A stretch of DNA of 35,640 nt from Oscillospiraceae bacterium (GTDB lineage: Bacteria; Bacillota; Clostridia; Oscillospirales; Oscillospiraceae). The position numbers were made by a program, and so were the translations under genes. Below are positions 1 to 35,640 of the stretch, piece after piece. Below the pieces are notes generated by a model. It worked only from the letters and a program-made list of their open reading frames with translations, was not told where the DNA came from and made no database searches. The stretch lies in the NCBI GenBank assembly GCA_902761635.1, contig CACWLG010000047.1, forward strand, positions 1 through 35,640, read 5' to 3'. Each line of letters begins with the position of its first letter. Within the stretch, counting starts at the first letter, position 1.

Positions 1-95
1 CGAATGGTGGTGTCGGCAAGCATCTTGCCGTCCTCGTCCAGAATGACCGCCTTGGTGTAGGTGGAACCAACGTCACAACCGCCGAAATATTTCAT
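1..95 (-). CDS. 2-hydroxyacyl-CoA dehydratase activator (BadF/HgdC-type ATPase), 5' part only
   Basis: Only the first 31 codons are inside the window. They begin MKYFGGCDVGSTYTKAVILD, which matches the phosphate-binding start (DxGSTxTK) of the ASKHA-fold activator ATPases. In this family an iron-sulfur homodimer hydrolyses ATP to inject one high-energy electron into the dehydratase. The start is supported by AAGGAG ten bases upstream of the ATG. It is the last visible gene of the leftward dehydratase operon, and activator plus two dehydratase subunits is the usual gene set. The CxxC-type cluster ligands expected further on cannot be checked because the gene leaves the window. Confidence 0.85.
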   Translation of the reverse strand, partial: MKYFGGCDVGSTYTKAVILDEDGKMLADTTI

Positions 96-145
96 GTATC
101 ATTATCTCCTTGTATGTTTTAACAAATCCAACCGGTATTATTTGG

Positions 146-163
146 CTTCCCCTCAAGGGGAAG
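146..163. repeat. small palindrome in operon gap
   Basis: CTTCCCC-TCAA-GGGGAAG, a 7-bp perfect stem, lies between the 72-residue membrane protein gene and the activator gene. Similar CCC/GGG palindromes occur in other gaps of this window (6845-6860, 21454-21473, 22977-23100). It is probably a remnant of a dispersed intergenic element; no T-run suggests a terminator on the minus strand. Confidence 0.45.
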
Positions 164-183
164 GCTGCGCTTTGCCATTCAGT

Positions 184-402
184 TTAAGAGTTAAAATCGT
201 ACTTGGGGAACTTGTCGATCTCGTAGGGCGCTTTGAGGGTGTCCTTGCGCTCCATGTTGTCATAGTGCTTCTTGAGGAAGGGCTCCACCACGTTAAAGAG
301 GAGCTTGCCGTCCAGGTCGAAGAAGAACACCACAAACAGGGCCACGTTGGCAATCAACGCGATGCGGAAAAGCTTCAGGATAAACTTGAAAATCGTCTTC
401 AT
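184..402 (-). CDS. small membrane protein in dehydratase operon, unknown function
   Basis: A 72-residue protein with one hydrophobic segment (about residues 10-28, IALIANVALFVVFFF) after a short basic N-terminus, then a charged tail rich in Lys, Asp and Tyr. The start has AAGGAG eight bases upstream and lies 12 bases after the stop of the alpha-like subunit, so it is very likely translated from the same mRNA. I do not recognise the family. Its place between the dehydratase subunits and the activator suggests a role with that enzyme, for example at the membrane, but this is inference from position only. Confidence 0.75.
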   Translation of the reverse strand: MKTIFKFILKLFRIALIANVALFVVFFFDLDGKLLFNVVEPFLKKHYDNMERKDTLKAPYEIDKFPKYDFNS

Positions 403-414
403 ATCGTACTCTCC

Positions 415-1987
415 TTACCAGGTCATGGAGTCGTCAAAGTCAAGCAGAGACGGGTCCAGGGGCTCTTCGTGCATGACGGTGCTCATGTAATCGTTGATGA
501 GGCGGCGGATCTCGGCACGGGAGACGGTGCGGCTGTCAGGCAGAGCGTGAGGAATCCAGAAGGCCTTGATGTCTCTCTTGCGGAACTCGTCCTCAAACAG
601 GCCGTGCAGGCCCTGCACGCCCTTGCACTGGAGCTGGTCATACATGGCAACCATGTCGCAGTTGAAGCGCTTCATGTAATCCCAGAGCTCGAACATGTGG
701 TGCATGCCGCCGACGGCCATGCGGCGCATCGGGGCCCACATGTGGTACTGGGCCATGTCCTCGAGCGTATGCTCGTAGGAATCCGTGCGGATCTCCATGT
801 CGAACATGAGCGAGTCCATGTTGATGACGACGTTCAGGCCCCAGCAGTTGTAGGCCCAGGTGCACCAGTTGGAGTAGTACAGCGGGGCGCAGGACCAGGC
901 GATCACGCGGTGGCGGGTCTGGGGGAACCTTTCTGTCGGTGACGTGCCACATCTCCCAGTCGCCGTACTGGGACTGGTAAATGCGGTAGAGAGCCTGGGC
1001 GACGCCGTTGATGGGGTAATACGGAGTCTTTGCGTCAACCTCCCATTTCTCCCACTCGAAGCGCTGCAGCTCGTTCTGAAGCTCGAGCTTCTTTGTGAGC
1101 TTCTCCCAGCTGAAGGGGATGCCGTACTGCTGCTCGACGAACTTCCAGAGCTCTTCGATCTCGCGCATGACGTACTTCCTGACCAGTGGATCGTCAAAGA
1201 GCATGGGCATGGGCAGAGAGAAGAGAGGCTTGTCAAAGAACCAGTCCTGCAGGGTGGAGGTGGAGACGGAGGCGTCGCAGGCCTCGTTGCAGGTGATGAC
1301 GGCAGGGGCGTAGTCGGGCACATCGTCCAGGACGAAGATGCCGGCCTCGGCCTGGCACATGGGGCAGGGGTCGCCGGGCAGGCCGATGGACTGGACTGCG
1401 TCGATATAGTTTAAAACCGTGTGGGAGTTGACGTGGCAGGTGACGAAATAAGGGATCATCTCCAGCGGGACATTGGTGATCTCCCCGTCCCAGGGATAGA
1501 ACACGCCGCCCCAGACAGTCTCGTTATGGGCGATGGTGTGTCTGTACAGGTCGTTCTGCCTGCCGCCGTGCAGGCGGGTATCGGCGGCGAACATGCGCTG
1601 GAACTGGCGGATGGTGGTGGCGACCATGGCGCGGTAGTGCCAGGCGGAGGCCTTCATCGCCTCGCCGCGCATCCCCTCCAGGCCGCGATCAAACCAGTGG
1701 AGGACCGGCAGATAGGTCTGGCCGACCCAGCGGTAGCGCCAGAGGCCCTTGGCAAAGGTGATGGGCCCGTACATGACCATGATGTCCTTGACCATGAAGA
1801 TGTAGTTATAAAGCCAGATGTTGTAAAAGTAGTACATGGTGTCGGGGACGCCGCGCCATTCTCTGTGCTTGTAGAGGTGGGTCTTGTCCTCGTGCAGCTC
1901 GCCGAGGCGGCGGCCGCCTTCCTCGGCGGTATGGGGTTTGCCGTACCAGAAATCTTTCAGGATTTTGCTGAAGGTCTTTTTAGCCAT
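415..1987 (-). pseudogene. 2-hydroxyacyl-CoA dehydratase alpha-like subunit, interrupted by a 1-base frameshift
   Basis: The start MAKKTFSKILKDFWYG has AGGAGGG upstream and follows the previous stop by one base. The protein reads normally for about 350 residues, including a Cys-rich stretch (GDPCPMCQAEAG, ITCNEACDA) expected of an iron-sulfur dehydratase subunit. At a run of five G on the plus strand (921-925) the frame is lost. Dropping one base from that run gives VPQTRHRVIAWSCAPLYY and restores a good reading frame to the stop at 415 (tail RRLINDYMSTVMHEEP). The restored protein is about 523 residues. Either a sequencing/assembly indel in a homopolymer or a genuine recent inactivation or phase variant. 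Both halves look well conserved, which favours an indel or a very recent event. Confidence 0.8.
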
Positions 1988-1988
1988 T

Positions 1989-3200
1989 TTACTTGCCCTC
2001 CTGGATCTTCTTGATCTCAACACTCTCTACGAAGGCCTGGAAACGGGTGCGCAGCTGGCCGGAAGCCGTGTTGATGTACTCCTTTTCGATTGAGCAAACG
2101 GGCAGGCCGAAGTCGCGCTTGAGGATGACGGTGTCGATGACGCGCTCATAGCTCCAGTACTCGCAGAATTTGTTGGAGGCAATGATGACGCCGTCGGCGT
2201 GGTACTCTCCGGCAAGCTCCGCGATCCTCTTCTTTCTGGCGCGCATCTCGTCCTGGGGCATGAAGCGCGGGCAGTTGGAGGAGTGCAGATAGTGCTTTGC
2301 GATGGCGTAGACAGGGTCAACGCCATCGGGCAGCTCGATGATCTGGCGCGACTCCACTGCACCGTAGCAGTAGCGGTCACACACCACGCGGGCGCCGCAG
2401 CTCTCTATAAGCTTGGTGAAGCCGGGATCGTCATTCTCAGAGCCGGCAAGCAGCACCTTGCAGCGGAACTCCTTCTTCATGTCTGGCTCGCGCTTCTTCA
2501 TCTCCTCCGCCGTCTCGCGCAGATACGGGAGGATCAGATGCTTGGGACATACCAGCGAGCAGAGCTGGATCACATGGAACTCATAGCCGGTGATGGTGGG
2601 GTTTTCAAGCTTGCGGTAATCGCCGATCTCATTGATGAGGCGGGAGACCTCGTTGTGCTGTTCGACCGCCTTGCGGATGGCTTCGTCGGAGATGTCGATG
2701 CCGAAATGCTCCTGCAGGGGCTTGAGCACATGGGCGCGAAGCTGGGTGGCGTAGTGCTCATAGGCGATCTCGTTATTTTTGAAGGGAACGTCGGTAAATT
2801 CACAGAAAAAATCATCGTTGTCGATGATGCGCATATCGTCGACAGAGTCGAGGTGCTTCTGCTGCAGGTGCTCCTGGAAGCGGCAGGTGGCCGTGCAGGT
2901 CTCGGTTGCCATCTGCGCGTCGAGGAAATTGAAGCCGCCCTCCAGGGCACGCTCCATCAGGCTTCTGGCATAGTGGCAGACGCGGGCGGACATGTAGTAG
3001 GTCGCAATGTCGGGAGATGTGCAGCGCGGCGCTCTCAGTCTCACAGAGAAGCAGCCGGGCAGGTCGAGAAGTACTTCAGGCATGAAATAGCAGGTGTAGC
3101 CGATGGCGCGCAGGCCGTCCTTCTTGGCCTTTTGCACCAGCTCGTTATTGGCTTCCTGAAGCAGATTCTCAAAGTAAATCAGATGCTTGAGATCTTTCAC
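1989..3200 (-). CDS. 2-hydroxyacyl-CoA dehydratase beta-like subunit
   Basis: About 403 residues of the HgdB/BcrB-type family, which eliminates water from 2-hydroxyacyl-CoA thioesters by a ketyl-radical mechanism in amino-acid fermentation. Seen: Cys-rich N-terminal half (Cys37, 50, 60, 75, 102 and 106 in GTG-start numbering), APRCTSPDIATYY, and a C-terminal SNKFCEYWSYERV segment like the cluster-binding end of the family. An ATG 22 codons upstream (3266) has no ribosome site and falls where transcription should start; the GTG at 3200 has GGAGGG seven bases upstream, so I take 3200. First gene of the operon; the alpha-like gene starts one base after its stop. Substrate cannot be told from sequence. 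Confidence 0.88.
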   Translation of the reverse strand: MKDLKHLIYFENLLQEANNELVQKAKKDGLRAIGYTCYFMPEVLLDLPGCFSVRLRAPRCTSPDIATYYMSARVCHYARSLMERALEGGFNFLDAQMATETCTATCRFQEHLQQKHLDSVDDMRIIDNDDFFCEFTDVPFKNNEIAYEHYATQLRAHVLKPLQEHFGIDISDEAIRKAVEQHNEVSRLINEIGDYRKLENPTITGYEFHVIQLCSLVCPKHLILPYLRETAEEMKKREPDMKKEFRCKVLLAGSENDDPGFTKLIESCGARVVCDRYCYGAVESRQIIELPDGVDPVYAIAKHYLHSSNCPRFMPQDEMRARKKRIAELAGEYHADGVIIASNKFCEYWSYERVIDTVILKRDFGLPVCSIEKEYINTASGQLRTRFQAFVESVEIKKIQEGK

Positions 3201-3272
3201 AAGAATACCCTCCAAAATGTAATTCCGTGTATGGTTACGAGCGGACGCAATACGCCCTTTACTCATGCTTAT

Positions 3273-3301
3273 ATTTTAACAAAGCACACATGCAATGTCA
3301 A
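3273..3301 (-). promoter_or_regulatory. promoter of the dehydratase operon
   Basis: On the minus strand TTGACA (3301-3296), 17 bases, TAAAAT (3278-3273). This is close to the housekeeping sigma consensus. Transcription should start near 3266, giving a leader of about 66 bases before the GTG at 3200. Confidence 0.75.
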
Positions 3302-3373
3302 TTCTCATTTCGTCAAAACCGTGAATGATTCGATGTTTTCGCCGTTCGTTTCTGTACATTTTGCTGTTTTTGT

Positions 3374-4531
3374 CTAAATATTCGGGGTATTCAGCCTGTA
3401 TTCAATCTCTTTTCTTGCAGCCGCGGCGCTCCCCTGGATCATCTGGGGCTTGCCGCCGCCGCGGCCGTCGATGGCGGCGTTGATGGCCCTGGCCCCGGCG
3501 CGCAGGTCGCAGTGCAGGCTCCCGATGATATAGCGCCAGCCGTCGCTGTCGCTGCCGACAAAGACCGCGGCAAAGCCCCCGGCCTTGGGCATCAGGCGAT
3601 TCACGAGCTCCCGCTGGGCGATCTCGCCGAGCACGTCACTGAAGAGGACAATATTGCCGTCCCTCTCCCCTTCCGCGTCCGCCATGTATTGGATCAGGGC
3701 GAGCGACAGGGCATCACAGCGCTCCTTCATGCTCTGCTGCTCGCTCAAAATGCGCTGCACAGCCTGGGTGACTTCCCCACGCTTTGCGCTGAGAGCGCGG
3801 GAGATCTCCGTGACGCTCTCCTGCCGGGCACGATAGTCCTCGAGGGCATCCATGCCGCAGATCACGCTGACGCGCTGGCCGCCCCTGTGGCGCTGGCTGT
3901 CGAGGATTTTCACAAGGCCCACCTCGCCGGTGCGTTCCACATGGGGCGCGCAGCAGGCGCAGCGGTCCACGCCCGGGATCTCCACGATGCGCACGTTCTC
4001 CGTCAGCTCCAGCTTGCTGCGGTAGTCGAGCGTGCGGAGCTCCGCCTCATCGGGAAACCAGATGTGTAGCGGAAGGTTTTGGCGCACGACCTCATTTGCC
4101 CGTGTTTCCAGCTCCATGAGCTGCTCCCGGGCAAGCTCTCCGGAGAAGTCGATGATCATGCACTCGGCGCCCATGTGAAAGCCCACGTTGTCATAGCCAC
4201 AGGCGCTGTGGACAAGGCCGGAGAGAATGTGCTCGCCCGAGTGGTTCTGCATACGGCGCAGCCTCTGCTCTCTGTCGATCTCGCCGCGGACGCTTTCGCC
4301 GACCTCAAGGGGCGCGTCGGTGTAGTGGCGGATCTCCCCGTCCCGCTCATGTACGTCCGTCACACGAACGCCGCCGAGGGTGCCGGTGTCGGCAAGCTGT
4401 CCCCCGCCCTCCGGGAAAAAGGCCGTCCGGTCGAGGACAACGCTGTATCCCGTTTTCTCCGTGCGGCAGTCGAGGACGGCTGCGTCGAAGTCAAAGAGAT
4501 GGCTGTCAAGATAATAGAGTTTTTCGGTCAT
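3374..4531 (-). CDS. alaX: alanyl-tRNA editing protein, AlaX long form
   Basis: A 385-residue free-standing editing enzyme that hydrolyses Ser- (or Gly-) mischarged tRNA-Ala. Seen: the glycine-rich motif PEGGGQ (residues 40-45), the zinc ligands HSGEH (His97, His101) and CCAPH (Cys193, His197), and the SGE/GFHMG core of the second additional domain. The C-terminal part (about 230-385) with GGGKPQMIQGSA is a DHHA1-like RNA-binding domain, which makes it the long form. The ATG has AGGAG about ten bases upstream. It lies 60 bases after the repeat/hydrolase-like gene, in the same direction. Confidence 0.93.
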   Translation of the reverse strand: MTEKLYYLDSHLFDFDAAVLDCRTEKTGYSVVLDRTAFFPEGGGQLADTGTLGGVRVTDVHERDGEIRHYTDAPLEVGESVRGEIDREQRLRRMQNHSGEHILSGLVHSACGYDNVGFHMGAECMIIDFSGELAREQLMELETRANEVVRQNLPLHIWFPDEAELRTLDYRSKLELTENVRIVEIPGVDRCACCAPHVERTGEVGLVKILDSQRHRGGQRVSVICGMDALEDYRARQESVTEISRALSAKRGEVTQAVQRILSEQQSMKERCDALSLALIQYMADAEGERDGNIVLFSDVLGEIAQRELVNRLMPKAGGFAAVFVGSDSDGWRYIIGSLHCDLRAGARAINAAIDGRGGGKPQMIQGSAAAARKEIEYRLNTPNI

Positions 4532-4591
4532 GGTATGTCACTCTCCTGTTGTGCGTTTTCATTCGTTGTCTGTACATTTTGCCGGCCTGTC

Positions 4592-5899
4592 TCACGGGTC
4601 CTGCGCCCGCAGGCGGCGAAAGCTGTAAATGCTGCCGGGGCAGGGATCCTTCCTGTCGCCGAGGGCCCAGTCGACGACGCCGAGCTCAAAGGCATCGTAG
4701 GTGATCTGTTCATGTTCATCCTGCAGGCAGCCTGCCAGCATGACAAAGCAGCCAGCATTCACAAGGCGGGCCACCGGCTCATAGTCCGTGTCCACCCAGG
4801 TAGGCTGGAAGAGATAGAGCTGGGCAGCGAGGCGGGCAAGTTCCCGGCACTGCGCCTGCGTCGGTACAAGCTCCGGCTCGTTCCAGGCGTTGCCGGCGTC
4901 CAGGGAGAGGACGCAGGGGACCCGGATGGCGGCGTCCTGCTCGGCAAGGAGCGGGAACTGCAGGGCGGGATAGGCTCCGAGGCTTGAACCCGCAGCCAGC
5001 ACCTGCATCGGGAAAAGGCCGCAGTCCGCCGCCGCCTCATCCAGAAGCCGCAGGGCCTTCCGGCAGCAGAGCTCCATATCCGGCAGATCGTTGCGCCGCA
5101 GGAAGACCGCAAGGGTGTTCGGCGCGGGGTTTGCCATGTAATAATACAGGAACTCGGTATACAGCTCCTCATCCCGTCCGCCGGGGAAATAGACAAAGAA
5201 GCGGGTATCCGCGTTTGCCTCCTCCGGGAACAGGAAGTAGGCATCCGCTGTTTGATAAGCTTTCTGATAGAAGGGATTGTCAAAGCGCCGGGAGGCGTCG
5301 CTGAGTTTGACGCGGGTGAGGTCCGTCTGCTGCGCGAGCATCTTCTGCCCGCGCTTGAGAAGCTTTGCGCTGTCCCGATAGTCGCCGCACTCCCGCCAGA
5401 GTGTACAGGCAAGCTCGAGCTTTCCGCCCGCGGCAAGCTGCGGCGCGCGCGCATAGAGGGCCGGGATCAGCGCCTGCAGCGCCTCCTTTGCGCCCGGATA
5501 GCCGCCAAGTGTTATGTAAACTTCTCGTGCTTCCTCCGGCTTTCCGTTTGCCGCGAGGTCGCCGGCCCGCAGAAACGCGCAGTCTTGCAGGAGTGCAGAG
5601 CTGTCCTCGTAAGGGTCAAGCTCCGTGAGGATCGCTTCCGCCTGTCGGTAGTCCCCTTCCTCCAGCAGTTGTTTTGCCTCCTGATAGCGGGCATATTTCA
5701 TGCGCTCTGTACAGAGATCGGCGCAGGCTTCGTCCCCAAGCCGGAGATACAGCTCCCTCGCCTCGGCATAGGCCCCGGCTTCAAAGAGGCGCTCAGCCTC
5801 GTCAAAGCGAACCTGTCCCTGATAAAGCCGCACGCCCAGCACCGCGCCGAACATGATGAAAATTGTAAATGCAGTCAGAAGCAAGCCCTTTGTTTTCAA
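4592..5899 (-). CDS. membrane-anchored protein with TPR-like repeats and a hydrolase-like C-terminal half
   Basis: 435 residues, TTG start (5899) chosen because AAAGGAG lies six bases upstream and the product begins with a signal-anchor (LLLTAFTIFIMFGAVLGV, residues 7-24). Residues about 30-200 hold repeated helical pairs of the tetratricopeptide kind (AERLFEAGAYAEARELY, QLLEEGDYRQAEAIL). The rest carries GSSLGAY near residue 306, which fits the G-x-S-x-G nucleophile elbow of alpha/beta hydrolases, followed by VLSLDAGNAW. The domain would be outside the cell. I cannot name a substrate or a known family. The hydrolase reading is an inference from one motif. Confidence 0.72.
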   Translation of the reverse strand: MKTKGLLLTAFTIFIMFGAVLGVRLYQGQVRFDEAERLFEAGAYAEARELYLRLGDEACADLCTERMKYARYQEAKQLLEEGDYRQAEAILTELDPYEDSSALLQDCAFLRAGDLAANGKPEEAREVYITLGGYPGAKEALQALIPALYARAPQLAAGGKLELACTLWRECGDYRDSAKLLKRGQKMLAQQTDLTRVKLSDASRRFDNPFYQKAYQTADAYFLFPEEANADTRFFVYFPGGRDEELYTEFLYYYMANPAPNTLAVFLRRNDLPDMELCCRKALRLLDEAAADCGLFPMQVLAAGSSLGAYPALQFPLLAEQDAAIRVPCVLSLDAGNAWNEPELVPTQAQCRELARLAAQLYLFQPTWVDTDYEPVARLVNAGCFVMLAGCLQDEHEQITYDAFELGVVDWALGDRKDPCPGSIYSFRRLRAQDP

Positions 5900-5944
5900 C
5901 GCAGTCTCCTTTTGTTGTGTCCGCTTCTCTCTGTCTTGTTGTTG

Positions 5945-5971
5945 AAAAGCCGCCCGGCGGGCGGCTTTTTT
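5945..5971. terminator. intrinsic terminator
   Basis: AAAAGCCGCCC-GGC-GGGCGGCTTTT, an 11-bp perfect stem three bases beyond the stop of the rhomboid-like gene. Runs of A and T on the two sides let it work in both directions; on the minus strand it would separate the rhomboid-like gene from the TPR-like gene. Confidence 0.75.
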
Positions 5972-5974
5972 CTC

Positions 5975-6805
5975 TCACTCCGTAAAGTGGATGTGGTTGT
6001 TGATGTGGTCGCTGCAGAAGCAGTGGTAGCCGGCGCAGCGGGAGCAGTAGCGAAACTCCAGATTCGGATAGTCCGTATCCGTCCTGCCGCAGACAGCGCA
6101 TTTGTGGGTGTACAGCTTATCCTGCTGCTCACGCCGGATGCGGGCGGATTCGCGCTTAAAGTTGATGGTGCTCTTGCTCTGCCTGCGCGGCAGCATGGCC
6201 TTGAGGTCACCGCTGCAGAAGATCAGGAAGTTCAGCACGGCCACCACCGGCAGCAGGTTCTCCGGGAAGGGCGTGGTGATAACAGAGATGAGGAAAAAGG
6301 CCGCGTCCACCAGCGCCAGATATTTCATCTTCACGGGGATGATAAACAGGAACAGCACCTGCATGTCCGGAAAGAGGGCGGCAAAGGAGAAGAACATGCT
6401 GAGATAAATGTAGGTCGAGCTCAGGTTCACCGAACGGCCGGCGACAAAATAGATGAGAAAGCCGTAGAGGACCGTGAGGATCACACCGGTGAAGAAGTAG
6501 ATGGTGAACTGCCCTGTGCCCCACTGGTTTTCCAGGGTGTTGCCGATCCAGTAATAAAAATAAAAGGCGATGAAGGCCAGCACTCCGGTGGAGGGCGGGA
6601 TAAACACGAAGCTGATGATACGCCAGATCTGGCCCCGCAGGATCAGCGCGGGGTTAAAGTAGAGATAGCTCATCAGCGGCTGGTTGATCGCGCCGAGGAT
6701 CCAGAACACCACGTTTGCGATCACGATGTAGCGCATCAGGTTGGGAATGCCGAAATCCGGGTGGCGGGCACAAAATTCCTCAATTTTTCTTCTTGGATCA
6801 GTCAT
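5975..6805 (-). CDS. rhomboid-fold membrane protein with C-terminal zinc-ribbon-like tail
   Basis: 276 residues. Six or so hydrophobic segments (residues about 25-200) show the spacing of bacterial rhomboids and their relatives (YWIGNTLENQWGTGQF resembles the loop between the first helices). I do not see the Gly-x-Ser-Gly and late His of an active intramembrane protease, so it is probably a non-catalytic relative. The last 50 residues hold KCAVCGRT and YCSRCAGYHCFCSDH, two Cys pairs with extra Cys/His that should bind zinc. AGGAG lies seven bases before the ATG. Confidence 0.75.
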   Translation of the reverse strand: MTDPRRKIEEFCARHPDFGIPNLMRYIVIANVVFWILGAINQPLMSYLYFNPALILRGQIWRIISFVFIPPSTGVLAFIAFYFYYWIGNTLENQWGTGQFTIYFFTGVILTVLYGFLIYFVAGRSVNLSSTYIYLSMFFSFAALFPDMQVLFLFIIPVKMKYLALVDAAFFLISVITTPFPENLLPVVAVLNFLIFCSGDLKAMLPRRQSKSTINFKRESARIRREQQDKLYTHKCAVCGRTDTDYPNLEFRYCSRCAGYHCFCSDHINNHIHFTE

Positions 6806-6844
6806 TGCTATACTCCTGCTTCCTTTGATTGTTTTATCAATATA

Positions 6845-6860
6845 CCCCCTTTGAGAGGGG
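6845..6860. repeat. small palindrome upstream of rlmB
   Basis: CCCC-TTTGAGAG-GGGG type hairpin in the divergent gap between the rhomboid-like gene and rlmB. It resembles the other short CCC/GGG palindromes in the window; function unknown. Confidence 0.35.
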
Positions 6861-6896
6861 ATGTCTATAAAATTTTGTAAATTCGCAAACAGGGGC

Positions 6897-6925
6897 TTTC
6901 AAAAAAAGCGCGGGTATGGTAATAT
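6897..6925 (+). promoter_or_regulatory. possible rlmB promoter
   Basis: TTTCAA, 17 bases, TAATAT (6920-6925). Weak match to consensus, but the only fair candidate in the 150-base divergent gap, about 30 bases before the rlmB start. Confidence 0.35.
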
Positions 6926-6958
6926 GTAAACTAAGTTATGATTGGGAGAGAAGCGAAT

Positions 6959-7729
6959 ATGGACAGAGAAAAAGAGACCGGCCGCGAGGTCGTTGAAAAC
7001 GAAATCATAGAAGGCCGCAACGCGGTCATTGAAGCCCTGCGGGCCGGGCGCGCCATCGACAAGATCTTCATTGCCAAGGGGGATGTGGACAAAACGCTGG
7101 GGCATATCGCCTCCCGGGCGCGCGAGAAGGGCGTGGTGGTGGTCGAGGCGGACCGCCGCAAGCTGGACTTTATGAGCCGCACCAAAGCCCACCAGGGCGT
7201 GGTTGCCCTTGCAGCCATGCGCGACTACTGCGAGGTGGCGGATATCCTCGCTGTCGCCGAAGAGCGGGGCGAGCCGCCCTTCGTCATCGTCTGCGACGAG
7301 ATCAGCGATCCCCATAACCTGGGCGCCATCATCCGCACCGCCGAGTGCGTCGGCGCACACGGCGTCGTGATTCCGAAGCGCCGCAGCGCGGGGCTGACCG
7401 CCATCGTGGGCAAGGCCTCCGCGGGCGCCGCCGAATACATGGCCATTGCAAGGGTAGCAAATCTCTCCTCCGCCCTCAAGGAGCTGAAGGAGGCCGGCCT
7501 CTGGGTCTACGGCACCGCAGCCGACGGGGCAAGCCCCCTGTGGAGCATGGATCTCACCGGACCCATCGCGCTTGTGATCGGTTCGGAGGGGGACGGCATG
7601 GGCCGCCTGGTGCGGGAGAGCTGCGATTTTGTGCTCAGTCTTCCTATGAAGGGACAGCTCAATTCCCTCAATGCCTCCGCCGCAGCAGCCGTCACCATGT
7701 ATGAGGTCCTGCGGCAGAGAAGCCGCTGA
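6959..7729 (+). CDS. rlmB: 23S rRNA (guanosine-2'-O)-methyltransferase RlmB
   Basis: A SpoU/TrmH-family enzyme (256 residues) that methylates a ribose 2'-OH of 23S rRNA using S-adenosylmethionine. Seen: N-terminal RNA-binding part starting IIEGRNAVIEALRAG; the three knot motifs NLGAIIRTAECVGAHGVV, LVIGSEGDGMGRLV and LPMKGQLNSLNASAAAA. An upstream in-frame ATG at 6938 has no ribosome site; the ATG at 6959 has GGGAGAG in front, so I choose it. The next gene starts 43 bases on. Confidence 0.94.
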   Translation: MDREKETGREVVENEIIEGRNAVIEALRAGRAIDKIFIAKGDVDKTLGHIASRAREKGVVVVEADRRKLDFMSRTKAHQGVVALAAMRDYCEVADILAVAEERGEPPFVIVCDEISDPHNLGAIIRTAECVGAHGVVIPKRRSAGLTAIVGKASAGAAEYMAIARVANLSSALKELKEAGLWVYGTAADGASPLWSMDLTGPIALVIGSEGDGMGRLVRESCDFVLSLPMKGQLNSLNASAAAAVTMYEVLRQRSR

Positions 7730-7772
7730 TTTATGTTTGATCCGCACCCGGAGAGAAGGGCAGGTAACAGCA

Positions 7773-10700
7773 ATGGATGAATTTAATCTGGATAACACCG
7801 GGAAATACGATCAGACACGTGCCCGGAAAAAAGACGCGCAGTTTGAGATAGAGCCGCGCAGGTCCCCCCGCCGTGAGCCTGAGGAGAAGGCCGCCTTCCA
7901 CTTCGGCTCCCACACGGATGAGAACGCCGGGGACGAGCTGCCGGAGCTCCCCACCCGATATGACCATGAGTTTTCTTTTTTGGAGGATGAACCGGAGGCA
8001 GAGCTGTCTGCCGACGAGTATGAACCTCCGGCCTCGATCGAGCAGGAGGCGCAGAGCCCGGATGAGCCGGCCGGCGAGTCTGTGTCAGCCGGGAGCGCTG
8101 ATGACATTGTCCACCAGGTGCAGGAGTCGATCGAGACCTCCTATCCCGTTCCGGAGCCGTACATCTCCGTGGAAAGCGCCGAAGACGCGTCCTCTGCCCC
8201 GGTGCGGGAGGACGCTCCGCCGGCCGTGCCGGAGGAGGGCGAATATCTCTCCCGGGACGAGTATGAGCAGCAGGAGCCGGAAGAGACCGGACGCTATGTC
8301 AGCCGTGAGGAGCCGCCGAAAAAGCGGGGCGGCTTTTTCTCCTTCCTGAAAAAGCGCAGCGCCGCACAGCGGGACACCGAAGAGGGCGCTGTGCAGCCCG
8401 AACCTCTCTCCCCCGCGCTCGGCCCGGATGATTATCCCGACAGCGATCCCGCTGCCGAGCCGCCGGAGGAACCCCTCGAAACGCGGGATACCTTTGCCGG
8501 AGAGGAGCCCGATGTGGGCAGGATCTATGAGATCCACAGCGGCAGCCGCGGCAGGGCCGAGCAGGAAGCGCGGGAGCTGATCGCCAGCATGCAGGCCCGG
8601 ACCGGCTCTGTCGGACGACACAGCCGGAGAAGCAGCGCTGACTACCGCGTGGAGCTTGACGACATGCTGGGCATGGACGGCGGCACCGACACCTCCATCC
8701 CTTCCGCTGCACCTGAAGCCGTGTCCGCGTCCGAAGACGGGGAGCCATACGGCTTCAGCCTCGACCAGGCCATGGACTACGACGCGGATGTCAAGGAATA
8801 CCACGCGAGGAACGAGCGGCCCGTCTATCAGCCCGACGTGAAGGAGCCGGAGATCGACGAGCGCTTTCATCTCGGCGGGCAGAGTCCCCGCCAGACCATC
8901 TCCTATGGCAGCAACGAGGTGGATCTGAGCGCGGATGAGGACTATGTCCCCGCCCAGCAGACCGAATACAGCCCGACCCAGTGGACGCCGGATTACGACG
9001 ATCCCCTGGTCGAGCGGCAGGACACGACGGAGCCGCCGCGCAAAAAGCACCGCTCCCTGCTCGGGCGCTTCAAAAAGCCCGCAGCAGCCCAAGAGCCGGT
9101 GCCCGAAGAAGAGCCTGCAAAAGAGCCTGTGCAGGAGCTGCGCGACACCGACGCTGCCCCGGCCGTCTACGCCGTGAGCACTGATGCCCGGGATGACCCG
9201 GATTACCTCGCCGCGCCCGAGAGCATCGACGACGCCGAGGATGAGGATTTTGACGACGACCTCGACGACGACGAGAGCAGCCGCCGCTACCGGGAGTCGG
9301 ACATGTACGCCCCGCCCACCTTCCGCGAATACCTGCTGAGCATTCTGGCCTCCGTGTGGCTCCGGCTGCGCGGCACCGTGCGCGGGCGCACCGCCCAGAC
9401 CATGCAGGACAGCGAGGAGGATCTGGGGCAGGAGCTCACCCCGGCAGAGGCCTCCAAATACTACGGCTCCTTCCTGCGCTCGATGAAATACAGGCTGCGT
9501 ATCAGCGCGGTGGCGCTGGCCGTGCTGCTGTACATATCGCTGGAGATGCCCGTGCCCGGGATGATGAAGTCCCTGCCCACGGCAGCTGCCTTCTGCTTCG
9601 GCATGCAGGCGCTGATCATGCTGCTGTCGCTGGACGTTGTGACGAATGCTCTCAGCAATATGCTGCGCATGCGCTTCGGGGCGGACGGGCTTGTGCTGGT
9701 CTCCTGTCTTTTCAGCGGCATCGACGCCCTGATCGTCGCCCTCTCGAAAACCGCCGCGTGGCACATGCCGCTGTGCGCCATCTCCTCGGCCTGCGTGGTG
9801 GGGCTGCTGCTGGGTTCGTATCTCTCGGCCCGGGGCCTGCGCAAGGCCACCCGCGTGCCCGCCATCGGCAAGCATTTCTTCGCCGTCACGGGTGAGAACA
9901 CACTGGAAAAAGACCAGATCACCCTGCTCAAATCCCTGCGCTCGGTACACGGCTTCGTGCGCCGCACCGAGGAGGCAGGCCCCGACGAGACGCTTTATAA
10001 CCGCCTCGCCCCCATTCTCTTCGTTGTTTCGCTGCTTCTCACGATCATCGTCATGATCGCAAAGAAGAGCTATCCCGAGTTTATCTATATCCTCTCGGCC
10101 CAGCTCTCACTGACCGTCCCCTTCGGCGCGCTGCTCTCCTTCTCGCTGCCCTTCTTCCTCGGTTCGAGCCGCATCTTCAAATTCGGCGCGGCCATTGCCG
10201 GCTGGTCCGGCCTCTGCGACATCGGCGCGAGCAAGAACCTCATCGTCACAGACCGCGACCTCTTTCCGGAGAGCGCCGTCAGCATCGAGAGCGTGCGCAT
10301 CTTCGCCGACGAGGACGCGCAGAAGGTCATCTCCTATGCCGGGTCCATGATGCAGGCCTCCGGCTGCTGCGCCGCGGGCTGCTTCGGCGAGCTTATGCGG
10401 GAGACCGACTCCCCCGCCCGGCCCATCGACGGCTTTGAGGTCATGCCCGGCGGCGGCATGAAGGGCATCATCGAGGGGCACGTAGTCCTCTGCGGAAGCA
10501 CGGATCTGATGCGACTGATGAACGTGCGCATCCCCTTCCGCCTCACGGACAAGACCACGGTGCTGCTGGCCATCGACGGCATCCTCTACGGCATCTTCTC
10601 CCTCAAGTACGAGGGGCAGCCGCAGGTCCGCCGGGCCCTGGTGGATCTCGTGCGCACGGCGCGCCCGCCGGTGTTCGCGGTGCGCGACTTCAACGTCAAT

Positions 10701-11060
10701 CCCGAGATGCTGCACAACACCTTCGACATCGCCACCGACGGCTACGACTTTCCGCCCTATGTCGAGCGCTTCCGCCTGTCCGAGCCCTCGGACGACGCGA
10801 AGGACGAGCGCATCGCCGCCATCCTCTGCAACGAGGGCCTGGCCCCCCTGACGAGTGTGGCAGACATCGGGCGCAGCATGTTCCTCGCCACGAACATCAA
10901 CCTCATCCTGAACGTGATCGCCTCGATCCTGGGTGTGGCGCTGGTGTTCATCCGCTTCCTCACCGCGGGCGCAAATCCCCTGGCAAACCTCTTCCTCTAC
11001 CTCGTGTTCTGGACGCTGCCGGTGCTGCTGGTGAGCTTCTTCGTGAGCGTGAAGCGGTAA
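7773..11060 (+). CDS. large membrane protein: acidic disordered N-terminus plus degenerate P-type ATPase core
   Basis: 1095 residues. Residues 1 to about 515 are low-complexity, acidic and proline-rich with basic patches (EPPKKRGGFFSFLKKR), likely disordered and cytosolic. From about 575 there are several membrane helices. The second half follows the order of a P1-type ATPase: helix with TVPFGA where CPC or xPx sits, then FKFGAAIAGWSGLCDIGASK, then NLIVTDRDLFP, where the phosphorylation motif DKTGT should be (Asp827 kept, KTGT lost), then PGGGMKGIIEGHVVLCGS, as in the nucleotide-binding domain, a degenerate hinge region, and two last helices. I infer a non-pumping relative. The in-frame extension upstream overlaps rlmB; the ATG at 7773 is more likely. 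No known name. Confidence 0.8.
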   Translation: MDEFNLDNTGKYDQTRARKKDAQFEIEPRRSPRREPEEKAAFHFGSHTDENAGDELPELPTRYDHEFSFLEDEPEAELSADEYEPPASIEQEAQSPDEPAGESVSAGSADDIVHQVQESIETSYPVPEPYISVESAEDASSAPVREDAPPAVPEEGEYLSRDEYEQQEPEETGRYVSREEPPKKRGGFFSFLKKRSAAQRDTEEGAVQPEPLSPALGPDDYPDSDPAAEPPEEPLETRDTFAGEEPDVGRIYEIHSGSRGRAEQEARELIASMQARTGSVGRHSRRSSADYRVELDDMLGMDGGTDTSIPSAAPEAVSASEDGEPYGFSLDQAMDYDADVKEYHARNERPVYQPDVKEPEIDERFHLGGQSPRQTISYGSNEVDLSADEDYVPAQQTEYSPTQWTPDYDDPLVERQDTTEPPRKKHRSLLGRFKKPAAAQEPVPEEEPAKEPVQELRDTDAAPAVYAVSTDARDDPDYLAAPESIDDAEDEDFDDDLDDDESSRRYRESDMYAPPTFREYLLSILASVWLRLRGTVRGRTAQTMQDSEEDLGQELTPAEASKYYGSFLRSMKYRLRISAVALAVLLYISLEMPVPGMMKSLPTAAAFCFGMQALIMLLSLDVVTNALSNMLRMRFGADGLVLVSCLFSGIDALIVALSKTAAWHMPLCAISSACVVGLLLGSYLSARGLRKATRVPAIGKHFFAVTGENTLEKDQITLLKSLRSVHGFVRRTEEAGPDETLYNRLAPILFVVSLLLTIIVMIAKKSYPEFIYILSAQLSLTVPFGALLSFSLPFFLGSSRIFKFGAAIAGWSGLCDIGASKNLIVTDRDLFPESAVSIESVRIFADEDAQKVISYAGSMMQASGCCAAGCFGELMRETDSPARPIDGFEVMPGGGMKGIIEGHVVLCGSTDLMRLMNVRIPFRLTDKTTVLLAIDGILYGIFSLKYEGQPQVRRALVDLVRTARPPVFAVRDFNVNPEMLHNTFDIATDGYDFPPYVERFRLSEPSDDAKDERIAAILCNEGLAPLTSVADIGRSMFLATNINLILNVIASILGVALVFIRFLTAGANPLANLFLYLVFWTLPVLLVSFFVSVKR

Positions 11061-11075
11061 AGCTGCATACTGTTC

Positions 11076-11160
11076 TGCAGGGGCCGATGCCCTCATCGGC
11101 CCGAAGCCTTCCGGTTTGAACCGGGGCTCGGGTCGATCCGGGGATCGACCCCTGCGGCGT
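11076..11160. repeat. paired palindromic intergenic element
   Basis: Three hairpins in a row: GGGCCGAT/ATCGGCCC (11081-11102), CCGGTT/AACCGG (11111-11124) and GGTCGATC/GATCGACC (11131-11150). The left end (CTGCAGGGGCCGAT) and the right end (ATCGACCCCTGCGG) are inverted, diverged copies of each other, as in REP/MITE-like elements. The right half recurs at 21004-21033. It may also act as the terminator of the preceding gene, though no T-run is present. Confidence 0.7.
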
Positions 11161-11219
11161 TTATGGGGGCATCCTTGTGATCGCCCTCTGTTTTTCTGAT
11201 TTTCGCGTAAAATTTGCTC

Positions 11220-11248
11220 TTGCCAAGAAAAGCGGCATAGTATATAAT
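11220..11248 (+). promoter_or_regulatory. promoter of the EF-G-like gene
   Basis: TTGCCA, 17 bases, TATAAT (11243-11248). Strong match. It predicts a leader of about 68 bases that carries three TTGAT repeats before the ribosome site. Confidence 0.75.
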
Positions 11249-11322
11249 AAATTGATTGCAAATTGATCATTGATCGCAGATTCACCCACTTTGCATAGAA
11301 TTCAACAGAGAGGAAGCAACAC

Positions 11323-13338
11323 ATGAGCTACGAAACGAAAAACATTCGCAACATCTGCCTGATCGGCCACGGCAACAACGGCAAGACCAGCCTTGCCGAG
11401 AGCATGCTCTACTGCACCGGCGCCATCGACCGCATGGGCAAGGTTGCCGACGGCACCACCGTCTGCGACTACGATCCCGAGGAGACCTCCCGCCAGATCA
11501 CCATCGCGACCTCCATCGCCCCGGTGGACTACAGCGGCATGAAGATCAACGTCCTCGACTGCCCCGGTTACTTCGACTTTGTGGGCGACGTGCTGTGCGC
11601 TCTGCGCGCTGTCGAGTGCGGCGTGATTGTCACCTCCGCCAAGGATACGGCCGACAGCCTCCCCGTCGGCGGCCAGCGCAGCTGGAATTACCTGAAGAAC
11701 GCGAAGCTCCCCGTCATGTTCTGCATCTCCAAGTGCAACGAGGAGCACGGCGATTACTTCAAGGCCCTCGAAACCCTCAAGGGCAAGTACGGCGGCATCA
11801 TCTGCCCCGTCACCATCCCCACCTCCGACGGCAAGGGCGTCATCGACCTCGTGCACAACGTGGCCTACATCACCAAGGGCGCCAAGGTTGAGAAGACCTC
11901 CGTCCCCGCCTCCGACGCGGGCCATGTGGAGGATCTGCGCGCAGAGCTGATGGAAGCTGCCGCAGGCGCCACCGAGGAACTCATGGAGAAGTTCTTCGAG
12001 ACGATGGAGCTTGAAGAGGCCGACATCATTGAAGGTCTCAAGGTCGGCGTGAAGGAGCGCGCTGTCGTTCCCGTGTTCGCCACCGACGCCATGACCAACG
12101 TCGGCACCATCGCCATGCTCCAGGGTATTGCCGACTACTGCCCCGCCCCCGAGGCCAAGAACGACGGCACCCTCGGCTTTGTGTTCAAGACCGTGTCCGA
12201 CAAGTTCGGCAAGTACAGCTTTGTCAAGATCCTCTCCGGCAAGATCACGGCCGGCATGTCTCTCCGGAACGTCCGCGCCTCCTCCACCGATAAGCTCGGC
12301 CGCCTGTACACCATGTGCGGCAAGAAGAGCACCGAGGTCACCGAGGCCTGCTGCGGCGACATCGTGGCCATCGGCAAGATGGACTGGAAGACCGGCGACA
12401 CCGTCACCGATTCCAAGGACGACATCGAGCTTCCCGCCATCGAGATCCCCGAACCCTGCTACTCCATGTGCATCGCGCCCAAGACCAAGGGCCAGGACGA
12501 CAAGGTCGCAGGCGGTCTCAACAAGCTCGGTGAAGAGGATATCTCCTTCACCCTCGTCAACAACGCCGAGACCCATCAGATGGTCATCTCCGGCGCAGGC
12601 GACATCCAGATCGGCGTTCTCTGCTCCAAGCTCAAGAATCTCTACAACGTGGATACCGAGCTCAAGCCCGCCCGCGTTGCCTACCGCGAAAAGATCAAGG
12701 GCCGCGTCGAGGCCCACGGCCGCCACAAGAAGCAGTCCGGCGGTTCCGGTCAGTTCGGTGACGTCTGGGTCCGCTTCGAGCCCCAGGATGAGCAGGACGA
12801 CATGATCTTTGCCGAGGAAGTCTTCGGCGGCTCCGTCCCCAAGAACTTCTTCCCCTCCGTCGAAAAGGGCCTGCGCAACGCCGTGCAGAAGGGCGTGCTT
12901 GCCGGTTACCCGCTGGTCGGCCTGAAGGCCACCCTGTACGACGGCTCCTACCACCCCGTCGACTCCAACGATATGGCCTTCCAGACCGCTGCCCGTCTTG
13001 CCTACCAGGACGGCATCCCCAAGGCCAAGCCCACCATCCTTGAGCCGATCGGCCAGCTCTTCGTCACCGTGCCCGACGAGTTCCAGGGCGCCATCATCGG
13101 CGACATCAACTCCAAGCGCCGCGGAACCATGATGGGCTCCATGCCCGCCGAGGACGGCATGACCACCATCGAGGCCGAGGTCCCCATGGCAGAGATGAGC
13201 TCCTACACCATCGACCTGCGCTCCATGACCCAGGGCGCCGGCTCCTTCACCTGCAAGTTTGTGCGTTACGAGGAAGCCCCCGGCAACGTCCAGCAGAAGG
13301 TCATCGAGGAAGCCAAGGCTCTGGCCGAGCAGGAGTAA
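11323..13338 (+). CDS. elongation factor G paralogue (EF-G-like GTPase)
   Basis: 671 residues with the full EF-G domain order: GTPase, barrel, then domains III-V (SGGSGQFGDVWVRFEP in domain IV, SKRRGTMMGS in domain V). The P-loop is GHGNNGKTS (15-23). Two GTPase motifs differ from translational EF-G: switch II is DCPGYFDF (79-86), with Tyr where the catalytic His of DTPGH is, and the guanine-binding NKxD is SKCN (136-139). Tyr at that site is known in the EF-G2/FusA2 group; the NKxD loss is more unusual. I therefore call it a paralogue, not the main fusA. GAGGAA lies upstream of the ATG. Codon use is very biased to C-ending codons, which suggests high expression. Confidence 0.9.
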   Translation: MSYETKNIRNICLIGHGNNGKTSLAESMLYCTGAIDRMGKVADGTTVCDYDPEETSRQITIATSIAPVDYSGMKINVLDCPGYFDFVGDVLCALRAVECGVIVTSAKDTADSLPVGGQRSWNYLKNAKLPVMFCISKCNEEHGDYFKALETLKGKYGGIICPVTIPTSDGKGVIDLVHNVAYITKGAKVEKTSVPASDAGHVEDLRAELMEAAAGATEELMEKFFETMELEEADIIEGLKVGVKERAVVPVFATDAMTNVGTIAMLQGIADYCPAPEAKNDGTLGFVFKTVSDKFGKYSFVKILSGKITAGMSLRNVRASSTDKLGRLYTMCGKKSTEVTEACCGDIVAIGKMDWKTGDTVTDSKDDIELPAIEIPEPCYSMCIAPKTKGQDDKVAGGLNKLGEEDISFTLVNNAETHQMVISGAGDIQIGVLCSKLKNLYNVDTELKPARVAYREKIKGRVEAHGRHKKQSGGSGQFGDVWVRFEPQDEQDDMIFAEEVFGGSVPKNFFPSVEKGLRNAVQKGVLAGYPLVGLKATLYDGSYHPVDSNDMAFQTAARLAYQDGIPKAKPTILEPIGQLFVTVPDEFQGAIIGDINSKRRGTMMGSMPAEDGMTTIEAEVPMAEMSSYTIDLRSMTQGAGSFTCKFVRYEEAPGNVQQKVIEEAKALAEQE

Positions 13339-13357
13339 TTTGATTCTATAACCGTTC

Positions 13358-13393
13358 AGTTGGGCGGCCCTTGGGCCGCCCAACTTTATAAAG
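13358..13393 (+). terminator. terminator of the EF-G-like gene
   Basis: AGTTGGGCGGCC-CTTG-GGCCGCCCAACT, a 12-bp perfect stem 20 bases after the stop, followed by TTATAAAG. The short T-run makes it a moderate terminator. Confidence 0.7.
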
Positions 13394-13405
13394 TGAGGGT
13401 TTATC

Positions 13406-14236
13406 ATGAAAAGCAGGCTATCCAACGCGAAAAATCTGATCTGGGCAACGGCGATCCTGATCTGCCTGCTGGCACTGCTTCTGGGTCTGATCTTCTCCAT
13501 GTCACGCAAAAGCCAGGGTAAGCGGGAGGAGGGCACCATCGTGCTCGGCCAGATCGACAGGAACAGACAGGCGGCGGATATGTCCCTTGTCGGTCTTGAC
13601 ACGCCGAACGCAAAGACGCTGATTCCCCTGCCGGAGAACAGCAAGGGCAATCTTGAGAGCGTGTTCGGTATGACCTTCCTTTGTGACAAGACCATCCTCG
13701 GCCTGCGCAATTACGCCACCCAGTATGCCGACGGCCTCACCGCGCAGATCTGGACCGACGACGGCAGCGGTCTGCGGGCCAAGGACGCCGCAGAGTCCCC
13801 CATCGTGTTTGTGGATGGCTCGCTTATCCGCGCTGCCGACGCCGCCATGGTTACCCGGCCGAAGGCGATGGTGCTCTATCTCGGCGGCGACGGGCTTGCC
13901 GAGACCACGCAGCAGGAGTTTATCGACGGCTACACGCGCCTCATTGAGAGCATTCGCGAAGCCTCCCCCAGCACAAAGGTCGTCGTCTGCTCCATCGGCT
14001 CCATCAGCTCCAACTATCAGGGCGGGGACGGTTTGACCACCCAGCTCATCGCCAGCGCCAACGCCTGGATCCGGCAGGTCTGCGTCAACACCGGTGCCTA
14101 CTATGCCGATATTGCCTCCATCGTCAACGATGAGTACGGCTACCTCTCCGACACCTTCCTTACCCCGGATGGGCGAAGCATCGCCGCGGCAGGCATCGCG
14201 CTGATCGCAGATTACTTCCGCTTCCATTACATCTAA
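13406..14236 (+). CDS. membrane-anchored SGNH/GDSL-hydrolase-like protein, catalytic residues apparently lost
   Basis: 276 residues: an N-terminal anchor (WATAILICLLALLLGLIF, about 13-30), then an extracytoplasmic domain with the SGNH layout: block I position TFLCDKTILGL (GDS replaced by CDK), block III position VLYLGGDGL, TTQQEFIDGYTRLIESIREASPSTKVVVCS, as in GDSL lipases/acyltransferases, and block V position SDTFLTPDGRSIAAAGIALIADYF (DxxH replaced by DTFL). The fold call is fair; activity is doubtful. GAGGG lies eight bases before the ATG. In known relatives such anchored SGNH domains act on cell-wall polymers, but none is shown here. Confidence 0.65.
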   Translation: MKSRLSNAKNLIWATAILICLLALLLGLIFSMSRKSQGKREEGTIVLGQIDRNRQAADMSLVGLDTPNAKTLIPLPENSKGNLESVFGMTFLCDKTILGLRNYATQYADGLTAQIWTDDGSGLRAKDAAESPIVFVDGSLIRAADAAMVTRPKAMVLYLGGDGLAETTQQEFIDGYTRLIESIREASPSTKVVVCSIGSISSNYQGGDGLTTQLIASANAWIRQVCVNTGAYYADIASIVNDEYGYLSDTFLTPDGRSIAAAGIALIADYFRFHYI

Positions 14237-14238
14237 GG

Positions 14239-14282
14239 AAACACTGAATAAATCGCCGCATTCGGCCTGCCGGTGTTTTTTC
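14239..14282 (+). terminator. probable terminator after the SGNH-like gene
   Basis: An outer stem AAACAC/GTGTTT with an inner GCCG/CGGC hairpin, followed by TTTTTT. It would end the upstream transcript before the metNIQ promoter. Imperfect pairing, so moderate confidence. Confidence 0.45.
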
Positions 14283-14347
14283 GGTTTTGTGCAATATTCT
14301 CAGCTTCGGAAAAACCTGCTGTGCCTGACATGGTAATGTTCACAATT

Positions 14348-14382
14348 CTGTCGCGCCCTGCTTGACAGTCGGGGCGCGACAG
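14348..14382. promoter_or_regulatory. perfect inverted repeat over the metNIQ promoter
   Basis: CTGTCGCGCCC (14348-14358) and GGGCGCGACAG (14372-14382), an 11/11 inverted repeat with a 13-base centre. The -35 hexamer lies in the centre and the right arm fills the spacer. This is the arrangement of a repressor operator; no T-run follows, so it is not a terminator. Confidence 0.6.
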
Positions 14383-14391
14383 GTCTATAAT
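14362..14391 (+). promoter_or_regulatory. promoter of the metNIQ leader transcript
   Basis: TTGACA (14362-14367), 18 bases, TATAAT (14386-14391): both hexamers are perfect consensus. Start of transcription is expected near 14398, about 26 bases before the leader peptide ATG. Confidence 0.85.
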
Positions 14392-14423
14392 GCACGCATA
14401 CTCAAGGAAGGGGCAAAGTCACC

Positions 14424-14528
14424 ATGCGTCGTTTCGCTGCTGTCAACTGCATGATGATGGAGATGTACATGTGCGGCATGTGCAAGATGATGCACGCCCA
14501 AAACTCTCCGTGTTCTCTTTCTGCTTGA
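14424..14528 (+). CDS. methionine-rich leader peptide upstream of metN
   Basis: A 34-codon frame, ATG at 14424 and TGA at 14526-14528, with AAGGAAGGGG as ribosome site ten bases upstream. Residues 9-23 read CMMMEMYMCGMCKMM: 8 Met in 14 residues (10-23), plus three Cys in 9-20 and a His at 24. Met is normally about 2-3% of residues, so this density is striking. The stop lies 20 bases before the base of an intrinsic terminator stem, and metN follows. I read it as the sensing peptide of a ribosome-mediated attenuator: low charged tRNA-Met stalls the ribosome on the Met codons and allows read-through into the methionine transporter. The alternative is a Met/Cys/His-rich metal-binding peptide, which the terminator and the metN context make less likely. 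Confidence 0.82.
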   Translation: MRRFAAVNCMMMEMYMCGMCKMMHAQNSPCSLSA

Positions 14529-14560
14529 TCGCATACACGCGTTTCAATCAGGTTCGGAAA
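14518..14560 (+). promoter_or_regulatory. candidate antiterminator pairing in the metNIQ leader
   Basis: TTTCTGCTTGAT (14518-14529), which includes the leader stop codon, can pair with ATCAGGT-(TC)-GGAAA (14547-14560): seven pairs, a two-base bulge, then five pairs, with three G-U pairs in all. This uses up the left arm of the terminator. A ribosome at the stop codon would cover 14518-14529 and free the terminator; one stalled at the Met codons (up to 14492) would not. Drawn by eye, energies not calculated. Confidence 0.5.
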
Positions 14561-14593
14561 ACGATGGGAGTTTTTCCGGACCTGTTTTTGTTT
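14549..14593 (+). terminator. intrinsic terminator between leader peptide and metN (attenuator)
   Basis: CAGGTTCGGAAAA (14549-14561) pairs with TTTTCCGGACCTG (14572-14584) over 13 positions with a single G-U pair, ten-base loop, followed directly by TTTTTGTTT. It stands between its own promoter and metN with no other promoter seen after it, so it must be passed to express metNIQ. Confidence 0.85.
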
Positions 14594-14637
14594 CATGCCA
14601 TCGCTTATTTGGAGATATGAGAGGATAGAATGAATAG

Positions 14638-15627
14638 ATGATTGAGATAAAGAATCTTTGCAAGACCTATTCTTCCGCCTCCGGGGATGTGGAAGCGCTG
14701 CGCGACATCAACCTCACGATCGAGGACGGGGAGATTTTCGGCATCATCGGCCTGTCCGGCGCCGGCAAGAGCACCCTGGTCCGCTGCATCAACCTTCTGG
14801 AGCGGCCCACCTCCGGCAGTGTCATCATCGACGAACAGGACATCACCGTCCTCCCCCGGCCGGAGCTTTTGAAAATGCGCCGCAGCATTTCGATGATCTT
14901 CCAGGGCTTCAATCTGCTCGAGCAGCGCAGTGTCCTGCGCAATGTCACCTTCCCGCTGGAGATTTCCGGGGTGAAGGGACAGGCCGCAAAGCAGAAGGCC
15001 ATGGAGCTTTTGAAGGTCGTCGGACTTGAAGAGAAGGCGGCGGCCTATCCCGCGCAGCTTTCCGGCGGACAGAAGCAGCGTGTCGCCATTGCGCGCGCCC
15101 TCGCCTCCGATCCGCGCTACCTGCTGTGTGACGAGGCCACCTCAGCCCTCGACCCGAACACCACCCGTTCTATCCTGGAGCTGCTGCGCAGCATCAATGA
15201 GAAGATGGGCGTAACGATCATCGTCATCACCCACGAGATGAAGGTCATCGACCAGATCTGCGACCGGGTGGCCGTCATCGACCAGAGCCGCATCGCAGAA
15301 TCCGGCAAGGTGAGTGACGTGTTTGCCAATCCCCAGTCCCAGATCGCGCGCGAGCTGATCCTCCCGCAGGACCGCACCGCCATTGAGACCAGCGGTGGCA
15401 AGAAAATCCGCATCATCTTCGACGGCATGCAGTCCAAGGAGCCGGTCATCTCCAACATGACGCTCGACTGCCAGGTACCGGTCAACATCATGTTCGCCGA
15501 CACAAAGGACTTTGACGGCATCGTTTACGGACACATGATCATCGAGCTGCCCACCGATGCGCATCAGGCCGAGAAGGTCATCGCCTGGCTTAAAAACAGC
15601 GACGTCAAGTGGAAGGAGGAAGACTGA
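14638..15627 (+). CDS. metN: methionine ABC transporter, ATP-binding protein MetN
   Basis: 329 residues. ABC ATPase with Walker A GLSGAGKST (about 38-46), Q-loop, signature LSGGQKQRVAIARAL, Walker B YLLCDEATSALD and H-loop ITHE. Residues about 255-329 form the C-terminal NIL/ACT-like domain that binds methionine and inhibits transport when the cell is replete, which is the mark of MetN rather than other ABC ATPases. The N-terminus MIEIKNLCKTY is canonical for MetN. AGAGGA lies about 12 bases upstream, a little far. Stop overlaps the metI start by one base. Confidence 0.95.
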   Translation: MIEIKNLCKTYSSASGDVEALRDINLTIEDGEIFGIIGLSGAGKSTLVRCINLLERPTSGSVIIDEQDITVLPRPELLKMRRSISMIFQGFNLLEQRSVLRNVTFPLEISGVKGQAAKQKAMELLKVVGLEEKAAAYPAQLSGGQKQRVAIARALASDPRYLLCDEATSALDPNTTRSILELLRSINEKMGVTIIVITHEMKVIDQICDRVAVIDQSRIAESGKVSDVFANPQSQIARELILPQDRTAIETSGGKKIRIIFDGMQSKEPVISNMTLDCQVPVNIMFADTKDFDGIVYGHMIIELPTDAHQAEKVIAWLKNSDVKWKEED

Positions 15628-16307
15628 TGCTCTCCGAAACCTTTTACAAGCTCTGGAATGCCGGCATCCTGCAGCGCGGCGTCTGGGAGACGATCTACAT
15701 GACCGTCATTTCCACGGCGATCTCCTATGTGATCGGCCTGCCGCTCGGCGTGGTGCTGAACATCACGGACCGGGAGGGTATTTATCCCATCCCCTGGTTC
15801 AACCGTCTGCTCGGTATGATCGTCAATTTTTTCCGTTCGATTCCCTTTATTATCCTGATGGTTGCCATGCTTCCGGTGGCAAACTTTATTGTAGGCACCT
15901 CGCTCGGCAACAAGGCCATGATCGTCATGCTGGTCATCGCGGCCTCGCCCTATATTGCGCGCATGGTGGAATCCTCCCTCAAGGAGGTCAACGCCGGCGT
16001 CATTGAAGCGGCCCAGTCCATGGGAGCCAACAATTTCCAGATCGTGACCAAGGTCCTGCTGCCGGAGGCCAAGCCCTCGCTCATCATGGGCGCCGTGATC
16101 TCCATGGTGACGATTCTCGGCTACTCGGCCATGTCCGCCACCATCGGCGGCACCGGCCTCGGCCAGATTGCCATCAGCTACGGCCACCAGCGCTTCAATC
16201 CCGATATCAAGTGGATCTGTGTATTTCTGACTGTAATAATCGTTCAGATTATTCAGGAGGTGGGGACTGCCGTTGCGCACCGCACCGATAAACGCATCAC
16301 CAAGTAA
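15627..16307 (+). CDS. metI: methionine ABC transporter, permease MetI
   Basis: 226 residues, five hydrophobic segments, with the permease EAA-loop EAAQSMGANNFQIVTKVLLPEA and the N-terminal ETIYMTVISTAISYVIGLPLG typical of MetI. Start chosen at 15627 because GGAGGA precedes it and its ATG shares one base with the metN stop (TGATG), which implies translational coupling. It forms the membrane channel with MetN. Confidence 0.95.
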   Translation: MLSETFYKLWNAGILQRGVWETIYMTVISTAISYVIGLPLGVVLNITDREGIYPIPWFNRLLGMIVNFFRSIPFIILMVAMLPVANFIVGTSLGNKAMIVMLVIAASPYIARMVESSLKEVNAGVIEAAQSMGANNFQIVTKVLLPEAKPSLIMGAVISMVTILGYSAMSATIGGTGLGQIAISYGHQRFNPDIKWICVFLTVIIVQIIQEVGTAVAHRTDKRITK

Positions 16308-16338
16308 ACCCAAATCTTCAAAAAAGGAGAACATGAAC

Positions 16339-17250
16339 ATGAAAAGAAATCTCGCTTTGATCCTTGTCCTCGCGCTTGTGGTCCTGAGCCTGAGCGCCTG
16401 CGGCGGCTCCTCCTCCGCACCGGCTGCCACCGCAGCACCCACGGAAGCTCCCGCCACGGAAGCTCCCGCCACCGAAGCTCCTGCTGCCACTGAGGCTCCC
16501 GCTGCCGCCGAGCCCGTAAAGCTCGTTGTCGGCGCAAGCTCCACCCCCCACGGCGAACTGCTTGAGATCGTCAAGCCTGTTCTTGCCCAGCAGAACATCG
16601 ACCTTGAAATCGTCATTTACGACGACTATGTGCTGCCCAACACCGCTCTGCAGGACGGCACCCTGGACGCAAACTACTTCCAGCATGCCCCCTATATGAA
16701 CAGCTTCAACGCCTCCAACGGCACGGATCTCGTCTCTGCCGGTCTCGTCCACTATGAGCCCATGGGCATCTACAGCTCCAGCCTCAAGGACCTCAAGGAC
16801 CTGGCTGCAGGCGCCACCATCCTGGTGCCCGATGACGAGTCCAACCAGACCCGCGCCCTGCTCCTGCTGCAGCAGGAGGGCCTGATCGTCCTGCCCGAGG
16901 GTGCCTCTGTTGACACCGCCCCCTCCGTGCTCGACATCAAGGACGCCAAGGGCTACAATGTCCAGGCCGCCCAGGCTGACGCTGTCCCCTCCCTGCTGGC
17001 CAACAGCGCTGAGGGCACCATCGCCGTCATCAACTACAACTACGCCCTGAACGCCGGCTTCAAGACCACCGACGCTCTGGCCATCGAGGACGCCTCCGGC
17101 AATGCCGCCCAGACCTATGCAAACCTCGTGGCCGTCCGCCGCGGTGATGAGTCCCGCCCCGAGATCGTCGCCCTGGTCAAGGCCCTGCAGGACGGCGCGG
17201 TCGATACCTTCAACGCCAACACCGGCGCCGGCATCGTCGCCATCAAGTAA
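16339..17250 (+). CDS. metQ: methionine-binding lipoprotein MetQ (NlpA family)
   Basis: About 303 residues. A lipoprotein signal ends LVVLSLSAC (lipobox, Cys acylated), then a flexible Ala/Thr/Pro linker made of near-identical repeats of ATEAP units (coded by ACGGAAGCTCCCGCC repeats, 16441-16505), then the NlpA fold: VVGASSTPHGELLEIVKP, DYVLPNTALQDGTLDANYFQH, GIYSSSLKDL. Two ATGs are possible (16333, 16339); AAGGAG is nine bases before 16339 and only three before 16333, so I take 16339. It captures methionine outside the membrane and hands it to MetNI. Confidence 0.93.
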   Translation: MKRNLALILVLALVVLSLSACGGSSSAPAATAAPTEAPATEAPATEAPAATEAPAAAEPVKLVVGASSTPHGELLEIVKPVLAQQNIDLEIVIYDDYVLPNTALQDGTLDANYFQHAPYMNSFNASNGTDLVSAGLVHYEPMGIYSSSLKDLKDLAAGATILVPDDESNQTRALLLLQQEGLIVLPEGASVDTAPSVLDIKDAKGYNVQAAQADAVPSLLANSAEGTIAVINYNYALNAGFKTTDALAIEDASGNAAQTYANLVAVRRGDESRPEIVALVKALQDGAVDTFNANTGAGIVAIK

Positions 17251-17275
17251 TCATCAGCAAAACGCAGGAACTTTT

Positions 17276-17317
17276 GCCCCTGTTGCAGCGTCTGTTGCAA
17301 TAGGGGCTTTTCTTTTT
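17276..17317 (+). terminator. terminator of the metNIQ operon
   Basis: GCCCCTGTTGCA (17276-17287) pairs with TGCAATAGGGGC (17296-17307), 12 pairs with one G-U, then TTTTCTTTTT. A clear intrinsic terminator 25 bases after metQ. A TATAAT at 17330-17335 beyond it may be the -10 of the sortase promoter, with no good -35. Confidence 0.85.
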
Positions 17318-17381
17318 CAGAAAAAGCGGTATAATAACAGTATTCCCCGGTTTGCACCGGAAGGAAAGGAAGGCGAATTTT

Positions 17382-18176
17382 TTGAAGAAACGTAATACCG
17401 TCAAGCTTATTTTGATTGTGCTGTGCATCATCCTGCTGTGCGTTTTTGTATACAGCGGTTATAAGATCATCACCACTATCCAGGGCTACAAGCAGGCGGA
17501 AAAGACCTATACCGAGGTGGCAAACCAGTTTGCTACAGTGGTGGCCTCTCCCACGCCCGTGCCGGTGGAGAGCGAGCAGCCCCAGGGCGACGGCATTGAC
17601 CCCGAGGTCAGTCCCCTGAACATCGACTTTGCCGGTCTGCGCGCTCAGAGCACCGATTACGTGGCCTGGATCTACGGTCCCAACACCGTCATCAACTACC
17701 CCATTGCCTACACCGACGACAACTTCTATTACCTCGACCACATCCCCGGTGAGATTCAGAACGCCAACGGCACCATTTTCATCGACTGCCGCAACGCCTC
17801 GGACTTCTCCGACCAGAACACCTGTGTCTACGGCCACAACATGAATGACGGCTCCATGTTTGCAAGCCTGCGCAACTACCGGGACGCGAACTACTACACC
17901 GAGCACCCGGTCATCTATCTGAGCACGCCGGACTTTAACTACCGTCTTGATCTGATCGCAGGCTTCATCACCGAGCCGACGTCCTTCGCCTATGCGAGCA
18001 CCTTCGACACGCCCGAGCAGTTCATGGGCCACATTGAGCTCATCAAAGATCTGTCCACCTTCAAGTCCGATGTGCAGGTCAACGAGACCGACAAGATCGT
18101 CACTCTCTCCACCTGCACCTATGAGCGCGACGACGGCCGCTATGTCGTGGTCGGCAAGCTCACAAGGATACACTGA
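17382..18176 (+). CDS. srtB: class B sortase
   Basis: 264 residues with TTG start; AAGGAAGG lies eight bases upstream, whereas the longer TTG at 17352 has no ribosome site. One N-terminal anchor helix (LILIVLCIILLCVFVYSGY), a stalk, and the sortase barrel: catalytic His in CVYGHNMNDGSMFASL, Cys in TLSTCTYE, and the Arg in DDGRYVVVGKL. The helix-rich FDTPEQFMGHIELIKDL segment and the length fit class B. It joins surface proteins to the cell wall. No LPxTG-type substrate gene is next to it in this window. Confidence 0.92.
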   Translation: MKKRNTVKLILIVLCIILLCVFVYSGYKIITTIQGYKQAEKTYTEVANQFATVVASPTPVPVESEQPQGDGIDPEVSPLNIDFAGLRAQSTDYVAWIYGPNTVINYPIAYTDDNFYYLDHIPGEIQNANGTIFIDCRNASDFSDQNTCVYGHNMNDGSMFASLRNYRDANYYTEHPVIYLSTPDFNYRLDLIAGFITEPTSFAYASTFDTPEQFMGHIELIKDLSTFKSDVQVNETDKIVTLSTCTYERDDGRYVVVGKLTRIH

Positions 18177-18200
18177 GGCAGCAAATACGCTGACAGCAAA

Positions 18201-18226
18201 GCCCCCGCCGCAGCTGCGGCGGGGGC
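18201..18226. terminator. GC-rich palindrome after the sortase gene
   Basis: GCCCCCGCCGCA joined directly to GCTGCGGCGGGGGC-type complement, a perfect 12-13 bp palindrome 24 bases after the sortase stop; followed by ATCTCTC rather than a T-run, so weak as a terminator alone. Confidence 0.55.
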
Positions 18227-18238
18227 ATCTCTCATAGA

Positions 18239-18268
18239 AAAACCACCGGTCGAAGGACCGGTGGTTTT
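18239..18268. terminator. bidirectional terminator between srtB and rpsU
   Basis: AAAACCACCGGT-CGAAGG-ACCGGTGGTTTT, a 12-bp perfect stem with A/T runs on both sides. It should end both the rightward sortase transcript and the leftward leuS-rpsU transcript. Confidence 0.88.
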
Positions 18269-18276
18269 ACATGTCA

Positions 18277-18462
18277 TTAATAGAAACGCTTATTCTTGTT
18301 CTTGCGAGCAGCCTCGGATTTCTTACGGCGCTTGACGCTGGGGCTCTGGTAGTACTCCTTCTTCCTGAGGTCGGCCAGAACGCCGGACTTCGCGCAGCTG
18401 CGCTTGAATCTCTTCAGAGCATTGTCCAGAGACTCATTCTCCTTGACGTAGATTTCAGACAT
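18277..18462 (-). CDS. rpsU: 30S ribosomal protein S21
   Basis: 61 residues beginning [20 protein letters not shown] and ending in a Lys/Arg-rich tail ([17 protein letters not shown]), the usual S21 sequence and length. Its ATG has GGAGGG six bases upstream, so it can be made on its own. The same reading frame is open upstream through all of leuS with no stop in between, so an LeuS-S21 joined protein is also coded. It is the last gene before a strong terminator. Confidence 0.95.
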
Positions 18463-20976
18463 GTATTTCCCTCCCTCCAAATACGCCTTGCGGCGCTTTA
18501 AGGGCCAATGAATTGGCTTTGTCTTGACGATCTGCATGCCCTGGAGCTGACGCTGGATCTTTTCGTCCTTGCAGGCAGTGTCGATAATGAACTGCTCATC
18601 GGCGTCGGCGGGCACGATGATGGTGGAGCGGAGCTTGCCGTTGACCTGCACGGCCATCTCACGCTCGGCGTCGACGGTCTTGGCCTCATCATATTCAGGC
18701 CAGGGCATTTGCATGGCCATCCTGCCGTACTTTTCAGCAAAGCCGAGCTGTTCCCACATCTCCTCGGCGATGTGCGGGGCGAAGGGAGAGAGCATCTCCA
18801 CGAGGTACATGAGGTCGCCCTTCGTGCAGCCGTTGGTGTAGAACTCGTTGACCATGGTCATGAGCTGGGCGATGGCGGTGTTCATCTTGAGGGTGTCGAT
18901 ATCCTCGCTCACCTTTTTGATGCTCTTGTGGATGATGGGCTCGTTCTTCTTCGTGACAGCCTCATCGTCCGAAGCCTGCTCCATCAGGTTCCAGCAGCGG
19001 TCCAGGAAGCGCTTGGAGCCCTTCACGGCCTCGTCGGACCAGGTGGCGGTCTTCTCAAAGTCGCCGATGAACATGATATACACACGCATGGTGTCCGCGC
19101 CGTAGGCCTTGACGACATCGTCGGGGTTGACGACATTGCCGAGGGACTTGGACATCTTTACGCTGGGGCGCAGGGCCTCATTGCCGTAACGCTCGATCAG
19201 GGCCTGCTTTTCCTCCTCGGTCTCGACATTGCCGACGTAGTGGGGGTTCTTGCCGAGGATCATGCCGTGGGAGGTGCGCTTGAGGTAGGGCTCCTTCGTG
19301 TGCACAACGCCGATATCGTAGAGGAACTTGTGCCAGAAGCGGCTGTAGAGGAGGTGGAGCGTGGTGTGCTCCATGCCGCCGTTATACCAGTCGACAGGTC
19401 CCCAGTACTCCTCGGCCTCCTTGGAGAAGGGGGCATCGTCATTGTGGGGGTCCATATAGCGCAGGAAGTACCAGCAGGAACCGGCCCAGTTGGGCATGGT
19501 GTCGGTCTCGCGTTTGGCAGGGCCGCCGCAGCAGGGGCAGGTGGTGTTGACCCACTCGGTCATCTTGCTGAGGGGGGATTCGCCGTCGTCGGTGGGTTCA
19601 TAGCTCTCCACCTGCGGGAGAACAAGCGGCAGCTCGCTCTCGGGGATGGGGACCCAGCCGCATTTCTCGCAGTTGACAAGGGGGATCGGCTCGCCCCAGT
19701 AGCGCTGGCGGGAGAAGACCCAGTCGCGCAGCTTATAGTTGACCTTCTCCTTGCCCCAGCCCTGTTCCTCGGCGTATTTCTTCATGGCGGGGATCGCTTC
19801 CTTGACGGTCATGCCGTTGAGGAAGCCGGAGTTTACCATGATGGCATCTTCATCCTTGGAGACAAAGGCCTCCTTGGTGATGTCGCCGCCCTTGACGACC
19901 TCCACGATGGGCAGGCCGAACTTGGTGGCAAATTCCCAGTCGCGCTGGTCGTGGCCCGGCACGCCCATGACGATGCCGGTGCCGTAGCCCATGAGGACAT
20001 AGTCGGAGGTGAACATCGGCACCACCGCGCCGGTGGCGGGGTTGATGACCTCAATGCCCTCGAGGCGCACACCGGTCTTGTCCTTGTTCAGCTCGCCGCG
20101 CTCAAAATCGGACTTGCGGGAGGCGGCCTCCTGATATGCCTTGACCTCGTCCCAGTTTTTGATGTTCTCCCTCCACTTCCCAAGCAGCGGGTGCTCGGGA
20201 GAGATAACCACATAGCTCACACCGAAGAGGGTGTCGGCGCGGGTGGTGTAGACGGTAATGTCGTCAGGGGTATTGGTTTTGAAGGTGACTTCGCAGCCGG
20301 TGGAGCGGCCGATCCAGTTCTTCTGCTGGACCTTGACGCGCTCGATGAAATCCAGGTCATCCAGATCGTCGATCAGACGGTCGGCGTATTTTGTGATGCG
20401 CAGCATCCACTGGCTCTTCTCCTTGCGCACGACCGGGGAGCCGCAGCGCTCGCACACGCCCTCCACGACCTCCTCATTGGCAAGACCGCATTTGCAGCTC
20501 GTGCACCAGTTGATGGGCATGGTGGTCTTGTAGGCAAGGCCCTTCTTGAACATCTGCAGGAAGATCCACTGGGTCCACTTGTAGTACTTGGGGTCGGTGG
20601 TGTCCACGACCCGGTCCCAGTCAAAGCCGTAGCCGAGCATCTTGAGCTGTCTGGTAAAGTTCTCAATGTTCTGCTTGGTGACGATGGCGGGGTGGATGTG
20701 GTTCTTGATGGCGAAGTTCTCCGTCGGCAGGCCGAAAGCGTCAAAGCCGATGGGATAGAGGACGTTGTAGCCCTCCATACGCTTTTTTCTGGTGACAATG
20801 TCGATGGCGGTGAAGGGGCGCGGATGGCCCACGTGCAGGCCCGCAGCCGAGGGGTACGGAAACTCAATGAGGCCGTAGAACTTCGGCTTGTCACTCCCGG
20901 TGACGGCGGCGTAAGGCTTGCTGACTTCCCATCTGTCCTGCCATTTCTTTTCAATGGCCGCGAAATCATATCTCAT
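18277..20976 (-). CDS. leuS: leucyl-tRNA synthetase, in frame with S21 and without its own stop codon
   Basis: Charges tRNA-Leu. Residues 1 to about 820 are a full bacterial LeuS: GLHVGH (HIGH signature), zinc-type Cys pairs CTSCKCG / CERCGSP and CEKCGW / CPCCGG, editing domain ([30 protein letters not shown]), [10 protein letters not shown] (KMSKS), anticodon-binding helices. The usual end (VPGKLVNIV-like) is not there; after GMQIVKT the frame reads [18 protein letters not shown] and then the whole of S21 (899 codons in all). LeuS part including linker is 838 codons. The start has AGGGAG upstream of the ATG. Either a real fusion, or LeuS made by some other end. Confidence 0.92.
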
Positions 20977-21003
20977 ATCGGATCTTCTCTCCCTAAAGTG
21001 TTT

Positions 21004-21033
21004 CGGGTCGATCTGGGGAACGACCCTGCGGTG
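21004..21033. repeat. half copy of the 11.1-kb palindromic element
   Basis: CGGGTCGATC-(TGGGG)-AACGACCCTGCGGT in the leuS-rsfS gap matches the right half of the element at 11129-11158 with few differences. It still folds as GGGTCG/CGACCC. Confidence 0.6.
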
Positions 21034-21043
21034 TATTTGGTTA

Positions 21044-21406
21044 TTACTCGGCGCTCACAAGCGTTTTGGGGTCTACCACGGCGGCGTCACTCCACAGGCG
21101 CTCGAGGTCATAGAATTTTCTGGCCTCGTCGGTGAAGACGTGTACGATCACGCAGCCGAAGTCCATCAGCACCCAGATGTCCGAGCGCAGACCCTCACGG
21201 CGCGTGGGGGGCTCCCCGGCTTCGGAGAGCTGTTTGTCCACCTCGTCTACCAGGGCTTTGATGTGGGTGGAGGAGGTACCGTTGCAGATAACAAAGTAGT
21301 CGGCGAGCACGGTATGCTCCGTGGTTCTGAGGACCTTGACGTCCGTGGCCTTTTTGTCCTCAAGGGCTTTTGCGGCGATCGAGGCAATCTGTTCGGCAGT
21401 AAGCAT
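21044..21406 (-). CDS. rsfS: ribosomal silencing factor RsfS
   Basis: 120 residues of the Iojap/RsfS family, which binds ribosomal protein L14 and blocks joining of the 30S and 50S subunits when nutrients are low. Seen: [67 protein letters not shown] lies seven bases before the ATG. Placement after nadD is the usual gene order in Firmicutes. Confidence 0.95.
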
Positions 21407-21453
21407 GATTTTTCCTCCTTTTGTATTTTAATTGTATCATCGTTTAATCATAG

Positions 21454-21473
21454 CTTCCCTTTTCAAAGGGAGA
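21454..21473. repeat. small palindrome between nadD-yqeK and rsfS
   Basis: TCCCTTT-TC-AAAGGGA, a 7-bp stem, of the same CCC/GGG kind as 146-163. It sits in the 78-base gap; no T-run on the minus strand strong enough for a terminator. Confidence 0.4.
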
Positions 21474-21484
21474 TGAGCCATGCG

Positions 21485-22651
21485 TCACCTGGTCAGGTTC
21501 TTATACCAGTTATAGGCGTCCATGGTGTCGTGGAAGATCGGCTTGCCGCGCTCGGTCAGATCCTCGATGCTCATCTCAAGGCCCAGGGCCATGGCCCTGT
21601 CCAGATCCTCAAAGCTGAGCGCGCGCAGTTCCTTCACGCCATCAAAGTCCCGTGTAGGCTCTGTATAATCGGCAAGGTAGATGATCTTCTCCAGCCTTGT
21701 CATATCGGGTCTGCCGGTAGTGTGCCAGCGGATGGCACTGTAGATCTCATCGGAGATGCCGAAGAGCTCCCTCGACAGCGCGGCGCCTGTGCGGGCGTGC
21801 AGCAGAGCAGGGTTGTCCCGCTCGGCCTGTTCCAGAATGATACCATATTTTTCGCACAGTTTCAACTGTTTCTCTTTGCCCTGGGCCTTGGTGATGTCGT
21901 GCAGGATGCCGGCCACGGCGGCCTTGTCGGGGTCCTCCCCCCAGTGCATGGCAAGCATCACCGCCTGGCTCTCCACCCCGGTCACATGGGCGATGCGCTT
22001 TTCATCCAGATAGGGCATCACCATCTGGCGAAGCCACGGCAGAGCGGGCTTTGCGTCATAAAAGCCGTTTCGGATGATGCAGGCGTACACCGGCTGGGAA
22101 AGCTCCTCCGCCCCGAGGCCGAGGCGCAGCTTTGCGCGGATCTCGGTGGAGCTCATGGGCAGGGGCGTATGGGGAATGGCGATGACCTTCGCGTCGTTTT
22201 CCCTCTCCAGCTCCTCCTTGAAGCGCTCGATCTCCCGGCGGTCAAAGTCCTCCCGGCTCAAAACCGCGAGGGTGCAGCACTCCAGCATAAACTGCCAGCG
22301 GTACCAGGTCTTGAAGGACAGGAACATGTCCGTCCCCATCACGATGCAGATCTCCGCCCCGGGATATTCCTTTCGCAGGGAGTCCACCGTATCGGCGGTA
22401 TAGCTTTTCCCTTCGCGGCGAAGCTCCAGATCAGAGACCTCCGCCCCCGGGATGTCCGCGAAGGCGAGGCGGCAGAGCTCGAGGCGCTGCGCGGGCGCGG
22501 GGCTGTTTTCCTCCAGCTCCTTATGGGGCGGGGTGTTGGTGGGGATGATCAGAAATTTATCCGGCTTTAACAGCTCGCAGGCTGTGCGGGCGGCCTCGGC
22601 ATGTCCGATATGCGGCGGGTTGAAGCTCCCGCCGTAAATGGCGATCCTCAT
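21485..22651 (-). CDS. nadD: fused nicotinate-nucleotide adenylyltransferase (NadD) and HD-domain YqeK
   Basis: 388 residues in two parts. Residues 1 to about 200 are NadD (NaMN + ATP to deamido-NAD): GGSFNPPHIGH nucleotide-binding start, GTDMFLSFKTWYRW, PLPMSSTEIR. Residues about 210-388 are YqeK, an HD-type hydrolase that cleaves diadenosine tetraphosphate: HVTGVESQAVMLA, AGILHDITKA (HD pair), RWHTTGRPDMTRLEKIIYLADYTEP. In many Firmicutes these are two neighbouring genes; here they are one frame. The start ATG overlaps the yhbY stop by four bases, so translation is coupled. Confidence 0.94.
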   Translation of the reverse strand: MRIAIYGGSFNPPHIGHAEAARTACELLKPDKFLIIPTNTPPHKELEENSPAPAQRLELCRLAFADIPGAEVSDLELRREGKSYTADTVDSLRKEYPGAEICIVMGTDMFLSFKTWYRWQFMLECCTLAVLSREDFDRREIERFKEELERENDAKVIAIPHTPLPMSSTEIRAKLRLGLGAEELSQPVYACIIRNGFYDAKPALPWLRQMVMPYLDEKRIAHVTGVESQAVMLAMHWGEDPDKAAVAGILHDITKAQGKEKQLKLCEKYGIILEQAERDNPALLHARTGAALSRELFGISDEIYSAIRWHTTGRPDMTRLEKIIYLADYTEPTRDFDGVKELRALSFEDLDRAMALGLEMSIEDLTERGKPIFHDTMDAYNWYKNLTR

Positions 22652-22953
22652 TTTTTCTTATCCTTTACAAGCTCGATTTTCGGTTCCTTTTCATTGCGCT
22701 TATAGAGCACGAACTTGGTTCCGATCACCTGCACCTGCTCGGCCTTGCAGGCCTCCGAGAGAGCGTCGCAGGCCTCTCGCGCGCTGAGCATGGAGTTTTC
22801 CAGCACCTTGCCCTTGACAAGCTCCCGCGCCTTCAATGCCGCAGAAACGGATGCGATGACGCTGTCGGTGATGCCGCCCTTGCCGATCTGGATGATGGTA
22901 TCCTCAGCCATGGCCAGCCCTCGAAGCTGCGCCCTTTGCTTACTCGTAATCAT
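22648..22953 (-). CDS. yhbY: YhbY/CRS1-YhbY-type RNA-binding protein
   Basis: 101 residues with the CRM fold: LTSKQRAQLRGLA-type start, IIQIGKGGITDSVIASVSAALKARELVKGKVL with the GxxG-like loop GKGG, and VQVIGTKFVLYKRN. Members bind 50S ribosome precursors. AAAAGGAG lies before the ATG. It heads the yhbY-nadD/yqeK-rsfS-leuS-rpsU run, all concerned with ribosomes, NAD or translation. Confidence 0.93.
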   Translation of the reverse strand: MITSKQRAQLRGLAMAEDTIIQIGKGGITDSVIASVSAALKARELVKGKVLENSMLSAREACDALSEACKAEQVQVIGTKFVLYKRNEKEPKIELVKDKKK

Positions 22954-22976
22954 TTTAATCTCCTTTTCCTTACAGG

Positions 22977-23100
22977 CTCCCTCCCCGGGGGAGCTGTCCC
23001 ATTGCGCAAACTGGTGCTGAGGGAGTTTGTCGGTTCAGGTAAAAAACCTTCCACCGCTGAAGCGGTCCCCCTCCCCCTTATCGCCGTATGCGCGGCTGGT
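22977..23100. repeat. probable intergenic palindromic element
   Basis: The ftsY-yhbY gap holds nested palindromes: GCTCCC/GGGAGC (around 22977-22995), CAAACT/AGTTTG, and ACCGC-TGAA-GCGGT (23053-23066). The style, with GAGGGAG and CCCCCTCCCC ends, looks like a degraded dispersed element. Part of it serves as the ftsY terminator. Confidence 0.45.
23041..23066 (-). terminator. probable ftsY terminator
   Basis: On the minus strand ACCGC-TTCA-GCGGT, six bases, then TTTTTT (23046-23041). The stem is short (5 bp) and the T-run is set off by GGAAGG, so moderate strength. Confidence 0.5.
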
Positions 23101-23113
23101 GGAGGCAAGTGTC

Positions 23114-24019
23114 TCACTTAAACAGTGCCTCGATATAATCCTTGGGATTGAACGGGATCAGATCGTCAATGCCCTCGCCGACGCCGACAAACTTGACGGG
23201 CAGCTTAAGCCGGTTCGCGATGGCGAAGACCACGCCGCCCTTGGCCGTACCGTCGAGCTTGGTGAGCACAATGCCGGTGAGGCCCGCGGTCTCCAGAAAC
23301 TGCTCGGCCTGGATGAGACCGTTCTGGCCGGTGGTGGCGTCGAGGACCATAAGAGTCTCCACGTCCGCGCCGGGCAGCTCTCTGTCGATGATGCGGCGCA
23401 TCTTGGACAGCTCGCTCATGAGGTTTGCCTTGTTGTGCAGTCTGCCTGCGGTGTCAATGATGATAACGTCATGGCCCCTGGCCTTGCCGGCGCAGATACC
23501 GTCATACACCACAGCGGCGGGATCGCTCCCCTCCTCGTGGCGGACGATGTCGACCCCCGCCCGGTCGGCCCAGACCTGAAGCTGCTCGGCCGCCGCAGCG
23601 CGAAAGGTGTCGCCCGCGCAGAGCAGGACCTTCTTGCCCTGGGATTTGAGCAGGGCTGCGAGCTTGCCGATCGTGGTGGTCTTTCCGACGCCGTTTACGC
23701 CCACCATCAGAATCACGCTGGGCGTCGTATTGAGCTTAAGCTCACTGTCGCCGGCGTTGAGCTCCTTTTTGAGCTCTTCGATCAAAACCTCGCGGGCCTT
23801 GTCGCCGCGCTTGATGTTCTTGTCAAAGCAGAGGTAGTGCATGGAGGTGACCACCCGGTCCACCGTGTCCACGCCCATGTCCGCCATGATCAGCAGTTCT
23901 TCCAGCTCATCAAAAAAGTCGTCGTCATCCGGGCGGTAGTTGCGGAAGATCTCCTCGAGGTCCTCCATCTTTACCCTGGTCTTGGTCAGACCGGAGAAAA
24001 TCTTATCAAAAAATCCCAT
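23114..24019 (-). CDS. ftsY: signal recognition particle receptor FtsY
   Basis: 301 residues. SRP GTPase that docks SRP-ribosome complexes at the membrane. Seen: short N-terminal MGFFDKIFSGLTKTR, four-helix N domain, P-loop GVNGVGKTTTIGKLA, DTFRAAAAEQLQ, DTAGRLHN, TKLDGTAKGG and the C-terminal GVGEGIDDLIPFNPKDYIEALF. It lacks the long acidic A domain, as is common in Firmicutes. AAGGAG precedes the ATG; it lies 39 bases after smc, the common smc-ftsY order. Confidence 0.97.
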   Translation of the reverse strand: MGFFDKIFSGLTKTRVKMEDLEEIFRNYRPDDDDFFDELEELLIMADMGVDTVDRVVTSMHYLCFDKNIKRGDKAREVLIEELKKELNAGDSELKLNTTPSVILMVGVNGVGKTTTIGKLAALLKSQGKKVLLCAGDTFRAAAAEQLQVWADRAGVDIVRHEEGSDPAAVVYDGICAGKARGHDVIIIDTAGRLHNKANLMSELSKMRRIIDRELPGADVETLMVLDATTGQNGLIQAEQFLETAGLTGIVLTKLDGTAKGGVVFAIANRLKLPVKFVGVGEGIDDLIPFNPKDYIEALFK

Positions 24020-24058
24020 GTCTGTGATTGCTCCTTACGTTTCTATTATCTGAGAGTG

Positions 24059-27000
24059 TCAGCTCTCCACGCTTTTCTGTGCGCTTTCAAGGTCGAGCTC
24101 GATGACCGTGGAAACGCCCTTTTCCTGCATGGTCACACCGTAGAGCATATCCGCCTCCTCCATGGTGCCGCGGCGGTGGGTGATGACCAGAAACTGTGTC
24201 TTGTCGCTCATCTTGCGCATATAGGAGGCATAGCGGTTGACGTTGGCATCGTCCAGGGCGGCCTCGATCTCGTCCATGACGCAGAAGGGCGTAGGCCGCA
24301 CCTTGAGAATGGCAAAGTACAGAGCGATGGCGACAAAGGCCATCTCGCCGCCGGACATGAGGCTGATGTTGGAAAGGGCCTTGCCGGGGGGCTGCACCTT
24401 GATTTCGATGCCGCAGTTGAGAACGTCGTTCTCATCCTCCAGCCGCAGCGCCGCTTTGCCGCCGCCGAAGAGGTCAAGGAAGGTCTCATGGAAGCACTCG
24501 TTGATCTGCTTGAAGCGCTCAACGAAGACCGTCTCCATCTGGCCGGTGATGTCCCTGATGATGTCCAGCAGCTCGCTCTTGGCCTTGTCCACGTCGGCTC
24601 GCTGCTCCGAGAGAAATTCATAGCGGGTGTTGACGCGCTCAAACTCCTCAATGGCGCCGAGGTTCGGCGTACCGAGGGCGTTGATCTTTCCGCGCAGCTC
24701 CGAGACCGCCTTGCTTGCCTTCGGGATACTCTCCACCGGCTGGCGCAGGGCCTGGGCCGCGCTATGGCTCAGCTCATAGTTTTCCCAGAGCTTGTCGAGA
24801 AGCTGCTTTTCCTCCAGATCGGCGGCAAGCTTTTTCTGCTCGATGCGGGCGGAGCGCCGCTCCAGCTCCAGGATCTCGGTATTTCGCGTCTGGGCCTCCT
24901 TGTCGGCCCGGGTGCGCTTGCCCTCCAGCTCGAGCTTGCTCTTGCTGATGTCGGCAATCTCCGCGCGGATGGCGTCCGCCTTCTTCCTGAGGGCTTCCAG
25001 TTCCTCTTCCCGCTCAAGGATGCGCGCATCGAAGTCTGCGATCCGGCTGCGGAAGGCGTCCACGGTTTTCTGCCGCTCGGCGCTGTCGCCGGTGAGGCTC
25101 TCCAGCAGCAGCTTCATCTGGGCGCTGCCGCTCTGGGTGGCACGCTTTTCCGCCTCGAGGGAGGAGATTTTGCTTTTCAGCTCACTCTGCTGCTCCAGGC
25201 ACATGTCAAGCTGATAGCGCACGGACGCAAGCTCTGCCTTCCCCCGCTCCAGCTCCTGGGCGCTGCGCTTTTCTTTCTCGCGCATTTTCTCCCGCTGGCT
25301 CCGGAGCTTTTCGAGCTCGTTTGCCCGGGAGAGGATGCCGCTGCCGCGCACGCTGCTGCCGCCCGTCATGGCGCCGCCGGGACTGATGAGCTGCCCGTCC
25401 AGCGTCACGATGCGCAGACGGTTCTGATTGTTCTTTGACATGCGGATGGCGTCGGTGAGGCGCTCGGCCACCACCGTGCGGCCCAGCAGCTCTTCGATGA
25501 TGCCGCCGTACTGCGCCTCGCATTTTACAAGCTCGGACGCGATCCCCACGAAGCCGGGGTCCCGGTCCGGTGCGTTTTTCATGACCGTGCCGCGCACGGT
25601 ATCCAGGGCCAGGAAGGTAGCCCTGCCGCCGTCGGTGCGCTTGAGATATTCGATGGCGCTGCGCCCGTCGGCCATGGTATCGGTGACGATGTTCTGCGCT
25701 GCCGCGCCGAGGGCGGTCTCCACGGCGAGGGCAAATTCGTCCTCGGTGCGGATGAGGTTTGCCACCGGGGCGTGGATCCCCTTGAGGTTGCCGCGGGCAG
25801 ATTCCCGCATGACGCCCTTGACCGCCTTGGAAAAGCCCTCAAAGTCACGCTGCATATCGTCCAGGAGCTTGATGCGCGAATCCATGGTGCGTGCGTCCAC
25901 CGCGAGGCGGTTGACCTGCTCGGTGAGCTGCTCAAGCTTCTCCTCCCGGCTTCTGGTCTTCATGCGCGCCCCGTCGAGGGCGTTGTTGTTGCGCTTGTTC
26001 TCCTCGTTCAGCTCCCCGATCTCCCGGTCCAGGCTTTGCAGCTTTTCCTCCGCCTGCTCAATGTTCTTTCTGACCTCGCGCACGCGGTTTTCCTGTTCGG
26101 CAATGTCGGCCAGCATACGCTCCAGGCTCTCCTGAGTGCTCTTCTTATCCGCGCGCAGGACCGCGGCGAGGGATTCGCACTTTGCCGTCTCCCCTTCCGC
26201 GGCGGACAGGCGCTCGCGCGCCTGCTCGGTCTCGATGTCCTTGCGATGCATGCGCTCGCCGATGCCCTCGGACGAGGCGTAGAGCGCTTCCAGATCGGCC
26301 CGCGCCTTTTCAAGCTCCCTGCCCACCTGGTCAAATTCCTGCTGAACGGCCTCATTCTGCTGGCGCAGCCGGTCAAGGGAGGCGAGCCACAGGGAGATTT
26401 CCTGCACACGCAGCTCATCGCGTAAAAGGAGATACTGCTTTGCTACCTCGGCCTGTTTTTTCAGGGGGCCCACCTGCAGCTCCAGTTCCTCGATCTTGTC
26501 ATTGATGCGCACCAGGTTTTCCTCGGTGCGCTCAAGCTTGCGCTCGGCTTCCTCCTTGCGGTAACGGAAACGGGAGATGCCCGCCGCCTCCTCAAAAACC
26601 TCGCGCCGGTCGGTGCTGCGGGAGGAGACGATCTCGGCAATGCGGCCCTGGCCGATGATGGAGTAGCCGTCCCGCCCGAGGCCCGTATCCATGAGAAGGG
26701 AATTGATGTCCTTGAGGCGCACGGCCTCCTTGTTGATATAATACTCGCTCTCTCCGCTGCGGTAATAGCGGCGGGTGAGCATGATCTCCGAGCTGTCGGA
26801 ATCGAAGATGCGGGCGCTGTTGTCGATGATGAGCGACACCTGCGCATAGCCCATGGCGCTGCGCTTTTCTGTGCCGCCGAAAATCACGTCCTCCATTTTG
26901 CTGCCGCGCAGGGCCTTGGAACGCTGTTCGCCCATGACCCACAGGATCGCATCGGAGATATTCGATTTGCCAGAGCCGTTGGGGCCCACGATGGCGGTGA

Positions 27001-27076
27001 TGTTCTTTTCAAAGCTCAGGCGCGTCTTGTCCGGGAAGGACTTGAAGCCCTGAATCTCCAGTGCCTTTAAATACAT
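24059..27076 (-). CDS. smc: chromosome partition protein SMC, short form
   Basis: 1005 residues. Canonical start MYLKALEIQGFKSFPDKT, Walker A GPNGSGKSN (32-40), signature LMSGGEMAFVAIALYFAIL, Walker B FCVMDEIEAALDD and D-loop. The hinge spans roughly residues 425-570, with coiled-coil arms before and after. Typical SMCs are about 1180 residues; here each arm appears about 80 residues shorter, while head and hinge look complete. No strong ribosome site lies upstream (AAGAAG at about 12 bases), perhaps because the mobile element replaced the region next to its start. The rnc gene often found upstream is not here. Confidence 0.96.
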   Translation of the reverse strand: MYLKALEIQGFKSFPDKTRLSFEKNITAIVGPNGSGKSNISDAILWVMGEQRSKALRGSKMEDVIFGGTEKRSAMGYAQVSLIIDNSARIFDSDSSEIMLTRRYYRSGESEYYINKEAVRLKDINSLLMDTGLGRDGYSIIGQGRIAEIVSSRSTDRREVFEEAAGISRFRYRKEEAERKLERTEENLVRINDKIEELELQVGPLKKQAEVAKQYLLLRDELRVQEISLWLASLDRLRQQNEAVQQEFDQVGRELEKARADLEALYASSEGIGERMHRKDIETEQARERLSAAEGETAKCESLAAVLRADKKSTQESLERMLADIAEQENRVREVRKNIEQAEEKLQSLDREIGELNEENKRNNNALDGARMKTRSREEKLEQLTEQVNRLAVDARTMDSRIKLLDDMQRDFEGFSKAVKGVMRESARGNLKGIHAPVANLIRTEDEFALAVETALGAAAQNIVTDTMADGRSAIEYLKRTDGGRATFLALDTVRGTVMKNAPDRDPGFVGIASELVKCEAQYGGIIEELLGRTVVAERLTDAIRMSKNNQNRLRIVTLDGQLISPGGAMTGGSSVRGSGILSRANELEKLRSQREKMREKEKRSAQELERGKAELASVRYQLDMCLEQQSELKSKISSLEAEKRATQSGSAQMKLLLESLTGDSAERQKTVDAFRSRIADFDARILEREEELEALRKKADAIRAEIADISKSKLELEGKRTRADKEAQTRNTEILELERRSARIEQKKLAADLEEKQLLDKLWENYELSHSAAQALRQPVESIPKASKAVSELRGKINALGTPNLGAIEEFERVNTRYEFLSEQRADVDKAKSELLDIIRDITGQMETVFVERFKQINECFHETFLDLFGGGKAALRLEDENDVLNCGIEIKVQPPGKALSNISLMSGGEMAFVAIALYFAILKVRPTPFCVMDEIEAALDDANVNRYASYMRKMSDKTQFLVITHRRGTMEEADMLYGVTMQEKGVSTVIELDLESAQKSVES

Positions 27077-27153
27077 AAGTTCTTATATCTTCTTAAATGT
27101 TCTTAAATCTTCACTTTTAGCTGTTTTATAGAACATTTTGCCTCTCAAATCTT

Positions 27154-27182
27154 CTTATAAGTTTTTATATTTTCTCGGTCAA
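27154..27182 (-). promoter_or_regulatory. probable smc promoter at the element junction
   Basis: Minus strand TTGACC (27182-27177), 17 bases, TATAAG (27159-27154), with start near 27147 and a leader of about 70 bases. The -35 directly abuts the first TTGGTGTAA repeat (27183). The leader has several TTAAGAA repeats. Confidence 0.6.
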
Positions 27183-27351
27183 TTGGTGTAACATTTGGTG
27201 TAAAATCGTGCTCATCGCAGAAAATCAGTGATTTTGGTGTAAAACAAAAGGCGGTTTTTGAAAGAATCTTACACCACGAAGGTCTGGAAACCGTTGCGCT
27301 GCAATCAGTTTCGGATTTGCAGGGTCATGTACCTTTTCATAATTGGTGTAA
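27183..27351. repeat. TTGGTGTAA repeats: probable integrase arm-binding sites at the left end of the element
   Basis: Four exact direct copies of TTGGTGTAA at 27183, 27195, 27234 and 27343, and one inverted copy (TTACACCA, 27269-27276), all in the 170 bases after the int stop. A palindrome AAAATCA-G-TGATTTT (27221-27235) overlaps one. Tn916-family integrases bind short repeated arm sites inside each end of their element, so this marks the end; the crossover point should lie between here and the smc start. I cannot fix it without the other end. Confidence 0.72.
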
Positions 27352-27357
27352 GCAGTT

Positions 27358-28626
27358 TTAGCCCAAATAAATAGCCCCCTCCGCTGCTTTGAAGCTTGCA
27401 ATCTTCGCATCAGAGGTTGCTTCATTGTAGACATTCATCGTAGTACGGATATTTTTGTGTCCCATAACTTCCTGGATAATCTTGGTATTTGTCTCGATCT
27501 CACACATCCGTGTGCAAAAGGTATGACGAAGAATGTGTGCGCTGATCTTCGGGATCAGGCATGGCTCTCGCTTTTCCTTCTCAGCGCGCATAGCCTCTTC
27601 CTTATTATAATCAGCAACGATGATTTGGATTTTATCGAAGATCCCCGCCGGCGTGTACACCTTGCCGTTTGCATTCAGAAAGATGAATCCGGTATAACCG
27701 TCAACAACAAAGGGTTCCCAATCAGGATTCTTTTTCTTGCGCTTCTCTTTCAGGAGTGCTTTTTTTACATCTTGAAACATTGGGATAATACGATTCCCCG
27801 AGATTGTCTTCGGTTTGCCGATTCGATAGGCATATCCGCCAGCTTCTGTATCCTTATAGATCAGAGTGTGATTCACAAGAATGATATCTTTCTTAAAATC
27901 CACATCAGACCATCGCAAGCCAAGACACTCTCCGATACGAAGGCCGGTTCCGAGCAGCACGGTAAACAAACTTGAGTATCGTTTATACTGGTTGCTGTTA
28001 TTGATATAATCAATAAACCGTCTTTGCTGTTCAAGCGTCAGAGCGTGACGTTGTTGGGGTTCTTCCCCGAGCTTCTTGCTGATAGTCTTCATAACGCCGT
28101 CTGCCGGATTGCGCCGAATGATCTCATCAAGAACAGCATTTTGAAGTGATTGCCAAATAATGGAGTGTATGGCACGAAGCGTGCTGATTCTGAGGCCCTT
28201 ATCCTTGTTCAACCCCAGATAAAACTTTTGGATGTCAGTGTACTTCAGTTTATCAAGGGTACACTTACCGATGCTCTCCCGCACATGCGTATTATATAAG
28301 CACAGGTAGTTGCAGCGCGTGGTCTCTTTCAGATCTGTACGGAGCTCCATAAGAGAGTCGAAGAGATCATTCAACTTATACTCTGAGGCCGAATTAGGTC
28401 TGATACCATCCTTGAGGTCTTTTTCGATGGCAGCAATCATCGTCCGAAGCGCCGGGCCATTTTTAACACCTGATGGGATCTTATCCGTTTCTACGAGTTT
28501 CCAGCTATATACCGTCTGGCGTTCGCCGTAGGCGTCCGTATAACGGTACATATACTTTCCGTCTGCTCTTTGCACCTCCCCATTGCGCATTATACGACCT
28601 TTTGTGTCTCTGCGTTTATCTGCCAT
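27358..28626 (-). CDS. int: Tn916-family tyrosine integrase
   Basis: 422 residues. The N-terminus (ADKRRDTKGRIMRNGEVQRADGKYMYRYTD) is the small three-stranded arm-binding domain of Tn916 Int, followed by a SAM-like core-binding domain (about 85-175) and the catalytic domain with Arg in GTGLRIGECLGLRW, HILRHTFCTRM, GHKNIRTTMNVY (nucleophile Tyr). Start at 28626 with AAGGAG; the longer open frame to 28671 has no ribosome site. Gene order int-xis reading toward the element end is that of Tn916. More AT-rich than the chromosome to its left. Confidence 0.95.
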   Translation of the reverse strand: MADKRRDTKGRIMRNGEVQRADGKYMYRYTDAYGERQTVYSWKLVETDKIPSGVKNGPALRTMIAAIEKDLKDGIRPNSASEYKLNDLFDSLMELRTDLKETTRCNYLCLYNTHVRESIGKCTLDKLKYTDIQKFYLGLNKDKGLRISTLRAIHSIIWQSLQNAVLDEIIRRNPADGVMKTISKKLGEEPQQRHALTLEQQRRFIDYINNSNQYKRYSSLFTVLLGTGLRIGECLGLRWSDVDFKKDIILVNHTLIYKDTEAGGYAYRIGKPKTISGNRIIPMFQDVKKALLKEKRKKKNPDWEPFVVDGYTGFIFLNANGKVYTPAGIFDKIQIIVADYNKEEAMRAEKEKREPCLIPKISAHILRHTFCTRMCEIETNTKIIQEVMGHKNIRTTMNVYNEATSDAKIASFKAAEGAIYLG

Positions 28627-28656
28627 AAGAATCTCCTTTCCGTAACACCATAGCGG

Positions 28657-28699
28657 AAAGGAACCTGACAAGTGATTTTATCATATTCATGGTTCCTTT
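28657..28699. repeat. inverted repeat between xis and int
   Basis: AAAGGAACC (28657-28665) and GGTTCCTTT (28691-28699), a perfect 9-bp inverted repeat with a 25-base loop in the 87-base xis-int gap. It could be an mRNA stem tuning int relative to xis, or a Xis/Int binding site; no T-run follows. Confidence 0.55.
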
Positions 28700-28713
28700 G
28701 CAAGCAATAGCTT

Positions 28714-28917
28714 TCAAATTACTGAACATTGGTCCAAATAATCTTCAAATAAGTGGCGCTTGATGAGCTTACGATTCCCATTGATCAGGATATAAGCCTC
28801 GTCCGGATTTTGCTCCATAAGCCGCCGAAGCTTTGTCTCACCAATCTGGAAATACTGTGCTGCCTCTTCAACGGTCAGAAGATACTTTTCCCAAACAGGT
28901 AATTCTTCTCTACTCAT
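28714..28917 (-). CDS. xis: excisionase, Tn916 Xis type
   Basis: 67 residues: a winged-helix DNA-binding protein (LLTVEEAAQYFQIGETKLRRLMEQNPDEAYILINGNRKLIKRHLFEDYLD) of the same length and layout as Tn916 Xis, needed to direct Int toward excision. AAGGA lies seven bases before the ATG. Cotranscribed with int. Confidence 0.93.
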   Translation of the reverse strand: MSREELPVWEKYLLTVEEAAQYFQIGETKLRRLMEQNPDEAYILINGNRKLIKRHLFEDYLDQCSVI

Positions 28918-28954
28918 ATTGTTTTCCTTTCCTGCCGCTCACAGACAAGGCAAT

Positions 28955-28989
28955 AAAAATGCTCTCTGGCACACAACGTACCGGAGAGC
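28955..28989 (-). terminator. intrinsic terminator in the xis-int leader
   Basis: Minus strand GCTCTCCGG / CCAGAGAGC (28989-28981 with 28969-28961), nine pairs with one G-U, then ATTTTTATT. It lies after the xis promoter and before xis, so xis-int expression must pass it. It also shields xis-int from upstream transcription. Confidence 0.72.
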
Positions 28990-29011
28990 TTCTATCAATT
29001 CTGGCAGTATA

Positions 29012-29041
29012 ATGATACCACCTAAAAACCTTTGAAGTCAA
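29012..29041 (-). promoter_or_regulatory. probable xis-int promoter
   Basis: Minus strand TTGACT (29041-29036), 18 bases, TATCAT (29017-29012), each 5/6 to consensus. The expected start (about 29005) is only some 16 bases before the terminator stem. Confidence 0.55.
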
Positions 29042-29111
29042 TACACTCTCCTGTGCGTGTTCGTGCGGTATTCGTGCTGTTTTTTGTTGTAGATCGTGTG
29101 AGTATTCACTC

Positions 29112-29600
29112 CTAGTTCGGTTCATTTATGAAATCATACATTTCGATGAGCTTGTCAATTCCCTCATCGCGTAATTTGCGGATGCTCCAAACGGAGGAAG
29201 CCATTGCCTCTGCCGCTTCACTCAAAGATCTTTGTTTGAAGAACAATAGCCCTAAGACCGTCTTCTCATTTTCCGATAAAAAAGACAGGTAATATTCAAT
29301 TCTGGATGCCTCCTGCTCCAGCGGAATGAGACGGCTTATGATTTCCCTTGACCTTTCACTGTTTGCAGTATCAGCCGCACATTGATAATTCATAGCTATA
29401 TACAATGTCCGATTAGATACCGCGCCAGAGTTATGGCCTGTCCCGTCGCCTTTTGCAAAACACATAGCTTCCAGCATGTCCTCCGCTGAGACTGGTTTTT
29501 GGTTTTCAAGCTCAAATCGTAGAAGTTTTATCCTCTGCTTTATCTTGGGATATTCATACAGCTTTTGAATAACTCTCTCTTTAGCGTCTTCCATGCCCAT
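29112..29600 (-). CDS. sigma-70 region-4-like regulator of the element
   Basis: 162 residues. N-terminal helical part (VIQKLYEYPKIKQRIKLLRFELENQ), then LEQEASRIEYYLSFLSENEKTVLGLLFFKQRSLSEAAEAMASSVWSIRKLRDEGIDKL, which is a helix-turn-helix of the region-4/ArpU kind. Tn916 carries a comparable regulator (orf7 type) in this position. AAGGGG lies nine bases before the ATG at 29600. Likely controls excision or transfer genes; target not visible. Confidence 0.65.
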   Translation of the reverse strand: MGMEDAKERVIQKLYEYPKIKQRIKLLRFELENQKPVSAEDMLEAMCFAKGDGTGHNSGAVSNRTLYIAMNYQCAADTANSERSREIISRLIPLEQEASRIEYYLSFLSENEKTVLGLLFFKQRSLSEAAEAMASSVWSIRKLRDEGIDKLIEMYDFINEPN

Positions 29601-29845
29601 AAAATATCGCCCCTTCTTTCTTTATATAGCAAAGGCTCTTGGCTGTCATAGACCGAGGTATTTCTTTGCTCGCCGACATATTACTGCAATCTAATTGCAA
29701 ATAATGTCGAAATAGTTACAGCCTTTTCTTCTTTTTTCTTCTTTTTTCGGGAACATAGACAATATCCGCTGAAACACCGAAGGTTGAATTTTTGGTTGTC
29801 CCGGAGAAGCCAAGGAGTAGATGGTGCTGCACTCTCTCGGGTAGA
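29601..29845. other. divergent gap between the element regulator and the MmeI-like gene
   Basis: Around 300 bases without a gene. It holds the 36-bp palindrome described separately, a pyrimidine tract (TTTTCTTCTTTTTTCTTC, about 29723-29740) and GGGAACA/TTGTCCC half-matches. No RNA gene is recognised. Confidence 0.6.
29674..29709. repeat. 36-bp imperfect palindrome
   Basis: CGACAT ... TGCAAT-(CTA)-ATTGCA ... ATGTCG: outer and inner 6-bp arms match perfectly, the four/five bases between them do not. It lies about 75 bases before the start of the regulator gene, so an operator for that regulator is the simplest reading; a recombination site is possible. Confidence 0.5.
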
Positions 29846-29874
29846 TTGATTTATCTATATAATTAGATTATAAT
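29846..29874 (+). promoter_or_regulatory. promoter of the MmeI-like gene
   Basis: TTGATT, 17 bases, TATAAT (29869-29874), 30 bases before the ATG at 29904, which has GGAG eight bases upstream. Confidence 0.7.
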
Positions 29875-29903
29875 AGTAACTATCATGATTTGGAGTGATC
29901 TCA

Positions 29904-32693
29904 ATGGCTACAACCGAAACAAAGCAGAAAACTGCGGCGAAAGCTTTCGCGGAATACTGGGCAGACAAAGGATACGAGAAGGGACAGAGCCAGTCATTCT
30001 GGCTGTCTTTGCTCCGAGATATTTTTGATGTGTCTGAGCCGGAGAAATATATCACCTTTGAAGATCAGGTGAAGCTTGACAGCTCCACTGGGTTTATTGA
30101 TGGCTACATTGCCGAGACGAAAGTCATGATCGAACAGAAGGGCGCAGGAAAGGGTCTGAACAAGCCGATCCGGCAGTCGGACGGCTCCATGCTAAATCCC
30201 TTCCAGCAAGCAAAGAAGTACATCACGGAGCTCCCTGTCTCTCAGCACCCACGCTGGGTCGTCACCTGCAATTTTCAGGAGTTCTATGTTTACGACATGG
30301 AAAAGCCGCACGGCGATCCAGAGAAGATCAAGTTGGCCGATCTGGAAAAGGAGTATTATCGTCTTTCGTTCCTCGTGGACAAGGGCAGCACAAGTCTGCA
30401 ACGCGAGATGGATATCTCTATCAAGGCTGGGGAGGTCGTTGGCCTGCTGTACGACGGTCTGCTGAAGCAGTACAAGGACCCAAAGAATCCGGAGACGCTG
30501 AAGCATCTGAATAAGCTTTGCGTGCGCCTGGTCTTCTGCCTGTATGCGGAGGATGCCGGTATCTTCGGCAAGCACCTCATGTTCCACGACTATCTAAAGC
30601 AGTTTTCCGCAAGTCAACTCCGCAAAGCTTTGACTCAACTGTTCCGCGTCCTGAATCAAAAGCTGGAGGAGCGTGACCCCTATCTGGCAGATGACGATCC
30701 GCTTCTAGCTGCGTTCCCGTATGTCAATGGCGGCCTGTTTGCCGACGAGGATGCGATTATTCCGCCCTTTACGGACGAACTCCGGAATTTGCTGATCCAG
30801 CGTGCGTCTGCGGATTTTGATTGGTCGGAGATCAGCCCGACGATCTTCGGCGCGGTGTTTGAGAGCACCTTGAACCCGGAAACACGCCGCAGTGGCGGTA
30901 TGCATTACACCAGCATTGAAAACATCCACAAGGTCATCGACCCGCTGTTTTTGGATGCACTGAAAGCGGAGCTGGAAGAGATCCGAGCAATTCCCGTGTG
31001 GAAAACGAAAGAGAAAAGTTTGTTGTCTTTCCAAAAGAAGCTGGCCTCGCTGGAGTTTCTCGACCCGGCTGCTGGCTCTGGCAACTTCCTGACTGAGAGC
31101 TATCTCAGCTTGCGGCGACTTGAAAACACGGTGATTGAGGAGCTACACCGCGGGCAGATGAGCATGGACGCCGTCACGAATCCCATTCAGGTCAGCATCG
31201 CGCAATTCCATGGCATTGAAATTAACGACTTCGCTGTGACCGTCGCCAAGACCGCTCTCTGGATCGCGGAGAGCCAGATGATGCGCGAGACGGAAAAGCT
31301 TCTCGTCATGGAGCTGGATTTCCTGCCGCTAAAAACCAACGCCAATATTGTCGAGGGCAACGCCCTGCGCCTTGATTGGGAAAGCGTGGTTGACAAGACC
31401 AGACTGAACTATATCATGGGTAACCCGCCGTTTGTCGGACACCAATACAGAACTAAAGCGCAAGTTGCGGATATGGAGATTGCGTTTGCTGATCTGAAAA
31501 AGCACGGAAAACTTGATTATGTTGCAGCATGGTATGCCAAAGCGGTTGCGATCATGCAAGGAACCAGAATACTTGCGGCATTTGTTTCCACTAACAGCAT
31601 TACACAGGGCGAATCCGTAGGAGCACTATGGCCATATTTGCTTGAAAAGAATGTTGAGATACAATTTGCATATAGGACTTTTATATGGGAAAGTGAAGCG
31701 AGCGATCAAGCCGCAGTTCATTGTGTTATTATCGGTTTTTCCTGCTATCACACTTCAGACGCAAAGATTATTTTTGATACTTCAACGAAGCGTGTAGCAC
31801 AAAAAATTAATGGGTACTTACTTGACGCGCCAAATGTCTTTATTGAATCAAGAGGAAAGCAACTTAACAAAGGACTTCCCGAAATGAGTAAGGGAAGTCA
31901 GCCAACGGATGGCGGCTTTCTTATTCTTTCACCAGAAGAGAAGTCTGATATGCTCTCCAACTACCCTCAAGCAGAACCGTTCATTCGCCTCTTCATGGGA
32001 TCGAGAGACCTAATAAACAGAATTGAAAGATACTGTCTGTGGCTTTGCGGGGTTTCACCTAAAGCATATAGGACGATCCCTCCAATAATGGAGCGAATTA
32101 ACCAAGTGGCTGAAGCCCGCAAACAAAGCCCCACAGCATCCGTGAGAAAAGATGCCGCAACGCCGATGCTATTCACACAAATTCGCCAGCCAAACACGAA
32201 TTATCTTGCGGTTCCAGAAGTTTCTTCACAGAATCGAAAGTATATACCAATTGGTTTTTTAGACTCAAGTATTATTGCGAGCAACAAACTGTATCTGATT
32301 CCTAATGCGTCTCTATACATTTTTGGAGTAATGACCTCCAATGTGCATATGGCTTGGATGCGGGTATTTGCAGGTAGACTAAAGAGTGATTATAGCTACT
32401 CGCCTGCGGTCTACAACAATTTCCCTTGGCCTACACCCACCCCCGAACAAAAGGCTAAAATCGAGCAGACGGCGCAGGCTATTCTCGACGCCCGCGCGCT
32501 CTATCCCGACGCCAGTCTGGCCGACCTTTACGACGAACTGACCATGCCGCCGGAGCTGCGCAAGGCTCACCAGCAAAACGACCGCGCTGTCTGGGAAGCA
32601 TACGGAAAGGCTTGGCCGATCACAAGTGAATCGGACTGCGTGGCTGCTCTAATGAAAATGTATCAGGAACTCACCAAAAAGGAGAGCAACTGA
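29904..32693 (+). CDS. MmeI-type (Type IIL) restriction endonuclease-methyltransferase
   Basis: 929 residues, close to MmeI (919). N-terminal nuclease domain with Asp66, ten residues, Glu77-Gln-Lys79, the D-E-x-K arrangement of this family; helical spacer (about 150-330); amino-methyltransferase with DPAAGSGNFL (motif I, from 387) and NPPF (motif IV, 507-510), typical of N6-adenine methylation; target-recognition part about 600-850; C-terminal helical tail. A single chain would methylate one strand of its site and cut at a distance. Bases about 31430-32440 are clearly more AT-rich than the flanks. A GTG three codons upstream is less likely as start. Confidence 0.88.
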   Translation: MATTETKQKTAAKAFAEYWADKGYEKGQSQSFWLSLLRDIFDVSEPEKYITFEDQVKLDSSTGFIDGYIAETKVMIEQKGAGKGLNKPIRQSDGSMLNPFQQAKKYITELPVSQHPRWVVTCNFQEFYVYDMEKPHGDPEKIKLADLEKEYYRLSFLVDKGSTSLQREMDISIKAGEVVGLLYDGLLKQYKDPKNPETLKHLNKLCVRLVFCLYAEDAGIFGKHLMFHDYLKQFSASQLRKALTQLFRVLNQKLEERDPYLADDDPLLAAFPYVNGGLFADEDAIIPPFTDELRNLLIQRASADFDWSEISPTIFGAVFESTLNPETRRSGGMHYTSIENIHKVIDPLFLDALKAELEEIRAIPVWKTKEKSLLSFQKKLASLEFLDPAAGSGNFLTESYLSLRRLENTVIEELHRGQMSMDAVTNPIQVSIAQFHGIEINDFAVTVAKTALWIAESQMMRETEKLLVMELDFLPLKTNANIVEGNALRLDWESVVDKTRLNYIMGNPPFVGHQYRTKAQVADMEIAFADLKKHGKLDYVAAWYAKAVAIMQGTRILAAFVSTNSITQGESVGALWPYLLEKNVEIQFAYRTFIWESEASDQAAVHCVIIGFSCYHTSDAKIIFDTSTKRVAQKINGYLLDAPNVFIESRGKQLNKGLPEMSKGSQPTDGGFLILSPEEKSDMLSNYPQAEPFIRLFMGSRDLINRIERYCLWLCGVSPKAYRTIPPIMERINQVAEARKQSPTASVRKDAATPMLFTQIRQPNTNYLAVPEVSSQNRKYIPIGFLDSSIIASNKLYLIPNASLYIFGVMTSNVHMAWMRVFAGRLKSDYSYSPAVYNNFPWPTPTPEQKAKIEQTAQAILDARALYPDASLADLYDELTMPPELRKAHQQNDRAVWEAYGKAWPITSESDCVAALMKMYQELTKKESN

Positions 32694-32694
32694 T

Positions 32695-32859
32695 TTGACC
32701 AGGGAAAAAGGCGATGAGATAATCATCTTTTATATAGATTTTCAGGTCATGGAAGATCTCTGCGAGCATGCGGAAGAGAAAGGCCATACAGTCACAATGG
32801 CAATGGAACGGATATTACACGCATTCCTCGATGAGAAAAGGCGAACGGATAACCCTTAG
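32695..32859 (+). CDS. small ribbon-helix-helix-like protein
   Basis: 54 codons with a TTG start one base after the MmeI-like stop; AAGGAG lies ten bases upstream, inside the previous gene. Sequence has a strand (DEIIIFYIDF), helix (VMEDLCEHAEEKG), HTVTMAMERILHAFLDEKRR: the strand-helix-helix pattern of RHH DNA-binding proteins. A later ATG (32749) would remove the strand. Likely cotranslated with the restriction enzyme; could be its controller or an antitoxin-like protein. Too short for firm assignment. Confidence 0.6.
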   Translation: MTREKGDEIIIFYIDFQVMEDLCEHAEEKGHTVTMAMERILHAFLDEKRRTDNP

Positions 32860-32892
32860 AATGGGTAGATTGTTTTTCATAGGTTAGATGCT

Positions 32893-32921
32893 TTGATTAT
32901 TTTTAATAATTGTGGTAATAC
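32893..32921 (+). promoter_or_regulatory. possible promoter of the KAP NTPase gene
   Basis: TTGATT, 17 bases, TAATAC (32916-32921), 24 bases before the ATG. The -10 match is fair only. Confidence 0.35.
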
Positions 32922-32944
32922 ATGATAAGTAGAAAGGATAAAGA

Positions 32945-35179
32945 ATGATAAATCCTGATTTACCAATTAGAAAGACTATTGAAGACAAATTAAATCGCAG
33001 TACCTTTGCCGAAAGTCTTGCTAAAGTTATGCTTGACTATTCTGCTCCATACTCTTTTTCAATTGGACTATATGGTAAATGGGGTAGTGGCAAGACGTCT
33101 TTGTTGAATATGGTACTTGAAACAGTAGAAGCAAACAATAAAGATACAGTAATACTCAGATTTAACCCGTGGCTCTGTTCTGATCCAAATCAGCTTATAG
33201 CCCAGTTTTTTAAGCAGATGGCAACTGCAATAAAGCTAAAGAAACCTGCAGGAGATCGTGTATGGGAACTGATAGACCAATACGGAGATGTGTTTGAGGC
33301 AACAGCACTTATTCCCCTAGCTGGTCAAGCTGCAGCTGCTTTGGGAAAAGCTGTAACTTCTAGCGCAAAACGTCGTGTCACGCAAAAAACTGCGGATCTT
33401 CAAGGAACAAAGAATAAGATAGTCGAAAAGCTGACTTCGAATAACATGAAAATGATAGTGGCAATAGATGATATTGATCGTCTTTCAGAAGAAGAGATTA
33501 TTGCCGTGTTTCAAGTTGTAAAGGCATTAGCAGACTTTCCAAATACAATTTACTTACTGGCCTTTGATTATGATGTGGTTATAAGGGCTTTAAGCAAAGT
33601 TCAGCATGGTGATGGCAAAGAATACCTGGAGAAAGTCATTCAGGTTCCTTTTGAGATCCCGGCACCCAATATGCAAAGTATAGAAGACACATTATTCTCA
33701 AAACTGAATGAGATTCTAGATGATATTCCAGAAGAAATGTGGGACAACTATACTTGGGCTGACTTGTATCAACAAGGAATCAGAGAATATATAAGCTCCA
33801 TTCGTGATGTGATTCGATATGTGAATGTCTTTTATTTGAAATACAGTCTTTTAAAAGGAGAAACAAATCCTGTCGATTTGCTTGGGCTGACTTGTCTGCA
33901 AGTGTTTGAGCCGTTTGTGTATGCTAAATTACCAAATTGCAAAAAGACGTTTTGCGGGGGAACAGTGTTTTCTTTTGAGTCTCAAAAAGAAGAGCGAGAA
34001 AAAATAACCCAGACTTTAAATGATCTGTTTCTCGAAAAAAACACGATCACTAACGAGACCGCAGTGAAGCAGATATTGAGTATCCTATTTCCTAAAGTAA
34101 ATGATGCTATAGGACACTCATTTTTTTCAGGGCGCAATTACACGAGTGATACCTTCCTGTTGAGTAACAACATTGCCGAGCAAGCGTGCTTTGATCGTTA
34201 TTTTTCTTTGATGCTTGAGGATGACGCAATTTCAACTGCGATGATTAAACATATTATTTTTGACGCTTCGGAAGAGCAATTCAAAGAAGCAAGTGAAGAG
34301 CTATATCGGCAAGGTAAAATAATTCGATTTCTCGAAGAAATAACCGCTTATGCAAAAAACAAAGACGTAAATGCCATCAACTCCGAACGGGCAAAGCTGA
34401 TAATAAAGTGTCTTGCTCAACAGTGGCATCTTTTTGAAGTTGAAGAAGTTGGGTTTTTGACAATTCCATTCCAATGGAGATTCCTCTTCTGCGCAGATTA
34501 TCTATTAAACAGAATAGCGACAGATGATAGGAGAGATTTCGTTTTAAGCCTTTTTGAAGACAAAACAGTGCAACCTTCCACATTATCGTTGCTCCTGGAG
34601 GACTTTGAAACATCACATGGCAGGTTCACAGAGAAATCTGCAAAAACGGATACGCAGATATTATCTTTAGAAGACGTATTAAAACTTGAAGGCATTTTCA
34701 AAAACCGTGTAATCGAAGAACTCGATTCAAGGAAAGCTCTTGATGAGTATAATGGGCTCAACTTTTTTTGGATGCTGGGTAACATTGACCAGGATCTTGC
34801 CTCTATGAAGAAAAAAGAACTCGTTACTGATACACATTCTCTTGTGAAAGTAGTTAGATATTGCCTTTCTCGGGGAGTTGCATCAATAGGTAGAGGTTCC
34901 CACAACATTTGGAGCTTGCAAAAGGACACGTTAGCAGAGTTTGTTGATCTCCAAGCAGCATATGATCAGATGAAAGCATTTGTAAATACCAGTGATTTTC
35001 TGACACTCTCTAAGTCTGATCAAATAAGTGTTGTTGCTTTTTGCCTTGTCATGGATAAGAAAGATTCAGAATTGCGGGACAATTGCGTTTTAGAAGAGTC
35101 AATTAATCGCGAAATTCACGAAATTTTGGAAAGACTAGCGCAAAAATTGGATTCTGGATCCGAAAGCAGTTTGAATTAA
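32945..35179 (+). CDS. KAP-family P-loop NTPase
   Basis: 744 residues. Walker A GKWGSGKT (44-51), FNPW (73-76, matching the FNAW-type motif of the KAP family), Walker B IVAIDDIDRL (171-180), then LLAFDYDVVIRAL and YLEKVIQVPFEIP, all characteristic of KAP NTPases. The C-terminal 400 residues are helical and unrecognised. KAP proteins often occur in phage-defence loci and selfish elements, some membrane-bound; here only residues about 118-137 are mildly hydrophobic. AAGGA precedes the ATG. The gene is the most AT-rich in the window, which points to a different origin from its neighbours. Confidence 0.85.
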   Translation: MINPDLPIRKTIEDKLNRSTFAESLAKVMLDYSAPYSFSIGLYGKWGSGKTSLLNMVLETVEANNKDTVILRFNPWLCSDPNQLIAQFFKQMATAIKLKKPAGDRVWELIDQYGDVFEATALIPLAGQAAAALGKAVTSSAKRRVTQKTADLQGTKNKIVEKLTSNNMKMIVAIDDIDRLSEEEIIAVFQVVKALADFPNTIYLLAFDYDVVIRALSKVQHGDGKEYLEKVIQVPFEIPAPNMQSIEDTLFSKLNEILDDIPEEMWDNYTWADLYQQGIREYISSIRDVIRYVNVFYLKYSLLKGETNPVDLLGLTCLQVFEPFVYAKLPNCKKTFCGGTVFSFESQKEEREKITQTLNDLFLEKNTITNETAVKQILSILFPKVNDAIGHSFFSGRNYTSDTFLLSNNIAEQACFDRYFSLMLEDDAISTAMIKHIIFDASEEQFKEASEELYRQGKIIRFLEEITAYAKNKDVNAINSERAKLIIKCLAQQWHLFEVEEVGFLTIPFQWRFLFCADYLLNRIATDDRRDFVLSLFEDKTVQPSTLSLLLEDFETSHGRFTEKSAKTDTQILSLEDVLKLEGIFKNRVIEELDSRKALDEYNGLNFFWMLGNIDQDLASMKKKELVTDTHSLVKVVRYCLSRGVASIGRGSHNIWSLQKDTLAEFVDLQAAYDQMKAFVNTSDFLTLSKSDQISVVAFCLVMDKKDSELRDNCVLEESINREIHEILERLAQKLDSGSESSLN

Positions 35180-35244
35180 TGTTCATAAAACATGCGGATT
35201 TATAGCTGAATATATAGTATAGTAAGCAGTTGTATTATTGCGCA

Positions 35245-35286
35245 TTAAAAATGCCCCTGCTGCGCTTGTGAGAACGCAACAGGGGC
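35245..35286 (-). terminator. terminator of the right-edge gene
   Basis: GCCCCTGCTGCG (35253-35264) pairs with CGCAACAGGGGC (35275-35286) with one mismatch; on the minus strand ATTTTTAAT follows. It lies ten bases past the stop of the leftward gene. Confidence 0.75.
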
Positions 35287-35295
35287 GAAAATCAT

Positions 35296-35640
35296 TTATG
35301 CTGCTCTTTGAAAGCGGATGCCGCTTGCACGGAGGGACAGCTCCTGCGACAGAAGCTTGAGGGACTCAAACTCCTCATCCAGTCCGTCCAGCTCACGGCG
35401 GAGCACTTGCTCATAGTGACGCTTCTTCCCCTCCAGGGCGTTGATCTTCATGACCCAGCGCTCCATGATGGCGGGGCTTTGGCTGCCGCTCTTGATGAGA
35501 TAGTCCGCGCGCTCCTGGTATTCCGCGATCTCCTTCTTCACCGCGGCGTAGAATTCCTCGGTCATCTTATCCCGCTGCTTGGCATCATCTATTATATAGA
35601 TGGAGTTTGCCATGAGGCGGGATTTTGTCTTGTTGAGGCT
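35296..35640 (-). CDS. C-terminal part of an unidentified coiled-coil protein, cut by the window edge
   Basis: The frame is open to the window edge (115 codons). A Met at 35613 has no ribosome site (CCCGCCTC precedes it), and the nine codons upstream (SLNKTKSRL) are open, so it is probably the end of a longer protein. Charged helices with heptad-like spacing (MTEEFYAAVKKEIAEYQERADYL, KRHYEQVLRREL). GC-richer than the KAP gene. I do not recognise the family; element mobilisation or recombinase tails are possible but unsupported. Confidence 0.6.
   Translation of the reverse strand, partial: SLNKTKSRLMANSIYIIDDAKQRDKMTEEFYAAVKKEIAEYQERADYLIKSGSQSPAIMERWVMKINALEGKKRHYEQVLRRELDGLDEEFESLKLLSQELSLRASGIRFQRAA

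Follow-up and report, generated by a model that had tools for sequence, protein, structure and literature searches.

Leader-peptide attenuators of the trp, his, thr and ilv type combine a short reading frame rich in cognate codons with an intrinsic terminator, an antiterminator and a 1:2 helix. Methionine genes of Firmicutes are mostly regarded as controlled by S-box and T-box RNAs, of which the T-box binds tRNA directly. Among Firmicutes, attenuators with His leaders have been predicted for the Bacillus cereus group, Eubacteriales and Erysipelotrichales (PMC9413887), leader-peptide attenuators that take the place of a T-box are described upstream of hisS paralogs in bacilli (PMC2965389), and further attenuators are reported at Listeria rli60 and Staphylococcus aureus ilv (PMC5864092, PMC5794164). 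For metNIQ, the open-licence PMC literature yielded one earlier case, metL of Streptomyces lividans, a leader predicted from RNA-seq (PMC8079986), and no description of the leader family presented here. According to that report, metL encodes 29 amino acids with two internal Met, has a leaderless start and showed no typical intrinsic terminator (PMC8079986). For actinobacterial genomes, another study reported that no conserved RNA structure precedes methionine operons (PMC1262725).

We analyzed a 35,640-nt stretch (the window; contig C47 of genome G000, which comprises 176 contigs and is 85.8% complete) from a rumen Oscillospiraceae bacterium and found a Met-rich leader frame, a promoter and a terminator directly before metN-metI-metQ (Table 1). 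The locus resembles the trp, his, thr and ilv attenuators in its codon-rich leader frame, intrinsic terminator, antiterminator and third, 1:2 helix (the his case also being described in PMC9413887) but would read Met, which has a single codon that is also the start codon, would control an importer and lies in Oscillospiraceae. The His, hisS, rli60 and ilv systems of Firmicutes are likewise leader-peptide attenuators but serve other amino acids and biosynthetic or synthetase genes. With metL, the window shares the target operon and a short Met- and Cys-bearing leader; the window has an intrinsic terminator, a typical one not having been found at metL, and the passages on metL contain no comparative or regulatory test (PMC8079986). 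The preliminary description of this DNA knew of no described case for metNIQ; the S. lividans prediction, without a typical terminator, is such a case (PMC8079986).

Table 1 Leader features and metNIQ genes in window coordinates
Feature	Position	Strand	Basis or remarks
Sigma-A-type promoter	14362-14391	+	-35 TTGACA 14362-14367, -10 TATAAT 14386-14391, spacer 18; 12/12 consensus matches
Leader Shine-Dalgarno-like purine run AAGGAAGGGG	14404-14413	+	Sequence
Leader peptide ORF, 34 codons, MRRFAAVNCMMMEMYMCGMCKMMHAQNSPCSLSA	14424-14528	+	8 Met and 4 Cys; member of conserved family A1
Met/Cys codon block, codons 10-23, predicted ribosome stalling place	14451-14492	+	Leader comparison, Met-window counts
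Strand 1, codons Met12-Glu13-Met14	14458-14463	+	Pairs with 14518-14523; coordinates read by hand from alignment register
Antiterminator conserved 5' strand, AACTCTCCGT + TTCT	14502-14516	+	Final leader codons; register scan, covariation
Inner strand 2	14518-14529	+	Partner is strand 1 or 14547-14560 (pairing of the preliminary description); sequence
Terminator 5' arm (strand 3)	14549-14562	+	Common to antiterminator; fold, covariation
GGGAGTT, terminator loop and start of 3' arm	14566-14572	+	Antiterminator partner of 14502-14508
Terminator 3' arm (14570-14584) and T-run TTTTTGTTT (14585-14593)	14570-14593	+	Sequence, fold, covariation
metN, ATPase with NIL domain	14638-15627	+	TIGR02314, 365 bits (cut-off 499.7); PF09383
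metI, permease	15609-16307	+	NF008049, 210.9 bits (cut-off 212)
metQ, lipoprotein	16339-17250	+	NF008285, 123.1 bits (cut-off 374); PF03180; start picked by eye in ORF 16273-17250

The promoter, leader and terminator lie between a GDSL-type gene and metN. For all three operon genes, the top NCBIfam matches were methionine-transporter models, each under its NCBI curated cut-off, and the expected Pfam domains were present. The closest metN (99% identical) came from Ruminococcaceae bacterium RUG13571 in the metN relative search, and the window lineage consists mostly of gut and rumen genomes titled Ruminococcaceae or Oscillospiraceae at NCBI. The preliminary description had named perfect promoter hexamers, a 34-codon frame with a ribosome site and eight Met within residues 10-23 (positions 10, 11, 12, 14, 16, 19, 22 and 23), a terminator with a T-run at 14549-14593 and a downstream methionine transporter operon, all of which were recovered here. 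The Shine-Dalgarno-like site scored -7.7 against an anti-Shine-Dalgarno sequence. Upstream of 68 leaders, a -35/-10 pair was found 48 times at a spacing of 17-18 (first-match search) and 61 times with a looser pattern allowing 16-18, both being raw counts. A consensus terminator scan of the window returned none, the simple scanner having overlooked the terminator, and the whole-leader fold energy under plain folding was unremarkable (z = -0.48), so the evidence for the window leader is comparative. Around the -35 box, an inverted repeat with 11-nt arms, CTGTCGCGCCC and GGGCGCGACAG, spans 14350-14384; its letters differ in close relatives while complementarity is kept, and it occurs at 7 of the 68 leader loci (L115, L122, L128, L129, L132, L133 and L143, the last being the window). 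A possible small hairpin, GTGCA...TGCAC, lies within the Met block at 14481-14497. As judged by eye, many but not all relatives have a CGC, CAC or TGC codon following the Met run, which would preserve this pairing.

Leader conservation was assessed across metN relatives. A small Met-rich ORF, defined by 5 or more Met in 16 codons, lies within 500 nt upstream of metN in 49 of 80 such loci. Sixteen-codon windows containing 7 or more Met numbered 43 in the 500 nt before metN and 2 elsewhere in these loci (1.25 Mb, both strands), the two representing one hydrophobic stretch present in two loci; the Met-rich frame before metN thus exceeds chance. With a threshold of E ≤ 1e-3, a profile, A1, built from 33 leaders of the window lineage produced 60 matches, some of them its own rows, spread over 57 of the 101 genomes of the genus. 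All but one precede metN or metQ, and the exception (G017:C35) is cut by a contig end. Directly downstream of 49 matches lies a metN match with E ≤ 1e-80; eight more precede metN and two (G082 and G120) precede metQ in metQ-metN-metI operons. The eight comprise five on a second metNIQ type (G117, G094, G111, G064 and G106) and three read in frame (G025, G032 and G028), of which the G028 locus groups with the second type in the MetN tree. This type was model-checked on L124 and L139, with other members assigned by sequence likeness. The tallies overlap, since 34 of 50 genus-genome loci checked share sequence with named metN loci. The second-type MetQ looks circularly permuted (L124:3452-4384 and L139:1673-2575): against the MetQ profile, its first half aligns with the C-terminal region and its second half with the N-terminal region. 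On one contig (L123, G117:C4:62500-74500), two metNIQ operons occur with leaders about 4.5 kb apart, each having its own Met leader; next downstream of the first is an M20-type amidohydrolase, named by likeness to L124.

Beyond the genus, A1 matched only the window's genome at E ≤ 0.01 in samples of the order (295 genomes) and class (391 genomes), which overlap and both include that genome, so the leader sequence family looks confined to near genus level. Divergent Met-rich leaders before met operons occurred in other genera at 10 of 29 family-level loci (loose cut-off; L190 doubtful), with a T-box at 6 and neither at 13. These leaders have mainly Met richness in common with A1, in which RAQK and SPC are also conserved. 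In more distant Clostridia (L078, L079, L065, L068 and L071), shorter or different Met-rich ORFs precede metN, each with a hairpin-like stretch and T-run downstream as seen by eye, possibly of separate origins. The Met/Cys-rich composition would also suit a genuine small protein, for example, a metal-binding one, that precedes metNIQ by coincidence. We regard this as very improbable, because a terminator separates the small ORF from metN, the C terminus is variable and sometimes absent, no family match was obtained and the ORF follows metNIQ copies into tandem and metQ-first operons.

Hairpin and helix tests were based on leader contexts with at least 7 Met in 16 codons, with weaker leaders (for example, L014, L065, L078 and L176) outside the set. 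A hairpin and T-run follow the leader stop in 68 of 69 contexts (raw count, no shuffle control), the remaining one being contig-cut. Alignment A2 retained 49 of 68 rows after removal of seven contexts from other genera, the contig-cut L126 and near-duplicate rows (93% alike or more); A3 (45 rows) additionally omits L012, L136, L138 and L139. Over the 49 rows, 92.7% of terminator cells were paired, with 103 double-changed cells against a shuffled mean of 29.3 and changes on both sides in 11 of 12 pairs. When all 2,701 four-pair registers of this alignment were scored, none preselected, the top ten belonged to the terminator, while ranks 11, 12, 14 and 15 (CTCG/CGAG, GCTC/GAGC, TCGC/GCGA and TTTC/GGGA) traced an antiterminator joining the final leader codons to the terminator loop and 5' arm, mutually exclusive with the terminator. 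Little covariation was seen at rank 13, a terminator slip, and at rank 16, TCTG/CGGG. The 13-pair antiterminator had 73.8% of cells paired (28-56% in slid registers) and 43 double-changed cells against 23.4 in shuffles; for its outer six pairs, the values were 87.2% (22-50%) and 33 against 10.6. Of five measures, the test software rates two as least misled by relatedness, both-side-changed pairs and further pair types. For the 13 pairs, neither showed an excess (8 and 23, with 292 and 388 of 500 shuffles as high), and for the outer six pairs the excess was weak (93 and 28 of 500). Because these two measures fail the shuffles, part of the antiterminator covariation may reflect few events in large clades.

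In the window, the antiterminator comprises 14502-14508/14566-14572, 14509-14511/14561-14563 and 14513-14516/14556-14559. The preliminary description had proposed 14518-14529/14547-14560; a covarying alternative pairing does exist, but that proposal captures one inner register here, the conserved core being 14502-14516/14556-14572. In RNA up to 14572, the antiterminator reaches -23.1 kcal/mol, against -18.6 kcal/mol for the terminator alone (arms 14549-14562/14570-14584), and the complete segment 14503-14593 adopts the terminator fold (-24.2 kcal/mol). A best-duplex swap test between leader end and terminator arm was not significant (2,140 of 20,000 permutations as good; 5 of 47 sequences beat shuffles at 0.05); taking the best duplex from any place within about 55 nt makes this test too permissive. 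A stalled-state test gave p ≤ 0.05 for leader:arm pairs in 24 of 47 sequences and for energy in 14 of 47; the window itself had p = 0.34 for pair count, and 0 of 100 shuffles matched its low energy.

A third helix, overlooked by the earlier two-helix account, emerged from a scan of 21,115 registers from the -10 region onward and joins the codon after the first Met run to the leader end (14458-14463/14518-14523 in the window). With codons in register over 45 rows, 80.8% of cells were paired, compared to at most 75.0% in 1,000 swaps and at most 58.7% in other registers. Compensatory examples include GGT/ATCC, GAG/CTCC, GAA/TTCC and GCT/AGCC. The window version is weak, with six pairs of which three are G-U. 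The helices are mutually exclusive in the order 1:2, 2:3, 3:4, and, judged by sequence, the layout of promoter, leader and helices 1:2, 2:3 and 3:4 is that of a trp/his-type attenuator. Relatives thus retain, upstream of metN, the Met-rich frame together with the terminator and a covarying alternative pairing, and these comparative tests lend support to the preliminary description's interpretation of a Met attenuator before metNIQ. Covarying helices would also be expected of an aptamer or riboswitch binding methionine or SAM, with the Met-rich frame incidental. T-box (RF00230) and all other Rfam families were unmatched in the window and at 17 leader loci, and the window gave no covariance-model match to the SAM riboswitch (RF00162), in agreement with the earlier remark that neither S-box nor T-box is seen at the locus. 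The helices are short competing hairpins with no junction, no feature is as constant as the Met codons and a Shine-Dalgarno-like site precedes the frame, all of which makes such an RNA highly improbable.

Leader geometry was considered with respect to a stalled ribosome. In 48 of 68 leaders, the best leader-end/arm duplex starts 17-24 nt beyond the final Met codon, a distance that lies just outside the downstream footprint of a stalled ribosome; in the window it is 15 nt. This distance is preserved in four early-stopping leaders (L128, L129, L132 and L133), which end upstream of the antiterminator strand, such that a ribosome at their stop codon would cover the strand only partly. RNAs up to the terminator loop were folded for 47 non-redundant sequences with an assumed footprint, the ribosome being represented as unpaired bases only. 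With the ribosome placed on the first four block codons, 9.6-9.9 antiterminator pairs remained, and with the ribosome at the stop codon 2.9; the two states differed by more than 2 pairs in 39 of 47 sequences under this footprint; the window had 13.7 and 3.3 pairs, respectively. Untranslated RNA averaged 8.7 pairs, so helix 1:2 alone leaves the antiterminator open in these folds. In full-length equilibrium folds, the terminator had more pairs in all four ribosome states for 23 of the 24 leaders listed, the window being the exception, and the expected shift appeared in 29 of 68 leaders. With a stall on the first Met codon, the equilibrium fold of the window favored the terminator (11.5 versus 3.2 pairs). 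As equilibrium folds with the full terminator favor termination, the switch would have to be kinetic; known attenuators likewise depend on timing.

The explanation we favor, with a probability of roughly 0.9, is ribosome-mediated transcription attenuation of metNIQ, in which the leader senses charged elongator tRNA-Met. From the arrangement of codons and helices, we infer ribosome stalling, antitermination and a methionine response as follows. Transcription would start at the strong promoter and a ribosome would begin on the 34-codon leader. With methionine plentiful, the ribosome would pass the Met codons, reach the leader stop and mask the antiterminator 5' strand; the terminator would then form and RNA synthesis would stop near 14590. 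With methionine scarce, it would stall at Met codons within codons 10-19, masking strand 1 and exposing 14502-14529. This segment would pair with the terminator loop and 5' arm once these are made, so that the terminator would come too late and metNIQ would be transcribed.

Conservation of the non-Met residues RAQK and SPC raises the alternative that the leader peptide itself arrests the ribosome on free methionine or SAM, following the model of TnaC, a nascent peptide that stalls its ribosome in response to tryptophan. The SPC/SPCF codons, however, sit in the covarying antiterminator strand, and the L128, L129, L132 and L133 leaders stop before them while the pairing continues past their stop codons. 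What leaders of other genera have in common is mainly their Met richness, and arrest at high methionine would presumably induce uptake, the wrong sign for an importer. We therefore hold peptide-specific arrest to be very unlikely and retain the codon-reading attenuator.

Loci that lack the leader were inspected for other devices. A T-box precedes metN at 6 of 30 leaderless loci scanned; L036, where the contig starts 55 nt before metN, stands outside these 30. In the genus set, 11 of 19 leaderless metN loci have a T-box, one of them (L218) under the Rfam gathering score, and four of these T-box loci are the same contigs as in the 30-locus set. The others comprise one with a divergent Met-rich leader (L208) and seven with neither device, one at a contig end. 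At the presumed specifier place within the T-box motif, AUG is present in all 20 distinct metN-linked T-boxes (four from alignments, the rest by pattern). At seven further loci (L183-L186, L188, L192 and L195), T-box motifs were not within 1.9 kb before metN, and all seven have AUG at the specifier place. The AUG T-box (RF00230) has the same target and the same inferred signal as the leader and also acts by attenuation, but without a leader frame. The presence of AUG-specifier T-boxes upstream of metN, within the window's own genus and family, supports the attenuator reading. Elsewhere, the window's genome has 10 T-box matches and two SAM riboswitches, one of which lies upstream of an ORF that resembles metK by eye; it thus possesses both other devices, although not at metNIQ.

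The T-box data also bear on which amino acid is read. A Cys-rich composition, located at 14448-14515 in the window, is a further trait of the A1 leaders: in the 33 leaders, Cys accounts for 9.1% of residues and Met for 26.2%, whereas window proteins have 1.4% and 2.7%, respectively. Conservation of Cys20 reaches at least 90%, and the Streptomyces metL peptide alternates Cys and Met as well (PMC8079986). In a variant of the attenuator, stalling on either Met or Cys codons of one block could make metNIQ answer a shortage of either amino acid. Cys codons are fewer and mostly TGC (162 TGC, 29 TGT), which could serve RNA pairing in the block, and the T-boxes at the leader's place read AUG; we view joint sensing as the less likely option.

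A quick MetN tree of 125 rows, with SH-aLRT support only, placed T-box locus L050 within a leader clade (96, starred) and leader loci L009 and L135 within a T-box clade (100, starred). It implies at least five changes between leader and T-box with rows labelled neither left out. Labels came from patterns, and two loci with a T-box by Rfam (L080 and L198) as well as two with a leader before metQ (L138 and L139) received the label none. We consider it likely that Oscillospiraceae contain an attenuator family that reads Met, perhaps Cys, codons before metNIQ and that this family and the AUG T-box replaced each other more than once on orthologous operons in one genus, so that RNA devices of two unrelated kinds, serving a single signal, would have been swapped as modules.

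An attenuator that reads Met codons and has covarying helices would add an amino acid for which we found one earlier leader-peptide prediction. Since AUG serves as start and control codon alike, the question arises of how a Met leader separates initiator from elongator tRNA-Met. The unexpected part of the finding is the exchange of the leader with the AUG T-box in one genus, whose members seem to have swapped devices. Such an exchange would amount to a natural experiment in which regulatory RNAs are replaced while target and signal stay fixed.
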